From NCBI RefSeq assembly GCF_900104745.1, contig NZ_LT629732.1, forward strand, positions 248,001 through 312,000: DNA of 64,000 bases. Direction: 5' to 3'. This stretch comes from Actinopolymorpha singaporensis (GTDB lineage: Bacteria; Actinomycetota; Actinomycetes; Propionibacteriales; Actinopolymorphaceae). The notes beneath the pieces are model-generated. The model had not been told where the DNA came from. It made no database searches and worked only from the letters and a program-made list of their open reading frames with translations. Shown here one piece after another: positions 1 to 64,000 of the stretch (its first letter is position 1; the number at the start of each line of letters is the position of its first letter). The position numbers and the translations under genes were made by a program.

Positions 1-874
1 GGGCAAGCACGTGCGGGTTGCGCAGCAGCAGATACAGCGCGAACGACAACAGCCCGCTGGTGGTCTCGTGACCGGCGATGAGGAATGTCAACACCTGGTT
101 GCGGATGTTCTCGTCGCTCAGGCGCTCGCCGGTGGTGGGGTCGGAGGCGTCCAGCATCAGGCCGAGCAGGTCGCTGCCGCCGGTCCGTCCCTCCGCGCGG
201 CGTGCGCGGATGACCTCGTCGACGAGGCTCTGCATGGTCTGGATGTCGTTGCGGTACGCACGCTCCTGCCCCCGGCGCATGCTGGTGACGAACGGCAGTT
301 GCCGCATTCGCATCATCGCCTCGACCAGCGCGTTGCCCATCGCCTGCAGGAACGGGTGGAGTTCCTCTGCTTCGAAGGAGTTGAAGCGGTGGCCGAAGCC
401 GGTGAGGGAGATCGTGTCCAGGGTGAGCCGGGTCATGTCCTCGGCCACCTCGAGGTCGGTGCCCTGCCGGTCGTGCCACTTGCCGAGGAGTTGCTGGGCG
501 ACCTCCAGCATCTGCGGGAAGTACGCCTTCATCGAACGCTGACTGAACGCCGGCATCAGGATCCGGTGCGCCTGACCCCAGGCCGGCTCGTCCGACCGGG
601 CGGTGAACAAGCCGTCACCGCCGAAGTCGCGAACGTGGCTGAGCGGCGGGTCGATCGGCTTGTAGAAGCGTGACTCGTCAGACACCTCGGTCACGAGGTC
701 GGGGTCGTAGACGAAGATCACCTGCCGGCCGGCGAACTCCAGCCGGAAGATCCCCTCGGGGTACTCCCGCGCCAGGTCGGCGAAGTGGGCACTCGGTCCG
801 TCGGCAGGCACCTGGAGGGTGTTGCCGAGCACCGGGACGCCGCGCGGGCCGGGTATGGGGAGCAGGTCGGCCAT
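1..874 (-). CDS. CYP102-type cytochrome P450, N-terminal part (runs off window)
   Basis: The reverse strand from ATG at 874 reads through the window edge, giving 291 residues of a P450 haem domain. The proline-rich start (LLPIPGPRGVPVLGN), the FNSF stretch near residue 165, EDMTRLTLDTI near 145-155 and the I-helix oxygen-activation motif AGHETTSG at about 267-274 follow Bacillus megaterium P450 BM3 closely. CYP102 members hydroxylate fatty acids and usually carry a C-terminal FAD/FMN reductase in the same chain; that half and the haem cysteine lie outside the window, so self-sufficiency is inferred. It is transcribed divergently from a TetR regulator, as in the BM3/Bm3R1 arrangement, with twin operators in the 79-bp gap. 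Confidence 0.9.
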   Translation of the reverse strand, partial: MADLLPIPGPRGVPVLGNTLQVPADGPSAHFADLAREYPEGIFRLEFAGRQVIFVYDPDLVTEVSDESRFYKPIDPPLSHVRDFGGDGLFTARSDEPAWGQAHRILMPAFSQRSMKAYFPQMLEVAQQLLGKWHDRQGTDLEVAEDMTRLTLDTISLTGFGHRFNSFEAEELHPFLQAMGNALVEAMMRMRQLPFVTSMRRGQERAYRNDIQTMQSLVDEVIRARRAEGRTGGSDLLGLMLDASDPTTGERLSDENIRNQVLTFLIAGHETTSGLLSFALYLLLRNPHVLA

Positions 875-921
875 GATCGTCACTTCCTCGTCGGGTCCGG
901 GCCACCCGAGGTGGGGGCAGC

Positions 922-956
922 CATACACCGTATGACTGGCTACCATACACCGTATG
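922..956. promoter_or_regulatory. Twin palindromic operators between P450 and TetR genes
   Basis: Two identical copies of CATACACCGTATG lie at 922-934 and 944-956, centre to centre 22 bp, about two helical turns. Each is an inverted repeat CATAC-N3-GTATG. The second copy overlaps the upstream ATG of the TetR gene. Position, symmetry and duplication suggest binding by the TetR dimer to control both divergent genes; binding itself is inferred. Confidence 0.7.
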
Positions 957-1604
957 GCTGATACTGTACGAGCCATGGTCACCAGGTCAGGCCGGACGCG
1001 GCAGGCGCGACCGGCGCGGAAGGAGCGGAAGGAGCCGCCGCATCTCACGCCCGAGCTCATCCACGCCACGGCGCTCGCGATGGTCGATGCAGACGGCATC
1101 GACGGCCTGAGCATGCGCAAGCTCGCCGCGGCCCTGGACGTCAACCCGATGTCGCTGTACCACCACGTGCCCAACAAGGCGGCGCTGCTGCAGGGCATCT
1201 CCCGGCTGGCCGTGGCCGACCTGAGGATCGCCTCCGCCGACGACGACACACCGTGGCCGGAGCAGCTGCGCCAGATCGGGCACAGCTTCCGCACGCTCGC
1301 CCACCAGCACAGCAAGCTGATCGTCTACCTGCTGGCGCACCCCGGGTTCATCCAGCGCGAGGGGCCACTGTGGGGAGCGCTGTGCCACACGTTGCGGCGC
1401 GCCGGTCTCCCCGACGCCGAGGTGGGCCGGATCGGCAACGTGCTGTTGACGTTCGTCTCCGGGTTCGTCCTCGCCGAGATCAACGGCTCACTGGGCGACC
1501 TGCTCGACGCAGCGGACGCGGCGGAGATCGACCGCGACTTCGAGGCCGGCCTGGACATCCTCATCGCCGGGCTGGGGTCCGTCCAGCGGATCAGGGCCGA
1601 GTAG
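954..1604 (+). CDS. TetR family transcriptional regulator
   Basis: A 216-residue protein with an N-terminal basic tail, a TetR helix-turn-helix (LSMRKLAAALDVNPMSLYHHV, roughly residues 52-72) and a C-terminal all-helical ligand domain like the TetR_C class. It lies head to head with the CYP102-type gene, and the twin CATACACCGTATG palindromes in the gap are probable operators, so it likely represses the P450 and itself. The ATG at 954 sits inside the second operator and has no ribosome binding site. ATG at 975 is in frame and may be the true start. A short hairpin at 1648-1668 lies just downstream. Confidence 0.85.
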   Translation: MADTVRAMVTRSGRTRQARPARKERKEPPHLTPELIHATALAMVDADGIDGLSMRKLAAALDVNPMSLYHHVPNKAALLQGISRLAVADLRIASADDDTPWPEQLRQIGHSFRTLAHQHSKLIVYLLAHPGFIQREGPLWGALCHTLRRAGLPDAEVGRIGNVLLTFVSGFVLAEINGSLGDLLDAADAAEIDRDFEAGLDILIAGLGSVQRIRAE

Positions 1605-1647
1605 AGAGCGAGTCATCCGCGCCCGTCCGGCAGGGCGGAGAAGAAAT

Positions 1648-1668
1648 CGCGTAGCGGTGTCCTACGCG
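1648..1668 (+). terminator. Short hairpin after TetR gene
   Basis: A 7-bp perfect stem (CGCGTAG/CTACGCG) with a 7-nt loop, 44 bp after the TetR stop codon. There is no T-run, so it is only a weak candidate terminator. Confidence 0.3.
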
Positions 1669-1805
1669 CGACGACGACGCGGCCGGGCGGGATGCGGGGG
1701 CACGCGAACCGGCCATGATCCGCTGGACCGCCCCTGACCGTGCGCAGCGCCTCACCCGCGACCTGACTCGAGCCGGTGGGCAAGGCGTCTTTGTCTTCGT
1801 ACGCC

Positions 1806-3299
1806 CTATCCCGCCGCCAGCGCCGCGGCGAGTTCGTCGTCAGACGGGTCCGGCAGCGGCGGCCGGCCGACGCTGCCCAGGATCTCCCGAACCCGGCGTA
1901 CGACCGCCGGATCGGCCAGGACCTCCTCGGCCGGGGTGAGCATGCCGAGCAGCCGGACGTGGGCGCGGAAGAGTTCGGGATCGAAGCCGGCCGCCTGACG
2001 CAACGAGGTGAGATCGACCCGCCCGTCGGCCCCTTCGACCGCCCCAGCCGCCCACTCCGACTCGGCCGACTCGGCCGACTCGGCCGGCCCAGCCGGCCCA
2101 GCCGGCCCAGCCGGCCCAGCCGGCCCAGCTGGTGTACCTCGAAGCTCTCGCCGCAACGCGGCCAGCCGGGCGGCGTCGATCGCCGCCTGGTCGGCGAACC
2201 ACGGCTCGATCCGGGTCGAGGTCAGCTCGTCCATCACCTTGGTGAGCTCCTCGACCGGGTACTCCCCCACCGCGCCCGCCAGGTGGATCACCTCCTGCAG
2301 GGCGAACGCGATCCCGCGGGCGAAGGTCGGGTTGGTGGTGCACAACGAGTCACCGACGGCGAGGATCCCTGACGCGACGGGCGTGCCGTCCACCACCAAC
2401 CGGCGCAGCGTGTTGTGCAGGTCGCCCATCGGGTAGACGTCGGTCTCCGGGTCCATCACGTCCAGCCAGGCGGCGGCCTGCGGCACGGTGCGCGCGACGG
2501 CCGTGAACGCCGCGGGGTCCCGCACCGCCTTGAACGCGCGGTCCTCAGCCGGTGGCACCAGGCACAGCCCCACCGTGTCGTGGTCACAGCCGAACATCGC
2601 CAGCATGAACCTCCGCATCGGGAGGTTCACCACCGTCGCCGGCGGGCCGGGCAACGTGGCCGCGGGCCGCAGCCGGTAGTAACGGGTGTAGTAGGAGACG
2701 CCGCACTCGGCGGCGGTGACCTCGGTGGGCCGCGCGCCGATCCCCCGCAGCCAGTGGTCGATCCGGGTACGCCGGCCGGACGCGTCCAGAACCAGGTCGG
2801 CCCCGACGGGCCCGACGTCGGTGGTCACCCCGGTCACCCGTGGCGGGTCCCCGGCGGTCGCCGTCAGGCCGGTGACCCGTACGCCCGAACGCACGGTGAC
2901 ATCGGGCTCCGCGGCGACCGTCCGCCGAATCACCCAGTCGATGGTCGAACGCCGGAACAACAACATGGCGAGCTCGTCGTCGCCCGGCCGCGGCGACCGG
3001 TCGGCCAGGGTGGGCGGCATTTGCTGGACGAGGGAGTGCTCCACGACGCCGGCGTCCAGCCAGCCCGCGTACACGTCCGGAAGATGTTCGCGCACGGGCA
3101 ACCGGCCAAGTGGCCGGAGAACGTGCAACTGGACGATCTGGGGTGCGCCCGCGCGGAACGCCGTCGCCGCGGCGGCTTCCGGGTCGCCCGCCGGCGCCAC
3201 GTCGTCGCGGTCGAGCACGATCACCTCGTGCCCGCGCCTGCCGAGAAGCGTCGCCGCGAGCAGCCCCGACAGGCTGCCACCGACCACCGCGATCCGCAT
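1806..3299 (-). CDS. FAD-dependent monooxygenase-like oxidoreductase
   Basis: A 497-residue flavoprotein starting MRIAVVGGSLSG. The N-terminal GxSxSG dinucleotide fold (residues 5-16), a glutamate/aspartate-rich strand end (VIVLDRDD) and a VLDASGRRT segment mark the 2-polyprenyl-6-methoxyphenol hydroxylase-like class. The substrate is unknown. Residues about 390-413 form a collagen-like GPA/ESA low-complexity stretch encoded by 9-bp tandem repeats, unusual inside a flavoenzyme and probably a surface linker. An open frame continues upstream of 3299, but homology begins at this ATG. It stands alone, facing the TetR gene. Confidence 0.8.
   Translation of the reverse strand: MRIAVVGGSLSGLLAATLLGRRGHEVIVLDRDDVAPAGDPEAAAATAFRAGAPQIVQLHVLRPLGRLPVREHLPDVYAGWLDAGVVEHSLVQQMPPTLADRSPRPGDDELAMLLFRRSTIDWVIRRTVAAEPDVTVRSGVRVTGLTATAGDPPRVTGVTTDVGPVGADLVLDASGRRTRIDHWLRGIGARPTEVTAAECGVSYYTRYYRLRPAATLPGPPATVVNLPMRRFMLAMFGCDHDTVGLCLVPPAEDRAFKAVRDPAAFTAVARTVPQAAAWLDVMDPETDVYPMGDLHNTLRRLVVDGTPVASGILAVGDSLCTTNPTFARGIAFALQEVIHLAGAVGEYPVEELTKVMDELTSTRIEPWFADQAAIDAARLAALRRELRGTPAGPAGPAGPAGPAGPAESAESAESEWAAGAVEGADGRVDLTSLRQAAGFDPELFRAHVRLLGMLTPAEEVLADPAVVRRVREILGSVGRPPLPDPSDDELAAALAAG
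2059..2130. repeat. 9-bp minisatellite inside flavoprotein gene
   Basis: Four tandem copies of a CGACTCGGC unit run into five copies of GGCCCAGCC. All units are 9 bp, so copy-number change would keep frame. On the coding strand they give ESA and GPA tripeptides. Confidence 0.85.
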
Positions 3300-3510
3300 G
3301 GCGGACCTCCCGCTCGAACACCGCCCGGGCGTGCGGCCCCGTACCGCCGACCATGGCGGGCGGTGTGTCCATGGGGAACGTACATACCGGGCGACGACCC
3401 CGCAACGACCAACGGGAAACGATGCCGACTCGGCGGGCCGAACTCCTCCGGCGCGCCGCCGAACCTCCCCGGCGCGCCTGGATCCGCCCTGTGAAATCGT
3501 CGGTGGGGCT

Positions 3511-4281
3511 ATGACCGAACCGCCCGATCTGCCCCGCCCGCCCGGTACGCCACCGGCCTCGCCGACACCCGCATCTCCGCCTGCGCACCGGCCGCCGCCT
3601 CCGCCGACGACGGCGCTCACCCTGCTGGCGCTGGGCTCCGGCGCGACCGACGCGCTCAGCTTCGCCGCCCTGGGTGGCGCGTTCACCAGCGTGATGACCG
3701 GCAACCTCGTGCTCACCGGACTCGCCGCCGGGAAGGCCCAGCCGGTACCGGATCTCCTGCCGTCGGCGTTCGCCATCGCGGCGTTCGTCGCCGGCGTGTT
3801 CTTCGTGTCCCGCCTGCTGCGCACCGCGCGTTCCAACCCACAGGATCCGTGGCCGCCGCGGATCACCGTGGCGCTGTCGATCACTGCGGTCGCCCAGGTC
3901 GCCGTACTCACCGGCTGGCTGGTCACCGCCGGGGACCCGGCGCCGGTGGCGCGGGCCGGGCTCATCGTGCTCGCCGGACTGGCCATGGGGTCGCAGAGCG
4001 CGGCGGTCAACGCGCTGTGCCTGCCCGCGGCGGCGTCGACGTACCTCACCGGCACACTCGCCATGCTCACCAGCGAGCTCGCGACCCACGGGACCCGCGA
4101 GACCGTCCTCCGCCGGCTGGCCCTGCTGCTGGCGGTGGTGGTCGGCGCGGCCGGGGAGGCTCTGCTGCTGGACCACGCGCACCGGCTCGCTCCGGTGCTT
4201 CAGGTGAGCGCCGCCGTCGTGGTGGTCGTCCTCGGCCTGGTGCGCGACCTCCGTCACCGCAGGTCGGTGCGTACCGGCTGA
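3511..4281 (+). CDS. DUF1275 (YoaK) family membrane protein
   Basis: A 256-residue integral membrane protein. A proline-rich cytosolic N-terminus (residues 1-34) precedes about six hydrophobic segments. The segment SGATDALSFAALGGAFTSVMTGNLV is the hallmark of the DUF1275/YoaK family, a group of uncharacterised transporter-like proteins. The start at 3511 is chosen because GGTGGGG lies just upstream. It is divergent from the flavoprotein, with no shared regulatory palindrome that I could see. Confidence 0.8.
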   Translation: MTEPPDLPRPPGTPPASPTPASPPAHRPPPPPTTALTLLALGSGATDALSFAALGGAFTSVMTGNLVLTGLAAGKAQPVPDLLPSAFAIAAFVAGVFFVSRLLRTARSNPQDPWPPRITVALSITAVAQVAVLTGWLVTAGDPAPVARAGLIVLAGLAMGSQSAAVNALCLPAAASTYLTGTLAMLTSELATHGTRETVLRRLALLLAVVVGAAGEALLLDHAHRLAPVLQVSAAVVVVVLGLVRDLRHRRSVRTG

Positions 4282-4502
4282 ATCCCTTGTGGATCACGCG
4301 AAACGCCCGAACCCGGACGGGTCGCGATCGGTAGCCAGGACCGTCGCCGAAAGGACCGGCCGACCGGCGGCCCGCGCTAGCATCGACATGGCCGTACGCC
4401 TGTCAGCTCGCTCCGTCGGCAACTGTCAACGCCGGCTTTGCGCGCCGGTCGGCCATCGGTCCGACCCAGCCCGTCCAGACCAGCCCAGACCTCGCCCGGA
4501 CC

Positions 4503-5975
4503 ATGCCTGCCGAACCCTGGGGATTCCTGCACCACGCGCGCGTGGAGTTCCGCAAGCGGCCGATCGCCGAACGCCTGCGGGACTGGCGGGCCGTGCTCCA
4601 GCCGCCGTTGACCGAGACCGCCCGCACCCAGGCGGCTCGGTGCATGGACTGCGGAGTGCCGTTCTGCCACGCCGGCTGTCCGCTCGGCAACCTCATCCCG
4701 GAGTGGAACGAGTACGTCGCCCGCGGAGAGTGGCACCGCGCCCTGGACTCCCTGCACGCGACCAACAACTTCCCGGAGTTCACCGGCTGGCTGTGCCCCG
4801 CGCCGTGCGAACCCGCCTGCGTCCTCGCCATCAACGCCGCACCGGTCAGCATCAAACAGGTCGAGCTGGCGATCATCGAACACGCCTGGGCGCGGGACTG
4901 GGTAGCCCCGTGCCCGGCGCCGGTCCGCACCGGCCGGCGGATCGCGGTGGTGGGTTCGGGACCGGCGGGACTGGCCGCCGCGCAGCAACTCGCCCGCGCC
5001 GGGCACGACGTCCACGTGTTCGAACGCGACGACCGGATCGGTGGGCTGCTGCGGTACGGCATCCCGGACTTCAAGTTGGAGAAGCGGGTCGTCGACCGGC
5101 GGCTCGGCCAGCTCGCCGCGGAGGGTGTGCGCTTCCGCCCGGGAGTCGACGCGGGGAAGGACGTGTCGGGTGAGTGGCTTCGCGCGCGCTACGACGCCGT
5201 CGTCCTCGCGGTCGGCGCGCTGCGACCACGCGAGCTGGACCTGCCCGGACGCGGGCTCGCCGGGATTCATCAGGCGATGGACTACCTCCCGCAGGCCAAC
5301 CGGGTCGAGGCCGGGGACCTGCGCACGCCCGCGATCGACGCGAACGGGTCCCACGTCGTCATCATCGGCGGTGGGGACACCGCGGCCGACTGCCTGGGTA
5401 CGGCCAACCGGCAGGGCGCGGTCGAGGTCCGTCAGCTCGACCACAACCCCCGGCCTCCGGAGCTCCGCGACGAGGAGAGCAATCCCTGGCCGCAGTGGCC
5501 GCGGGTGCACCGGGTCTCCCCCGCGCACGAGGAGGGCGTGGTCGAGGACTGGTCCCGCGAGGTGGTCGCCTTCGAGGGCGACGAGCTGGGCCACGTACGC
5601 CAGGTGCGGACGGCTGTGGTCGAGCGGCGGTTCGACGCGCGCGGCCACCGGTGGTTCCACGTCGTACGCGACAGCGAGGAGGACCTGCCCGCGGATCTCG
5701 TACTGCTGGCGGCGGGCTTCGTCGGTCCCGACTCTGCGCCGTTGCTGGACCAGCTCGACGTCGAGCTCGACCCGCGCACCGGCACCGTCCTGGTCGACGA
5801 CGGCTGGGAGACGACCACCCCGGGTGTCTTCTGCTGCGGCGACGCGCAGCGAGGCGCCAGCCTGGTGGTGTGGGCGATCGCCGAGGGACGGGCCTGCGCG
5901 GCGCGGGTGGACCACGACCTCACCGGCCGCGGCGTACTGCCCGATCCGGTGGCACCATCCAGTCGACCTCTCTGA
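4503..5975 (+). CDS. gltD: Glutamate synthase small subunit-like oxidoreductase (GltD family)
   Basis: A 490-residue protein with the GltD layout: N-terminal cysteine clusters CMDCGVPFCHAGCP (about residues 42-55) and CPAPCEPAC (about 99-107) for iron-sulfur binding, an FAD dinucleotide motif VVGSGPAGLAAAQQL near 150, an NAD(P)H motif IIGGGDTAADCLG near 285, and a terminal GDAQRGASLVVWAI segment. In glutamate synthase this subunit passes NADPH electrons to the large subunit. No gltB lies on either side, so it may be a partner of a distant gltB or a stand-alone GltD-like reductase. The start is chosen at ATG 4503; no strong ribosome binding site precedes it. Confidence 0.85.
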   Translation: MPAEPWGFLHHARVEFRKRPIAERLRDWRAVLQPPLTETARTQAARCMDCGVPFCHAGCPLGNLIPEWNEYVARGEWHRALDSLHATNNFPEFTGWLCPAPCEPACVLAINAAPVSIKQVELAIIEHAWARDWVAPCPAPVRTGRRIAVVGSGPAGLAAAQQLARAGHDVHVFERDDRIGGLLRYGIPDFKLEKRVVDRRLGQLAAEGVRFRPGVDAGKDVSGEWLRARYDAVVLAVGALRPRELDLPGRGLAGIHQAMDYLPQANRVEAGDLRTPAIDANGSHVVIIGGGDTAADCLGTANRQGAVEVRQLDHNPRPPELRDEESNPWPQWPRVHRVSPAHEEGVVEDWSREVVAFEGDELGHVRQVRTAVVERRFDARGHRWFHVVRDSEEDLPADLVLLAAGFVGPDSAPLLDQLDVELDPRTGTVLVDDGWETTTPGVFCCGDAQRGASLVVWAIAEGRACAARVDHDLTGRGVLPDPVAPSSRPL

Positions 5976-5987
5976 GCTGCCGCCGTT

Positions 5988-6044
5988 GCGGGCCCGCCCT
6001 GGGTCCGGCGACTTCGCGGGCCCGCCCCGTGTCCCGCCGACTTC
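5988..6044. repeat. Two imperfect 28/29-bp direct repeats
   Basis: A 28-bp unit beginning GCGGGCCCGCCC and ending GGCGACTTC is followed directly by a 29-bp variant, in the gap between the GltD-like gene and tex. It is a local duplication of unknown role. Confidence 0.6.
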
Positions 6045-6185
6045 GCAGAGCGGGGCTGTGGACGGCCGGCCGCGGCTGGGGGTGGCACCTGGCACGATGC
6101 TCAGGACAAGTCCCAGGCCGGCACCGATGACCAGCGTCCCGATGCCGGCCGTACGACCGTCGTGCATGCGAAGTGGAGCCAGACC

Positions 6186-8816
6186 GTGACCGAAGCCATC
6201 GAGGCAGCCCCCACACCGGCCCAGTCGTCGGCCCAGGCGGCCGCCGCCCTCCACCAGCGGATCGCCGAGGAGCTCGGCGTCCGCGAGGGGCAGGTCAGGG
6301 CCGCGGTGGAGCTGCTCGACGGCGGAGCCACCGTGCCGTTCATCGCGAGATACCGCAAGGAGGTCACCGGCACGCTCGACGACGCGCAGCTGCGCACACT
6401 GGAGGAGCGCCTGCGTTACCTCCGTGAGCTGGAGGAACGCCGCGCCGCGGTCCTCGACTCGATCCGCGAGCAGGGCAAGCTGGACGCGGGGCTGGAGGCC
6501 CGGATCCTGGCCGCCGACTCCAAGGCCCGGCTGGAGGACATCTATCTCCCCTACCGGCCCAAGCGGCGGACCAAGGCGCAGATCGCCCGCGAGGCCGGGC
6601 TCGAGCCACTCGCCGACGCCCTGCTCGCCGACCCGTCGCTGGATCCGCGGGAGACGGCTGCCGGTTACGTCGCCCCGGACCGTGGCGTCGCCGACGCTGG
6701 CGCCGCACTGGACGGCGCCCGGTCGATCCTGGTCGAGCGGTTCGCCGAGGACGCCGACCTGATCGGCGAGCTCCGCGAGCTGGTGTGGTCCCGCGGGCGG
6801 CTGGTGACGAAGGTGCGCGCCGGCCGGGAGGAGGCCGGGGCGAAGTTCGCCGACTACTTCGACTTCGCCGAGCGCTTCACCTCGCTGCCGTCCCACCGCG
6901 TGCTGGCCGCCTTCCGCGGCGAGAAGGAGGAGGTCCTCGACCTCACCCTGGAGCCGGAGGAGCCGACTTTGTCAGCCGGCGACGGGCCGGCCGACGTCGC
7001 GGCGGGCCGCACCGACTTCGAGGCCCGGATCGCCGACAGGTACGCCATCACCCACCAGGGTCGCCCCGCCGACGGCTGGCTGGCCGACACAGTGCGGTGG
7101 GCGTGGCGTACGCGAATCCTCGTCCACATCGGCATCGACCTTCGGATGCGGCTGCGCCAGGCCGCCGAGGACGAGGCGGTGCGGGTGTTCGCAGCCAACC
7201 TCCGTGACCTGCTGCTCGCCGCGCCGGCAGGCGCCCGGCCGACCATGGGTCTCGACCCGGGCTTCCGTACCGGCGTGAAGGTCGCGGTCGTCGACGGCAC
7301 CGGCAAGGTGGTGGCGACCGACACCATCTATCCGCACGTGCCCGCCCGGCGGTGGGACGACTCCCTGGCCACCCTCGCCCGGCTGGCGCGGGAGCACCAC
7401 GTCGAGCTGATCGCGATCGGCAACGGCACCGCTTCGCGGGAGACCGACAAACTGGCCGAGGATCTCATCCGCCGGCAACCGGAGCTCAAGCTCACCAAGG
7501 CGGTGGTGTCCGAGGCCGGCGCGTCCGTCTACTCCGCCTCCGCGTACGCCTCGGCCGAGCTTCCCGGAATGGACGTCTCACTGCGCGGCGCGGTGTCCAT
7601 CGCCCGCCGGCTGCAGGACCCGCTCGCGGAGCTGGTGAAGATCGACCCGAAGTCGATAGGGGTCGGGCAGTACCAACACGATGTGTCGGAGACCAAGCTG
7701 TCCCGCTCCCTCGACGCGGTGGTCGAGGACTGCGTCAACGCCGTGGGCGTCGACGTCAACACCGCATCCGCGCCGCTGCTGACCCGGGTGTCCGGAATCA
7801 CCGAGACCCTCGCGGCCAACCTCGTGGCCCACCGCGACGCCAAGGGGCCGTTCCGCTCCCGGCGGGCACTGAAGGACGTTCCCCGCCTCGGGCCGAAGGC
7901 GTTCGAGCAGTGCGCGGGCTTCCTGCGCATTCCGCAGGGCGACGATCCGATCGACTCCTCCAGCGTGCACCCGGAGGCCTACCCCGTCGTACGCCGGATC
8001 CTGGCCTCGGTCGGTGGCGACCTGAAGAGCCTGATCGGCAACACCTCGACCCTGCGTGGGCTGAAGCCGTCGGACTTCGTGGACGAGACGTTCGGACTGC
8101 CGACCGTCACCGACATCCTTGCCGAGCTGGAGAAACCGGGCCGCGACCCGCGGCCGGGGTTCCGCACCGCGACGTTCGCCGAGGGGGTGGAGGAACTCAC
8201 CGACCTCGCGCCCGGGATGGTGCTCGAAGGTGTGGTGACCAACGTCGCGGCGTTCGGTGCGTTCGTCGACGTGGGCGTCCACCAGGACGGGCTGGTGCAC
8301 GTGTCGGCGATGTCGAAGAACTACGTGAAGGATCCGCGCGAGGTCGTCAAGCCCGGCGACATCGTGAAGGTGAAGGTTCTCGAGGTCGACGTCGCCCGTA
8401 AGCGGGTGTCGCTGACCCTGCGGCTCGACGACGAGGTCGGCGGCGCGCCTTCCGGTGGCCGGGGTGGTTCGCGGTCCGGCTCGTCGAAGTCGGATGGGCC
8501 GAAATCCGGCTCATCGAGGTCGGATGGGCCGAAGCCTGGTGGTGACGCACGTTCGGGCCGCGGCCGGCGGCCCGGCCCCGCTGACGGCCGCGGCGGGTCC
8601 GGCCAACGCGGCGGGTCCGGCCAACGCGGCGGGTCCGGCCAACGCGGCGGGTCCGATCAGCGCGGTGACTCCGGCCAGCGTGGCCGGGGCCAGCGCAACG
8701 ACCGCGGCTCTGGCCGGCGCGACGACTCCGGTCAGCGTGCCGGCACCGACACCGCGCTGGCGGACGCACTGCGCCGCGCCGGCCTGGTCGGTGACGACCA
8801 GCGCGGCAAGCGGTAA
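6186..8816 (+). CDS. tex: Tex-like RNA-binding protein with RGG-like tail
   Basis: An 876-residue homologue of the transcription accessory protein Tex. It has a helical N-terminal part, a YqgF/RNase H-like domain ([16 protein letters not shown] near residue 350), tandem helix-hairpin-helix segments (near 510-570), and an S1 RNA-binding domain ([20 protein letters not shown] near 680-750). The GTG at 6186 is preceded by GTGGAG at a normal distance; an in-frame ATG at 6162 lacks a ribosome binding site. The last ~120 residues are a Gly/Ser/Arg/Gln-rich tail built from GGSGQR repeats, resembling RNA-binding RGG regions. It is transcribed alone. Confidence 0.93.
8590..8665. repeat. 18-bp tandem repeats in tex tail
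   Basis: Four in-frame copies of an 18-bp unit (GGCGGGTCCGGCCAACGC and one variant) encode successive [12 protein letters not shown] hexapeptides. Further degraded copies follow to about 8745. Confidence 0.8.
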
Positions 8817-8857
8817 GTACGCCCGGTCACTGCCACCCTCCGCAGGTGGGAATCGCG

Positions 8858-8873
8858 TTCCTCCGCGGAAGAA
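8858..8873. repeat. Degenerate copy of the TTCTTCCGCGGAAGAA palindrome
   Basis: TTCCTCCGCGGAAGAA differs by one base from the perfect palindrome found three times at 9599-9783. It lies in the 96-bp gap between the convergent tex and DUF402 genes. Confidence 0.6.
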
Positions 8874-8912
8874 TCGTCCGTTCAGTGCAGCGGGGGCTCC
8901 AGCCGGGCGCCC

Positions 8913-9584
8913 TCACCCATGTCGCCGGGCAGACCACGCCACCCCGGTCGCCCGGTAAGCGGCCGGAAGAGTTGGGCGCTCCCACGTCGGATCCGGCTGC
9001 CACTCCAGCCACCTCGCCTCGAACGGACCGGTGCGGGCCTTCGCCTGCGCGAGCACGGCGTGCGCGTGGTCTTCCAGGGTGCCGAGCAGTTGGCCGTCGA
9101 GTACACCCCGGCGGACCGCGTCGTCGAAGTCCTCACGGTCCTTCCAGGCCCACGAACCGTCCGGCCGTACCTGAACGTCGAGCACGAGGTCCATCGTCTG
9201 AATGCCGTCAGGCTTCCGCGTCAGCGGTAGTTCCAGGTTGACGTACCACCCGAGGAAGTCTCCCGTCTCGGTCCACCCGAGAATGACCCGCGCCCAGGTG
9301 CCGGGCGAGAAGAAGTGCAGCGTGCACAGGCCGATCGGCCGCTCGACGACCTCGTAGACAAGGGTCTGCATCGCGAGCAGCTTGCGTTCCGAACGTGGGA
9401 GGCACTCGCGCCCGGGGACGCCGACGCTGCTCGCGTAGGCGCCGGTCGTACCGGCGGGCACGTGGGTGACGCACCAGAGGCCGTCCTCGACGACCACGTG
9501 CGGCACAGCGCTCCACAGATGACCGTGCCAGCGTTCCTCCACGATCAGCGGCGTTCCGGGCCGCCAGGTGTCCTGGAGAGTCAT
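8913..9584 (-). CDS. DUF402 domain protein
   Basis: A 223-residue protein beginning MTLQDTW. The start at 9584 follows GGAGGA at a good distance; the frame stays open further upstream only because it reads through the palindromic repeats. The central part (VYEVVERPIGLCTLHFFSPG and LGWYVNLELPLTRKPDG) matches the DUF402 fold, an FomD-like beta-barrel; characterised DUF402 proteins include nucleoside-diphosphate phosphatases. Aspartates in LDVQVRPDGSWAWKDREDFDDAV would be metal ligands by analogy. It lies divergent from the LGFP-repeat gene, with the gap filled by palindromes. Confidence 0.75.
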   Translation of the reverse strand: MTLQDTWRPGTPLIVEERWHGHLWSAVPHVVVEDGLWCVTHVPAGTTGAYASSVGVPGRECLPRSERKLLAMQTLVYEVVERPIGLCTLHFFSPGTWARVILGWTETGDFLGWYVNLELPLTRKPDGIQTMDLVLDVQVRPDGSWAWKDREDFDDAVRRGVLDGQLLGTLEDHAHAVLAQAKARTGPFEARWLEWQPDPTWERPTLPAAYRATGVAWSARRHG

Positions 9585-9598
9585 CGCACCAGTCCTCC

Positions 9599-9783
9599 GA
9601 TTCTTCCGCGGAAGAATCCGCGCCTCGTTCTTCCGCGGAAGAATCCGCGCCATGCCAGGACTCCGGAGATCGCGCCGGTGTTCCTGGACGACCGGCGGCC
9701 TTTCCGGGGTTCCGGCTGTCGTGGCCGAGCACTACACTTCGATCTCCCCAAGCCGCTGCGAGTTCTTCCGCGGAAGAACTCGC
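9599..9783. repeat. Cluster of three TTCTTCCGCGGAAGAA palindromes
   Basis: The perfect 16-bp palindrome occurs at 9601-9616, 9628-9643 and 9763-9778. Flanking symmetry extends the first to 20 bp (9599-9618) and the third to 26 bp (9758-9783). All lie in the 325-bp gap between the divergent DUF402 and LGFP-peptidase genes. They could be operators for a dimeric regulator, extragenic palindromic repeats or paired hairpins. No other gene is evident in this gap. Confidence 0.85.
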
Positions 9784-9909
9784 TCGCTCGCAACGGTCTT
9801 CGCGGCCCGGGAGTTCTACTTTGCACGACCGGGCCAGTGTGCGCACTTGCCCTCCTGGGGTCCGCCGGTGTCGCGGCGTGGCCCGACGAGCTTTGCTGAA
9901 GGGGAGCAC

Positions 9910-11721
9910 ATGAACGCCGTTCGCGTCCGAGCGCGGCTGCGCGCCAAGGCGGTTGCCGCACTCACCGGTGCGGTCCTGGTCGGGGCCGGCGCACTCGCGC
10001 CGTCGGCCGGGGCGACACCCGTCGCGCCGACACCGACGCCGACCGCCACCCCGACGGCGTCGCCGACACCAACGGCGCCGACGCCCACCGGGACCACAAC
10101 CCCGACGCCCGAGCCCGGGACGCCCACCCCGAAGCCAACCCCGACTGCCGACAAGCCGCCCGCGCCGACGGACCCGGCCACCGCGGCCGACGCCGCCACC
10201 GCGATCGAGGCGCGCTACCAGGAACTCGGCGGCAGCACCGGCATCCTGGGAGTGGCGACCTCGGCGGTCACCGCGATCACCGGCGGTTACGTCCGCAGGT
10301 TCGAGAACGGCAGCATCTACTACTCGGCGTCGACCGGCGCCTGGGACGTGCGCACCGGCCCGATGCAGAACTACTACGACTTCCTTGGCGCGCAGGAGAG
10401 CAAGCTCGGCTTCCCGACCGGCGCCCAGTACACCGGCGCGTTGGCCGGAGTTCTGATCCAGCGCTTCACCGGCGGCCGCATCTACTACTCGGTGGCCACC
10501 GGGGCGCGCGGCGTGTACGGCCCCCTGCTGGCCCGCTACCTCGCCCTCGGCGGCGAGGCGGGAAAGCTCGGCCTGCCCACCAACGGCGAGGGTTCGGCAC
10601 AGCCCACCGGCGCACGGCTCAGCGCGTTCGAACACGGCCGCATCTACTGGTCGTCGACGACCGGCGCCTGGGACCTGACCGGCGTGATGCTCGACTACTA
10701 CGTCAAGCTCGGTGGCTCGGCTAGCCCGCTCGGCCTGCCCACCAGTGCGGCGTACTCGGCCGCGGGTGGCGTCACCGTGCAGAACTTCGTCAAGGGCCGG
10801 GTCTACCACAGCAGCACGACCGGCGCGCAGGGCGTCTACGGCGCGACCCTGGACCGCTACCTCCAGCTCGGCGGATCGGGCGGCGTGCTCGGCCCGCCCA
10901 CCGTGGCCGAGAGGGCGGGCAAGAAGGCCGGCTCCCGGGTCACGGTGTTCAAGAATGGTCGAATCTGGTACTCCAGCAAGACCGGTGCCCGTGAGGTTCG
11001 CGGCGTGACCCTGGCGCGGTACCTCTCCATCGGGGCCGAGGCGTCGCGGATCGGCCTGCCGAACACCTACCACAAGCAGACGTCGTACGGCGACTGGCAG
11101 GGCTTCGAGTACGCCGTGATGAAGTACTACTCCTCGACGAAGAAGGCCTACGTCCGGATGGCGTTCACCGTGACGTCGAAGACGCCGACGGCAGCCGACA
11201 TCCCCTACACCTACCGCAGTGGCTGCCCGGTCGGGCCGTCGTCGCTGCGGATGCTGAAGGTGGTTTTCCGGAACTTCTACAACGACGACCAGTACGGCAC
11301 GATCGTGGTGCGTTCCACCGTCGTCGACGACATCACCGCGATGTACCGCGCGGCGTACGACCACGGCTGGCCGTTCCGCCGGGTCAACCCGGTCGACGTG
11401 TACCAGGGCGACGACATCAAGGCGATGGCCGCCGACAACACCTCGGCGTTCAACTGCCGCAAGGTCACCGGCAACCCGTACAAGCTTTCCCAGCATTCTT
11501 ATGGAAATGCCATCGACATCAACACCTACGAGAATCCCTACGTCACCGCCAGCAACGTCTACCCTGAGGGTTCGGACACCTATCTCAACCGCGGCAACAA
11601 GCGCAAGGGAATGATCCTGCGGGGCGACCCGGTCGAGTCCACGCTGCGAGGCAGGGGCTGGCCGTGGGGCGCGCGCTGGAGCTACCCCGACTACCAGCAT
11701 TTCTCCGAGAACGGCGGCTGA
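9910..11721 (+). CDS. Secreted LGFP-repeat protein with C-terminal M15 peptidase domain
   Basis: A 603-residue exported protein. A signal peptide (residues 1-37) is followed by a Pro/Thr-rich wall-spanning linker (38-95), then six ~53-residue LGFP repeats (LGG..G.LG.PT, with GRIYYS and TGA motifs) to about 420. The rest is an M15-type D-Ala-D-Ala carboxypeptidase-like domain with zinc-site motifs SQHSYGNAIDIN and a terminal DYQHF. LGFP repeats anchor proteins to the actinobacterial envelope and M15 enzymes cleave peptidoglycan stem peptides, so a cell-wall hydrolase role is likely. AAGGGGAG precedes the ATG. It forms an operon with the lipoprotein 3 bp downstream, and a shorter paralogue follows. 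Confidence 0.9.
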   Translation: MNAVRVRARLRAKAVAALTGAVLVGAGALAPSAGATPVAPTPTPTATPTASPTPTAPTPTGTTTPTPEPGTPTPKPTPTADKPPAPTDPATAADAATAIEARYQELGGSTGILGVATSAVTAITGGYVRRFENGSIYYSASTGAWDVRTGPMQNYYDFLGAQESKLGFPTGAQYTGALAGVLIQRFTGGRIYYSVATGARGVYGPLLARYLALGGEAGKLGLPTNGEGSAQPTGARLSAFEHGRIYWSSTTGAWDLTGVMLDYYVKLGGSASPLGLPTSAAYSAAGGVTVQNFVKGRVYHSSTTGAQGVYGATLDRYLQLGGSGGVLGPPTVAERAGKKAGSRVTVFKNGRIWYSSKTGAREVRGVTLARYLSIGAEASRIGLPNTYHKQTSYGDWQGFEYAVMKYYSSTKKAYVRMAFTVTSKTPTAADIPYTYRSGCPVGPSSLRMLKVVFRNFYNDDQYGTIVVRSTVVDDITAMYRAAYDHGWPFRRVNPVDVYQGDDIKAMAADNTSAFNCRKVTGNPYKLSQHSYGNAIDINTYENPYVTASNVYPEGSDTYLNRGNKRKGMILRGDPVESTLRGRGWPWGARWSYPDYQHFSENGG

Positions 11722-11724
11722 GCA

Positions 11725-12501
11725 GTGCAGCGAACTCGTCAACTCCTCGCCGGCCTGGCGATCGGCGGGCTGGCCCTGGCAACCGGCGCGTGCGGGTCCC
11801 CTGTGACGGACACCAGCAACGCCGCCGACAGCACCAGGACAGCCCGGCCCACCGCGGGCACGGACCAGACAGGCGCCAAGGCCGGCGACCCGCCCATGCC
11901 GAAGCCGCCCGCCACCACGGCCGGGCCGCTCACCAGGAAGAACCTCCCCGCAGCCGACCGGCTCGGCGCGGGGTTCAAGCCCTACACCGAGCCGGACCAG
12001 CCCGAGGAGGGGTTCGTCTCCAACGGCCAACCGGTCCGTCAGCGTGACCCGGTGGAGGTCGCCGCGTCGATCGTCCCGCTCGGGTGTCCCGGCGTCGAGC
12101 GGCTGTCGCCGCTGCCGGTCCCGGCGAACGCGCTGGAGCAGACCTACCGGGCCCCCGGGCGCCAGGCCGCGGTGGCGCTGGTCCTCGACTATCGCTCCGA
12201 GGAGGCGGCGGCACGACTGGTCGACGGCCTGGCCGACATGCTGGCCCGGTGTAAGCAGCCGTCGGCCAAGGCCAAACTGCCCACCGCACGGACGGTCGCG
12301 CTGGTGAAGCGCCCGGACGCCGGCACGTTGCTCGACTCCCGGCACGACGTCGGCCCCGGTGCCACGCCGGGCTGGTGGGACGAGACCGTCGTACGGGACG
12401 GCCGGCGGGTCGGGCTGGCCATCGTCCAGCGCGGGACCCGTGAGGCGAAACTCGACCACGGCGCGCTCGCGGACTACCTGAGGACGCTCATCACCCGCTG
12501 A
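11725..12501 (+). CDS. Putative lipoprotein of unknown function
   Basis: A 258-residue protein starting at GTG, 3 bp after the preceding stop codon, so almost certainly cotranscribed with the LGFP-peptidase. The hydrophobic leader ends in a lipobox (LATGAC, cysteine near residue 24), predicting a membrane-anchored extracytoplasmic lipoprotein. A Thr/Ala/Pro-rich linker follows, then a globular domain with no motif I recognise. Two cysteines in the mature part (in LGCPG and LARCKQ) could pair. Its position between two related peptidases suggests a cell-envelope role. Confidence 0.75.
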   Translation: MQRTRQLLAGLAIGGLALATGACGSPVTDTSNAADSTRTARPTAGTDQTGAKAGDPPMPKPPATTAGPLTRKNLPAADRLGAGFKPYTEPDQPEEGFVSNGQPVRQRDPVEVAASIVPLGCPGVERLSPLPVPANALEQTYRAPGRQAAVALVLDYRSEEAAARLVDGLADMLARCKQPSAKAKLPTARTVALVKRPDAGTLLDSRHDVGPGATPGWWDETVVRDGRRVGLAIVQRGTREAKLDHGALADYLRTLITR

Positions 12502-12516
12502 CCCACCACACCTCGA

Positions 12517-12558
12517 CGCGGCGTCACGACCGGGAGCTTTCCCGAGCGAGGCGCCGCG
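12517..12558 (+). terminator. Stem-loop after lipoprotein gene
   Basis: Outer stem CGCGGCG/CGCCGCG encloses an inner hairpin CGGGA-GCTT-TCCCG and is followed by TTTGGG, 15 bp after the lipoprotein stop codon. Confidence 0.6.
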
Positions 12559-12659
12559 TTTGGGTTTCCTCCTTTTGCCGTCCGACGTGCGCAAGCCGTG
12601 TCAACCTCCGGATGACACCTGACACCCAGGTGCCGCGTCGCGCGTCGGGGGGACAGGCG

Positions 12660-14123
12660 ATGAACCAGAGGACAACGGGTGCCGGCTGCCCGTCGCGACC
12701 GGGCAGGAGACGCCCGAGGCCGGCCCGTGGGACGGCTCCGACCCTGCTGCTGGCGGCCGGGGTGCTGAGTCTGCTCCTGCCACAGGGTTCGGCGCTCGCA
12801 GGGAAAGCGCCGAACCCGGAGTACGCGGGGAACGCGGCGCTCACGGCGACCGCTGCTCCCGCGGGGATCACGGCGACCGCTGCTCCCGCGGCGCTCACGG
12901 CGACCGCCCCGGCGGTGGACCCGGTGGCGGCGATCGAGGCCCGATACCAGCAACTCGGCGGACCCGCGGGTGTGCTCGGCCCGCCCGCGTCGCCGGTGGT
13001 GGCGGTCCCGCATGGGTACCGCCGGGTCTACGCCCACGGCCACATCTACTACTCCCCGGCCACCGGGGCCTGGGAGGTGCTCGAACCCTTCCTCGCCTAC
13101 TACCTCGGGCTCGGCGCCTCGGCCAGCGCCCTCGGCCTCCCGACCAGCGCGGCGTACACCTCCGGACGCGGCGCCAGGGTGCAGAACTTCGACGACAGCA
13201 GGGTCTACTGGACGCCCGCAACCGGCGCGCACAGCGTCTACGGGCCGACGCTGGCGCGGTACCTCGCCCTCGGCGGCTCTGCGGGGTCGATGGGGATTCC
13301 GACGATCTCCGAGCACGCCGGCAAGCGACCAGGGGTACGGGTGACGGGCTTCTCCAGCGGCCGGATCTGGTACTCCCCGAGCACCGGCGCACGCGAGATC
13401 CGCGGCGCGATCCTGGCGAAGTACCTCCGGATGGGCGCCGAGGCGTCGTGGATCGGCGTACCCACCGGCTACATGTGGCGCACGGTCTACGGCTACCGGC
13501 AGGACTTCCAGCACGCGTCCCTGCAGGACATCCACGAACGCAGAGGGGTCTACGTCCGGCTTCCCTTCTCGACTTCGGTACGCACGCCGCGGGCCAGCGA
13601 CCTTCCCTACACCTACCGCAGCGGCTGCCCGGTGCCGCCGTCCGGGCTGCGGATGATCAGTGTGCCGTTCCGCCGTTTCGACGGCGACGACCACTGGGGC
13701 CTGATCGTCGTCCGGGCAGACGTGGTTCCCCAGATCACCCTGGTGTTCAAGCACGCCCACGCCAACTGGTGGGTGATCCGGCAGGTTCGCCGGGTGGACA
13801 AGTTCCGCGGCAGCGACGAAGCGTCGATGGCCGCCGACAACACCTCGGCGTTCAACTGCCGCAAGGTCACCGGCAACCCGTACAGGCTTTCCCAGCACTC
13901 TTACGGGAACGCGATCGACATCAACACGTTCGAGAACCCCTATGTCACGCCGAGCCGGGTCTACCCGCCCGGCTCGGCCACCTACCTCGACCGCGGCAAC
14001 GTGCGCCCGGGGATGATCGTGCGCGGCGACCCGGTGGAGAGCACCATGCGCAGGCTGGGCTGGCCGTGGGGTGCGCGCTGGGCCTACCCCGACTACCAGC
14101 ACTTCTCCTCCAACGGCCGCTGA
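12660..14123 (+). CDS. Secreted LGFP-repeat/M15 peptidase paralogue (four repeats)
   Basis: A 487-residue paralogue of the 9910-11721 product. A signal peptide (about residues 1-47) precedes an Ala/Thr-rich linker built from ITATAAPA-like repeats, four LGFP repeats instead of six, and the same M15 domain with SQHSYGNAIDIN and DYQHF. The C-terminal domains share long identical stretches, including AADNTSAFNCRKVTGNPY, so the pair arose by duplication and then changed repeat number. The ATG at 12660 follows a GGGGGGA ribosome binding site; an upstream in-frame ATG at 12612 lacks one. A terminator-like hairpin separates it from the lipoprotein gene, so it probably has its own promoter. Confidence 0.88.
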   Translation: MNQRTTGAGCPSRPGRRRPRPARGTAPTLLLAAGVLSLLLPQGSALAGKAPNPEYAGNAALTATAAPAGITATAAPAALTATAPAVDPVAAIEARYQQLGGPAGVLGPPASPVVAVPHGYRRVYAHGHIYYSPATGAWEVLEPFLAYYLGLGASASALGLPTSAAYTSGRGARVQNFDDSRVYWTPATGAHSVYGPTLARYLALGGSAGSMGIPTISEHAGKRPGVRVTGFSSGRIWYSPSTGAREIRGAILAKYLRMGAEASWIGVPTGYMWRTVYGYRQDFQHASLQDIHERRGVYVRLPFSTSVRTPRASDLPYTYRSGCPVPPSGLRMISVPFRRFDGDDHWGLIVVRADVVPQITLVFKHAHANWWVIRQVRRVDKFRGSDEASMAADNTSAFNCRKVTGNPYRLSQHSYGNAIDINTFENPYVTPSRVYPPGSATYLDRGNVRPGMIVRGDPVESTMRRLGWPWGARWAYPDYQHFSSNGR

Positions 14124-14167
14124 CGGCCGCCGTCGGCGCTGCCGTGGGCCTCAGCGCCGGCGGCGTC
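14122..14167. terminator. Imperfect GC-rich hairpin between convergent genes
   Basis: GACGG-CCGCCG-TCGGCGCTG pairs with CAGCGCCGGCGGCGTC with small bulges, between the convergent LGFP-peptidase and prolyl oligopeptidase genes. There is no T-run. Confidence 0.4.
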
Positions 14168-14201
14168 GGCGGCGCTGTCAACCCAGCCTTGCGCCGGTGC
14201 G

Positions 14202-16340
14202 TCAGGACTTCGTGAGCTGCCGCCACAGGAACTCGTACGCGAGCGCGTTGCGGAACGCCAGCTGCTCGTTGTCGGCAGCCGCGCCGTGGCCGCCCTCGAT
14301 GTTCTCGTACGACGCAACGTCATAACCGAGGTCACGCATCCGGGCCACCATCTTGCGGGCGTGCCCCGGATGCACCCGGTCGTCGCGGGTCGAGGTCATG
14401 AACAGCGCCGGCGGGTACGGCTGTCCGGCACGGACGTTCTGGTACGGCGAGTACTTCGAGATGAACGCCCAGTCGGCCTCGTCGTCGGGATCGCCGTACT
14501 CCGCCATCCAGGAGGCGCCGGCCAGCAGCCGGTGGTAGCGCTTCATGTCCAGCAGCGGCACCTGGCACACGATCGCGCCGAAGAGTTCGGGGTAGCGGGT
14601 GAGCATGACGCCCATCAGCAGGCCGCCGTTGCTGCCGCCCTGGGTGCCCAGCCGGGACGGCTCGGTGATGCCGCGGGCCACCAGGTCGCGCGCGACGGCG
14701 GCGAAGTCCTCGTACGCACGCAGGCGGTTCTCCCGCAGGGCGGCCCGGTGCCAGCGCGGACCGTACTCCCCGCCACCGCGGATGTTGGCGACGACGTAGG
14801 TGCCGCCGCGGGCCAGCCAGGCACGGCCGGTCGCCGCCTGGTAGCCGGGGAGGTTGGAGATCTCGAAGCCGCCGTAGCCGTAGAGGAGTGTCGGCGCGTC
14901 GGCGGCGGGTCGCTCCGGGCCGACCACGAAGTAAGGGACCTGGGTGCCGTCGTCGGAGGTGGCGAACAACTGCCGTACCCGCAGGCCGTCGGTGTCGAAC
15001 ATCGCCGGAGCCTGCTTCACGGGTTCGAGGTCACCGTCGACCGTGCCGTACCGCAGCGTGGCCGGCTCGGTGTAGCCGCTGGTCTGCAGGAAGAACTCGT
15101 CGTCCGCGTGCGGGTCGGCACCGATCTGCCCGACGCTGCCGAACTCGGGTACGCCCGCCAGCGGGCGGCGTGTCCATCCGGAGTTGACAGCCTGGCCGTC
15201 GGCCGCCGAAGCCGGCGGCGTGAACACCTCCAGCCGGCTCTTGACGTCGGACAGCGTGTTGACGATCAGGTGGTGGCGGGTCCAGACGGAGCCGACCAGG
15301 GACGTGTGCTCGTCGGGCTCGAACAACACTGTCAACGTGCGCCTGCCTGCACGGAAGTCCTCGAACGGCGCGGCCAGCAGGGCGCCCGCGGGATAGGTGG
15401 CGCCGTCGACGGTCCACGGTGTGCGGGTGACGACCGTCAGCCACTCACGCTGGACGTCGACCTCGGCGTCGTTGGGTACGTCGATCCGCTCCAGATCAGC
15501 AGCACCGTCGCCGGTGCGCAGGTAGGTCTCGCCGCTGTAGAACTCGATCCGGCGCTGAACGAAGTCGCGTTCGAAGCCCTCGGTCGAGTCGTGGCCGCCG
15601 TAGGCCAGCACGTCGTCGGGCTTGCCCTCGAAGATGGTCTCCGCCTCCGCCAGCGGGGTGCCGCGCCGCCATTCCTTCACGATGCGCGGGTATCCGGACG
15701 AGGTCAGCGAACCGGGACCGAAGTCGGTGCCGACGTAGATGCGGTCGGCGTCGATCCAGCCGACGAAGCTCTTCGCCTCCGGTAGCTGGAAGCCGTCCTC
15801 GACGAAGGTGCGCGTCTGCAGGTCGAACTCCCGGACGACGGTCGCGTCCGCACCTCCACGGGACAGCTCCACCAGCGCCAGCCGGAACTCGGGGCGCAGC
15901 ACCGGCGCGCCCTTCCACACCCAGCTCTCACCCTCGTCGGCGGCGAGCTGGTCGACGTCGAGGAGCACCTCCCACTCGGGATGGTCGGTGCGGTAGGACT
16001 CGAGCGTGGTCCGCCGCCACAGGCCGCGCGGGTGCTCGGCGTCCTGCCAGAAGTTGTAGAGCAGGCCGCCGCGGCGGGCGACGTAAGGGATCCGGTCGTC
16101 GGAGTCGAGCACCTCGCGGATCTGCGTACGCAACTCCTCGAACCGCTCTCCGGTGGCGAGGCCGGCGAGGGTCTCGTCGTTGCGTTCACGCACCCAGTCC
16201 AGAGCCTCCTCGCCGGTGACGTCCTCCAGCCAGAGGTAGGGGTCGGCGGCTTCCTCCCCGGACGCAGGAGTCGCGGAGGAGGCGGAGGACGTGGGCTGCT
16301 GGTCGGCGGCGGGCCGGGCGGCGTCAGTCATACCGGCCAT
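14202..16340 (-). CDS. Prolyl oligopeptidase family serine peptidase (S9A)
   Basis: A 712-residue cytosolic peptidase: N-terminal seven-bladed propeller region (about residues 70-430) and C-terminal alpha/beta-hydrolase. The nucleophile motif GGSNGG is at about residue 570, the aspartate lies in TRDDRVHPGH and the histidine in EGGHGAAADN. The N-terminal DPYLWLEDVTGEEALDWV is typical of S9A. Prolyl oligopeptidases cut short proline-containing peptides. Its ATG at 16340 overlaps the TAA of the upstream TetR gene by one base (TAATG), implying translational coupling; ATG at 16331 is an alternative. Confidence 0.92.
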   Translation of the reverse strand: MAGMTDAARPAADQQPTSSASSATPASGEEAADPYLWLEDVTGEEALDWVRERNDETLAGLATGERFEELRTQIREVLDSDDRIPYVARRGGLLYNFWQDAEHPRGLWRRTTLESYRTDHPEWEVLLDVDQLAADEGESWVWKGAPVLRPEFRLALVELSRGGADATVVREFDLQTRTFVEDGFQLPEAKSFVGWIDADRIYVGTDFGPGSLTSSGYPRIVKEWRRGTPLAEAETIFEGKPDDVLAYGGHDSTEGFERDFVQRRIEFYSGETYLRTGDGAADLERIDVPNDAEVDVQREWLTVVTRTPWTVDGATYPAGALLAAPFEDFRAGRRTLTVLFEPDEHTSLVGSVWTRHHLIVNTLSDVKSRLEVFTPPASAADGQAVNSGWTRRPLAGVPEFGSVGQIGADPHADDEFFLQTSGYTEPATLRYGTVDGDLEPVKQAPAMFDTDGLRVRQLFATSDDGTQVPYFVVGPERPAADAPTLLYGYGGFEISNLPGYQAATGRAWLARGGTYVVANIRGGGEYGPRWHRAALRENRLRAYEDFAAVARDLVARGITEPSRLGTQGGSNGGLLMGVMLTRYPELFGAIVCQVPLLDMKRYHRLLAGASWMAEYGDPDDEADWAFISKYSPYQNVRAGQPYPPALFMTSTRDDRVHPGHARKMVARMRDLGYDVASYENIEGGHGAAADNEQLAFRNALAYEFLWRQLTKS

Positions 16341-17143
16341 TATGTCCGGGCCCGCAGCCCCACGGCGTGGGCCATCAGGTCGACCGAAGTGGCGAAGAAC
16401 GGCGCATTGTCGGCGAATCCGCCCACGAGATGGCCGAAGAGTTCGAGGCTCACCGCGCCGAAGACCTGCGTCCAGGCGATCACGGCGCGCACCAGCACCA
16501 CGTCCGGCAGATCCTCCAGCCCGGTCGCCGTGGCGAGGTACCTGGCCTGCTCGGCCATCTGCGCGGACAGCGCCGGGGTCTCCGCATCGGCCGGCTCGCC
16601 GAGAGCGCCGGCCGCCCAGGCGTCCCGGACCACGCCGAGCAGGAGGTACGGAAACCTTCCGGCCGCCTCGGTCGTCTCCTGCGGCGCGGCGTAGCCGGGC
16701 ACGGGCGACCCGTAGACCAGGGCGTACTCGTGCGGACTGTCGCGGGCCCAGTCACGGACGGCATGGCACACGGCCTGCCAGCGGCCGAGGAAGTCGTCCG
16801 CAGGAACCCGCGCGTGGGCTGCTTGTGCCCGGTCGGCAAGCGCGGAGTAGGCGTCGATGATCAACGCCGTCAGCAGCGCGTCGCGGCTCGGGAAGTAGCG
16901 GTAGAGCGCCGAGGACGCGACCTCGAGCTCGCGGGCGACTGCCCGCATGGAAAGAGCAGCGGCGCCGGACTCGGCGATCTGCCGGCGAGCGATGTCCAGG
17001 ATGTCGCGGGTGAACGCGGCCCGGGCACGCTCGCGCGGAGTGGACCTGACCCCTGGCGCGGTGGTCGTAGTCTCGGTGGTCCTGGTCCCGGTGGTACTGG
17101 TCGTGTTGGTCCTGGTCGAGGGCACGGCAGGAGTCTGCCACAT
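16340..17143 (-). CDS. TetR family regulator with WHG-type C-terminal domain
   Basis: A 267-residue regulator. A Thr/Arg-rich N-terminal tail (residues 5-30) is encoded by imperfect short repeats. The HTH (LSMRAVARELEVASSALYRYF) lies near residues 65-85. The C-terminal domain (DWARDSPHEYALVYGSPVPGY) matches the TetR_C_33/WHG class. It is translationally coupled to the prolyl oligopeptidase and divergent from a DUF2568 membrane protein. Three related GC-rich boxes in the divergent gap are plausible binding sites. No ribosome binding site is visible at 17143, so the start is uncertain. Confidence 0.85.
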   Translation of the reverse strand: MWQTPAVPSTRTNTTSTTGTRTTETTTTAPGVRSTPRERARAAFTRDILDIARRQIAESGAAALSMRAVARELEVASSALYRYFPSRDALLTALIIDAYSALADRAQAAHARVPADDFLGRWQAVCHAVRDWARDSPHEYALVYGSPVPGYAAPQETTEAAGRFPYLLLGVVRDAWAAGALGEPADAETPALSAQMAEQARYLATATGLEDLPDVVLVRAVIAWTQVFGAVSLELFGHLVGGFADNAPFFATSVDLMAHAVGLRART

Positions 17144-17145
17144 TC

Positions 17146-17229
17146 GGGAGCGGCGTTCACATCCGAGAGCGGCGCTCTTGACATTGCCTGCCCGGAAGAG
17201 GACAGTGCTCTCAGGCGAGAGCGCCGCTC
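17146..17229. promoter_or_regulatory. Three GAGCGSCGYTC boxes, candidate TetR operators
   Basis: GAGCGGCGTTC (17148-17158), GAGCGGCGCTC (17167-17177) and GAGCGCCGCTC (17219-17229) lie in the gap between the TetR and DUF2568 genes. The second abuts a TTGACA at 17178-17183. A GCTCTC-AGGC-GAGAGC hairpin (17207-17222) overlaps the third. Confidence 0.5.
17178..17206 (+). promoter_or_regulatory. Candidate promoter of DUF2568 gene
   Basis: TTGACA at 17178-17183, a 17-bp spacer, then GACAGT at 17201-17206 as a weak -10. It would read toward the membrane protein gene and be blocked by a repressor on the flanking boxes. Confidence 0.4.
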
Positions 17230-17304
17230 ACGTCGCAGTTTGGACGCTCATCCAGATCGGGCTCGAACCCGAGACCGGACTCGTACGAGAAGACGAGGAT
17301 CACC

Positions 17305-17736
17305 ATGGCCGGCGGCATCGCAACGAACGGCATCACCACGGCAGTCGCCTGGGTCAACCTGGCCGCCGTCTTCGCGCTGGAACTCTGCGCGCTCGGCGCC
17401 CTCGGCTACGTGGCGTCGCGCGGTGCGGCCCCCCTGGTGGTGCGCGTCGCCCTCGGCGTCGGCGTGCCCCTGGCCGCGGCGGTGTTGTGGGGACTGTTCG
17501 CGGCGCCGAACGCCACGCTCCAGAACACCGCGGCGATGATCGCGGTGAAGGTGCTGGTGTTCGGCGGCGCCGCGGTCGGTCTGGTCCTCACCGGCCATCG
17601 CTCCCTCGGCGTGGCGTTGGCGCTGACGGTCGTCCTCACCGCCGTACTGGTGCAGGTTCTGCCGTCGCCCGACGCGACGAGCGCGGCCGCGACGGGCGGG
17701 ACCCACTCGGTGCCCGCCGCAACCCCGAACCGGTGA
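17305..17736 (+). CDS. DUF2568 (YrdB) family membrane protein
   Basis: A 143-residue protein with four predicted transmembrane segments (about residues 12-35, 43-62, 76-95 and 100-120). The segment WGLFAAPNATL after the second helix matches the W..F.AP motif of the DUF2568/YrdB family, whose function is unknown. The tail after residue 122 is hydrophilic. It is divergent from the WHG-type TetR gene, a pairing that suggests repression by it. Its stop codon lies 9 bp from the end of the convergent VOC gene. Confidence 0.8.
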   Translation: MAGGIATNGITTAVAWVNLAAVFALELCALGALGYVASRGAAPLVVRVALGVGVPLAAAVLWGLFAAPNATLQNTAAMIAVKVLVFGGAAVGLVLTGHRSLGVALALTVVLTAVLVQVLPSPDATSAAATGGTHSVPAATPNR

Positions 17737-17745
17737 CGCCGAGGT

Positions 17746-18501
17746 TCAGGCTCCGGGCACCGGACCGGCCAGCCGGAACGAGATCCCGGCCGGGTCGGCC
17801 ACACACGCCAGCCGCCCGTACGGGCTGTCCCAGGGTTCGCGCTCGACCCGGCCGCCCTGCCTGCGCACCTTCCCGACCGCCTCGTCGGTGTCGGCGACCG
17901 CGAAGTACGTGATCCACTGGGCCGCCACCTCGGTGGTCTCCCGCCGGCTGCACACCTCGTGCCCGCCCGCCTTCCAGACGGTGACGCCGGAGTCGGCGGG
18001 CGCCTGTTCGTCGTAGTCGAACACCGCCCGGTAGAAGGCGTCGGCGACGGCGCCGTCGGGGGTGGCGAGTTCGTTCCAGGTCACCGCGCCGGGGTCGCCC
18101 CACAGCCCGGCGCCGACGTGGCCGCGCCCTTGCCACAGGCCGAAGGTCGCGCCGGTCGGGTCCGCCACGAACGCCATCCGCCCGCTGTCGGCGATGTCGA
18201 CCGGCTGAACGATCAGCTTGCCGTCGTGCTGGCCGGCCACCCGGGCCGCGGCGTCGACGTCCGGGGTGGCGAGGTAGACGTTCCACATCGGTGGCGCGCC
18301 GTCATCCGGCCGCGGCGGCATCAGCGCCGCCACCGGAATGTCGTTCAGCAGGCACATCGTGTAGTGGCCGTAGTCGCGGCCCTGGTCGGCGAACGCCCAG
18401 CCGAAGACCAAACCGTAGAAACGGCGCGCCACCTCCATGTCGGGCACCGTCGCGTCCACCCAGCAGGGGCTGCCCACGGCGAAACTGCTCGGCCTGATCA
18501 C
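17746..18501 (-). CDS. VOC family protein with two glyoxalase-like domains
   Basis: A 251-residue protein made of two vicinal-oxygen-chelate modules. The first begins PCWVDATVPDMEVARRFYG (about residues 12-125) and the second TWNELATPDGAVADAFYRA (about 135-250). Two-domain VOC proteins of this type are common in actinomycetes and are annotated as glyoxalase/bleomycin-resistance-like; few have known substrates. The GTG at 18501 follows GGGGGAG, which decides the start over an upstream open frame. Confidence 0.83.
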   Translation of the reverse strand: MIRPSSFAVGSPCWVDATVPDMEVARRFYGLVFGWAFADQGRDYGHYTMCLLNDIPVAALMPPRPDDGAPPMWNVYLATPDVDAAARVAGQHDGKLIVQPVDIADSGRMAFVADPTGATFGLWQGRGHVGAGLWGDPGAVTWNELATPDGAVADAFYRAVFDYDEQAPADSGVTVWKAGGHEVCSRRETTEVAAQWITYFAVADTDEAVGKVRRQGGRVEREPWDSPYGRLACVADPAGISFRLAGPVPGA

Positions 18502-18639
18502 GGTCTCCCCCTCGACCGGCCCCGTGGTGGCCCGCACGGCTGTGCGGCCACCCACCAGCGTCGCACCGAAGCGGAATCCTCACGCCCGGAACGTGAGCCG
18601 TCACCCCGTAGGGAGGACGGGCGTTTCCGGGCGGACCCA

Positions 18640-18692
18640 CCCGAACGCGGACCTACCCGAACGCGACCCAGCCGAACGCGACCCAGCCGAGC
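18640..18692. repeat. 15-bp tandem repeats downstream of asd
   Basis: About three and a half copies of a GAACGCGACCCAGCC-like 15-bp unit lie just beyond the asd stop codon in non-coding DNA. Confidence 0.75.
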
Positions 18693-18702
18693 GAGGGCGG
18701 GC

Positions 18703-19785
<1,083 letters not shown>

Positions 19786-19802
19786 TCAGGCACGCCCCGC
19801 TG

Positions 19803-20381
19803 TCACTCACCGGATCGCGGTGCGCGGGCGTAGGCGACCACACCCACCACGAGCAGCGCGAGGAGTACGCCGAACACCGGGACCGCCACCGTCGGCGCGA
19901 CCGGAAGACGGCCCGCGACCCCCAGGGCGAGGGCGGCGACCACCGCGGTGCCGGCGATCACCGTCGCCGACCGTGCCAGCCAGCGGCGCAGCACCGACCC
20001 GGCGACCACCGCGTCCAGCGGGAGGACGGCCGCGAGCGCGCTGCCGGTGTGGTGGAGGTACGCCGCGGCGGCCAGTACGACCAGCGCCCACCAGGACCCC
20101 GAGGAGCCGTACGCCGTCGTGCGCACCAGCCAGCCCGCCATGGCGAGGAGTTCCAGGGCCAGCACGGTCCACGTTCCCGGGAGTACGGCGGGCACCAACG
20201 CCAGTGCCGCGCAGACCAACAGCGACAGCGGCCCGAGGACTGTCGTGGGCACGACGAGCACCAGCGCCACGAATCCGGTCACCGCGACCACCGCCCGCAC
20301 CAGCAGGGCGCCCCGCCGTACCTGGCGGATTGCGTCGCCGGCACCGGACAGCGCGTCCCGCAGCATCCCGGCGTAGCTCAT
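19803..20381 (-). CDS. Hydrophobic membrane protein of the MoxR-DUF58 operon
   Basis: A 192-residue protein with about five transmembrane segments and no motif I can name. Its ATG at 20381 overlaps the DUF58 stop codon in an ATGA arrangement, so it is translationally coupled and the last gene of the five-gene operon starting at 24045. By position it may be part of the same envelope complex. Confidence 0.75.
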   Translation of the reverse strand: MSYAGMLRDALSGAGDAIRQVRRGALLVRAVVAVTGFVALVLVVPTTVLGPLSLLVCAALALVPAVLPGTWTVLALELLAMAGWLVRTTAYGSSGSWWALVVLAAAAYLHHTGSALAAVLPLDAVVAGSVLRRWLARSATVIAGTAVVAALALGVAGRLPVAPTVAVPVFGVLLALLVVGVVAYARAPRSGE

Positions 20382-21772
20382 CGCGGTGCCGCCGCTCGCC
20401 GGGACACGTCGCGCAGCGCCTGGTCGAGAGAACCGGCACCGGCCCAGGTGACGGTGGGTACCCCGTGTTCCAGCAGCTGGGCGACGGTGTTGCGCCGCTC
20501 CAGCCGCCACAGCCCGAACGCCACCGGCGTCCAGGGGTTCTCCCGGTCGGGGCGGGCGGAGTCGGGCAGCGTGTCGACGGCGAGCACCGTCCGGCCGCTG
20601 CGGGCCAGCCGGGCCAGCAGCGCCACGCTGCGCCGGTCGAGCAACGGCGTGAGGACCACCAGCAGGGCCTGCTGCGGCAGGATCTGCCGGGCGAAGATGC
20701 CGGCCGCCGGATCGTGCGGCCCCTCCCCCGCCCGGATCGCCAGCAGCCACTCCAGCGCGGCGACGAAGTGCCGGCGGCCGGAGCCGACGCGCAGGGCACG
20801 GTTGCGGCCGCCGTACTCCAGCAGTCGCACCCGGTCTCCGCGGCCGAGGTAGTGCTGGGCGATCCCGGCCGCGGCGCGCACCGTCGTGTCGAGCACGCTC
20901 GGCGCGCCGTCGATGCCCTCCGACCGGCCGGCCTCGTGCAGTACGTCGAGCACCAGCACGAGTTCGGCGTCCCGGTCGGACAGGGTCTGCGCGACGTGGA
21001 GTTCGCCGGTACGCAGCGAGGCCCGCCAGTCGATCCGCCGCAGCCGGTCACCGGGTGCGAAGTGGCGGATGCCGGCGAGCTCGCCGCCCTCGCCGAACCG
21101 CCGGGACCGGTGTACGCCCACGAGGCCGGCGGCGTTCGGCATCGCCTCGTCGGCGGCGAAGGGCTCGGTGCGGGGGAACACGCGTATCGCAACCGAGTCC
21201 GAGGTCACCGGCGCGCAGGTCAGCAGGGCGTCACAGGCCGCCGCGCGCACCCGCACGGGAGGTACGACGTAGCGGCCCCAGCGGGCCAGTTGTCCGGTGA
21301 GGGTGAACCGCGTGCCCGCGTCGGCCGGCACCGCGGCCGCGAGGGTGCGAGCCCGGGTACGGTCGCGCAGCCACGGCGGCTGCTCGCGTTGCACCAGGGC
21401 GACGTCGTAGGCGGCGTCGGCAGCCCGGACGTCCACCAGCACGTGCAGGTCCGAGCCCTCCACCAGGTCGTTGGCCCCGCCCGGGTTCGAGCCGCCCGCC
21501 GGGTCCTGGCCCTCGGCGGCGCCCACCCGGACCGTGGGCAGCCCGCGCGGCCGGCGCAGCAGCGCCGCCGACGTACCCACCGCGAACGGCGTGGCGAGCA
21601 CCACCAGGTCCACCCTGCCGGTGAGCACGGCGGCGACGAGCAGCGCGAGCGTGACCACCAGCGCCCGGCGCAGCGCCGGCGTCGGCGACCAGCCCGGGGA
21701 GGCGCCACCACCCGCCGGCCGGAGACGGTTCCGAACGTGGCCCGGCAGGCGATCCGTAAGGCGAGTCCGCAC
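20378..21772 (-). CDS. DUF58 domain protein
   Basis: A 464-residue protein with two closely spaced N-terminal hydrophobic segments and the DUF58 signature GIRHFAPGDRLRRIDWRAS (near residue 245), followed by a von Willebrand A-like fold (LVLVLDVLHEAGRSEG). DUF58 proteins partner MoxR AAA+ ATPases and are thought to act as membrane-linked adaptor or assembly factors. The GTG at 21772 follows GGGACG and lies 10 bp after the MoxR stop codon; earlier in-frame starts fall inside the MoxR gene. Confidence 0.85.
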   Translation of the reverse strand: MRTRLTDRLPGHVRNRLRPAGGGASPGWSPTPALRRALVVTLALLVAAVLTGRVDLVVLATPFAVGTSAALLRRPRGLPTVRVGAAEGQDPAGGSNPGGANDLVEGSDLHVLVDVRAADAAYDVALVQREQPPWLRDRTRARTLAAAVPADAGTRFTLTGQLARWGRYVVPPVRVRAAACDALLTCAPVTSDSVAIRVFPRTEPFAADEAMPNAAGLVGVHRSRRFGEGGELAGIRHFAPGDRLRRIDWRASLRTGELHVAQTLSDRDAELVLVLDVLHEAGRSEGIDGAPSVLDTTVRAAAGIAQHYLGRGDRVRLLEYGGRNRALRVGSGRRHFVAALEWLLAIRAGEGPHDPAAGIFARQILPQQALLVVLTPLLDRRSVALLARLARSGRTVLAVDTLPDSARPDRENPWTPVAFGLWRLERRNTVAQLLEHGVPTVTWAGAGSLDQALRDVSRRAAAPR

Positions 21773-21782
21773 GTCGTCCCGT

Positions 21783-22765
<983 letters not shown>

Positions 22766-22769
<4 letters not shown>

Positions 22770-23284
22770 AGGTCCTCCACCTCGGCGATTACGTCGGCCA
22801 GCTCTCCGGGCGAGGGCGGCCGGCGGGGTTGGGTGGTGGTGAGGAGGTCCCACACCCGGGCGCCCACCAACTCCCGGCTGCGTTCGGGTTGTTCGTCCCG
22901 GGTCACACCGTGTCCGACGCGCAGCCGCTCGTCGACCACCGCGGCGATCGCCGGCCGGACGACGCGTTCGTAATAGTCGCGGTCGCCGCGCATCAGGTCC
23001 AGCCGCTCCTCCCAGCGGCGGACGTCGGCGAACGGCCGGTCCGGTACGCCGTACACCGTTGCGGAGGTGTCCTCGCGCACCAGCGCCCGCCCGGCCGGCG
23101 GCGGGGTGAAGGCGCGGGTGAACTGCCGTCCGAGGACGACCACGAGCACCACGGCGAAACACAGCGGGTACGGCACCCGGGCGTGGAAGACCAGCACGAG
23201 CAGGGCGTACGCCACGCCGGCCGCCACCGCCGTCACCGCGAGCCCACGCAGCACGCCCGGGACCCGCCGCGCCCACCCGTTCAC
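22766..23284 (-). CDS. Small membrane protein of the MoxR operon
   Basis: A 172-residue protein with two transmembrane helices (about residues 12-30 and 38-55) and a charged cytosolic tail carrying the DVRRWEERLDLMRGD and VRPAIAAVVDERLR segments. Family unknown. It overlaps both neighbours by four bases (GTGA at each end), so it is a coupled member of the operon. Confidence 0.75.
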
Positions 23285-24045
23285 CGGGCCACGCCTTCTT
23301 CGGCGGACTCAGGCGCCGGTGCGGCGGTCCCGCTCGCGGCGAGTTCGGTCCGCAGCCGGCCCAGCGCCTCGCGCGCCTGGGTACGCATCGACTCCTCGAC
23401 CTCGCCCGGTGCGTACCGCGCCTGCCGGTACAGGTCCGCGCACCCGCGCAGCACCGGCGCGCTGACCTGGTGCGCGGCCAGCATCCTGGCCACCAGGTCA
23501 CCGGGAGTGTCGGCCGGTGCCCGCGGCGTGCCGGCGGCCGCGGCCGCCGCCTCCAGCCGCAGCCAGCACGCGATCACGGCCCGGCGCGGGTCGGTTCCGT
23601 CGTCGTCCAGTTCCTCGATGCCCGCGTCCACCGCCGCCCGCAACCGCTGCCCGGCCTCGTCCTGGACCTCCACCGGCAGCGGGGCAACGTCCACGTCCTC
23701 GCGGTCGCGCGGACGACGGTTCCGCAGGTAGAGCCGGACGAGGTGGACGACCAGCACGAGCAGGGCGGCCAGCAGGAGTACGCCGAAGACGGCCGGCACC
23801 CAGGCCAGCCATCCCGGAACGGACACCGACGGGGGTGCCGTGCTGACCGTCGGTGTCGGTGCCGCGGTCGGTCCCGCCGCCGGCGCGGGTGGCGGAGTCA
23901 CCACCCGCCGGCCGCGGCCTGGCAGCGGCAGCCCGGTGACCTCCGGTCCGGACATCGCGGCCACCACGACCAGCACGCCGAGCAAACCGACGACGGCGAT
24001 CACCGGCAGGAGACGGCGTACGGTCGCGCCGACGTCGCTCACCAC
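23281..24045 (-). CDS. DUF4129 domain membrane protein
   Basis: A ~254-residue protein, first gene of the operon. One N-terminal transmembrane helix, a Pro/Thr-rich extracytoplasmic linker (about residues 35-70), a second helix (about 75-100) and a C-terminal cytosolic domain with the DPRRAVIACWLRLE and DLYRQARYAPGEV motifs of DUF4129. Two adjacent GTG codons (24045, 24042) follow GAGG and either may start it. DUF4129, DUF58 and MoxR recur together in actinobacteria. Confidence 0.8.
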   Translation of the reverse strand: MVSDVGATVRRLLPVIAVVGLLGVLVVVAAMSGPEVTGLPLPGRGRRVVTPPPAPAAGPTAAPTPTVSTAPPSVSVPGWLAWVPAVFGVLLLAALLVLVVHLVRLYLRNRRPRDREDVDVAPLPVEVQDEAGQRLRAAVDAGIEELDDDGTDPRRAVIACWLRLEAAAAAAGTPRAPADTPGDLVARMLAAHQVSAPVLRGCADLYRQARYAPGEVEESMRTQAREALGRLRTELAASGTAAPAPESAEEGVAR

Positions 24046-24280
24046 CGTTCGCCTCGTCCCTTCCGCCCGGCCTCCGCCGCGCCGGCGGCTCCCCGTCCTG
24101 AGCCTGCCGATCCCCCCGACCCTAGGCTCTGAACACAGCGGGGACGAGGAGTGCCCGCGTGCCGGGTCCGCCATCGGCCGCGCGCACACCTCGCCCGGGA
24201 GCCGACCCGACCGCCCGGTGCTCGCCGGGCGTGGCCCCGTGCGAGATGCTGGCCCTCCCCCGAACCGCAGGAGACGACAC

Positions 24281-25228
24281 GTGATCACGGTCATCGGCGA
24301 GGCTCTCATCGACCTGGTGGGCGACGACCAGGGCGTCTTCCGCGCCAAGCCCGGCGGCGCACCGTTCAACGTCGCGATCGGCCTCGCCCGGCTCGGCGTG
24401 CCCACAGCGCTGCTGGCCCGGCTGTCGCAGGACTCCTTCGGCGCCCAACTGCGCGCCCACCTCGCCGACAACGGCGTGTCGACCCGGTACGCCGTGACCG
24501 CGAGTGAGCCGACCACGCTCGCGTTCGTGTTCCTGGACCCGCACGGCTCGCCGCGGTTCGAGTTCTACTGCAACGGGACGGCCGACTGGCAGTGGACCGC
24601 GCAGGAGCTGCCCGACCCGTTCCCCGACGAGGTGACCGCTGTGCACACCGGCTCGCTCGCCCTCGCCCTTGAGCCTGGGGCCGGCGTACTGGAGAAGCGG
24701 CTCGCCCGCGAACACGACCGCGGCACGGTGACGATCAGCCTCGACCCCAACGTCCGGCCGCACCTGCAACCGGACCGGGACGCCGCCCGCGACCGGGTCG
24801 AGGCCCAGCTGGGTTCCGCGCACCTGGTGAAGGTCAGCGCGGACGACCTCGGCTACCTCTATCCGGGCACCGCTCCGGCCGACGTCGTACACCGGTGGTG
24901 TGAACGCGGACCCGCGCTGGTGGTGGTGACGCTCGGCGCGGACGGTGCGTTCGCCATGGGCCCGGCACAGCCGCGAGTGGACGTGACCGCCCCGGTGGTG
25001 CCGGTCGTGGACGCGGTGGGTGCCGGCGACGCGTTCAGCGCCGCGCTGCTCGCGGGCCTGCACGACAACGACCTGCTCGCGGCACTTCGGCAGCCACACC
25101 CGCCGACGCTGCCGGAGGACACCCTGCGCGGACTGCTCACCCGAGCCGGCACCGCTGCCGCGCTCACCTGCACCCGGCCGGGCGCGGACCCGCCGCGCGC
25201 CGACGAGCTCGCCGACGTCATTCTCTGA
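24281..25228 (+). CDS. PfkB family sugar kinase (fructokinase-like)
   Basis: A 315-residue ribokinase-fold enzyme beginning MITVIGEALIDLVG. It has the N-terminal PGGAPFNVAIGLARLG substrate-side motif and the C-terminal PfkB signature DAVGAGDAFSAALL with the catalytic aspartate. Members phosphorylate fructose or related ketoses with ATP; fructose is the best guess. The GTG at 24281 is preceded by CAGGAG. It is divergent from the MoxR operon and stands alone. Confidence 0.88.
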   Translation: MITVIGEALIDLVGDDQGVFRAKPGGAPFNVAIGLARLGVPTALLARLSQDSFGAQLRAHLADNGVSTRYAVTASEPTTLAFVFLDPHGSPRFEFYCNGTADWQWTAQELPDPFPDEVTAVHTGSLALALEPGAGVLEKRLAREHDRGTVTISLDPNVRPHLQPDRDAARDRVEAQLGSAHLVKVSADDLGYLYPGTAPADVVHRWCERGPALVVVTLGADGAFAMGPAQPRVDVTAPVVPVVDAVGAGDAFSAALLAGLHDNDLLAALRQPHPPTLPEDTLRGLLTRAGTAAALTCTRPGADPPRADELADVIL

Positions 25229-25477
25229 ACGCAGCTTCTCCCGACGCGGCATTCTCCCCACGCAGCTTGAAGGCTGCCGCCCACGAGTGGCCCCGCGTAC
25301 GCCATCACATCGATGGACAAGCGTGCCCGATTCGTGACCGCTGATCGGCTGCGCGCCCCTATCGTTCCAACCGGCTTGGTCAAAAGGCCTACAGCATCGG
25401 CATCTCCACATCGACGGGTGAGCGACGTCCGCGACCGCGACGGCTCGGCAGCGACCGCGGGCAGGGAGTGGGTTGGC

Positions 25478-27271
25478 ATGCGATACAGGAGGTTGGTGGC
25501 GGTCGCCGGGGCACTCGCTCTGGGCCTGACCGCCTGTGGCGGCGGAGCGTCTCCGTCTCAGCGAGCAGCGCAGCAGGACAAGCAGAAGCAGAAGGAGTCG
25601 CCCGCGGCTCCGAAGGGTGCCGGGTTCCAGGTGGTGGAGGACGCCAACGCCAAGGGGCCGGCCAAGGACCTGGCCGGCGCGCGGAAGGGCGGGACGGTCA
25701 CCATCCTGACGGCCGCGGCGCCGGAGACGTTCGACCCCACGCGCTCGTACTACATCGACACCGGTTCGGTGCTCCGCCTGACCGCCCGGACCCTCACGGC
25801 GCTGGAACTCCGCCCGGACGGGAAGTACTACCTGGTCCCCGACCTGGCCACCGACCTGGGTGAGCACAACGCGGACTACACCCGGTGGACGTTCCACCTC
25901 AAGGACGGGCTGAAGTACGAGGACGGCTCGCCGGTGACCGCGCAGGACCTCGCCTACTCGGTGAAGCGGTCCTTCGCCACCGAGGAGCTTCCCGGCGGCC
26001 CGACGTACCAGCAGAGCTACTTCCTGGACGGCACGACGTACAAGGGTCCGTTCAAGTCCAAGGCGAAGGGCGGTGGACTGGACTACGCCGGGGTGGAGAC
26101 GCCCGACGACAAGACGGTCGTGATGAAGATGGCCAAGCCCTTCCCTGACCTGCCGTACTACACGACGTTCCCCGTCTTCACGCCGATTCCGCAGGCCAAG
26201 GACACCAAGGACGCCTACGGCAACCACCCGCTGGCCACCGGCCCGTACAAGTTCTCCTCCTACCAGAAGGGCAAGCGGCTCGTTCTTGTCAAGAACGACC
26301 AGTGGGACCCGAAGACGGACCCGGAACGGCACCAGTACGCCGACTCCTACGACTTCAAGTACAGCCAGAACCCCATCAAGCTGCAGGAGCAACTGATCGC
26401 CGACAACGGCCCGGACCAGACCGCGATCACCTACGACGGTGTCGACTCCTCGCTCCTGCCGAAGATCCAGGGCAAGGAGCCGGAGAAGCGGATGATGACC
26501 GGTGACGGCACCTGCACCGACTTCATCTACCTCGACACCAGGCGGATCCCGCTCGAGGTGCGCCGGGCACTGATCACCGCGTGGCCGTTCGACTCGCTGC
26601 ACAAGGCCGGCGGCGACAACCCGTTCACCTACAGTCCCGCCACCACCATCCTGCCGAGGGTCACGCCGGGCTTCGTCAAGTACGACCTGTTCGGCAACGG
26701 CGGCAAGGGTGACGGCAACCCCGCCAAGGCCAGGCAGATGCTGGAGAAGGCGGGCAAGCTCGGCTTCGACGTCGTGTGGGCGTACTCCAACGACAACGAC
26801 ATCTCCGCGCAGGTATCGGCCGTCCGGGCGCAGAAGCTGAAGGCGGCCGGGTTCAGGACCACCGCGATCCCGATGCCGCGCGACCAGGTGCGGGCGGAGT
26901 TCGAGAACCCGAAGTCCAAGATCAACATCAGGCCGCTGGGCTGGTGCCTCGACTGGCCGTCGGGCACCACGGTGTTCCCGGCCATCTTCGACGGACGGCT
27001 CATCGCGCTCAACCCGAACTCCGCGCCGAACAAGTCGTTCCTCGACGCGAAGGACGTCAACGCAGAGATCGACCGCATCTCCGCACTGCCGGTCAAGGAA
27101 CAGGCGGCGGAGTGGCCCAAGCTCGACAAGATGATGATGCAGAAGTACGCGCCGGTCATCCCGGTCGACTACGGCAAGACGAACTTCCTGTTCGGCTCCA
27201 AGCTCGGCGGTGTCGTCCTCGACCCGTTCAGCGGCGGGCCCGACTTCACCAAGCTGTTCGTCAAGCAGTAG
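25478..27271 (+). CDS. ABC transporter substrate-binding lipoprotein (family 5, peptide type)
   Basis: A 597-residue lipoprotein. The signal ends in lipobox LTACGGG (cysteine near residue 20), followed by a charged linker and the SBP_bac_5 domain: KGGTVTILTAAAPETFDP at the front, YSVKRSFATEE in the middle and PLATGPYKFSSYQKGK. Family 5 receptors bind oligopeptides, nickel or glycosides for DppBC-type permeases. No permease or ATPase genes lie nearby, so it is an orphan receptor here. AGGGAG precedes the ATG at 25478. Confidence 0.9.
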   Translation: MRYRRLVAVAGALALGLTACGGGASPSQRAAQQDKQKQKESPAAPKGAGFQVVEDANAKGPAKDLAGARKGGTVTILTAAAPETFDPTRSYYIDTGSVLRLTARTLTALELRPDGKYYLVPDLATDLGEHNADYTRWTFHLKDGLKYEDGSPVTAQDLAYSVKRSFATEELPGGPTYQQSYFLDGTTYKGPFKSKAKGGGLDYAGVETPDDKTVVMKMAKPFPDLPYYTTFPVFTPIPQAKDTKDAYGNHPLATGPYKFSSYQKGKRLVLVKNDQWDPKTDPERHQYADSYDFKYSQNPIKLQEQLIADNGPDQTAITYDGVDSSLLPKIQGKEPEKRMMTGDGTCTDFIYLDTRRIPLEVRRALITAWPFDSLHKAGGDNPFTYSPATTILPRVTPGFVKYDLFGNGGKGDGNPAKARQMLEKAGKLGFDVVWAYSNDNDISAQVSAVRAQKLKAAGFRTTAIPMPRDQVRAEFENPKSKINIRPLGWCLDWPSGTTVFPAIFDGRLIALNPNSAPNKSFLDAKDVNAEIDRISALPVKEQAAEWPKLDKMMMQKYAPVIPVDYGKTNFLFGSKLGGVVLDPFSGGPDFTKLFVKQ

Positions 27272-27293
27272 TAGCGGTTCCTCGGCGAACGCG

Positions 27294-27325
27294 GGTGGCG
27301 GCGAGCCGACGGGCTCGCCACCACC
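27294..27325 (+). terminator. Stem-loop after binding-protein gene
   Basis: A 14-bp stem with one mismatch (GGTGGCGGCGAGCC against GGCTCGCCACCACC) and a GACG loop, 22 bp after the stop codon. The ~240 bp from here to the small membrane protein gene holds nothing else I can identify. Confidence 0.7.
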
Positions 27326-27570
27326 GCGTCGCATGGATACGCATCGCACGGATACGCAACGGCCACCCACGTCGTACGAGTCGAACACCGGCGAGGACTT
27401 CTTGCAACAGGGTATTGACAGTGTGCAGGAGTCGTGAAGCGTTCACCCTCGGCGTGTGTTCGATCTGTCTCCGAGGGATGCCTTTTGGTAACGTCCTGCA
27501 CAGTCATCGCATTGCTGGCATCGTTTCTGTCGAGAACCGGCGATCAGCACCGGCGGCGATCGGGGACAGC

Positions 27571-27735
27571 ATGGACTGGAAAGTGGTCGTGGCGATAGTC
27601 GTCACCGGACTCGTCTGCCTGATGATCCTGTCGATGATCATCGGGGCTGTGCGCAGCACCCGGGGCGGCCTCGACTGGGACCACACCGCCGACAGCGGTT
27701 TCCGTCCGTGGGACGAGCAGAACCGCGACGACTGA
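27571..27735 (+). CDS. Small single-pass membrane protein (54 residues)
   Basis: ATG at 27571, preceded by CGGGGAC, starts a 54-residue peptide: MDWK, one hydrophobic helix (residues 5-27), then a charged tail with GGLDWDHTADSGFRPWDEQ. No family is recognised. It lies 32 bp upstream of the flavoprotein gene and could be cotranscribed with it. The coding frame has the expected GC-rich third positions, supporting a real gene. Confidence 0.55.
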   Translation: MDWKVVVAIVVTGLVCLMILSMIIGAVRSTRGGLDWDHTADSGFRPWDEQNRDD

Positions 27736-27767
27736 CGAGACCTCGAGAGAGCACGAGCGGACCGACC

Positions 27768-29006
27768 ATGCAGGATCCCACTGTCTGCGTCGCCGGTGGC
27801 GGGCCCGCCGGGGTGATGCTGGGACTGTTGCTGGCCAGGGCTGGCATCCGGGTGACGGTGCTGGAGAAGCACGCCGACTTCCTCCGCGACTTCCGGGGCG
27901 ACACCGTGCACCCGTCCACGCTGGAGGTGCTCGACGAACTCTGCCTCGCCGACCAGCTGGACCGGATACCGCACCAACAGGTCGTGCGGGCCGGGTTCGA
28001 GAGCGCCGGCCGCCGGGTCGACATCCTGGACCTTCGCCACCTGCGGGTCCGGCACCCCTACATCGCGTTGGTGCCGCAGTGGGACTTCCTGGAACTCCTG
28101 GCGGCAGCGGCCTCGGCCTGTCCGGAGTTCGAGCTGCGCCGTGAGGCCGAGGCGTACGACCTGGTGGTCGAGCACGGCCGGGTGGTCGGCGTACGGGTCC
28201 GCGACCGCAGCGGCGACCACGGTGCCGACTACACCCTGCGCGCGGCCCTCACGGTGGCCGCCGACGGCCGGCACTCCACGCTGCGGCGGGCGGCGGGCCT
28301 GAAGTCCCGCACGTTCGGCGCGCCGATGGATGTCGTGTGGTTCCGGCTGCCCTGGGCGGAGGGCGACTCCGCCGCGCAGGCGCTGACGTTCCGGTTCGGC
28401 CCCGGCCGGGCGGTGGTCACCATCCCCAGGCGGACGTACTGGCAGATCGCCTACCTCATCCGCAAGGACGGGTTCGACGACCTGCACGCCCAGGGAATCG
28501 AGGCGCTGCGCCGCGGCGTGGCGGGCACGGCGCCGTTCCTCGCCGACCGGGTGGGAGAGCTGACGAGCTTCGACGACACCAGCGTGCTCGAGGTCCGGAT
28601 GGACCGGCTGCGGCGGTGGTACCGGCCCGGCATGCTGGCGATCGGTGACGCCGCGCACGCGATGTCGCCCGTGGCCGGGGTGGGCATCAACCTCGCCGTC
28701 CAGGACGCCGTGGCGGCCGCGAACCTGCTCGTCCCGTCGTTGCGGGAGTCCCAGCGGTCCGGCGCTCCGGTGCCCGACCGGGCACTGGCCGCCGTCCAGC
28801 GCCGCCGGCAGGTGCCGACCGCCGTCACCCAGGCGTTCCAGCGGGCGGTGCAGACGCTCGGGCTCAACCGTGCCCTGCGCGCGGACCCGAACGCCTCCAT
28901 GTCGGCACCCGTACCGGGCTGGCTGGCGCCGGTGCTGCGGCGGCCGATGAGCCGGTTCGTCGGTCTCGGCGTACGACCAGAACACGTCCGGACCTGGCCG
29001 GACTGA
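27768..29006 (+). CDS. FAD-dependent aromatic-ring hydroxylase-like monooxygenase
   Basis: A 412-residue PHBH-fold flavoprotein: FAD-binding GGGPAGVMLGLLLARAG (residues 9-25), the central ADGRHSTLRRAAG (DG motif) near 160-172 and the GDAAHAMSPVAGVGINLAVQD motif near 290-310. Such enzymes hydroxylate aromatic or polyketide-like substrates with NAD(P)H and O2; the substrate is unknown. No strong ribosome binding site precedes ATG 27768. It may be translated after the small membrane protein upstream. Confidence 0.85.
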   Translation: MQDPTVCVAGGGPAGVMLGLLLARAGIRVTVLEKHADFLRDFRGDTVHPSTLEVLDELCLADQLDRIPHQQVVRAGFESAGRRVDILDLRHLRVRHPYIALVPQWDFLELLAAAASACPEFELRREAEAYDLVVEHGRVVGVRVRDRSGDHGADYTLRAALTVAADGRHSTLRRAAGLKSRTFGAPMDVVWFRLPWAEGDSAAQALTFRFGPGRAVVTIPRRTYWQIAYLIRKDGFDDLHAQGIEALRRGVAGTAPFLADRVGELTSFDDTSVLEVRMDRLRRWYRPGMLAIGDAAHAMSPVAGVGINLAVQDAVAAANLLVPSLRESQRSGAPVPDRALAAVQRRRQVPTAVTQAFQRAVQTLGLNRALRADPNASMSAPVPGWLAPVLRRPMSRFVGLGVRPEHVRTWPD

Positions 29007-29118
29007 ACTCGCGGGCCCCGTCGCACCCGTTCCGTCCGTCCGCGCGCGGTTAGGGTCGGTCCGCAGGGTCGGCCCTCGGCCACCCTGCGGGATCAGGGTC
29101 GACGGCGGGAGGACGGGC

Positions 29119-29916
29119 ATGGGTGAGTTCACGGGCAAGGTGGCCCTGGTCGCGGGCGGCGGCTCGGGCATCGGCCGGGCGGTGACCGAACTCCTCGCCG
29201 CCGAAGGCGCCACGGTGGTCGTCGCCACGAACGTCGAGGACCACGTCCGCGCGCTGCGCGAGGAGCTCACCGGGACGCCGGGCGAGGTCAGCGCGGTGGT
29301 CGCCGACCTGACCCGCGCCGAGGAGGTCCGGAGGTACGTCGACGAGGCGGCCGAGCGGCACGGCGGGATCGACGTCCTGGTCAACTCCGCCGGCGTGCAG
29401 CGGTACGGCACCGTCGAGGAGACCTCGGAGGAGCTGTGGGACGAGGTGCTCGCGGTCAACCTCAAGGCGATGTACCTCACCGCCAGGTTCGCCGTACCCC
29501 ACCTGCGAGCCCGTGGCGGCGGGGCGATCGTGAACGTCGCGTCGGTGCAGGCCTACGTCACCCAGGACCGGGTGGCCGCCTACGCGGCGTCCAAGGGCGG
29601 CATCCTCGCGCTGACGCGGGCGATGGCCGTCGACCACGCCCGCGACGGCATCCGGGTCAACGCGGTCTGCCCCGGCTCGGTCGACACCCCGATGCTGCGC
29701 TGGTCGGCCGACCTGTTCCGCGGCGACCGGGACGCCGAGGACGTGCTCGCCGACTGGGGCCGCAGCCACCCGATCGGCCGGATCGCCAAGCCGGCCGAGG
29801 TGGCCGAACTGGTGGCGTTCCTCGCCGGCGACCGGTCGTCGTTCGTCACCGGCGCCGACTACCGCGTCGACGGCGGCCTGCTGGCCATGGCCCCCGTCGT
29901 CCTCCCGGAGAAGTAG
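29119..29916 (+). CDS. Short-chain dehydrogenase/reductase
   Basis: A 265-residue classical SDR. It has the cofactor motif [10 protein letters not shown] (residues 11-20), the NSAG motif near 92, catalytic Ser in NVASVQ, YAASK (Tyr/Lys near 155-159) and the C-terminal [16 protein letters not shown] precedes the ATG. It is the first gene of an operon with the enolase-superfamily gene (2-bp gap) and a damaged Gfo/Idh/MocA gene, suggesting oxidation of a sugar or sugar acid before dehydration. Confidence 0.88.
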
Positions 29917-29918
29917 CC

Positions 29919-31196
29919 ATGAGGATCACCGACCTGCGTGCCACCACCGTGACCGTTCCGCTGGAGGCGCCGCTGCGGCACTCCAACGGCGCGCACTGGG
30001 GACGGTTCGTCCGCACGATCGTCGAGGTGGACACCGACGAGGGCATCACCGGCCTGGGCGAGATGGGCGGCGGCGGACAGGGCGCCGCGCTGGCGTTCGC
30101 GGGGTTGCGGCCCTACCTCCTCGGGCACGACCCGTTCGCGCTGGAGGAGCTTCGGTTCAAGATCGCCAATCCCACCGCGTCCCTCTACAACAACCGCGCC
30201 CAGCTGCTGGCGGCGATCGAGTTCGCGTGCCTGGACATCGTGGGCAAGGCGCTCGGCACTCCGGTGTACAACCTGCTCGGCGGCAGGGTTCGTGACCGGG
30301 TGCCGTTCGCGAGTTACCTGTTCTTCCGGTACGCCGACGCCGCGAGCGGGACCGGCGAGGTGCGTACGCCGGACCAGCTGGTCGAGCACGCCCTTGCGCT
30401 GAAGGCTGCGCACGGTTTCACCACCCACAAGCTGAAGGGTGGCGTCTACCCACCGGCGTACGAGCTGGAGTGTTACCGCGCGCTGGCCGCTGCGCTGCCC
30501 GGCGACCGGTTCCGCCACGACCCCAACTGCGCGCTGTCGGTGGAGGACGCGATCCGGTTCGGCCGGGCGATCGAGGACCTCGACAACGACTACTACGAGG
30601 ACCCGACCTGGGGCCTTTCCGGCATGCGCCGCGTACGCGAGGCGGTGCGCATCCCGCTGGCCACCAACACCGTCGTGGTCAACCCCGAGCAGCTCGCCAC
30701 CAACCTGCGCGACCCCGCGGTCGACACGATCCTGCTGGACACGACGTTCTGGGGCGGGATCCGGGCCTGCGTGAAGGCGGCGAACGTGTGCGAGACCTTC
30801 CAGCAGTCGGTGGCCGTGCACTCCTCCGGCGAGCTCGGCATCCAGCTGGCGACGATGCTGCACCTCGGAGCCGTACTCCCCGCGCTGACGCTGGCCGCGG
30901 ACGCGCACTACCACCACCTCACCGACGACGTGCTGGCCGGAGGGAAGCTGGCGTACGCCGGCGGCTCGATCGCCGTGCCGGACGGGCCGGGACTCGGCGT
31001 CACCCTCGATCGCGACCGGCTGGAACGCTACGCCGAGCTGTACCGCGAGCTCGGCGACTACCCGTACGACCGCGACCCGGGCCGGCCGGACTGGTATCCG
31101 CTGGTGCCGAACGACCGCTGGGCGGACCCTCACCGGGCAGACCTCGACCGGGCAAACCTCGACCGGGCAAACCTCGACCGGGCAAACCCCACGTAG
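29919..31196 (+). CDS. Enolase-superfamily sugar-acid dehydratase (glucarate dehydratase-like)
   Basis: A 425-residue mandelate racemase/muconate lactonizing enzyme-like protein with a full N-terminal capping domain and C-terminal barrel. Visible are the KLKGG base motif (near residue 172), metal ligands in RHDPNCALS (Asp near 199) and YEDPTWG (Glu near 227), ATNTVVV, and the catalytic His in AVHSSGELG. This pattern fits the glucarate dehydratase subgroup, which dehydrates aldaric acids; the exact substrate is unknown. The last ~20 residues are LDRAN pentapeptide repeats encoded by 15-bp tandem repeats, not part of the fold. It is cotranscribed with the SDR. Confidence 0.85.
31131..31191. repeat. 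15-bp tandem repeat at 3' end of dehydratase gene
   Basis: Three perfect copies of CTCGACCGGGCAAAC plus a diverged first copy add (H/L)DRA(D/N) repeats to the C-terminus, directly before the stop codon. Confidence 0.85.
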
Positions 31197-31209
31197 GGCA
31201 GGAGACCTG

Positions 31210-31989
31210 ATGCGGCGACGACGTGCGGCCATCGTCGGAACGGGCGGCATCGCGGGTACCCACGCCCGTGCACTGCGCGCGTATGCCGACCAGGTGGAGA
31301 TCGTGGCCGCCACCGACCTCGACGCCGGGCGGCTGGCGGCGTTCACCTCCCAGTGGGAGATTCCCGGCCGGTACCCCTCGCTGGGGGACCTGCTCGCGGC
31401 CGAACAGCCCGACCTGGTGCACCTGTGCACTCCGCCGGGCGCGCACGCGGCCGCCGTGCCTGACGCTCGCGGAGTTCGACGCATCAGCGCACAGGCACCG
31501 CGGCTGGCCCGTGACGTGGAGACCGAGGACGTGTCGTTCGCGCATCTGACGTTCGCCAACGGCGCCGTCGCCAGCATTGTCAACAGCGTCTTGTCACCGC
31601 GCGAGGAAAGCTACCTCCGCTTCGACTTCGCCGGCGCCACGCTGGAGTTGTCGCATCTGTACGGGCACCGGCTGGACTCCTGGACCTACACGCCGGCACC
31701 GGGGTTCGAGCAGGACGCGCCGCCGTGGCCGCCCAGCGGTGAGGAGGTGCCGAGCGGCCACCAGGCGCAGTTCGGCGAGTTGTTCGCGAGCCTGCGCGAC
31801 GGCCGCCGTCCGGCCGCCACCGGTGCCGGGCTGCGGCGCACGCTGGAGAGCGTCACCGGCATCTACGCCTCGGCGTTCACCGGCAGGCGCGTCACCCGGG
31901 ACGGGCTCACCGCGGACAGCCCGTTCTACCACCGGCTGAACGGCTCACCCGCCAGCCGAGCTCGGACCGTCATCCGGCGGCGGTCGTGA
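31210..31989 (+). pseudogene. Internally deleted Gfo/Idh/MocA oxidoreductase
   Basis: The open frame encodes 259 residues, about 110 fewer than the family norm. Residues 1-75 are a normal Rossmann start (VGTGGIAGTHARAL to DLVHLCTPPGAH). The family then needs the EKP catalytic motif and a substrate-domain segment, both missing; the normal frame resumes at RDVETEDVSFAHLTFANGA. Between them, another frame reads PPCLTLAEFDA, the sequence normally just after EKP. This implies two deletions (roughly 15-20 and ~100 codons) whose frame effects cancel. AGGAG precedes the ATG and transcription from the SDR operon is likely, but the product should be inactive. Confidence 0.7.
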
Positions 31990-32008
31990 CGCGGTGTCAC
32001 CGTTGACA
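31986..32008 (+). promoter_or_regulatory. Inverted repeat and TTGACA upstream of alkylation repair operon
   Basis: GTGAC-GCGGT-GTCAC (31986-32000) is followed by TTGACA (32003-32008). A weak -10 (TCCGAT, 32026-32031) lies 17 bp on. This could be the promoter of the glycosylase gene, possibly under Ada-type control. Confidence 0.35.
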
Positions 32009-32073
32009 CGCCCGGTACGCTCAGGTCCGATTCCCGCTAGCCCGAGCCGGGGATCCGTGTAAGTGTCGTACTC

Positions 32074-33573
32074 GTGATGCCGTCCTTCGAGCAGTGCTAC
32101 CGAGCCGTGGAGTCACGTGATCCCCGCTTCGACGGCTGGATCTACATCGCGGTCACCTCCACCGGGATCTACTGCCGGCCGAGTTGTCCCGCTACCACCC
32201 CGAGGCGGCGGAACGCGCGGTTCTTCCCGACCGCCGCGGCCGCCCAGGACGCGGGGTTCCGCGCCTGCCGGCGGTGCCGCCCCGACGCCGTGCCGGGTTC
32301 GCCGGAGTGGGACCTGCGGGCCGACGTGGCCGCCCGGGCCATGCGGCTGGTCGACGACGGGCTGGTCGAACGCGAAGGGGTCGCGGGTCTGGCCGCCCGG
32401 CTCGGCTACACCACCCGCCACCTCGGCCGGCTGTTGTCCGCCGAGCTCGGCGCCGGCCCGCTCGCGCTGGCCCGCGCCCGCCGCGCACACACCGCCCGGC
32501 TGCTGCTGGAGACGACCGACCTGCCGATCACCGACGTCGCGTTCGCCGCGGGGTTCGGCAGCGTACGCCAGTTCAACGACACGATCCGCGCGGTGTTCGC
32601 GGCCACGCCCGGGGAGGTCCGCCGCGCCGGCCGGCGACAGGTGCCCACCAACGGCGCGGTCACCCTGCGGCTCCCCTACCGGCCGCCGTACGACGCCGAG
32701 TCCGGCTGGCGTTACCTCGCCGACCGCCTGGTCCCCGGGCTGGAGGAACTCGACGGCACCACCTACCGCCGGGCGGTCCGCCTGCACCACGGCGCGGGAG
32801 TTCTGGCGCTCACGCCCGCCGACGGTTACGTCCGCTGCGAGCTCCACCTGGACGACCTGCGCGACCTCGGGCCTGCCGCAGCCCGGTGCCGGCGGCTGCT
32901 GCACCTGGACGCCGACCCGGCCGGCATCACCGACGCGCTCGGCGACGACCCGCTGATCGGCCCGCTGGTCCGCGCCCGCCCGGGCCTGCGGGTGCCGGGC
33001 AGCGTGGACGCGTTCGAGACCGCCGTCCGCGCGGTCGTCGGCCAGCAGGTGTCGGTCTCCGCGGCACGTACGGTCGTCGGCCGGATGGTCGCGGCGTACG
33101 CCGATCCGCTGCCCCACCCCGTCGGCACACTGACCCACAGCTTCCCCGCCCCCGCCGCTCTTGCCGAGGCGGGCACCCTGCCGATGCCGGCGGCCCGGAC
33201 CCGCACCGTCACCGCGCTGGCCGGCGCGGTCGCCGGCGGCTCCCTCGACCTCGCGCCCGGCGCGGACCGGGCCGAGGTGGAGGCCGGGCTTCTGGCGCTG
33301 CCCGGGGTGGGGCCCTGGACCGCCGCGTACGTCGCGCTGCGCGGGCTCGGCGACCCGGACGCGTTCCCCGGCACCGACCTCGGCATCCGCCGCTCGCTGG
33401 TCGCCCTCGGCGTACCCGACCGGCCCGCTGAGATCGCCGCCGTCGCCGACCGGTGGCGGCCCCTTCGCAGCTACGCCGCACAGCACCTGTGGACCGTCGT
33501 GCCGGCGGCCACCCGCACGGCCACACGTACGGCCACACGTACGGCCACACGTACGGAAGGACGAGCCGCATGA
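32074..33573 (+). CDS. alkA: Ada-AlkA fusion: methylphosphotriester-binding regulator and 3-methyladenine glycosylase
   Basis: A 499-residue fusion. Residues 1-75 form an Ada zinc domain with four cysteines (YCRPSCP and CRRCRP) that accepts methyl groups from phosphotriesters. Residues ~85-185 are an AraC-type HTH (DLPITDVAFAAGFGSVRQFN). Residues ~195-485 are the AlkA glycosylase with the helix-hairpin-helix LPGVGPWTAAYVALRG and catalytic aspartate in PGTDLGIRR. It senses alkylation and excises alkylated bases. The tail (ATRT repeats) comes from a 12-bp tandem repeat. GTG 32074 and ATG 32077 are adjacent candidate starts. Its stop codon overlaps ogt (ATGA). Confidence 0.93.
   Translation: MMPSFEQCYRAVESRDPRFDGWIYIAVTSTGIYCRPSCPATTPRRRNARFFPTAAAAQDAGFRACRRCRPDAVPGSPEWDLRADVAARAMRLVDDGLVEREGVAGLAARLGYTTRHLGRLLSAELGAGPLALARARRAHTARLLLETTDLPITDVAFAAGFGSVRQFNDTIRAVFAATPGEVRRAGRRQVPTNGAVTLRLPYRPPYDAESGWRYLADRLVPGLEELDGTTYRRAVRLHHGAGVLALTPADGYVRCELHLDDLRDLGPAAARCRRLLHLDADPAGITDALGDDPLIGPLVRARPGLRVPGSVDAFETAVRAVVGQQVSVSAARTVVGRMVAAYADPLPHPVGTLTHSFPAPAALAEAGTLPMPAARTRTVTALAGAVAGGSLDLAPGADRAEVEAGLLALPGVGPWTAAYVALRGLGDPDAFPGTDLGIRRSLVALGVPDRPAEIAAVADRWRPLRSYAAQHLWTVVPAATRTATRTATRTATRTEGRAA
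33510..33554. repeat. 12-bp tandem repeat at alkA 3' end
   Basis: About three and a half copies of CCACACGTACGG encode successive ATRT tetrapeptides next to the stop codon. Confidence 0.85.
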
Positions 33574-34079
33574 CCTCGCAGACCAGCGCCACCACGACCC
33601 ACACCTGCACGATCGGCTCCCCCGTCGGCGCGCTCACCCTCCGCTCGAACGGCACCCACCTGACCCAGCTGCACTTCACCGGCGACGCTCCGCTGGACCG
33701 GGGCGACCTGAACGACGACCCCGTGCTGACCGCCGCGGTCGAGCAGCTCGACGCCTACTTCGCCGGCGAACGCACCGAGTTCGACCTGCCGCTGGACCCC
33801 GGTGGTACGGCGTTCCAGCGCCGGGTGTGGGCGGCGCTGAGGGAGATCCCGTACGCCGAGACCGAGACCTACGGCGAGCTGGCCAGGCGGATCGGCTCGC
33901 CCACCGCCTCCCGCGCGGTCGGGGCGGCGAACGGGCAGAATCCCATCGCCATCGTCGTGCCCTGCCACCGCGTGGTGGGCGCCAACGGCAAGCTGGTCGG
34001 TTTCGGCGGCGGGGTCGACCGCAAGGTGGTCCTGCTGGAGCGGGAGGCGAAGGTCCGGCTCGAACGCGACTTCGGCTGA
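33570..34079 (+). CDS. ogt: Methylated-DNA-protein cysteine methyltransferase
   Basis: A 169-residue O6-methylguanine methyltransferase with the active-site motif IVVPCHRVVG (cysteine near residue 132), the DNA-binding segment PYAETETYGELARRIGSPTASRAVG and the NGQNPI turn. It transfers the methyl from O6-methylguanine irreversibly to its cysteine. The ATG overlaps the alkA stop codon by four bases, making an alkylation repair operon in which the Ada-AlkA protein probably activates both. Confidence 0.95.
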   Translation: MTSQTSATTTHTCTIGSPVGALTLRSNGTHLTQLHFTGDAPLDRGDLNDDPVLTAAVEQLDAYFAGERTEFDLPLDPGGTAFQRRVWAALREIPYAETETYGELARRIGSPTASRAVGAANGQNPIAIVVPCHRVVGANGKLVGFGGGVDRKVVLLEREAKVRLERDFG

Positions 34080-34258
34080 TCGGCGACTCCTCGGGACGAC
34101 CGGCCCGGCCCGGCGGGACGGTCACCCGGGCCCGATCCGGCCGGTTCCGGGCCCACCGGCCGCTCGGTGCGGGCCGACCGGCCGGTCAGCGTGGCCGAAC
34201 CCAGCCAGGTTCGCCAAGCCGGGGATAAGCGCGGACCCCTGTGCCAAAGTGAATTCTC

Positions 34259-35404
34259 ATGCGGGTGGTGGTGATCGGCGGGGGCATCGTCGGAGCGAGC
34301 GCGGCGTACCACCTGGCCGAACGCGACGTCGAGGTCGTCCTGGTCGACCGGGGGGACCCCGGCCGGGCCACCGACGCCGGCGCCGGAATCGTCGCCCCCT
34401 GGTTGTCTCGTTCGACCGCCGACCCCGACGCCTTCCGGCTCTACGTCGCCGGCGCCTGCTACTACCCCGAGCTCCTGGCCCGGCTGGCCGACGCCGGCGA
34501 ACCCGACACCGGCTACGAAGCGGTCGGTGGCGTGCAGGTCGACGCCGACGAGGACAACCTGGCCGCGGCGTACGAACTCACTCGCGAACGCGCCGCCCGG
34601 ATCCCCCAGGTGGGAACGGTCACCCGGCTCACCCCCGCGGAGGTTCGCAGGTTGTTCCCGCCGCTGCACCCGGACCTGGCGGCGGTTCACGTGAGCGGCG
34701 GCGGGCGGGTCGACGGCGCCCGGATGCGCGGCGCGCTGACCCGCGCGGGCGCCCGTCGTGGAGTCCGGCTGGTGACCGGGTCGGCCCGGTTGCTGCTGGT
34801 CGACGGACGCGTCGGCGGCGTACACCTGGACAGCGGCGCGAGCGAGAACGGCGGCGACGGCGAGACCGGCACGATCATCGGCTCCGACGCGGTGGTGGTC
34901 GCCGCCGGCGCCTGGTGCGGCGAACTCCTCGAACCCGCGGGCGTCAAGCTCGCCTTGGCACCGCAGAAGGGCCAGATCGTCCACCTGTCGCTGACCGGCG
35001 CCGAGACGTCCGCGTGGCCGGTCGTCCAGCCTCCCGGCGGCCACTACCTGCTGGCGTTTCCGGGCGGCCGGGTGGTGGTCGGTGCGACTCGCGAGACGGG
35101 TTCGGGGTACGACCACCGGGTCACCGCCGCCGGCCTGCACGAGGTGCTGAACGCCGCGCTGACGGTCGCACCCGGCCTCGCCGACGCGCGGGTGCTGGAG
35201 ACCCGGGTCGGGTTCCGGCCCACCAGCGAGGACGGACTGCCGTTGCTCGGGTGCGTTCCCGGGATCGAGGGTCTGGTGCTCGCCACCGGCCTCGGCGCCA
35301 CCGGGCTGACCGCGGGCCCCTACACCGGCGCGGTCGCCGCCGCGCTCGCGGTCGGCGAACGCCCGGAACTCGACCTGACCGCGTACGATCCGCTGCGCCG
35401 GTGA
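34259..35404 (+). CDS. FAD-dependent amino-acid oxidase-like protein (DAO family)
   Basis: A 381-residue protein with the DAO fold: N-terminal VIGGGIVGASAAYHLAERDVEVVLVDRG (FAD motif at residues 5-12), a VAAGAWCGELL strand and the C-terminal RVGFRPTSEDGLPLLGCVPG plus GLGATGLTAGP. Members include D-amino-acid dehydrogenases, sarcosine and glycine oxidases. The substrate is not apparent and no partner gene is adjacent. The ribosome binding site is weak (AAAGTGA). Confidence 0.85.
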   Translation: MRVVVIGGGIVGASAAYHLAERDVEVVLVDRGDPGRATDAGAGIVAPWLSRSTADPDAFRLYVAGACYYPELLARLADAGEPDTGYEAVGGVQVDADEDNLAAAYELTRERAARIPQVGTVTRLTPAEVRRLFPPLHPDLAAVHVSGGGRVDGARMRGALTRAGARRGVRLVTGSARLLLVDGRVGGVHLDSGASENGGDGETGTIIGSDAVVVAAGAWCGELLEPAGVKLALAPQKGQIVHLSLTGAETSAWPVVQPPGGHYLLAFPGGRVVVGATRETGSGYDHRVTAAGLHEVLNAALTVAPGLADARVLETRVGFRPTSEDGLPLLGCVPGIEGLVLATGLGATGLTAGPYTGAVAAALAVGERPELDLTAYDPLRR

Positions 35405-35509
35405 CGACCCGACCACGATGTGGCACACGGATCGGCACTGTCGGCGACTACCGGTAGGTTCGAGCACGGTTCGCCCCACCTCGACAGCGCAGTCACTTCG
35501 GAGGTAATC

Positions 35510-36556
35510 GTGGACGGCATCCGCAGGGTCTACATCGGCTCGTTCACCAAGGACGCGGGCGGGGAGGGCACCGGCATCAGCCTGGCCCACCAGGACACCG
35601 GGACCGGTGCGCTCCGTTTCGTCGACGTGGTGGCGCAGACGACGTCTCCGGCGTTCCTGGCCTGGCACCCCGACGGCACCCACCTGTACGCGGTCAACGA
35701 ACGCGGCGACGCCTCCGTCACCGCCTACGCGGTCGGCTCCGACGGCGGCCTGAGCGAGCTCAACACCGAACCCACCGGCGGCAACGGCGCGTGCCACCTG
35801 ACCGTCCATCCCTCCGGCCGGTTCCTGCTCACCGCCAACTACGGCAGCGGCCACCTGTCGGTGCACCCGATCCGGCCGGACGGCTCACTCGCCGAACGCT
35901 CCGACCTGATCCAGCACGAGGGGTCCGGGCCGCGCCCCGACCGGCAGGAGGGCCCGCACGCCCACCACATCCGGGTCGACCCGAGCGGCCGGCACGTGCT
36001 GGCCGTCGACCTCGGCCTGGACGCGGTGCTCACCTACACCCTCGACCTCGACGACGGGACCCTCGCACCCGGTCCGGTGGCCGAGACCGCACCGGGAGCG
36101 GGGCCGCGGCACCTCGCGTTCGGGCCGGACAACCTCGTGCACGTGGCCGGTGAGCTCGACTCCACGGTCACGACGTACGTCCTCGACCCAGCCACCGGCG
36201 CGCTCACCCACCAGGGCGTGGCGCCGTCCACCCTGGCCCAGGCGCCGGACGACAACTACCCCTCGGAGATCGGGATCAGCGACGACGGGCGCATGCTCTA
36301 CGTCGCCAACCGCGGGCTGGACGTCATCGGCGCGCTGTCGGTACAGGGCGGGCGGGTCAAGCCGGTCGCCGACGTGCCGACCGGAGGGGCGTGGCCGCGG
36401 CACCTCGTGGTGTCCGGGCAGCACCTCTACGTCGCCAACGAGCGCTCCCACCAGGTCACGCACTTCGTGCTCGACGCCGCGACCGGGGTGCCCGAGCAGG
36501 CCGACGACGTGCTGGAGATTCCCAGCCCGGCCTGTGTCCTGCCCGCACCGCAGTAG
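35510..36556 (+). CDS. Lactonase family beta-propeller protein
   Basis: A 348-residue seven-bladed propeller of the 6-phosphogluconolactonase (Pgl/YbhE) class, with the repeated blade strand HPSGRFLLTANYGSGHLSVH and GGAWPRHLVVSGQHLYVANE segments. Members hydrolyse 6-phosphogluconolactone or other sugar lactones; the substrate here is unproven. The GTG at 35510 follows a perfect GGAGGT, so translation starts there although the frame is open upstream. Confidence 0.87.
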   Translation: MDGIRRVYIGSFTKDAGGEGTGISLAHQDTGTGALRFVDVVAQTTSPAFLAWHPDGTHLYAVNERGDASVTAYAVGSDGGLSELNTEPTGGNGACHLTVHPSGRFLLTANYGSGHLSVHPIRPDGSLAERSDLIQHEGSGPRPDRQEGPHAHHIRVDPSGRHVLAVDLGLDAVLTYTLDLDDGTLAPGPVAETAPGAGPRHLAFGPDNLVHVAGELDSTVTTYVLDPATGALTHQGVAPSTLAQAPDDNYPSEIGISDDGRMLYVANRGLDVIGALSVQGGRVKPVADVPTGGAWPRHLVVSGQHLYVANERSHQVTHFVLDAATGVPEQADDVLEIPSPACVLPAPQ

Positions 36557-36590
36557 CCACCGGTCACAGCAGGGGGGTCCGTACGTGCGT

Positions 36591-36620
36591 GACGCCCGGT
36601 CGGTTTCCCGACCGGGCGTC
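36591..36620. terminator. Bidirectional terminator hairpin
   Basis: A perfect 13-bp stem (GACGCCCGGTCGG/CCGACCGGGCGTC) with a TTTC loop between the convergent lactonase and alcohol dehydrogenase genes. Confidence 0.8.
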
Positions 36621-36639
36621 GTGCGCGTGCAGCCTGCCG

Positions 36640-37683
36640 TCAGCCGGCGACGCCGGCCGGGAAGACGAGCACCTTGCTGGAGCCGTCCCTGCCCTCGGCC
36701 AGCGCCCGGAACGCCGACGGCGCGTCGGCCAGGCTGACCCGGCCCTCGACCAGCCGGGCGAGCTCGGCCGGCCCGTCCGCGACCCAGGCGGCGGTGCCGG
36801 CGAAGTCCTCGCGGGTGTAGCAGTAGCTGCCCACGACGCTGCGCTCGGCGATGCTGACGGCGTACGCCGACAGGCTGACCTGCGGCTCGTGCATGCCCAC
36901 CAGCACCACCCGCTCGCCCTCCGCGGCCACCGTCAGCGCGTCCCCCAGGGACCGCGACGATCCGACCGCGTCCACGACCAGGGTGGGGTTGGCGGCACCG
37001 GCCTCGGCGAGGGTGTCGGCCAGCGGTGCGGCCGCCGGGTCCACCGCCGTCACACCGATGTCGGCGAGCAGCGCCCGCCGCCCCGGATGCGGCTCGGAGA
37101 CGGTGACCCGGCCGGCGCCCAGGCGCCCGGCTGCCAGCGCGCAGGCCTGCCCGATCGGGCCGCCGCCGACCACCAGCACGTTGTCGTCGGGTCCGCACCG
37201 GCCACGCACCATAGCGTGGTAACCGACCGTGAGCGGCTCCACCAGCGCGCCGTACTCGGCCGGCATGTCCTCCGGCAACGCGATGGCGTTCGCGGCCGGC
37301 ACCACCATCAGGTCGGCGAACGCCGCGCTGATCGCGGGCGCGACCCCGATGATCTGTTTGGTCGGGCACCGGTGGTCCTGTCCGGACCGGCACGCGTCGC
37401 ACGTGCCGCAGGCGAGCACCGGGTGCACGGTCACCAGCGCACCCTCGGTCAGCCGCGCGGACGCCGGCACGTCCGGCCCGACGGCGACCACCCGGCCCAC
37501 CGTCTCGTGTCCCATCACCTGGCCCGGGAACCGCCGGCCGTTCTCACCGGTGTAGCCGTGCAGGTCCGACCCGCAGATGCCGGTGGACACCACACCGACC
37601 ACGACCTCGCCCGGACCTGCCACCGGGTCGGGCCGATCCTCGACCGCGAGGTCCCAAGGACCGCGAAAAACGAGTGCACGCAC
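36640..37683 (-). CDS. Zinc-dependent medium-chain alcohol dehydrogenase
   Basis: A 347-residue MDR enzyme. It has catalytic zinc ligands in GICGSDLHGYTG and GHETVG, structural zinc cysteines in CGTCDACRSGQDHRC (near residues 90-104), and NAD(P) binding at VVGGGPIGQACALAAG. GGGGAGG precedes the GTG at 37683. It lies 138 bp downstream of rhaB on the same strand, so it may be the last gene of the rhamnose operon. A role in oxidising the sugar or a lactaldehyde product is inference only. Confidence 0.87.
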   Translation of the reverse strand: MRALVFRGPWDLAVEDRPDPVAGPGEVVVGVVSTGICGSDLHGYTGENGRRFPGQVMGHETVGRVVAVGPDVPASARLTEGALVTVHPVLACGTCDACRSGQDHRCPTKQIIGVAPAISAAFADLMVVPAANAIALPEDMPAEYGALVEPLTVGYHAMVRGRCGPDDNVLVVGGGPIGQACALAAGRLGAGRVTVSEPHPGRRALLADIGVTAVDPAAAPLADTLAEAGAANPTLVVDAVGSSRSLGDALTVAAEGERVVLVGMHEPQVSLSAYAVSIAERSVVGSYCYTREDFAGTAAWVADGPAELARLVEGRVSLADAPSAFRALAEGRDGSSKVLVFPAGVAG

Positions 37684-37821
37684 CGGACGCCTCCCCACGT
37701 TGAACGATCCCCGCACCATACTCAGGCGGCCGCGGCGATGGCACCGCCGCGTCAGCAGGCTGACACCAGTACCGCCGAAGGCGTCCTGAACCGGTCGGCG
37801 CCGGTACGCCCCCTTCGACCG

Positions 37822-39273
37822 TCAGGCCGCGAGCAGCGCGGACCAGCGTTCGTGGTCGCGGGGTTCGTACGTGCGCAGGTCCTGGGTCCGCCGTACGACG
37901 TCCCTGGCCTCGGCGCGGTCGACGAGTACGCCGTGCGCACGGGCCTGGACGAGCAGGTTGCCCAGCGCCGTCGCCTCCACCGGCCCGGCGACCACGGGAA
38001 GCCCGCAGGCGTCCGCGGTGAGCTGGCAGAGCAGGGAGTTCTGCGCGCCGCCGCCGACGACGTGCACCACGTCCACCCGACGTCCGGACAGCCGCTGGGC
38101 GGCCGCCACGTTGCGCGCGTGGGCCAGCGCGAGGCTGTCCAGCACGCATCGGGTGACCTGGGCCGGCGTGGTCGGCTCGGGCTGGCCGGTGTCGCGGCAG
38201 TGGGCGCGGATCCGTTCGGGCATGTCGCCGGGCGCCAGGAAGTCCGGGGACTCCGCGTCCACCACGCTGCGCAGCGGCGGCTCGGCCTCGGCGTCGGCGA
38301 GGAGCCGGGCCAGGCCGACCGGCCGGCCCTCGTCCCGCCAGGTGCGCATGCTCTCCTGCAGCAGCCACAGCCCCATCACGTTGCGCAGGTAACGGATCGT
38401 CCCGTCGACGCCGACCTCGTTGGTGAAGTTGGCCGCCAGGCCGGCCGCCGACAGCACCGGCGAGCCGAGCTCCATGCCCACCAGTGACCAGGTGCCACAG
38501 GAGACGTAGGCGAAGTGGCCGTCGTGCGCCGGGACCGCCGCGACCGCCGACGCGGTGTCGTGCGAGGCCACCGTGGTGACCCAGACGTCGCGGGAGACGC
38601 CGAGCGGCCCCCGCAGCTGCGACCGGATCGGCCCGAGCAGGTCGCCGGGCTCGCGCAGCGGCGGGAGCAGCCGGCGGGGCAGGCCGAGCCGGCGGACGAG
38701 GTCTTCGGACCACGTGCGGCCCCGGACGTCGTACAGCTGGGTGGTGGAGGCGTTCGTGCGTTCGGCACCGATCCGTCCGGTGAGCCGGTGACAGATCAGG
38801 TCCGGCATCAACAGCATCGTGCGTGCCTTCCGCAGCGTCGCCGGATCCTCGGCCAGCAGCTGGTAGGCGGTGTTGAATCCCATGAACTGCACGCCGGTGG
38901 TGGCGTAGAGGGTGCGGTCGCCGACGTCGGCGCGTACCCGCTCCATGATCCCGTCGGTACGGGAGTCACGGTAGTGAACCGGTGGCGCGAGAAGCCGCTC
39001 GGCCTCGTCCAGCAGACCGTAGTCGACGCCCCACGAGTCGATGCCGACCGACGTCACGCCGCGTTCGCCGGCCTCGCGGATCCCGGCGAGAATCCCGCGC
39101 CACAACGAAGGAAGGTTCCATGACAACCGGCCGTTGACATCGACCGGTTCGTTGGGAAACCGGTGGACGACCTCGGTGTCGAGGTGGTCCGGGCCCACCG
39201 TGCCGACCAGCACGCGCCCGCTGGACGCGCCCAGGTCGACCGCGGCGGCCCGAAGTCGCACGTCGTCGCTCAT
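37822..39273 (-). CDS. rhaB: L-rhamnulokinase
   Basis: A 483-residue FGGY kinase that phosphorylates L-rhamnulose at C1. The N-terminal AAVDLGASSGRVLVG, the GIDSWGVDYGLLD segment and the C-terminal HVVGGGAQNSLLCQLTADACG are diagnostic of RhaB. It follows rhaDE by 52 bp, with GGAAGGG upstream of ATG 39273, and completes a pathway with rhaI and rhaDE. Confidence 0.95.
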   Translation of the reverse strand: MSDDVRLRAAAVDLGASSGRVLVGTVGPDHLDTEVVHRFPNEPVDVNGRLSWNLPSLWRGILAGIREAGERGVTSVGIDSWGVDYGLLDEAERLLAPPVHYRDSRTDGIMERVRADVGDRTLYATTGVQFMGFNTAYQLLAEDPATLRKARTMLLMPDLICHRLTGRIGAERTNASTTQLYDVRGRTWSEDLVRRLGLPRRLLPPLREPGDLLGPIRSQLRGPLGVSRDVWVTTVASHDTASAVAAVPAHDGHFAYVSCGTWSLVGMELGSPVLSAAGLAANFTNEVGVDGTIRYLRNVMGLWLLQESMRTWRDEGRPVGLARLLADAEAEPPLRSVVDAESPDFLAPGDMPERIRAHCRDTGQPEPTTPAQVTRCVLDSLALAHARNVAAAQRLSGRRVDVVHVVGGGAQNSLLCQLTADACGLPVVAGPVEATALGNLLVQARAHGVLVDRAEARDVVRRTQDLRTYEPRDHERWSALLAA

Positions 39274-39325
39274 CCCCCAGCCCTTCCGTAAGCCGTGCCT
39301 GCCTGTCGTGGAAGCCGGTCCTCCC

Positions 39326-41359
39326 TCAGCGCAGGAAGGCCGCGGCCACCCCGCTGTCCACCGGGATGTGCAGACCGGTGGTCTGGGCCAGGTCGCCGGC
39401 GGTGAGCGCGACCACCGCCGCGGCGACGTGTTCGGGCAGCACCTCCTTCTTCAGCAGGGTGCGCTGGGCGTAGTACTCGCCGAGTTTCTCCTCCGGTACG
39501 CCGTACACCGCGGCCCGCTGCGCACCCCACCCGGAGGCGAAGATGCCGGAACCGCGCACCACGCCGTCGGGATTGATGCCGTTCACCCGGATGCCGTGCT
39601 CGCCGAGTTCGGCCGCGAGCAACCGCACCTGGTGGGCCTGGTCGGCCTTCGCCGCGCCGTAGGCGACGTTGTTGGGACCGGCGAAGACGCCGTTCTTGCT
39701 GGAGATGTAGATGATGTCGCCGCCGAGTCCCTGCGCGATCATCGCCGCCGCGGCCGCCCGGGACACCAGGAAGGACCCGCGGGCCATCACCCGGTGCTGC
39801 ACGTCCCAGTCGGCGGTGGTCGTCTCCAGCAGCGGCCTGGAGATCGACAGGCCCGCGTTGTTGACGACCAGGTCCACTCCGCCGAAGGCCAGCGCCGCCT
39901 CGTCAAGCGCGGCTTGCACCTGCTCCTCGTCGGTGACGTCAACGGACACGGGTACGGCGACGTCGGTGCCGCCGATGCCCTTGGCGACCTCCGCGGCGGC
40001 CTCGGTGTTCAGGTCGGCGACAACAACACAGGCGCCCTCGGCGGCGAGGCGTTCGGCGATGGCCCGTCCGATCCCCGACCCGGCGCCGGTGACGAACGCG
40101 ACCCGCGTGGCCAGCGGCTTCGGCTTGGGCATACGGGCCAGCTTGGCCTCCTCCAGTGCCCAGTACTCGATCCGGAACTTCTCGCGTTCCTCGATCGGGC
40201 GGTAGGTGGAGATCGCCTCCGCACCACGCATGACGTTGATGGCGTTGACGTAGAACTCCCCCGCCACCCGGGCGGTCTGCTTGTCCTTGCCGAAGCTGAA
40301 CATCCCGACACCCGGCACCAGCACGATGGCCGGGTCCGCGCCGCGCATGGCCGGCGTGGCGTCGTCGGCGTACCGCTCGTAGTAGGCGCGGTAGTCGTCG
40401 CGGTAGGCCGCATGCAGGGCGCGCAGCCGCTCCTCCACCTCCGCCAGCGGTGCGGTCGCCGGCAGGTCGAGCACCAGCGGACGCACCTTCGTACGCAGGA
40501 AGTGGTCGGGACAGGAGGTGCCGAGCGCGGCGAGGCGGGGGTGGTGCTCGCGGGCCACGAAGTCGAGCACCGCGTCGCTGTCGGTGTAGTGGCCGACCTG
40601 CGGGCGGTCGGTCGAGGCGAGGCCGCGAATCAGCGGTGCGAGCGCCGCCGCCCGGGCCCGGCGCTCCTCCGGCGGCATCGGCTCGTACCCCGCCACCACC
40701 GGGCCGAACGGATCGGGCCTGCCGTTGCGCTCGATGTACGCCTGGCAGGCCCGGATGATCTCCAGCGCGTGTTCCTCGCACTCCTGCGACGTCGCACCCC
40801 ACGCGGTGATGCCGTGCCCGCCGAGCACCACACCGATCGCCTCCGGGTGCTCGGCGTGGATCCGGGCGATGTCCAGCCCCAGCTGGAATCCCGGCCGCCG
40901 CCACGGCACCCAGGCCACCCGGTCGCCGAAGCACTCCTTGGTGAGCGCCTCCCCGTCGGCCGCGGCGGCGAACGCGATCCCGGCGTCGGGATGCAGGTGG
41001 TCCACGTGCGGGGCGTCCACCAGGCCGTGCATCGCGGTGTCGATCGAGGGAGCCGCTCCGCCCTTGCCGTGCAGGCAGAAGTCGAACGCGGCCACCATCT
41101 CGTCCTCGCGTTCGACACCGGGATAGACGTCGACCAGCGCCCGCATCCGGTCCAGCCGCAGCACCGCCAGCCCGGCCTCGGTGAGTGTGCCGAGGTCGCC
41201 GCCGGAGCCCTTCACCCACAGCAGTTCGACGTCGGACCCGGTCACCGGGTCGGGTTCGGCACCCTTGCAGGACGCGTTTCCGCCCGCGTAGTTGGTGATC
41301 GTCGGGTCGGCGCCGAGCCGGTGGCTGCGCTCGATCAGCTGGGCGACCTCAGGGTGCAT
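39326..41359 (-). CDS. rhaDE: Bifunctional rhamnulose-1-phosphate aldolase / lactaldehyde dehydrogenase
   Basis: A 677-residue fusion. Residues 1-~410 are a class II aldolase/adducin-type domain (YAGGNASCKG start, DHLHPDAGIA and GGHGITAWG zinc-site histidines) that splits L-rhamnulose-1-phosphate to dihydroxyacetone phosphate and L-lactaldehyde. Residues ~420-677 are an SDR domain (VTGAGSGIGRA; YGAAK catalytic pair) that oxidises the lactaldehyde. This YuxG-type fusion is the usual actinobacterial/Bacillus solution. GAGGAGAGG precedes ATG 41359. It lies between rhaI and rhaB with ~50-bp gaps. Confidence 0.95.
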   Translation of the reverse strand: MHPEVAQLIERSHRLGADPTITNYAGGNASCKGAEPDPVTGSDVELLWVKGSGGDLGTLTEAGLAVLRLDRMRALVDVYPGVEREDEMVAAFDFCLHGKGGAAPSIDTAMHGLVDAPHVDHLHPDAGIAFAAAADGEALTKECFGDRVAWVPWRRPGFQLGLDIARIHAEHPEAIGVVLGGHGITAWGATSQECEEHALEIIRACQAYIERNGRPDPFGPVVAGYEPMPPEERRARAAALAPLIRGLASTDRPQVGHYTDSDAVLDFVAREHHPRLAALGTSCPDHFLRTKVRPLVLDLPATAPLAEVEERLRALHAAYRDDYRAYYERYADDATPAMRGADPAIVLVPGVGMFSFGKDKQTARVAGEFYVNAINVMRGAEAISTYRPIEEREKFRIEYWALEEAKLARMPKPKPLATRVAFVTGAGSGIGRAIAERLAAEGACVVVADLNTEAAAEVAKGIGGTDVAVPVSVDVTDEEQVQAALDEAALAFGGVDLVVNNAGLSISRPLLETTTADWDVQHRVMARGSFLVSRAAAAAMIAQGLGGDIIYISSKNGVFAGPNNVAYGAAKADQAHQVRLLAAELGEHGIRVNGINPDGVVRGSGIFASGWGAQRAAVYGVPEEKLGEYYAQRTLLKKEVLPEHVAAAVVALTAGDLAQTTGLHIPVDSGVAAAFLR

Positions 41360-41410
41360 GCTGGCCTCTCCTCGACATCTGTGGGTGTGCGGTGGTCGCG
41401 ACCGTGGAGG

Positions 41411-42583
41411 TCAGGCGCCCCAACCGGCGGCCTGGCCGCCGCGGCGTTCCTCGCGTACGCGCTCGGCGTGGCCGGTTCGGCGGTAGGCGGCGATCGGGTC
41501 GGGGTCGAGACCGAGCTCCTCGCGAACCTCCTTCAGCAGCGGCCGGACGTCGTTGTTGTAGGCGTCCATCAACACGGCGTTCGCGCCGAGCACGTCCCCC
41601 TCGCGCTGCGCGACGGCGAGCGCGTCGGCGTCCACCAGCAGCGCCTTGGCGGTGGCCTCCTGGACGTTCATGATCGACCGGATCATCGCCGGCACCTTCG
41701 GCTCGAGGTTGTGGCACTGGTCGAGCATGAACGCGATGTCGGCCGACTCCTCCAGGGCACCGGCCTGCACGATCTCGTGCATGATGCGGAACAGCTGGAA
41801 CGGGTCGGCGGCACCCACCATCAGGTCGTCGTCGGCGTAGAACCTGCTGTTGAAGTGGAACCCGCCGAGCTTCCCCTGCCGGAGCAGGAACGCCACGATG
41901 AACTCGATGTTCGTCCCCGGCGCGTGGTGGCCGGTGTCGACCAGCACCTGCGCCCGCTCGCCGAGGGTGACGCAGTGTGCGTACGACGTTCCCCAGTCGG
42001 GGATGTCGGTGGCGTAGAACGCCGGCTCGAAGAACTTGTACTCCACCAGCATCCGCTGGTCCGCACCCAACCGGTCGTACGCCGCCGACAGCGCCTCGGC
42101 GAGCCGGTCCTGGCGGGCGCTCAGCGAGTCCTGCCCGGGATAGTTGATCCCGTCGGCGAACCAGAGGCTGAGGATCGAGGAGCCGGTGGCGTCCATGATG
42201 TCGACGCACTCCAACAGGTGGGCAAGCGCCTTCTTGCGTACGGCAGGGTCGGGGTTGCAGACGCTGCCGAGCCGGTAGTCGTCCTCCTGGAAGACGTTGG
42301 GGTTGATCGCCCCGAGCCGGATGCCGGCGTTCTTCGCGTGCGCGGCGAGGTCGGCGTAGTCGTCCACCTTGTCCCACGGGATGTGCAGCGCCACGCTCGG
42401 CGCGACCCCGGTGAGCTTGTGGACCAGTGCGGCGTCGTCGACCTTCTCGTAGGCGTTGCGCGGGATGCCTTCCTGCGCGAACACCTTGAACCTGGTGCCG
42501 GAGTTGCCGTACGCCCAGGATGGGGTCTCGATCTGCTGCGCGCGCAGGGCGGACTTGACAGTCTCGATCGTGGTGGCGGCCAT
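41411..42583 (-). CDS. rhaI: L-rhamnose isomerase
   Basis: A 390-residue sugar isomerase of the RhaI (Pseudomonas stutzeri-type) class, converting L-rhamnose to L-rhamnulose in a metal-dependent TIM barrel. Characteristic are LSLWFADGINYPGQDS, EYKFFEPAFYATDIPDWG with metal ligand glutamate, and VDTGHHAPGTNIEFI. Two in-frame ATGs (42592, 42583) exist; 42583 is preferred because GGGAG lies 9 nt upstream. It begins 25 bp after rhaM. Confidence 0.95.
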   Translation of the reverse strand: MAATTIETVKSALRAQQIETPSWAYGNSGTRFKVFAQEGIPRNAYEKVDDAALVHKLTGVAPSVALHIPWDKVDDYADLAAHAKNAGIRLGAINPNVFQEDDYRLGSVCNPDPAVRKKALAHLLECVDIMDATGSSILSLWFADGINYPGQDSLSARQDRLAEALSAAYDRLGADQRMLVEYKFFEPAFYATDIPDWGTSYAHCVTLGERAQVLVDTGHHAPGTNIEFIVAFLLRQGKLGGFHFNSRFYADDDLMVGAADPFQLFRIMHEIVQAGALEESADIAFMLDQCHNLEPKVPAMIRSIMNVQEATAKALLVDADALAVAQREGDVLGANAVLMDAYNNDVRPLLKEVREELGLDPDPIAAYRRTGHAERVREERRGGQAAGWGA

Positions 42584-42608
42584 GCCCTTCATCTCCCGTC
42601 CAGCCGGC

Positions 42609-42929
42609 TCAGTCGAGGTGGAAGACCTCGGTGAGCGGTCGCATGTCGGTGTCGGCGCTGCCCGACTCCAGGTCCTCGAAGAAATCCGCCATCTCACTTT
42701 GCCAGCGGCGGTTGATCTCCCGCTCCGCCATGCCCGCCTTGGCCGCCTCGAAGTCCTCGGTCTCGAGATAGCCGACCAGCAGACCGTCGTCGGTCAGGAA
42801 GAGCGAGTAGTTGTGCCATCCGGTCTCCCGCAGCGCCTGCTGCATCTCCGGCCAGACGGCTCGGTGGCGTTGTCGGTACTCGTCCAGGCGGTCAGGCTTG
42901 ACCCGCAGCAGAAAGCACACCCGTCGCAC
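42609..42929 (-). CDS. rhaM: L-rhamnose mutarotase
   Basis: A 106-residue RhaM/DUF718 protein that interconverts L-rhamnose anomers. It contains the RVKPDRLDEYRQRHRAVWPEM motif and HNYSLFL with the active-site histidine/tyrosine. The GTG at 42929 follows AGAGGCGG and gives the normal family length; an upstream ATG at 42950 would add seven residues without a better site. First gene of the rhamnose operon. Confidence 0.93.
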   Translation of the reverse strand: MRRVCFLLRVKPDRLDEYRQRHRAVWPEMQQALRETGWHNYSLFLTDDGLLVGYLETEDFEAAKAGMAEREINRRWQSEMADFFEDLESGSADTDMRPLTEVFHLD

Positions 42930-43037
42930 GGCACCGCCTCTCGTCGTCATGTCGTTGTCGTGGTCGAACTTCCCGGTGGATCCCGTGGGCCGTTCGGGTG
43001 GTCGGCTCGTGCGGTCGAAAGGGTCGAAACGGTCGAC

Positions 43038-43049
43038 TGAATCGTTTCA
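43038..43049. promoter_or_regulatory. LacI-type operator of the rhamnose operon
   Basis: TGAATCGTTTCA is a CG-centred near-palindrome (10 of 12 positions symmetric), the form bound by LacI-family repressors. It lies 3 bp downstream of the -10 element, over the predicted start of transcription. No LacI gene is in the window, so the regulator is encoded elsewhere. Confidence 0.65.
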
Positions 43050-43052
43050 CGG

Positions 43053-43082
43053 ATGGTAGGGACCTGCCGGGAACGCGGTCAA
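43053..43082 (-). promoter_or_regulatory. Promoter of the rhamnose operon
   Basis: On the minus strand TTGACC (43082-43077) and TACCAT (43058-43053) are separated by 18 bp, a good sigma-70-type match. It gives a leader of ~115 nt before rhaM. The rest of the 43083-43373 gap shows no further gene. Confidence 0.65.
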
Positions 43083-43373
43083 CGACCGGGTCCCGGGCCG
43101 GACAGGCCGGTTCCGGAACGCTCGGAATCAGCGTTGCTCGCCGCCCCGTCGCGTCCTGGTCGCGGCCCGTCGCGGGATCACTGCGGTCCGCTGCCGGAGG
43201 TCCACCAACCGTGTGCGATTCGTCGCCGAACTGGAGGTGAGTGCTCCCAGCGGTGAGCTAGTGCGCAAGAAAACGCATTCGCCTGGCACCATCGGGAGCG
43301 GACCACTGACGACCGGTGGGCGGCGCCGGATCATCCGGACGCCGAGCGCCCCACCCGCGACACCTGGGAGCAC

Positions 43374-44678
43374 ATGGTGACCGAGGAAACCCTTCCGACG
43401 ACCGGGCGGCCGGTGACGATCGCCATCCTGGGTGCCGGCAACCGCGGCTCGGTCTACTCCCGGTGGGTGGCCGCCAATCCCGACCGGGCCAGGGTGGTGG
43501 CGGTCGCCGAGCCGCGCGACTACCAGCGCAAGACCCTCGCCGAACTCCACGGCGTCCCCCCCGAGCGCACCTTCTCGTCCTGGGCCGACCTGGTGGCCGC
43601 CGGCGACGCCGGCAAGCTGGCCGACGCGGCCGTCGTCGCCACCCAGGACAACGACCACGTCGAGCCGGCCACCCGGCTGGCCGAGCAGGGCTACCACCTG
43701 CTGGTGGAGAAGCCGATGGCGCCGACCGAGGAGGGCTGCCGGGCGCTCCTGGACGCGGTCCAGCGCACCGGCGTGATGCTCGCCGTCTGCCACGTGCTCC
43801 GCTACACGCCGTACACCCAGCTGCTCAAGGAGGTGCTGGACTCCGGCCGGATCGGCGAGATCATGAGCATCCAGCACCTGGAGCCGGTGGGCTACTGGCA
43901 CCAGGCGCACTCCTACGTACGCGGCAACTGGCGGCGCGAGGACGAGTCGTCGTCCATGCTGCTGGCGAAGTCCTGCCACGACATCGACTGGATCCGTTAC
44001 GTCGTCGGCGCGCCGATCGAGAAGGTGTCGAGCTTCGGCCGGCTGTCGTACTTCAAGCGGGAGAACCAGCCCGCCGGCGCCGCCGACCGCTGCCTGGACT
44101 GCGCGGTGGAGCCCACCTGCGCCTACTCCGCCAAGAAGCTCTACCTCGGCATGATCAAGCGGGGCGAGACCGGCTGGCCGCTGCACACCGTCACCAACGA
44201 CATCACCGAGGAGGGCGTCACCAAGGCGCTGGCCGAGGGTCCGTACGGCCGGTGCGTGTGGGCCTGCGACAACGACGTGGTCGACCACCAGGTCGTCTCG
44301 ATGGAGTTCGCGGGCGGGGCCACCGGCACCTTCACGATGACCGGGTTCGCGGAGAAGGGCCACCGGCGTACGCAGATCTTCGGTACGCAGGGCACCGTCG
44401 ACTGCGACGGCGAACACGTGACGGTCTTCGACTTCCTCACCGACCGGACCGAGGTGCTGTCCGTGCCGCCGACCGGACACGACGCGGGCTCGGGCCACGG
44501 CGGCGGCGACGCCGGCCTGATGGACTCCTTCACCGCCGCGCTGGCGGCGGGTGATCCGTCGCTGATCAGGTCGGGTGGGCTGGAGTCGCTGGAGACCCAC
44601 CTCGCGGTCTTCGCCGCCGAACGCGCCCGGCACGCGGGCTCGGTCGAGCCGGTCGACGTCCCTGCCGCCCGCGGCTGA
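43374..44678 (+). CDS. Gfo/Idh/MocA family oxidoreductase
   Basis: A 434-residue intact member: N-terminal NAD(P) fold (AILGAGNRGSVYSRW), the catalytic LVEKPMAP (lysine near residue 111), and the C-terminal domain with HDIDWIRYVVG and a CLDCAVEPTCAYSAKKLY segment. The Cys-containing subgroup is frequent in sugar-utilising actinomycetes; the substrate is unknown. GGGAG precedes the ATG. It is divergent from the rhamnose operon, so co-regulation is possible but not shown. Confidence 0.87.
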   Translation: MVTEETLPTTGRPVTIAILGAGNRGSVYSRWVAANPDRARVVAVAEPRDYQRKTLAELHGVPPERTFSSWADLVAAGDAGKLADAAVVATQDNDHVEPATRLAEQGYHLLVEKPMAPTEEGCRALLDAVQRTGVMLAVCHVLRYTPYTQLLKEVLDSGRIGEIMSIQHLEPVGYWHQAHSYVRGNWRREDESSSMLLAKSCHDIDWIRYVVGAPIEKVSSFGRLSYFKRENQPAGAADRCLDCAVEPTCAYSAKKLYLGMIKRGETGWPLHTVTNDITEEGVTKALAEGPYGRCVWACDNDVVDHQVVSMEFAGGATGTFTMTGFAEKGHRRTQIFGTQGTVDCDGEHVTVFDFLTDRTEVLSVPPTGHDAGSGHGGGDAGLMDSFTAALAAGDPSLIRSGGLESLETHLAVFAAERARHAGSVEPVDVPAARG

Positions 44679-44700
44679 CGTTCTCCTTCTCTCACCGGCC

Positions 44701-44735
44701 CAGGGCTGGTCCTGGCGGAGCCTCGACCAGCCCTG
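44701..44735 (+). terminator. Hairpin after Gfo/Idh/MocA gene
   Basis: An 11-bp perfect stem (CAGGGCTGGTC/GACCAGCCCTG) with a 13-nt loop, between the oxidoreductase and S9 peptidase genes. Confidence 0.6.
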
Positions 44736-44759
44736 CGGCGGCTACTACAGTCCGGCGGC

Positions 44760-46709
44760 ATGAAGCCTGCTGATCTTGGCCTGGTGCGTACTCCCGGCCC
44801 GCCTACTCTCTCCCCGGACGGGCGCACCGCCGTCGTGGCCGTCACCCGGCTCGACCTCGAAGCCGACGCCTACCGCGCCCAGCTGTGGACCGTGCCGACC
44901 GACGGCGCCGAGCCCGCCCGGCCGCTCACCCACGGCTGGAGCGACCAGGCGCCGTCCTTCTCCCCCGACGGGCGGTGGCTGGCGTTCCTGCGCGCGGCCG
45001 GGAAGAGCGGCAAGGAAGCGAGGCCGCAGCTGTACGTCATGCCCACCGACGGCGGCGACGCGCGGCCGGTGACCACGGTCGAGCACCACCCGCTCGGCGC
45101 CGGCGCACCGGTCTGGAGCCCGGACTCGACCCGGATCGCCTACGTCGCGAGGGTTCCCGACGAGGGCCGCTACGGCACCCGGGAGGACGTCGCGCCCGAG
45201 CAGGAGCCGCCGCGCCGGATCACCAGCCTGCGGTACCGCCTGGACGGCGTGGGCTTCGTCCTCGACCGGCGGCCGCAGGTCTTCGTCGTCGACCCGTTCC
45301 ACGACGGGCCGGCACCGGTGCAGGTGACCTCGGGCGACTTCGACCACGCCGACGTCGCGTGGAGCCCCGACTCCAGCCTGCTGGCGTTCACCAGTGCGCG
45401 CCACGACGGCCGGGACCGCGACCTGCGTGGCGACGTGTTCGTGTGTACGCCGGACGGCAAGGACCCGCGCCAGCTCACCGACACCACGCTCAGCGTGAGC
45501 CAGCCGGCGTTCGGGCCGGACGGTCGTACGGTGTACTTCCTCGGCAGCGAGGTCGGCCCGAGCGGGCTGGACTTCGTGGCCCGCCACACCGGGCTGTACG
45601 CGGTGCCCGCCGACGCGGCCGAGGGCACCCCGACCCGGCTCACCCCGGGCGAGACCCACCACCACGGCGACAGCACCGGGCGTACGGTCGTCACCGCGGA
45701 CGGCGTGCTGTTCGGCAACGAGAACCGCGGCGCCGTGGATCTGTTGCTGGTCCCGTTCGACGGCGGTGAGCCCCGCCTGGTGTTGGGCGGGCAGCGGCAG
45801 GCCGTCGGCTTCGACGCGGCTGCCGGAGTGGTGGTGGCCAGCGTCACCACGGGCGACAGCGCCGGTGAGCTCGTCGCCGTCAGCGACGGGACCGAGCGTG
45901 CCCTCACCGCCTTCGGATCGGAGCTGGCGCGAACCGGGCGGGTGCGCGTCCCGGAGGAGCTCGACGCCACCGCACCGGACGGCTACCCCGTGCACGGTTG
46001 GCTCGTCCGGCCCGAGGGGCCCGGCCCGCACCCGGTCCTGCTGCTGATCCACGGCGGTCCGTTCGCGCAGTACGGCTGGACGCTGCTGGACGAGGCGCAG
46101 GTCTACGCCGGAGCGGGCTACGCGGTGGTGATGGGCAACCCACGCGGCTCCTCCGGCTACGGCCAGGCACACGGCGCCGCCATCCGGTACGACGTCGGCG
46201 AGCGTTCCGCGGCCGACCTGCACGCGCTCCTGGACCATGCCCTGGCCACCCGACCGGACCTCGACGCGGACCGGATCGGTGTGATGGGCGGGTCGCACGG
46301 CGGCTTCATGACCACCTGGCTGGCCGGGCACTCCGACAGGTTCCGGGCGGCGATCAGCGAACGCGCGGTCAACGCGCCGGACAGCTTCACCGGCTCCAGC
46401 GACATCGGGTGGTACTTCGCCGAGCAGTACTACGGCGACGCCGACCTACGTGCCCGGCGGTCCCCGCTGGCCGCCGCCGACGACATCTCGATCCCGATGC
46501 TGATCATCCACTCCGAGCACGACTGGCGGTGCCCGGTCGAACAGGCACAGCGACTGTTCGTGGCACTGAAGCTGCGGGGCGTGGAGACCGAGTTGCTCCT
46601 CTTCCCCGGCGAGGGACACGAGCTGTCCCGGTCGGGCCTGCCCAGCCACCGGATAGCCCGCTTCGACGCCATCCTCGACTGGTGGGAACGCCACCTGCGG
46701 ACCAGTTGA
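44760..46709 (+). CDS. S9 family acylaminoacyl-peptidase-like serine peptidase
   Basis: A 649-residue peptidase: N-terminal propeller with repeated WSPDS/FSPDGRWLAF TolB-like motifs (residues ~10-370) and a C-terminal hydrolase with nucleophile GGSHGG (Ser ~512), acid in HSEHDWRCP (Asp ~588) and GEGHELS (His ~620). This order is the S9C/DPP-acylaminoacyl class. No signal peptide is seen, so it is probably cytosolic. It is the second S9 peptidase in the window and unrelated in sequence class to the S9A at 14202. Confidence 0.92.
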   Translation: MKPADLGLVRTPGPPTLSPDGRTAVVAVTRLDLEADAYRAQLWTVPTDGAEPARPLTHGWSDQAPSFSPDGRWLAFLRAAGKSGKEARPQLYVMPTDGGDARPVTTVEHHPLGAGAPVWSPDSTRIAYVARVPDEGRYGTREDVAPEQEPPRRITSLRYRLDGVGFVLDRRPQVFVVDPFHDGPAPVQVTSGDFDHADVAWSPDSSLLAFTSARHDGRDRDLRGDVFVCTPDGKDPRQLTDTTLSVSQPAFGPDGRTVYFLGSEVGPSGLDFVARHTGLYAVPADAAEGTPTRLTPGETHHHGDSTGRTVVTADGVLFGNENRGAVDLLLVPFDGGEPRLVLGGQRQAVGFDAAAGVVVASVTTGDSAGELVAVSDGTERALTAFGSELARTGRVRVPEELDATAPDGYPVHGWLVRPEGPGPHPVLLLIHGGPFAQYGWTLLDEAQVYAGAGYAVVMGNPRGSSGYGQAHGAAIRYDVGERSAADLHALLDHALATRPDLDADRIGVMGGSHGGFMTTWLAGHSDRFRAAISERAVNAPDSFTGSSDIGWYFAEQYYGDADLRARRSPLAAADDISIPMLIIHSEHDWRCPVEQAQRLFVALKLRGVETELLLFPGEGHELSRSGLPSHRIARFDAILDWWERHLRTS

Positions 46710-46728
46710 TCCCCCGGGCGGTCGGCGG

Positions 46729-48306
46729 TCAGGAGCGAAGGACGCGTCGCTGCGGATCGGACCATTCCGGGGGTGTGTATTCGGGGTGGCCGTGGGTGCC
46801 CATGCGGACTTGCCAGCCTTTGTGGTGGATGGTGGTGTGGTGGTGGCGGCACAGGAGTACGCCGTTGGCGAGGTCTGTCGGGCCGCCGTGGTCCCAGGCG
46901 GTCATGTGGTGGGTGATGCAGCGTGGTTCGGGGATCTGGCAGCCGGGGAAGTTGCAGTGGTGTCCGTCGCGGATGGCCAGTGCACGGCGTTGTTGTTCTT
47001 TGAAGAACCGGTCGGAGCGGCCGAGGTCGAGGACTTGCCCGTCGCCTGCGAGGACGGCGGGGATGAGGTCGGCCTCGCAGGCGAGCCTGCGCACGGTGGC
47101 GGCGGAGATGGGTTTGCCGTCGGTGCCGAGGTAGCGGGCTGACCCGCCACCTCCACACGTCGGGCACCCGTCATGCGGGTCGACGGCAGCCCCCGGGCCG
47201 AGGTCAGCCTTCGACGCCGCCTCACCCTTCTCGGGTTCAGCTGATCGCCGTTTCTCCTTACCTACTTGACCGTTCGGCTGCGGCCTCTCCTTCGGCTCGC
47301 CGGTATCGGCGGGCTTCTCGTTGCTCTGTTTGGCGTACTTGGGGTCTGTGCAGGGGCAGGTGCACGGCCTGGGACGCACAACAGTGGCGGTGTCGTCGAC
47401 CGTCCCCGCACCCGTGCCCTTCAGGAGGGTGTCGAGTGGGATGGTGACCGCGACCTGTGGTGGTCTGCCGCCACGGACGGGTGCTTTCGCAGCAGCGGCG
47501 AGCATGCCGATGAGTTCGGCGAATGCGTCGCCGCGGCGCTGGTCGATCGGCCGCCTGTCTGGGTCTGCTCCTTTGACGGGTTCGGCGAGGGGTTCGATGA
47601 GTTTGCGGAGCAGTTCCATCTCCCACACCGGCAACGTGATGTGCACCGACTCCGACTGCGGAACCCCGTTCGGGGAGTAGCGCAGGGACCGTTTCTGCTC
47701 GGCTCTGCGGTCCTTCCTGGCCAGTTCCTCGCCCAGCTGCCGGTAGTACTCCTCCGGCGCGACCCGTTCCAGAAGCTTCGTACCCAGCACCCGCAGCTCC
47801 TCCGGATTGTGGAAGCAGGCCTTGCCGATCAGGAACCCCTCCGCCTCGACCCGTTCCTCCGGACCCACGTAGTCGGGGAGCTTCTTGACCGCGTCGGCGA
47901 TGACCTGCGCCTGCCGCACCGACACCGCACCCCGAGCCAACGCCTCCCCGGTCGACGGGACCGCTATGTCCAGGTCGCGGGCCAACCCCACCACAGCAGA
48001 GGACTCGTGCCTGCTCATCCGCAGAGCCGTCCGAAGGTAGACGGTGGCGTTCGGCGCACCGGTGATCTTGCCGACATCACAGGCCTCCGCCTGGCGGACG
48101 ACCTTCAGCTGGGCCGCCTGCAGTCGGGCGATCTCCCGGCCCAGTACCTCCAGCGCCTGCCCGGCCTGCTCGGCCGTCAACGACACCACAGACGTCGACA
48201 ACACCACGTCGTTGCCGGCGGTGACCATGCCCAAGGCATCCAGCAACGGATGCGGCGGCCTACCGCCACCCCCATCACCGGAAGACACCTGGAAGCTCGA
48301 AGACAT
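46729..48306 (-). CDS. DUF222/13E12-type protein with HNH nuclease domain
   Basis: A 525-residue protein with an N-terminal DUF222 region (about residues 40-290) and a C-terminal HNH domain (RDGHHCNFPGCQIPEPRCITHH ... NGVLLCRHHHTTIHHKGW, residues ~435-500). Between them is a Pro/Lys/Glu-rich insert with CTCPC and CPTCGGGG clusters that could bind zinc. Such genes occur in many near-identical copies in actinomycete genomes; their role is unresolved, with links to mobile DNA suggested. It lies convergent with the S9 peptidase. Confidence 0.88.
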   Translation of the reverse strand: MSSSFQVSSGDGGGGRPPHPLLDALGMVTAGNDVVLSTSVVSLTAEQAGQALEVLGREIARLQAAQLKVVRQAEACDVGKITGAPNATVYLRTALRMSRHESSAVVGLARDLDIAVPSTGEALARGAVSVRQAQVIADAVKKLPDYVGPEERVEAEGFLIGKACFHNPEELRVLGTKLLERVAPEEYYRQLGEELARKDRRAEQKRSLRYSPNGVPQSESVHITLPVWEMELLRKLIEPLAEPVKGADPDRRPIDQRRGDAFAELIGMLAAAAKAPVRGGRPPQVAVTIPLDTLLKGTGAGTVDDTATVVRPRPCTCPCTDPKYAKQSNEKPADTGEPKERPQPNGQVGKEKRRSAEPEKGEAASKADLGPGAAVDPHDGCPTCGGGGSARYLGTDGKPISAATVRRLACEADLIPAVLAGDGQVLDLGRSDRFFKEQQRRALAIRDGHHCNFPGCQIPEPRCITHHMTAWDHGGPTDLANGVLLCRHHHTTIHHKGWQVRMGTHGHPEYTPPEWSDPQRRVLRS

Positions 48307-48687
48307 GTTCGAACCCTACCGGCCACCACCGACAAGAACCCGTGGTCACAACCGAGATTCGTCAACGTACAAAGGGCTTTGTCGTGCTTGCCGTCGACTA
48401 CCGGGAGACTCCGCGCCTCCAGCGTCTCGACCCTTACCGGCAGGTCCGCGAGCGGCCCAGGGGCCTGGCAGGCGAGGAAGGCACCCCCGGCCAGGCGGTG
48501 CATGATCGGGGAGGGTTCCAACCAGTTCGTGGAACGCACTCTGGTCCAGACGACTCGGTTCTGCGAAGATCGGCGTTTACAGCGATGTAATGATCGTCGC
48601 CGGCGATGCCGACGACCCCTGCACCGACCACGCCCGCATCACGCACCGCACCACGCAGGAGCCCCCGTGCCCGAGGAGCCCACCACC
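48307..48687. other. Gap upstream of GH2 gene
   Basis: This 381-bp divergent gap between the HNH and GH2 genes has no convincing coding region. Its only clear element is the palindrome at 48577-48590. Confidence 0.6.
48577..48590. promoter_or_regulatory. CG-centred operator upstream of GH2 gene
   Basis: TTACAGCGATGTAA is symmetric at 12 of 14 positions with a central CG, a LacI/GntR-like operator form, 97 bp before the GH2 start. It overlaps a TGTAAT (48586-48591) that could be the -10; no good -35 is seen. The sequence differs from the rhamnose operator, so a different regulator is expected. Confidence 0.55.
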
Positions 48688-50523
48688 ATGACCTCGACCG
48701 CGACCTCGACCGCGACCTCGACCGCGACCGCGACCGCGACCGCCCAGCCTCGCCCGGAGTACCCGCGACCGCAGTTCGTCCGTCCCGACTGGCTCAACCT
48801 CAACGGACGCTGGCAGTTCGAGATCGACCGGGGCGACTCCGGCCTCGAGCGCGGTCTCCTCGAACGCGACCTCGGCAGCGAGATCCTGGTGCCGTTCTGC
48901 CCGGAGTCGGAGCTGTCCGGGATCGGTGACGTCGACTTCATGGAGGCGGTCTGGTACCGCCGTACGTTCGCGGTCCCCGAGCAGTGGCGCGGACGGAACG
49001 TGCTGGTCCACTTCCAGGCCGTCGACCACGACACCACCGTGTGGGCGGACGGCGTCGAGGTGACCAGGCACCGCGGCGGATCGACGCCCTTCAGCGCGAA
49101 CCTCGGCGACGTCGCCGGCCGCGAGGTGACGCTTGTGGTCCGCGCCCGCGACCACAAGGCGGGGCCGCAGGCCCGCGGCAAGCAGTCCGACCGCTACGCC
49201 AACCACGACTGCCACTACACCCGGACCACCGGCATCTGGCAGACCGTGTGGCTGGAACCGGTGCCCACGTCGCACCTGAACAGGCCGCGGATCACGCCGG
49301 ACGTCGCCGGCAGCGCCTTCCACGTGGAGGTCCCGCTGGCCGGGCCGCGTCGCGGGCTCACCGTCAAGGCGACCTTGTCAGACGACGCCGGTGTGGTCGC
49401 CACCGCACAGGCACGCGCCGACCTCGACCTCGCCGTCCGGCTCACCCTCGCCGTGCCGGCCGAGCGCCGCAAGCTGTGGTCGGTGGGCGCGGGTCACCTG
49501 TACGACCTTGCTTTCGAACTCGTGGACGCAGACGGCACCGTGGTCGACCAGGCGGCGAGCTACGCAGGTCTGCGGTCGGTCAGCATCGACGGCAAGGCCG
49601 TGTTGCTCAACGGGGAAGCCGTCTTCCAGCGGCTGGTGCTCGACCAGGGCTACTACGCCGACGGGCTCCTCACCGCGCCCGACGACGCCGCCCTCGTCGC
49701 CGACATCGAGCTCTCCCTCGCCGCCGGGTTCAACGGTGCCCGCCTGCACCAGAAAGTGTTCGAGGAGCGTTTCCTCTACCACGCCGACCGGCTCGGCTAC
49801 CTCGTGTGGGGCGAGTTCCCGGACTGGGGGTGCAACGTCGGGCGGGACGGCGACAACCAGCAGCCCACCGCGACGTACGTCACGCAGTGGCTGGAGGCGG
49901 TCGAACGCGACTACTCCCACCCCTCGATCGTCGGCTGGTGTCCGCTGAACGAGACCTGGCAGCGGTTGCACGACCGGCTCACCGTGCTCGACGACGTGAT
50001 GCGCGGAATGTTCCTCGCCACCAAGGCCGCCGACCAGTCCCGGCCGGTGCTGGACACCTCCGGCTACTCCCACCGGGTGCCCGAGACCGACATCTACGAC
50101 TCGCACAACTACGAACAGGACCCGGCGAAGTTCGCCCAGGCGATGAAGGGCCTCGCGGAGGGCAAGCCGTACGTCAACGAGGGCGGACTGGACAAGCCCT
50201 GGTCGGTGCCGTACGCCGGCCAGCCCTACTTCTGCAGTGAGTTCGGCGGGATCTGGTGGAACCCCGACGCGCGACCGGACGAGGACTCCTGGGGGTACGG
50301 CGAACGCTGCCGCACGCTGGAGGAGTTCTACGCCCGCTTCGAGGGACTGGTCGCGGTGCTGCTGGACGACCCGGACATGTTCGGCTACTGCTACACGCAG
50401 CTGACCGACGTCTTCCAGGAGCAGAACGGCATCTACCGCTTCGACCGGTCGGAGAAGTTCGACCTGGCACGCGTTCGCGCCGCCCAGATCCGGACGGCCG
50501 CGATCGAGAAGGGCCGCGGCTGA
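48688..50523 (+). CDS. Glycoside hydrolase family 2 protein
   Basis: A 611-residue GH2 enzyme. Sugar-binding jelly roll (LNLNGRWQFEID to VWYRRTFAVP, residues ~25-210), immunoglobulin-like domain (~210-300) and TIM barrel. The acid/base is Glu ~422 in WCPLNETW and the nucleophile Glu ~518 in FCSEFGG. No signal peptide, so it acts on imported glycosides. Galactosidase, mannosidase or glucuronidase activity cannot be separated by eye. The first 20 residues are TST/ATA repeats from 12- and 6-bp tandem DNA repeats. ATG 48688 (GAGGAG upstream) and GTG 48667 (AGGAG upstream) are both possible starts. Confidence 0.88.
   Translation: MTSTATSTATSTATATATAQPRPEYPRPQFVRPDWLNLNGRWQFEIDRGDSGLERGLLERDLGSEILVPFCPESELSGIGDVDFMEAVWYRRTFAVPEQWRGRNVLVHFQAVDHDTTVWADGVEVTRHRGGSTPFSANLGDVAGREVTLVVRARDHKAGPQARGKQSDRYANHDCHYTRTTGIWQTVWLEPVPTSHLNRPRITPDVAGSAFHVEVPLAGPRRGLTVKATLSDDAGVVATAQARADLDLAVRLTLAVPAERRKLWSVGAGHLYDLAFELVDADGTVVDQAASYAGLRSVSIDGKAVLLNGEAVFQRLVLDQGYYADGLLTAPDDAALVADIELSLAAGFNGARLHQKVFEERFLYHADRLGYLVWGEFPDWGCNVGRDGDNQQPTATYVTQWLEAVERDYSHPSIVGWCPLNETWQRLHDRLTVLDDVMRGMFLATKAADQSRPVLDTSGYSHRVPETDIYDSHNYEQDPAKFAQAMKGLAEGKPYVNEGGLDKPWSVPYAGQPYFCSEFGGIWWNPDARPDEDSWGYGERCRTLEEFYARFEGLVAVLLDDPDMFGYCYTQLTDVFQEQNGIYRFDRSEKFDLARVRAAQIRTAAIEKGRG
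48690..48744. repeat. 12-bp and 6-bp tandem repeats at GH2 5' end
   Basis: ACCTCGACCGCG in tandem, then ACCGCG hexamers, encode the low-complexity Ser/Thr/Ala N-terminus. Confidence 0.8.
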
Positions 50524-50548
50524 AGCGCGGCTGAGACGGCCGCTGGGG

Positions 50549-50578
50549 CCGGGGCCGGGCGAAACCGTCCGGCCCCGG
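50549..50578 (+). terminator. Hairpin after GH2 gene
   Basis: A 13-bp stem with one G-T pair (CCGGGGCCGGGCG/CGTCCGGCCCCGG) and an AAAC loop, 25 bp after the stop codon. Confidence 0.65.
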
Positions 50579-50629
50579 TCACTCGTTTCCGGTCGCGAAC
50601 CCCTGCCGGCCGGTGCGCGTCCCACTGTC

Positions 50630-52375
50630 ATGACCACTGATCCCGTCGCCGTCCTCACTACCGGCGTGGACAGCTTCTCGCCGTACGTACAGACGTCGGG
50701 CGAGTTGCACGATCCGGTTTTCGACGAGCCCACGCAGTACGGCACGGCCTACCACGCGTACTGTCAAGCCGTTCTTGCCGAGGCCGGGCCGACCGGCGAA
50801 CGCGCCGAGCGGCTCGAGCGGGCCGGGCGCGGACTGGACGCGGCCCTCGCCCACACCGAGAATCCCGACCTCCCGCCGACCGGTGCGTCCTTCTCCCGCG
50901 CCGACGGGTCGGTACGCCGGTCCAACCACCGCGACTTCACCTGGCCGCCGATCCTGAAGACGTTCCGCGTCCTGCGCGACGCCGGTGACGAGCGGGCGGC
51001 CGGGTTCGCCGACCGGATCGCCGCGGTGGACATCCTGCGCTCGTTCCGGTCCAGGCCGCCGTCCAACTGGGCCTCGGTGTGGCTGTCCGGTGAGTGGATC
51101 CGCATCCGGGAAGGACTCTCGCCGTACTCTGTCGAAGACGTGGACGAGTGGCTGACGGTCTTCCTCGCCGACCTGCTCCGCCCCGAGGACGGCTTCTACT
51201 TCGAACCCGGCAAGCCGAACTCCTACGACCTGTTCACCCGCCTGCACGTGGCGGACCTGCTGGTCGAGGGGTACGACGGCAGGCACCGCCCCGCGCTGGA
51301 ACGGCTGATGGAGACCGGCCTGGAGCGCAGTCTCGCCGTGCAACTGTCCGACGGGTCGCTGGCCTCCGCGCACCGCAGCGCCGGGCAGACGTGGACGCTC
51401 GGCGCGCAGGTCGCGTACTTCACCCGCGCGCGGGCGTACTTCGCCGCGCGGTGCGACACCGAGCGCGCGGACCGGGCCGCCGAGGCCGCCACCCGGTCGT
51501 ACGTGTCAATGCGGCGTTGGCAGCGGCCGGGTGCGACGTTCAGTCCGGTGGAGAACGTCCTGCCCGAGGGCTGGCGGGTGGGGTACGAGGCCTACACGGC
51601 CGACGGCCACTACGCCAACCTCGCGCTGGCGTTCCTGGCTGCCGCGGTGCGGGCCGGGTTCACCGGGGACCCACAGGTGACCGCGGACCGGACGCCTGCC
51701 ACCCGGGTGGAGCACGCTCCGATCTTCCGCGGCGTGGCGAGCGCCGGCCGCTACTCCGTCGCGGTGAACGCCGACCCGGCGCCGGCGTACGACGGGTTCG
51801 GCATCACCGACCTCACGGCCGGACCGGACCGGCACCTGCAGTTCGCGTCCAGCGTGCGGCACCCGGAGACCGGGCGGTTCCTCAATCTGGGAACGGCTCT
51901 GCGCTCGGGAGGAGTCCGCGGTGAACTGGACGTACTGGCGCAGCGCACGTTCACCCTGGACGCACCGATCGAGGCTCTGGACCGGCCAGGCGCGCGTGCC
52001 GGCCTGCGTCTGCGGGGACGGGCCGACCGTGGCGACGGTGACGACGCGATGCCGTACCTGCTCGAGCTCGGCGTGTACGACGACGGCGTCCGCGTCGAGG
52101 AGGCCACTCCGGGGGTGGCCGGCGAGCGGAGCCTGCTGGTGCCGTACCTGCGCAACCCCGGAACCGGCGTGCACACCGAGGTCGAACGCACTCCCTACGG
52201 CGTGCGCCTCGTGCATGGCGCGGAGGTCGTCGCGGTGACGGTCGAGGCTCCGGTGCAGGCGATGGTGCACCTTCCCTACGGGTTCGAGAACCGCCGCGGC
52301 CTGTGCGGCCTGGTCCGCCTCGACCTGGCAGGCATGCACGACACCGTGCGCTTCACCGTCGCCGTCGCACGCTGA
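50630..52375 (+). CDS. Putative carbohydrate-active protein, helical toroid plus beta-sandwich (unrecognised family)
   Basis: A 581-residue protein without a signal peptide. Residues ~20-350 are helical with W/Y/R-rich motifs (FTWPPILKTFRVLRDAG, SNWASVWLSGEWIR, HRSAGQTWTLGAQ, GYEAYTADGHYANLAL) that recall alpha/alpha-toroid lyases and unsaturated glycosyl hydrolases. Residues ~360-581 are strand-rich, like the beta-sandwich that follows such toroids in polysaccharide lyases. I do not recognise the family by name. It sits 106 bp after the GH2 gene on the same strand, which fits a glycan-processing role. No ribosome binding site is clear at ATG 50630. Confidence 0.7.
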   Translation: MTTDPVAVLTTGVDSFSPYVQTSGELHDPVFDEPTQYGTAYHAYCQAVLAEAGPTGERAERLERAGRGLDAALAHTENPDLPPTGASFSRADGSVRRSNHRDFTWPPILKTFRVLRDAGDERAAGFADRIAAVDILRSFRSRPPSNWASVWLSGEWIRIREGLSPYSVEDVDEWLTVFLADLLRPEDGFYFEPGKPNSYDLFTRLHVADLLVEGYDGRHRPALERLMETGLERSLAVQLSDGSLASAHRSAGQTWTLGAQVAYFTRARAYFAARCDTERADRAAEAATRSYVSMRRWQRPGATFSPVENVLPEGWRVGYEAYTADGHYANLALAFLAAAVRAGFTGDPQVTADRTPATRVEHAPIFRGVASAGRYSVAVNADPAPAYDGFGITDLTAGPDRHLQFASSVRHPETGRFLNLGTALRSGGVRGELDVLAQRTFTLDAPIEALDRPGARAGLRLRGRADRGDGDDAMPYLLELGVYDDGVRVEEATPGVAGERSLLVPYLRNPGTGVHTEVERTPYGVRLVHGAEVVAVTVEAPVQAMVHLPYGFENRRGLCGLVRLDLAGMHDTVRFTVAVAR

Positions 52376-52397
52376 CCACCTGTCCGCGAACACGGAA

Positions 52398-52429
52398 GGG
52401 CCCCGCATCGCCGAAGCGATGCGGGGCCC
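52398..52429. terminator. Strong bidirectional hairpin
   Basis: A perfect 14-bp stem (GGGCCCCGCATCGC/GCGATGCGGGGCCC) with a CGAA loop between the convergent 581-residue-protein gene and the Gfo-AKR fusion gene. Confidence 0.85.
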
Positions 52430-52452
52430 CGAGGCGCCAGGACATCCCCGGC

Positions 52453-52515
52453 CAGGCCAACCAGGCCAACCAGGCCAACCAGGCCAACCAGGCCAACCAG
52501 GCCAACCAGGTCGAC
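52453..52515. repeat. 9-bp tandem repeat downstream of Gfo-AKR gene
   Basis: Six perfect copies of CAGGCCAAC and one variant (CAGGTCGAC) lie in the non-coding gap, 30 bp beyond the fusion gene stop codon. Confidence 0.9.
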
Positions 52516-52544
52516 CAGGCCAGGCAACCAGGACGCGTCTCGCC

Positions 52545-54554
52545 CTAGTCGCGCAGGTCCAGCCAGCGCACCTCGTCCGGGGTCAGCTCCACCTGCAGGC
52601 CGGGCAGCGAGCTGTGGGTCTCCGCCAGCGCCCGCGGCCCGATCAGCGGGAACGTCGGGAAGTCCTGGTGCAGGACGTACGCCAGCGCGATCGCGGTCGG
52701 GTGCACGCCCCGCTTCTGCGCCAGCGACGTGGCCCGCGCCAGCCGCTCGAAGTTGTCGTCGCTGTACCAGCAGCGCACCAGCTCGGCGTCGGAACGGTCC
52801 TCGGGCTTGGCCCGCCCGGTGAAGAAGCCCCGCGCCTGGCTCGACCAGGGCATCAGCGCCAGCTGGTTCTTCTCCAGCCACTGCCGGGACTCGTCGTCGC
52901 TGACGGCCAGGCAGCCGGCCCAGGGAACGTCCAGCGCCCTTGCCAGGCTGAAGTTGTTGCTCACCGCCACCATGGGTTGACGGCCGTTGGCCTCGGCGTA
53001 GGCGTTGGCCTCGGCGATGCGCTCGAGGGTCCAGTTCGAACCCCCGTACGCCTTGATCCGGCCGGCGCGGTAGTGCTCGTCCAGCACGTCGATGAACTCA
53101 CCGACCGGGTAGTCGAGGTTGTCCCGGTGCATGAAGTAGACGTCGACGTAGTCGGTCTGCAGGCGTTCCAGCGACTCGTGCAGCTGCCGGGTGATCGACT
53201 CGGGGTCGCAGTGCGGCGTGTGCGCGCCCTTGCCGATGACCACGACGTCCTCGCGGACGCCGCGGTTGCGGATCCACTGCCCCAGAACCCGTTCGCACTG
53301 CCCTCGCCCGTAGATGTAGCCGGTGTCGAAGGTGGTGCCGCCGCGCTCGAAGAAGTCGTCGAACATCGCGGTGCCGTGCGAGAGGTTCATCTGGTTGTCC
53401 ACGCCCATCACCAGGCGGGAGACCTGCTTGTCGACACCCGTGATCTTGCCGTACTTCATGGTGTGGTCGTCGCGTCGCCGCAGCGGCCGCCGGTGCACCG
53501 TGGGCCGGTTGGCGTCGAGCCGCTCCGACGGATACTCCAGTCCGATCTCGGCACGCCACTTGTCCAGGGTGGCCGCCGTGCCGAGGGAGTCCGCCCAGGT
53601 CATCGCCGGCGCCTGCCGGTCGGCCAGGTGCGCGGCCACCGTGTCGGCCTCGGCGGCGTACAGGGGAACCGTCTCCACCTCGACGTGCCGGTCGTCCTCG
53701 CCGACGCGGTGCACCTCGATGCCCGCGCTGCTCCCGTCGCGGGCCGGCAGCCACGGGTTGGGCACCACGAGGTAGCCCTCGCTGCCGGTCACCCGGACGA
53801 CGTTCTCCGCCGACTTGCGGATGCCGGTCACGACGTGCGCGGACACCCCACCAGGGAACGTGAGGTTGGCCGCGGCCCACTCGTCGACGCCGGTCTCACC
53901 GACGCGGCCGACCGCGGTGACCGAGGTGGGTTCGGCGAACGGCTCACCGGTCGCGACGCCGGCGATCAACCGGGCCATCGTGACGGGATAGCCACCCACG
54001 TCGAGGATGCCGCCGCCGGCGAGGTCGGCGTCCCACAGCCGGCTGCCCGGCCGCGGTGACCCGCCGAACGCGAACGACGCCTCGATCTGGTGGACCTTCC
54101 CGATCGCGCCCTCGCGCAGCAGGTCCAGCAGGGCCGCGGTCTGCGGCACGCAGCGGTACATGTACGCCTCCATCAAGAAGACGTCATGCTCGCGGGCCGC
54201 CTCGATCACGGCCATCGTCTCGGCGTGGTTGACGGTCAGGGGCTTCTCGCACAGGATGTGCTTGCCCGCCTCGGCCGCCCTGATCGCCCACTGCGCATGC
54301 TGAGGGTGGGGGGTCGAGATGTAGACCGCGTCGACCTCGTCGTCGGCGAGTAGCTCCTCGTAGCTGCCGTAGGCGCGGGCGCCGCCGAACTCCGCGGCGA
54401 ACGCCTTCGCCTTGTCGAGGTCGCGGCTGCCCACCGCCACGAGCACGCCGGTGCTCGACGCCGGAAGGTCTCCTGCAAAGCGGCGGGCGATGTTGCCCGG
54501 GCCGAGAATTCCCCAGCCCAGCTTTCCGTCCGCACGTGTGATGTCTGGTGCCAT
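52545..54554 (-). CDS. Fused Gfo/Idh/MocA oxidoreductase - aldo/keto reductase
   Basis: A 669-residue single chain. Residues 1-~350 are a complete Gfo/Idh/MocA protein (GILGPGNIARRFAGDL; catalytic ILCEKPLTV; LWDADLAGGGILDVGGYP). Residues ~366-669 are a complete aldo/keto reductase (GTTFDTGYIYGRG, VVVIGKGAH, HRDNLDYPVGEFIDVL). The frame is continuous; an internal ATG at 53459 lacks a ribosome binding site, so separate translation is unlikely. Two NAD(P)-linked activities in one chain would allow oxidation and re-reduction of a sugar, such as epimerisation through a keto intermediate; this is inference. It is divergent from the sugar ABC operon. Confidence 0.87.
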   Translation of the reverse strand: MAPDITRADGKLGWGILGPGNIARRFAGDLPASSTGVLVAVGSRDLDKAKAFAAEFGGARAYGSYEELLADDEVDAVYISTPHPQHAQWAIRAAEAGKHILCEKPLTVNHAETMAVIEAAREHDVFLMEAYMYRCVPQTAALLDLLREGAIGKVHQIEASFAFGGSPRPGSRLWDADLAGGGILDVGGYPVTMARLIAGVATGEPFAEPTSVTAVGRVGETGVDEWAAANLTFPGGVSAHVVTGIRKSAENVVRVTGSEGYLVVPNPWLPARDGSSAGIEVHRVGEDDRHVEVETVPLYAAEADTVAAHLADRQAPAMTWADSLGTAATLDKWRAEIGLEYPSERLDANRPTVHRRPLRRRDDHTMKYGKITGVDKQVSRLVMGVDNQMNLSHGTAMFDDFFERGGTTFDTGYIYGRGQCERVLGQWIRNRGVREDVVVIGKGAHTPHCDPESITRQLHESLERLQTDYVDVYFMHRDNLDYPVGEFIDVLDEHYRAGRIKAYGGSNWTLERIAEANAYAEANGRQPMVAVSNNFSLARALDVPWAGCLAVSDDESRQWLEKNQLALMPWSSQARGFFTGRAKPEDRSDAELVRCWYSDDNFERLARATSLAQKRGVHPTAIALAYVLHQDFPTFPLIGPRALAETHSSLPGLQVELTPDEVRWLDLRD

Positions 54555-54809
54555 GAGCCCAAGCCTTCCAGGCTGTCCGGGCAACCTCGGCGCCGAGCCG
54601 CTACCGGTCGCCGGACTGGCCGAACTCGGACACCGCAAGGCGGGGTTGGCGGTTTTCGGCGACCCTGGGTCGTCTCCACCCACCCCGGCGTGTTCGGCAG
54701 TGTGATCGTCCCTTGCCAGATGCGGGGCTCGATGTCATCTTCTGGTGCTCACACGGGGTCAGCGAAGTGTGCGGAGCGCGACGATCAAGCGCGACAACAA
54801 AGGAGTGCG

Positions 54810-56207
54810 ATGGTCATGCCGGCAGCACGCATCTCGCGCCGACGGGCGATCCAGGCCCTCGGCGGGCTTGGCCTGGGCGCGATGGGCCTCCTCACCGGAG
54901 GTTGCACGTTCACCAAGGGCACGCCGCCCATCACCGACGTCGGTCTGGACAAGAAGCCGGCTCCGGGTCGCAAGACGAACATCGAGATCTACAGCGTCTG
55001 GGGTTCGACGGTCGGAGCGGGGATGGTCAAACTCGCGACGCTCTTCGAGCAGGCCCAGCCGGACATCGGCGTTCGGGTCACCTACGCACCGGCCGGGATG
55101 GGCGGCGGAGCGGTCCAGCAGAAGCTGTTCACCGCCATCGCCGGTGGCAACCCGCCCGACATCGGGCAGCTCGTTCCGTCCCAGGCACCGCAGTGGGTCG
55201 AGCTCGGCATCATGACCGACCTCACCGATCGCTACCGCGCCGCGGGCCTTTCCAAGGACGACTTCTTCCCGCCGGTCTGGGAGAGCATCACCTACCAGGA
55301 CAAGGTCTGGCAGATGCAGTGGGACGCCGACCCGAACTTCCCCTTCTTCTGGAACAAGCAGGTTTTCGAGGACGCCGGCCTGGACCCGGAAAAGCCGCCG
55401 AAGACGCTGGACGAGGTCGACGAGTACTCCGCGAAGATCCTGAAGAAGTCGGGTGCCAACGTCACCAGGATCGGCATGATCCCGTGGGACTCCTACGGCT
55501 ACTCCAACTCGCTGTTCACGTGGGGCTTCGGTTTCGGCGCGGAGTTCTACGACAAGGAACGCGAGGAGGTGACCCCCGACCACGAGTACGCCGTGAAGGC
55601 GCTGGAGTGGATCGTCAGGTACGCGAAGTCTGTAGGCGGCGCGGACCGGGTGACGGTGACCCCGCCGGGCCTGCAGCTGCACCCGTTCAGCACCGGCAAC
55701 ATCGGCATGGCCCCGCTGGTCGCACCGAACTACCGCGACATCAAGACCAACGTCAAGGACATGAAGATCGGCGCCGCCCTCCTTCCGTTCGAGCCGCCCG
55801 GGGCGAAGGCCCCTGGCGCCGGTGCCTGGATCGGCGGCTGGGGGATGTTCATCCCGGCGACCGCCCGGCACAAGGACGAGGCCTGGGAGTTCATGCGCTG
55901 GGCCGGCGCCACCGACGAGGGCACCAAGGCCCAGTGGGAGACGATCGGGTTCCCGCCCGGCTACCGCAAGGCCGCGGTCCTGGCCGAGATCCGCGACGAC
56001 CCGGTGATGGCGCCGTTCTACGACGTCCTCACCACCGCCACCAACATCCGGCCGCCGGTGCCGGTGGCCGACTTCTACTTCACCCAGCTCGACGAGCAGA
56101 TCAGCAACGCCGTGCTCGGCTTGAGCACACCACTGCAGGCCCTGCGCACGGTCAAGGAGAACGTCATGGGCGAGTGGGACAGGTTCCGTAAGGAGGTCGA
56201 GGCATGA
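54810..56207 (+). CDS. ABC sugar transporter substrate-binding lipoprotein (family 1)
   Basis: A 465-residue receptor with an N-terminal twin-arginine motif (SRRRAIQ) leading into a lipobox (LTGGC, cysteine near residue 32), so probably Tat-exported and lipid-anchored. The mature part has family 1 features (NIEIYSVWGSTVGAGMVKLA; GGNPPDIGQL; WIGGWGMFIPATARHKDEAW). AAGGAG precedes ATG 54810. It is the first gene of a three-gene operon with two permeases; the ATPase (typically a shared MsiK-type) is absent. Confidence 0.92.
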   Translation: MVMPAARISRRRAIQALGGLGLGAMGLLTGGCTFTKGTPPITDVGLDKKPAPGRKTNIEIYSVWGSTVGAGMVKLATLFEQAQPDIGVRVTYAPAGMGGGAVQQKLFTAIAGGNPPDIGQLVPSQAPQWVELGIMTDLTDRYRAAGLSKDDFFPPVWESITYQDKVWQMQWDADPNFPFFWNKQVFEDAGLDPEKPPKTLDEVDEYSAKILKKSGANVTRIGMIPWDSYGYSNSLFTWGFGFGAEFYDKEREEVTPDHEYAVKALEWIVRYAKSVGGADRVTVTPPGLQLHPFSTGNIGMAPLVAPNYRDIKTNVKDMKIGAALLPFEPPGAKAPGAGAWIGGWGMFIPATARHKDEAWEFMRWAGATDEGTKAQWETIGFPPGYRKAAVLAEIRDDPVMAPFYDVLTTATNIRPPVPVADFYFTQLDEQISNAVLGLSTPLQALRTVKENVMGEWDRFRKEVEA

Positions 56208-57154
56208 CCACGACCACCGCACCGTCGACGCCGGCCGGTGGCCGGTCTGCCACCAGACGGTCCACACGCACGCCCCAGCAACGCCGCAACTTCTTCTGGG
56301 GCCTGGTGTTCACCTCCCCGGCGATCATCGGGCTGCTGTGGTTCACCGCCTATCCGGTGCTGGTGTCGCTGTACTACAGCTTCACCTCGGCCACGATGAT
56401 GAAGCCCGCGGAGTGGCTCGGGCTCGGCAACTACGAGTCGCTGCTGTCGGACTCCTCCTGGTGGAGCTCGCTCGGCAACACCCTCTACTACATCGTGGTG
56501 AGCGTGCCGCTCGGCATCGCGGTGGCGTTGTTCCTCGCCATCCTGCTCAACCTGAACGTCCGCGGGCAGTCGATCTACCGGGTGATCTTCTACCTGCCGG
56601 CGATCGTCCCGCTGGTGGCTTCCGCGGTGGTGTGGTTGTACGTCTTCAACCCGCAGTACGGCGTCCTCAACACCGTCCTCGGGTGGTTCGGCATCACCGG
56701 GCCGGGCTGGCTGGCCAGCCCGGAGTGGGCGATGCCCGCGCTGATCATCTTCAGCACCTGGGGCGCGGGCAACCTGATGATCATCCTGCTGGCCGGCCTG
56801 CAGGACGTGCCGCAGGACCTGCACGACCAGGCCAAGGTGGACGGCGCGGGGGTGTTCCGGCGCTTCCGGCACGTGAGCCTGCCGTTCCTCAGCCCGCACC
56901 TGTTGTTCGCCCTGGTCACCGGTCTGATCGCGGGATTCCAGTTCTTCACCCCGGTGTTCGTGCTGACCAACGGAACCGGCGGCCCGGCGGGCAAGACCCT
57001 CGTCTCGGGGCTGTACCTGTACCAGAACGCGTTCCAGTTCTTCAAGGTCGGCTACGCGAGCGCGATCGCCTGGGTGCTGTTCATCATCGTCGGCCTCGGT
57101 ACCGCGCTCGTCTTCCGCCTGGTCGGCCGGCGCGTCTACTACGGCGGAGCATAG
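56204..57154 (+). CDS. Sugar ABC transporter permease (MalF type)
   Basis: A 316-residue permease with six transmembrane helices and the cytosolic EAA-type coupling motif (DQAKVDGAGVFRRFRHVSLPFLSP, near residue 210-235) that docks the ATPase. Its ATG overlaps the receptor stop codon (ATGA). The N-terminal ~25 residues are Arg/Thr-rich and cytosolic. Confidence 0.93.
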   Translation: MTTTTAPSTPAGGRSATRRSTRTPQQRRNFFWGLVFTSPAIIGLLWFTAYPVLVSLYYSFTSATMMKPAEWLGLGNYESLLSDSSWWSSLGNTLYYIVVSVPLGIAVALFLAILLNLNVRGQSIYRVIFYLPAIVPLVASAVVWLYVFNPQYGVLNTVLGWFGITGPGWLASPEWAMPALIIFSTWGAGNLMIILLAGLQDVPQDLHDQAKVDGAGVFRRFRHVSLPFLSPHLLFALVTGLIAGFQFFTPVFVLTNGTGGPAGKTLVSGLYLYQNAFQFFKVGYASAIAWVLFIIVGLGTALVFRLVGRRVYYGGA

Positions 57155-57169
57155 GAGGGCTGAGAAAAG

Positions 57170-58042
57170 ATGGCAGTCGCACAACGCACCGCCCTCCCCG
57201 CCCAACGCGGCGCGGGCTGGAACAAACTCGCCGAGAAGATCGTCGCGCACGCGTTCCTGATCGCGATCAGCGTGATCTTCATGGTGCCGTTCTTCTGGAT
57301 GGTCTCCGGCTCGATCAAGACCGGTGCCGACCTGAACGCCTTTCCGGTGGTGTGGTTTCCCAAGACGCTGACGCTTGAGAACTACATCGCCGGGCTGCAG
57401 GTGTTCCCGTTCGCCCGGTACCTGTTCAACACGCTGGTGATCTGCGCCTTCTCCATGCTCGGCGCGGCGCTGTCGAGCTCGTTCGTGGCGTACGGGCTGT
57501 CCCGGATCGAGTGGCGGTGGCGCACGCCGTTGTTCGTGGTGATCCTGTCCACGATGATGATCCCGTTCTACGTCACGATGGTGCCGCTGTTCACGATGTT
57601 CCGAGCGATCGGGTGGACCGACACCTATCTCCCGTTGATCGTTCCGCACTTCTTCGGCGTGCCGTTCTACATCTTCCTGCTCCGGCAGTTCTTCCTGAGC
57701 ATCCCGAAGGAGATGTCGGAGTCGGCCCGCATGGACGGCGCCAACGAGCTGGTCATCTACTGGCGGATCATCCTGCCGCTTGCCAAGCCGGCCTTGGCGG
57801 CGGTGGCGTTGTTCCAGTTCCTCACGTCCTGGAACGACCTGCTGGGCCCGCTGATCTACCTCAGCGACGCCGACAGCTACACGCTCTCGCTCGGACTGAC
57901 GTTCTTCCGCAGTGAGTACAGCTCGCAGTTCGGGCCGCTGATGGCGGCCAGCACGGTGGTGGTGATCCCGGTGATCGTGGTGTTCTTCTTCGCCCAGCGG
58001 ACGTTCATCCAGGGCATCACCCTCACCGGCGTGAAGGGCTGA
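57170..58042 (+). CDS. Sugar ABC transporter permease (MalG type)
   Basis: A 290-residue permease with six transmembrane helices and coupling motif SESARMDGANELVIYWRIILP near residues 183-203. It starts 15 bp after the first permease, with GGAGGG upstream. The pair forms the membrane channel for the sugar bound by the upstream lipoprotein. Confidence 0.93.
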   Translation: MAVAQRTALPAQRGAGWNKLAEKIVAHAFLIAISVIFMVPFFWMVSGSIKTGADLNAFPVVWFPKTLTLENYIAGLQVFPFARYLFNTLVICAFSMLGAALSSSFVAYGLSRIEWRWRTPLFVVILSTMMIPFYVTMVPLFTMFRAIGWTDTYLPLIVPHFFGVPFYIFLLRQFFLSIPKEMSESARMDGANELVIYWRIILPLAKPALAAVALFQFLTSWNDLLGPLIYLSDADSYTLSLGLTFFRSEYSSQFGPLMAASTVVVIPVIVVFFFAQRTFIQGITLTGVKG

Positions 58043-58144
58043 CCGCGGCCGGCCTCGGCCGAACCTCGGGCAGTCGTCAACCCGAAGCTGCCACAACCTG
58101 TCCTGCCACCTCCTGAAAGAGCCAGAACCCGAAGCAGGAACGAC

Positions 58145-58178
58145 GAACGCCCGGCCGAGACCATTCGGCCGGGCGTTC
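58145..58178 (+). terminator. Terminator of the sugar ABC operon
   Basis: A perfect 14-bp stem (GAACGCCCGGCCGA/TCGGCCGGGCGTTC), 6-nt loop, followed shortly by CTTTT, 103 bp after the last permease stop codon. Between this and 58315 nothing further is seen. Confidence 0.8.
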
Positions 58179-58314
58179 GCGTTGCGCTTTTCGTCACGCT
58201 CGGTGGTAATTCCGGCCCGATTCCCGGCCAACAAGGTCGATCACAACCTGGTAACGATCCCACACGGAATGCCGTTCGCCCTGGAAAGCCCTCTCCGAGC
58301 ACGGAGCCCTCACC

Positions 58315-58357
58315 AAAAAAACCGCTGGGCGGATGCCGTCTGGCACCCGCCCAGCGG
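58315..58357 (-). terminator. Intrinsic terminator of the LuxR-type gene
   Basis: On the minus strand an 11-bp stem (CCGCTGGGCGG/CCGCCCAGCGG), with an inner TGCC/GGCA extension, is followed by seven consecutive T residues: the only classical hairpin-plus-T-run terminator in the window. It lies 90 bp beyond the regulator stop codon. Confidence 0.9.
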
Positions 58358-58446
58358 GAGGTTCGGTAGGCGACCGACGGGCCGAGCGCTTCGTTGCGCT
58401 GCGACTCGCCGGCGCGGGGAGAGCTGCTTCGAACCCTGCTGGGGTT

Positions 58447-58800
58447 CTAGATCAGCCCGTTCCTCGCGGCCCAAGCGACGACCTGAATCGGCGCCCGGGC
58501 ACCGAGTCGGTCGCAGAGCGCCCGCGAACGCCGGCGCACCGTCCGATCGGAAAGCGCTAGCCGACGCGCGATGGCTTCCACCGGAAGCCCGTCGGCCAGC
58601 AGTGCCAGGAGCCTGATCTCGTCGTCGGTCACACGGCGCCGTAGATCGGTCGTCGTCGTGACGTGACTTGGAACGTGACTCGGAACATGACTGGGAACAT
58701 TGTGATGCGTCGTGGTGACAGCTGGCGCACTATAGATGCCCTCATTGGCGACACCAGCCGGTCGAAGAGCCCTCACTACGCCATGGCTGAGATCTGACAT
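58447..58800 (-). CDS. Small LuxR-type helix-turn-helix regulator
   Basis: A 117-residue protein whose last ~60 residues are a LuxR/GerE HTH (DDEIRLLALLADGLPVEAIARRLALSDRTVRRRSRALCDRLGA), with the hydrophobic VVAWAARNGLI end. The N-terminal part holds three PSHV repeats from a 12-bp tandem repeat; there is no receiver or sensor domain. The frame is open to a GTG at 58887, but the promoter at 58890-58918 would start transcription at or past that codon. ATG 58806 or 58800 is therefore preferred (GAAGGCGG lies 6 nt before 58800). It lies between the ABC operon and the ThuA locus and may regulate either. Confidence 0.78.
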   Translation of the reverse strand: MSDLSHGVVRALRPAGVANEGIYSAPAVTTTHHNVPSHVPSHVPSHVTTTTDLRRRVTDDEIRLLALLADGLPVEAIARRLALSDRTVRRRSRALCDRLGARAPIQVVAWAARNGLI

Positions 58801-58811
58801 GCCCATCCGCC

Positions 58812-58851
58812 TTCGCGTTGACCCCGTACCCTGCGTTCGCGTTAACCCCGT
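58812..58851. promoter_or_regulatory. Direct repeats in the LuxR-type gene leader
   Basis: TTCGCGTTGACCCCGT (58812-58827) and TTCGCGTTAACCCCGT (58836-58851) differ at one base and are 24 bp apart, between the promoter and the start codon. They are candidate autoregulatory binding sites. Confidence 0.55.
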
Positions 58852-58889
58852 GTTAAAAGAAGCGGCCTGAGTCGTTTCAATGTCCACCT

Positions 58890-58918
58890 AAGGTACGGGC
58901 GCCGCATCGCCTAGTCAA
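58890..58918 (-). promoter_or_regulatory. Promoter of the LuxR-type gene
   Basis: On the minus strand TTGACT (58918-58913), a 17-bp spacer and TACCTT (58895-58890). The ~220 bp from here to the hairpin at 59141 hold no recognisable gene. Confidence 0.7.
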
Positions 58919-59140
58919 CGGTCGGACGCACGCTGTTCCCGACTACTTCCCGCTATCAATAAACGCTTCGTGAGCGCGCGAACTCGCCTTGTCACGTTGG
59001 GTTCGTTTCCTGCAGGTAACACCGATCAAGCTACGCGGACACCGTCCGATGACTGCCGTTCCACGCCCGGTCACCTCGACGCGTGACCGCCGCGAAGTCC
59101 GTCCCGCACCCCCTTCCGGATGCGGACACCGGAAAGCCGA

Positions 59141-59170
59141 CGGCCCCCACACCGTGTGGTGTGGGGGCCG
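59141..59170. terminator. Terminator hairpin after the ThuA / Gfo operon
   Basis: A perfect 13-bp stem (CGGCCCCCACACC/GGTGTGGGGGCCG) with a GTGT loop, 37 bp beyond the oxidoreductase stop codon. Confidence 0.8.
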
Positions 59171-59207
59171 TTGGTGGCGTCGTGCGTCGAACGCTTCAGG
59201 CCGCGGC

Positions 59208-60308
59208 TCAGGCCACGTCGGGGGTCGCACCTTCCGGTACGGCCGCCGGGCGCTCCACCGTGCTCTCCACCTCGACCGGGGCGCCGCCCCGGGTGCCGGA
59301 CTCGAGCAGCGACTCCATCACGTCGAGCACGTGGTAGGCGAGCTCGCCGCTGGCCCGGTGCCGTCCGCCGTCGCGGATCGCCCGTGCCATGTCGGCCAGG
59401 CCGTAGCCGCGGCCGGAGTCGGCGTACCCGCCGGCCACCTGCGCCACCGACCACTCGTGGCTGCCGGGCTTGAACACCTCGACGTCACCGGCGAACGTGT
59501 TCGGGTCGGGCACCGACAGCGAGCCCTCGCTGCCGTAGACCTCGATGCGGGGCAGCTTGGCACCCCACACGTCGAAACTGGTGACGATCGAGGTGAGGAC
59601 ACCGGACTCGTGCTCGAGGACGCCGGTCACGTGCGTGTCCACCTCGACGGTGAACGTCGTCCCCTCCTTGGGACCACTGCCGACAGTGCGCTCCTGCCGG
59701 GCCCGGCCGACCCGCCCGGTCACCCGGGCGATCGGGCCGAGCAGGTTGATCAGCGCGCTGAGGTAGTAGGGGCCCATGTCCAGCAGCGGGCCGCCGCCCG
59801 GCTTGTAGTAGAACTCCGGGTCCGGGTGCCACGGCTCGGGGCCGGGGCTGACGAAGAACGCGGTCGCCGCGATCGGCTGGCCGATCTCCCCGCGGTCGAG
59901 CAGGGCCCGGGCGGTCTGTGTACCGGTGCCGAGCACGGTGTCGGGCGCGCAGCCGATCCGCAGGCCGGCCTGGGCGGCGGCGTCGAGCAGCGGCCGCGCC
60001 TCCTGCCGGGTCACCGCCAGCGGCTTCTCGCCGTAGACGTGCTTGCCCGCACCGAGGGCGGCCAAGGTCACCGAGGCGTGTGCGGCCGGGATGGTGAGGT
60101 TGAGGATGGCCTCCACCTCCTCGTCGGCGTACAGCTCGTCGGGAGTCATCGCCCGGACGCCGTACTTTTCGCCGGCGGCCTTGGCCCGCGAGATGTCCAG
60201 ATCGGCGGCGGCGACGACCTCGGTCCCCGGCAGCTTGGCCAGGTGCTCGAAGTACGTCCTGCTGATCGTGCCGGTGCCGACGACGCCAACCTTCAGCGGC
60301 TCGCCCAT
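59208..60308 (-). CDS. Gfo/Idh/MocA family oxidoreductase (ThuB-like position)
   Basis: A 366-residue intact family member: VGVVGTGTISRTYFEHL cofactor motif, catalytic VYGEKPLAV (lysine near residue 96), and C-terminal GGGPLLDMGPYYLSALINLLG. GAGAGGA precedes the ATG. It overlaps the upstream ThuA-domain gene by 16 bp. In rhizobia ThuB (same superfamily) with ThuA oxidises disaccharides such as trehalose to 3-keto forms; a comparable role is inferred from the pairing, not from diagnostic residues. Confidence 0.87.
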   Translation of the reverse strand: MGEPLKVGVVGTGTISRTYFEHLAKLPGTEVVAAADLDISRAKAAGEKYGVRAMTPDELYADEEVEAILNLTIPAAHASVTLAALGAGKHVYGEKPLAVTRQEARPLLDAAAQAGLRIGCAPDTVLGTGTQTARALLDRGEIGQPIAATAFFVSPGPEPWHPDPEFYYKPGGGPLLDMGPYYLSALINLLGPIARVTGRVGRARQERTVGSGPKEGTTFTVEVDTHVTGVLEHESGVLTSIVTSFDVWGAKLPRIEVYGSEGSLSVPDPNTFAGDVEVFKPGSHEWSVAQVAGGYADSGRGYGLADMARAIRDGGRHRASGELAYHVLDVMESLLESGTRGGAPVEVESTVERPAAVPEGATPDVA

Positions 60309-60973
60309 AGCAGTCCTCTCTCGATGATCGTGCGAACCTCGGGGGTGTCGAGGTCGTCAAGCTTGTGGCCGACCGTACAGACGAAGACCCGGCCCGAACC
60401 CCAGGGCTTGGTCCACACGGCCGGCATGGTCACGCCGTCGATCCAGGGGTAGTCCGGGTGAGCGGCGAAGGTCGTGGACGCGAGCACGTCGATGCTCGGG
60501 TCCGCGTGTACGTAGTACTGCTCGGTGTGGACGGCAAACCGGTCGACACCCGCGACGATCGGGTGGTCGGCCCGCTCAGGAAGCACCCGGACCTCGTAGT
60601 CGACGAAGCCGCCCGGGTGGCAGATGAACTGCCCGCCGACCATGAAGTTGTACTCGAGGTCGGCCCGGAAGGCGTCGGCGATGCCGCCGTGCCAGCCGGC
60701 GAGCCCGGTGCCCGCCCGGACGGCCGTGTCCAGGCCCTTGCTCTGCTCGGGGGTGATCTGGCCCATCGTCCAGCACTGCACGATCAGGTCGGTCGAGGCG
60801 AGGAGGTCGGCGTCGAGGTAGGAGTCCAGGGTGTCGGAGACCTCCACGGTGTAACCGCTCTCCCGCAGGAACGGGACGAAGCGATCGGTTGCCTCCACGG
60901 GCACGTGGCCCTCCCAGCCTCCGCGTACGACCAGCGCGCGGCGCGATCCGGCGGGACCCGGCGATGTTGTCAC
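60293..60973 (-). CDS. ThuA domain protein
   Basis: A 226-residue ThuA-like protein with a class I glutamine amidotransferase-like fold (ALVVRGGWEGHVPVEAT; LIVQCWTMGQITPEQ; GLAGWHGGIADAF; GGQFICHPGG; TVGHKLDDLDTPEV). ThuA-type proteins are implicated in 3-keto-glycoside metabolism. The GTG at 60973 is preceded by AGGAGGAG. Its 3' end overlaps the next gene by 16 bp, giving a two-gene operon. Confidence 0.85.
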   Translation of the reverse strand: MTTSPGPAGSRRALVVRGGWEGHVPVEATDRFVPFLRESGYTVEVSDTLDSYLDADLLASTDLIVQCWTMGQITPEQSKGLDTAVRAGTGLAGWHGGIADAFRADLEYNFMVGGQFICHPGGFVDYEVRVLPERADHPIVAGVDRFAVHTEQYYVHADPSIDVLASTTFAAHPDYPWIDGVTMPAVWTKPWGSGRVFVCTVGHKLDDLDTPEVRTIIERGLLWASR

Positions 60974-61314
60974 GGGCGTCAGCTCCTCCTGTGCGAGCCC
61001 AAAAGCGAGGGCTTGACGGTATGGCGCGCGGTCACGCCCGGCAACGCCGCCCCCCTTCGCGTTCACCATGTGAGAACCGCTCCCGCGCGGGGTGTCCGGA
61101 GCTCGCCAGCAGCGGGTCCCGTTGGAGCGTTGGCGACCTGCGTCCTGCGGCAGGGGGCACGGCGTCCTGTGGCTGAAATGTGCCAGCGCGCTGCCGAACG
61201 GTTTACGACTGCCGGTGAGCATGGCCATACTCCCCGTCGACCGGGCCGCCGGCCTGCTCTCTCCCGTCGGCATGGTCTGTTCAACGTCTCCGCACGTGGT
61301 GCGCGTCGTCGTAG
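60974..61314. other. Gap upstream of ThuA gene
   Basis: This 341-bp stretch contains no convincing gene, terminator or operator; it should hold the promoter of the ThuA operon. Confidence 0.5.
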
Positions 61315-61798
61315 CGCTGGCGCCTGCACAACTTCGTCGCGGCGGCCTGCGGGTGTGGTTCGACCCTGGTGGCCGACTACCTGCCCACGCTCGGCCACAC
61401 CAGGACCGAGTACGTCACGGCCCGTCCGGACGTCGGCGTCCAGCCCAGCTGGCAGTACCTCTACGACAACCCCGGCGACGTGATGTACGCCCGGGACCTG
61501 CCGGCGTACCAGCTCGGGCAGCACACCGGCGAGGACTGGCTGGCCGCGCCGTTCTCCCCCGGGCCTGCCAACTCCGAGTTGACACTGAGCGGTGCGCGGC
61601 GGGCGAGCACGCGGTTCGGCGACACGCTGACCTACGACATCGCCCCCTGGACCGACTCGGCCGGGCACTGGACCCAGTCGCTCGGGCCGGCGACTCGCGG
61701 AGCCGGGGTCGGTGTCGTTGCGGGTCACCGCCGACGACGGGGCGGGCAGCACCGTTGACCAGACCCTGGTCCGGGCGTACCACCTGACCCACCGCTGA
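61315..61798 (+). pseudogene. C-terminal remnant of a secreted subtilase (S8), frameshifted
   Basis: From 61315 the frame reads WRLHNFVAAACG...TRTEYVTARPDVG...ENW-like segments ending ...GDTLTYDIAPWTDSAGHW near 61680. The natural C-terminus GSVSLRVTADDGAG then VDQTLVRAY follows in the +1 frame to the TGA at 61796. This order (RTEYVTARP, ERTGD-like strand, final VSLRV...QTLVRAY) resembles the extreme C-terminal region of large actinomycete subtilases. The protease domain, signal and start codon are absent and a stop lies just upstream, so this is a decayed fragment with a frameshift near 61690-61710. Confidence 0.6.
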
Positions 61799-61864
61799 GC
61801 GCCTGGCGCCGAGCACGGGCGGAGGGAAGCACGGGCGGGGAGCGGGCACCCCTAAGCTGAGCGG

Positions 61865-62689
61865 ATGCCCGCTCCCGCGTTCGAGGTCGTCTGCGAGGTC
61901 GAGCCGCCTGCGCGGCCGGACCTCGCCCACGTCCGCCGGCAGATCGAAGTGCTGGGTCCGGTCGCCGACGCCTTCCTGGCGCCGGACAACCATCTGGGCC
62001 GCGCCACGATCTCCAGCGTCGCCGTCGCGCACGAGATCCAGCGCGCCGGCGGCCGCGGGCTGGCCTGCCTGAACGCCCGGGACCGCAACCTGCTCGGCCT
62101 GCGCCGCGACCTCCTCACCGCGGCGGCGTACGGCGTCGAGCGGTTCGTGTTCGTCTACGGCGACAAGCCCACCTCCGGCAACCGGACCGGTGACCTGACG
62201 GTGCGCGCCATGCTGGAGGAGGTGAGGAGGTTCGCGGAGGAGCCGGAGCTACGGGGCGGCGGGTTCCGCGCGGGGGTCGCCGCCGGCCCGGGCCCCCTGC
62301 CGGCGTGGAAGCGGGCGGCGGACTTCGTGTTCACGCAGGTGGGGTTCGACGTGACCGGGCAGGTGCGCTGGCGGGAGACGCACGGCCCGGACTGCCCGGT
62401 GTACGCCGGGGTTCTCGTACTCTCCAGCGAGGCGATGGCCCGCCGGCTCGCGGCGAGCATCCCGGACCTGAACGTCCCCGAGGAGCTGATCCGCCGGGTC
62501 GGGCAGGACCGCCGGGCCGGTGTCGAGGCGGCGTGTGAACAGGTCGAGCGGATCCGGGACAGCGGCGCCTTCGACGGTGTTCACCTCGTCACCGGCGTGC
62601 GCTTCGGTCCGATGGCCGAGGAACTCACCCGACGCGGACTGGCACGTCCAGCGCAGAGCGGTCCCGGGCTCGGTCCAGCAGCACGGTGA
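61865..62689 (+). CDS. Methylenetetrahydrofolate reductase-like protein
   Basis: A 274-residue TIM-barrel protein of the MetF-like class: FEVVCEVEPPARPDL at the start, APDNHLGRATIS, GLACLNARDRNLLGLRRDLLTAAAYG and FVYGDKPTSG as in 5,10-methylenetetrahydrofolate reductase. Several MetF-like proteins have other folate or one-carbon roles, so activity is not certain. No strong ribosome binding site is seen. Its 3' end overlaps the convergent nucleotidyltransferase gene by 65 bp. Confidence 0.78.
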   Translation: MPAPAFEVVCEVEPPARPDLAHVRRQIEVLGPVADAFLAPDNHLGRATISSVAVAHEIQRAGGRGLACLNARDRNLLGLRRDLLTAAAYGVERFVFVYGDKPTSGNRTGDLTVRAMLEEVRRFAEEPELRGGGFRAGVAAGPGPLPAWKRAADFVFTQVGFDVTGQVRWRETHGPDCPVYAGVLVLSSEAMARRLAASIPDLNVPEELIRRVGQDRRAGVEAACEQVERIRDSGAFDGVHLVTGVRFGPMAEELTRRGLARPAQSGPGLGPAAR

Positions 62690-63413
62690 GTCCCGACCAG
62701 TCGGGCACGTAGTCGGGCCAGACCCGCGCGGCGAGCTCGTCGAAGAGTCCTGCCGAGGCGTCCACCAGGTCGAGCACGCTGTCCCGCCCGGAGTCCTGCT
62801 CGGGCATCAGGTCGAGGACGTGGTCCCAGACGTCGTTGCCGGCGCCGCCGAACCGGTGGTGCACGTCGTCTTCCGCGCGGTCGCGCAGGAGCATGGCGAG
62901 GACCAGGCACAGCCGGGGCAGTTCCAGCGCGAGGTGGCCGCCGATCAGCAGGTCGTCGCGAGCGTCCTTGGCCACGGCGAGCGCGGCGGTGAACCGGAAC
63001 TGGTGCACCAGGGCAGGTAGCTCCGCCTCGTCCGAACCAGGACCCTCGTGGCCCGCGGCACCCGCCTCGCTCACTGTCAGGTCGATCCGGCGCCGGTCGG
63101 CCGGAAGCACGTCCGGGTCGTCGACGGCACTGAGGTCGACCCGCCGCCCGTCGCGGAACACCGCCCGGACCAGGGCGCCGCCATCCCGGTCGGAGCACTG
63201 GAAGGTCCAGAGCGGGCCGAGGAACGCGAGCCAGTCCGGCGCCGCGATCTTGTGCGGGTCCTCACCGGCGACCACCAGTCCGATGTCGAGGTCGCTCCAC
63301 TCGTCGAGCTCACCACTCGCCCCGGAGCCGTACACCCAGGCCTGGGTGACCGCACGGTCGGCTGCGGCCGCCGCGGCGATGCGGTTCAGCGCGTCCGAAT
63401 GCCAGCTGCGCAT
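62625..63413 (-). CDS. Nucleotidyltransferase domain protein (aminoglycoside adenylyltransferase-like)
   Basis: A 262-residue protein with the polymerase-beta-type motif YGSGASGELDEWSDLDIGLVV (residues ~28-48) and a third acidic residue in RRVDLSAVDD. A C-terminal helical region contains LPRLCLVLAMLLRDRAEDDVH. This resembles AadA/AadE-like antibiotic nucleotidyltransferases, but resistance should not be assumed. ATG 63413 follows AAGGGGG; an upstream ATG at 63455 lacks a site. Confidence 0.8.
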   Translation of the reverse strand: MRSWHSDALNRIAAAAAADRAVTQAWVYGSGASGELDEWSDLDIGLVVAGEDPHKIAAPDWLAFLGPLWTFQCSDRDGGALVRAVFRDGRRVDLSAVDDPDVLPADRRRIDLTVSEAGAAGHEGPGSDEAELPALVHQFRFTAALAVAKDARDDLLIGGHLALELPRLCLVLAMLLRDRAEDDVHHRFGGAGNDVWDHVLDLMPEQDSGRDSVLDLVDASAGLFDELAARVWPDYVPDWSGLTVLLDRARDRSALDVPVRVG

Positions 63414-63682
63414 GAGCGCCCCCTTGTCGTCGTACTCTGCCTGCCACCAGGGCATGTCCAGGGCATGTCAAGGACACCTCTCGCTTCGGCGCCGCCGCGA
63501 TGTCCTGGCGTGTCGACGTCTTCGCGCAGCGTTACGACGCACCGTCGCCACATGCTGGTTCCCATCCTGCCGGGGCCGATTCCGGGCAATCCGGCCAGGG
63601 CCGGTCCTCCTCGCCCGCTCCGGCTGGGCTGCTTGCCGGAAACCTTCCCTGCTCTTGGACTAAATCACAGGTCGCTCTCAGG
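63414..63682. other. Gap upstream of winged-helix gene
   Basis: No receiver-domain coding sequence or other gene is recognisable in any frame here; it contains the nucleotidyltransferase upstream region. The 63683-63740 part carries the promoter-like signal listed separately. Confidence 0.5.
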
Positions 63683-63711
63683 TTGACCCGCGAAGCTCCC
63701 CCGCGTAGCCA
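63683..63711 (+). promoter_or_regulatory. Candidate promoter of winged-helix gene
   Basis: TTGACC (63683-63688), a 17-bp spacer, and TAGCCA (63706-63711) would place the transcript start about 23 nt before the GTG at 63741. Confidence 0.45.
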
Positions 63712-63740
63712 ACCCCTATTCCGACCCCTGAGGACCGCCG

Positions 63741-64000
63741 GTGTTGACCTACTGTGACCTGGAACTCGACGAGCACGCCCACGAGGTTCGCCGCAGCGGC
63801 GTCACCGTCAGGCTCTCCCCCACCGAGTTCAACCTGCTCCGTTACCTCCTGATCAACGCGGAGAAGGTCGTGAGCAAGACCCAGATCCTGGACCGGGTGT
63901 GGGACTACCAGGCGGGCGGCGACAGCCGCATCGTCGAGTCCTACATCAGCTACCTGCGCCGCAAGATCGACAAGCAGGACCCGCCTCTCATCCACACCGT
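63741..64000 (+). CDS. OmpR-type winged-helix protein lacking a receiver domain (runs off window)
   Basis: GTG 63741, preceded by GAGGA at 7 nt, opens a frame encoding VLTYCDLELDEHAH, then LSPTEFNLLRYLLINAEKVV, SKTQILDRVWDY and SRIVESYISYLRRKID: the OmpR/PhoB winged-helix effector typical of actinobacterial response regulators. An in-frame TGA at 63729 and absence of receiver sequence upstream show that the usual ~120-residue phosphoacceptor domain is missing. With its own promoter-like signal and ribosome binding site it may be expressed as a stand-alone DNA-binding protein; otherwise it is a 5'-truncated relic. The C-terminus lies beyond the window. Confidence 0.8.
   Translation, partial: MLTYCDLELDEHAHEVRRSGVTVRLSPTEFNLLRYLLINAEKVVSKTQILDRVWDYQAGGDSRIVESYISYLRRKIDKQDPPLIHT

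Follow-up and report, generated by a model that had tools for sequence, protein, structure and literature searches.

The window analysed here is a 64,000-nt stretch of Actinopolymorpha singaporensis DNA, positions 248001-312000 of a 6.40-Mb contig. Scanning its full length located the 16-mer palindrome TTCTTCCGCGGAAGAA exactly at 9601-9616, 9628-9643 and 9763-9778, and a one-mismatch copy, TTCCTCCGCGGAAGAA, at 8858-8873. The features of the region are given below, with gene boundaries drawn by our own codon-model gene finder, which was trained on the window and is not a standard annotator:

6162-8816, plus strand: gene for a Tex-like S1 RNA-binding protein, 884 aa (Pfam PF22706, PF16921, PF09371, PF00575)
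8858-8873: palindrome copy 1, one mismatch (TTCCTCCGCGGAAGAA), in a 96-bp convergent gap
8913-9584, minus strand: gene for a DUF402 protein, 223 aa (Pfam PF04167, E 2.2e-12), with copies on both sides
9599-9618: copy 2, exact 16-mer (9601-9616) within 20 bp of perfect symmetry
9628-9643: copy 3, exact 16-mer in the divergent gap, separated from copy 2 by 11 bp
9758-9783: copy 4, exact 16-mer (9763-9778) within 26 bp of perfect symmetry
9910-11721, plus strand: gene for an LGFP-repeat/M15 peptidase, 603 aa (Pfam PF08310, PF13539), the divergent neighbour

These positions bear out the sequence-only reading of this DNA, which had described three perfect copies and one near-perfect copy, 26 bp of perfect symmetry at one of them (9758-9783), one copy past the DUF402 stop codon and three in the divergent gap toward the LGFP peptidase, and no others in the window; allowing up to three mismatches, we likewise detected no further match to TTCTTCCGCGGAAGAA elsewhere in the window. 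Dinucleotide shuffles of the window yielded 0.15 copies on average, and none of 100 shuffles reached four. Copy 1 is located 41 bp past the stop codon of the Tex gene, the convergent neighbour of the DUF402 gene, and 39 bp past the DUF402 stop. Within the 325-bp divergent gap, copy 2 is found 16 bp ahead of the DUF402 start codon and copy 4 in the middle. Copies 2 and 3 are predicted to pair with each other to form one long hairpin, with predicted folding energies for 9591-9660 of -33.2 and -35.3 kcal/mol, one value per strand. A terminator scan of 8780-9960 returned two terminator-like sites where 0.6 were expected; the one at 9607-9622 falls on a copy. Rfam gave no match in the window at gathering score. 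The peptidase gene at 9910-11721, which carries a long Pro/Thr-rich stretch near its start, is one of two adjacent window genes (9910-11721 and 12915-14123) encoding LGFP-repeat/M15 peptidases.

The palindrome was counted in the window's own genome (G000) and in five further Actinopolymorpha genomes (G001-G005). Seven exact copies were found on the 6.40-Mb contig of G000 and none with the reversed control, the chance expectation from base composition being about 0.0003 per 6.4 Mb. Four of the seven lie outside the window on this contig, 1.0 to 4.7 Mb along it, so the idea of a family around the DUF402 gene is correct inside the window and incomplete for the contig. When up to three mismatches were allowed, 29 matches were obtained in G000 versus 14 for the control, and therefore only the closest matches were regarded as trustworthy. 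Exact copies number 7, 4, 62, 2, 21 and 22 in G000 to G005, respectively, and all reversed-pattern controls gave zero. The sequence-only reading was to be abandoned if the palindrome occurred at chance level and was not conserved in close relatives; with 2 to 62 copies in all six genomes of the genus, neither is the case. In G002 the copies are distributed over most of the contig, a 0.87-Mb stretch (3.998-4.868 Mb) being free of exact copies. No DnaA boxes were identified in six contig ends inspected. In the first and last 14 kb of the G000 contig (L227 and L228, G000:C1), the runs of called genes match in lengths and spacing, and judged from these the contig assembly probably overlaps itself.

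As far as sampled, the family is restricted to the genus Actinopolymorpha. Two other genera of the family, represented by one genome each, contain no copies; in a class sample of 394 genomes the only copy-bearing genome is the window's own (0 of the 393 others), and an 18-mer occurred in four of 293 genomes of the order, all four of them Actinopolymorpha. Searching a 20-mer in a collection of 84,980 species retrieved 18 stretches, 12 from Actinopolymorpha rutila and six single matches elsewhere, namely on three contigs of two Geodermatophilaceae MAGs, in one actinobacterial assembly and in two spirochaete MAGs. Each outside stretch that was fetched holds a single copy; three of these copies (L079, L082 and L086) lie within called genes, the one at L071 has no called gene nearby, and the two spirochaete matches represent one place in related MAGs. 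A spread of the family beyond the genus was therefore rejected. Eight phage contigs of IMG/VR contain the palindrome, one copy each. Open PMC papers yielded nothing on the 16-mer and related words, and among those on Actinopolymorpha repeats none concerned such palindromes, as far as their titles and the beginnings of their abstracts tell.

Placement relative to genes, which were called by the same window-trained codon model, was evaluated for 138 sites with at most one mismatch, comprising all 15 of G000, 60 of G002 (among them 56 of the 62 exact copies), all 30 of G004 and 33 of 35 of G005. After setting aside 12 sites in called genes or at stretch edges, 126 sites remain in gaps, of which 67 are convergent, 46 tandem and 13 divergent; in background stretches, convergent and divergent gaps account for 21.6% and 29.4% of gap bases, respectively. 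The tests were performed per genome because matching sites of different species are not independent, and convergent gaps made up 6 of 12 distinct gaps in G000 (p 0.028), 15 of 36 in G002 (p 0.0053), 11 of 21 in G004 (p 0.0019) and 12 of 20 in G005 (p 0.00022). Divergent gaps are under-represented, at 8 of 89 distinct gaps. A separate count covered 120 intergenic sites: facing gene 3' ends lay a median of 65 bp away (n=176), facing 5' ends 180 bp (n=64), and 28 of 42 sites in tandem gaps were nearer to the upstream stop. The copies are thus mostly intergenic and placed beside gene 3' ends. G001 and G003 were kept out of the gap counts; their seven sites (two convergent, two tandem, two divergent and one in a gene) display no convergent bias and are too few to judge. 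The window's own copies, three of four in a divergent gap, have the least typical placement of the family.

The neighbouring genes at ten scanned loci are unrelated to one another, and include those for Tex, GroEL, rhodanese, methyltransferase, ABC transporters, IMP dehydrogenase, PRA-PH and a DDE transposase, among others. A local regulator is therefore unlikely, and the operator of a single regulon was rejected on the same neighbours and on the 8 of 89 divergent gaps. Regulator sites of a local system had been the first of three options offered by the sequence-only reading, the others being REP-like elements and substrates of a site-specific system; it does not agree with copies that extend far beyond the locus and are rare in divergent gaps. 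In a long stem behind groEL in G001, the apex is formed by one copy; in G003, a DDE transposase gene is found 625 bp from one copy. At L044 (G002:C1:3090100-3095600, 1858-3638), three palindromes lie in 1.8 kb with no called gene; parts of this stretch align with G004 and G005, and a gene may have been missed. At L065, an ABC-type ATPase gene beside palindromes matched 24 PADLOC models, mostly ATPase parts (best mad3). These matches were taken as generic, PADLOC returned nothing for the three neighbour genes in the window, and an association with defence was rejected.

Alignment of the exact sites in 212 orientations gave a perfectly symmetric 22-bp consensus, GGATTCTTCCGCGGAAGAATCC. No one-sided tag is enriched in these 212 site orientations, the flanks being symmetric (TCC side). 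Outside the core the sequence is free, yet the two sides are often complementary. At 50 exact G002 sites, the pairing observed at offset 11 was reached by none of 2000 partner shuffles and that at offset 12 by one of 2000. Five or more further pairs beyond the 16-mer were formed by 19 of 60 sites in G002 (4.06 with exchanged flanks, reached in 0 of 2000 exchanges), by 6 of 29 in G004 (0.96) and by 8 of 32 in G005 (1.43; 1 of 2000 exchanges each), and by 2 of 14 in G000 (0.84; 416 of 2000, not significant). Variable arms beyond the fixed core therefore pair more often than exchanged flanks do in three of the four genomes, G002, G004 and G005. Comparing matching sites, the arms of L041 and L162 are entirely different and fully paired in both, and L033, L157 and L144 keep a paired arm through a g-to-a/c-to-t exchange. 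In L033 of G000 and L036 of G004, the two mismatches mirror each other and preserve the palindrome; in other decayed copies the changes are not symmetric. Part of the core conservation comes from selecting the sites of G000, G002, G004 and G005 at no more than one core mismatch. The core is kept more strictly than pairing requires, which suggests that some putative protein reads the strict apex.

Stem-loops of this kind recall terminators, but no T-tract follows the palindromes across 117 tails (T was 6-19% at positions 2-30 from the end of the 16-mer, compared with 15% in intergenic DNA), and a classical intrinsic (rho-independent) terminator was rejected. A known structured RNA family was also rejected, since the single Rfam match obtained at eight loci fell far below gathering score and away from any site. 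Paired uptake sequences of Neisseria and Haemophilus are terminators of shared sequence, in which the repeated word, present in thousands of copies, forms the stem. The Actinopolymorpha family resembles them in reusing one short sequence as a hairpin at many gene ends, and differs in that the word forms the apex, the outer stems vary, there is no T-tract and copies number in the tens.

The aligned DNA of the four copy-rich genomes (G000, G002, G004 and G005) is 88-90% identical and roughly equidistant, with third codon positions diverging by 14-15%. Of the palindrome clusters compared, 26 of 33 in G002 and 12 of 12 in G000 have a partner in another species, a partner here meaning that the two stretches align and each has a palindrome, with sameness of the site itself judged by eye. 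Several matching sites also share flanking letters. Species thus carry the palindrome at matching places, and many positions are inherited. The core is exact in many matching copies despite the third-position divergence. At 15 matching places without a known intact copy, three hold 2-3 mismatches, one holds 5 and 11 hold none better than 6. At several of them the unaligned stretch between conserved flanks is shorter (58 bp vs 405 bp at L049, 36 bp vs 243 bp at L047), showing that whole copies are lost or gained between species. G000 has 7 exact and 8 one-mismatch copies, G004 has 21 and 9 and G005 has 22 and 13, and G002, with 62 exact copies genome-wide, has just four one-mismatch copies among the 60 fetched sites. 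By arithmetic against the third-position divergence, the G000 copies decay at an approximately neutral rate and those of the other genomes have been kept cleaner.

For the window's own copies, copy 1 has a one-mismatch counterpart in the matching G005 gap (L089:1448) and none within three mismatches in the matching gap of G002 or G004. G002 has an exact counterpart of copy 2 in the corresponding position (L030), its flanks being similar; in G005 the counterpart has three mismatches, and in G004 none was detected. No counterpart of copy 3 was seen in G002, G004 or G005, and copy 4 has counterparts with one, two and three mismatches in G004, G005 and G002, respectively. The L009 site of G000 is intragenic, as are its counterparts in G004 and G005, which may be a coding coincidence. 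A single convergent gap of G005 (L143, G005:C19:62200-67800, 2478-3147) contains six exact copies and one three-mismatch copy in 670 bp; the matching stretches have one copy in G000, two in G004 and four in G002.

A first alternative is that the palindrome is the site of a conserved homodimeric DNA-binding protein, either a regulator or a Noc/ParB-type nucleoid or chromosome organiser with tens of sites. Noc- and ParB-type sites are short perfect palindromes in tens of copies round the chromosome, as are those of Actinopolymorpha, and the perfectly symmetric consensus with no one-sided tag, the exactness of matching cores despite the divergence of third positions, and the distribution over most of the G002 contig around a 0.87-Mb stretch free of exact copies would all fit such a protein. 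It would, however, need neither the variable co-varying arms outside the core nor the bias to gene 3' ends and convergent gaps, features that distinguish the family from Noc/ParB sites. Unrelated neighbours at the ten scanned loci, a range of 2 to 62 copies among congeners, odd for an essential site, and the nearly neutral decay in G000 also speak against it, and we consider this explanation unlikely.

The palindromes of G002 are often paired about 230-325 bp apart, many of them around tandem hairpins, GAAGCGTGAAGAC...GTCTTCACGCTTC. Double-hairpin bodies are 66-76% identical among eight G002 inserts and one G004 insert, as seen in the best 45 of 231 rows. Another dispersed hairpin in extragenic DNA, GAAGTGTGGAGACTTACGGGG...CCCCGTAAGTCTCCACACTTC, about 50 nt in length, was found in four of eight genomes searched (G000, G002, G004 and G005; controls 0). 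Its places in G000, all outside the window, are as follows:

G000:C1, about 911554, 1421776, 2229930, 2532700 and 2539862: hairpin of about 50 nt
G000:C1, about 3022213, 3825616, 4924707, 4925789 and 5655656: hairpin of about 50 nt

In G000 this hairpin occupies gaps in which G002 carries the palindrome (L050 and L057). Hairpin places within 300 bp of a palindrome amount to 11 of 17 in G002, 5 of 9 in G004 and 0 of 10 in G000; 1 of 7 in G005 was counted near a palindrome by eye. REPINs consist of one REP in alternating orientation. The same is described for BIMEs in excerpts of PMC2817692. G002 palindromes that bracket tandem hairpin pairs likewise make composite intergenic repeats, and differ from both in being composed of two unrelated repeat families.

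This arrangement raises a second alternative, in which the palindrome would be a recombination or insertion site where small non-coding units, often of about 210-310 bp with a tandem pair of ~52-bp hairpins, would be inserted at a palindrome or deleted between two, an empty site having one palindrome and a filled site two. Flanks were compared at eight filled loci in 16 comparisons. At L060, two G002 palindromes 265 bp apart enclose a double hairpin; in G000, G004 and G005 just one palindrome is present, and its flanks correspond to the outer sides of the G002 pair (outer z 2.2-7.5, inner z 0.1-3.0). L042 (outer z 3.5 and 2.3 vs inner -1.3 and 0.4) and L032 (best outer z in G005 and G004 of 8.3 and 2.9 on the right, 0.5 and 1.9 on the left) agree in part, and the recurrence of the double-hairpin body in the eight G002 inserts and one G004 insert, together with the proximity of hairpins to palindromes in G002 and G004, points the same way. 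Against it, the signal is weak at L059 (0.4 and 2.0) and mixed at L056, and an inner flank scores above the outer ones at L036, L048 and L037 (z 3.7, 4.6 and 3.6), so that just three of the eight filled loci speak for insertion. The inserts of L032 and L042 also differ from each other in sequence, hairpins are rarely near palindromes in G000 and G005, no candidate recombinase was identified, and the pattern would equally result, with no enzyme needed, if hairpin DNA were deleted between short direct repeats flanking it. The suggestion of a substrate for a site-specific system may apply at L060 and less fully at L032 and L042, where one relative has at least two palindromes with DNA between them and other species have one, and is weak, mixed or contradicted at the other filled loci; as an account of the family we regard it as improbable. 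It is quite doubtful that the palindrome is the target and boundary of an undescribed non-autonomous mobile system, whose short non-coding cassettes, for the most part tandem double hairpins, would both insert and excise at 16-22 bp palindromes. Each insertion would then add one palindrome, by a logic analogous to that of integron cassette sites and without a Y1 transposase; on this view G002 (62 exact copies) would house an active family and G000 (7 exact, 8 one-mismatch) a dying one.

That the copies are local operators of a regulator of the DUF402 and LGFP peptidase genes is highly improbable: three copies do lie in their divergent gap, the DUF402-proximal one is exact at the same place in G002, and a second DUF402 paralogue is also near a palindrome in four species (L015, L032, L156 and L139), but copies are dispersed genome-wide, most sites elsewhere are outside divergent gaps, and the gap copies show decay in G005, and partial decay or absence in G002 and G004. 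At L155 (G004:C1:1257888-1258536), a DUF402 relative was matched in two pieces, as if interrupted or frameshifted.

Among the three options of the sequence-only reading, REP-like elements fit best, as the palindrome is dispersed, mostly intergenic, biased to gene 3' ends, able to form a hairpin and variable in copy number. In the consulted parts of PMC3733652, REPs are small (20-40 bp) palindromes that are mostly intergenic, mainly between convergent and same-direction genes near 3' ends, and excerpts of PMC2817692 describe their palindrome as kept by complementary mutations. The Actinopolymorpha family is similarly a short palindrome in many intergenic copies (2-62 exact per genome of the genus, 126 of 138 sites in gaps), located beside gene 3' ends and mostly in convergent or same-direction gaps except at the seven sites of G001 and G003, kept through complementary changes and variable in copy number among related genomes. 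It differs from GTAG and CGTC REPs in lacking either tag at one end, in combining a fixed apex with variable outer arms, and in its actinobacterial host, the word 'actinobacterium' occurring in neither main text as consulted (PMC3733652, PMC2817692). GTAG repeats are further set apart by their transposase: PF01797 (Y1 transposase) had no match in the copy-rich G000, G002, G004 and G005, and nine matches in G001 and seven in G003, the copy-poor genomes, so no Y1/RAYT match accompanies the palindromes where they are abundant. With the tag and, in the copy-rich genomes, the Y1 matches missing, membership in REP/RAYT was rejected. CGTC repeats are said to have no dedicated transposase in the consulted part of PMC3733652, and so a missing transposase would not by itself be new. 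Placement, arms and dispersal match REPs while tag and transposase are missing, which indicates a REP-like way of working outside the tagged classes.

We therefore favour, as the probable explanation, a genus-specific, dispersed, extragenic REP-like palindrome family (22-bp GGATTCTTCCGCGGAAGAATCC) acting as a hairpin at gene 3' ends, a role that we infer from placement and pairing. Copies would be transcribed at mRNA ends, often from both sides between convergent genes, and the hairpin would mark or protect the mRNA 3' end or block read-through. Several observations weigh against this account: no T-tract follows the hairpins, the core is stricter than pairing calls for, the excess of arm pairing is not significant in G000, three of the window's four copies stand in a divergent gap, the seven sites of G001 and G003 lack the convergent bias, and six contigs outside the genus contain single exact 20-mers. 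The three copies before the DUF402 gene would represent an incidental cluster of the family, and the two copies at 9601 and 9628 might in addition reduce DUF402 expression.

Repeats with the GTAG tag are linked to Y1 transposases, and the Actinopolymorpha family has neither the tag nor, in its copy-rich genomes, the transposase. It joins an invariant apex to freely varying paired arms and some clean filled and empty sites in a genus-wide actinobacterial family, and its four roughly equidistant genomes allow spread, loss and function of such repeats to be separated. If a protein does bind or cut the palindrome, it would constitute a new repeat-processing activity.
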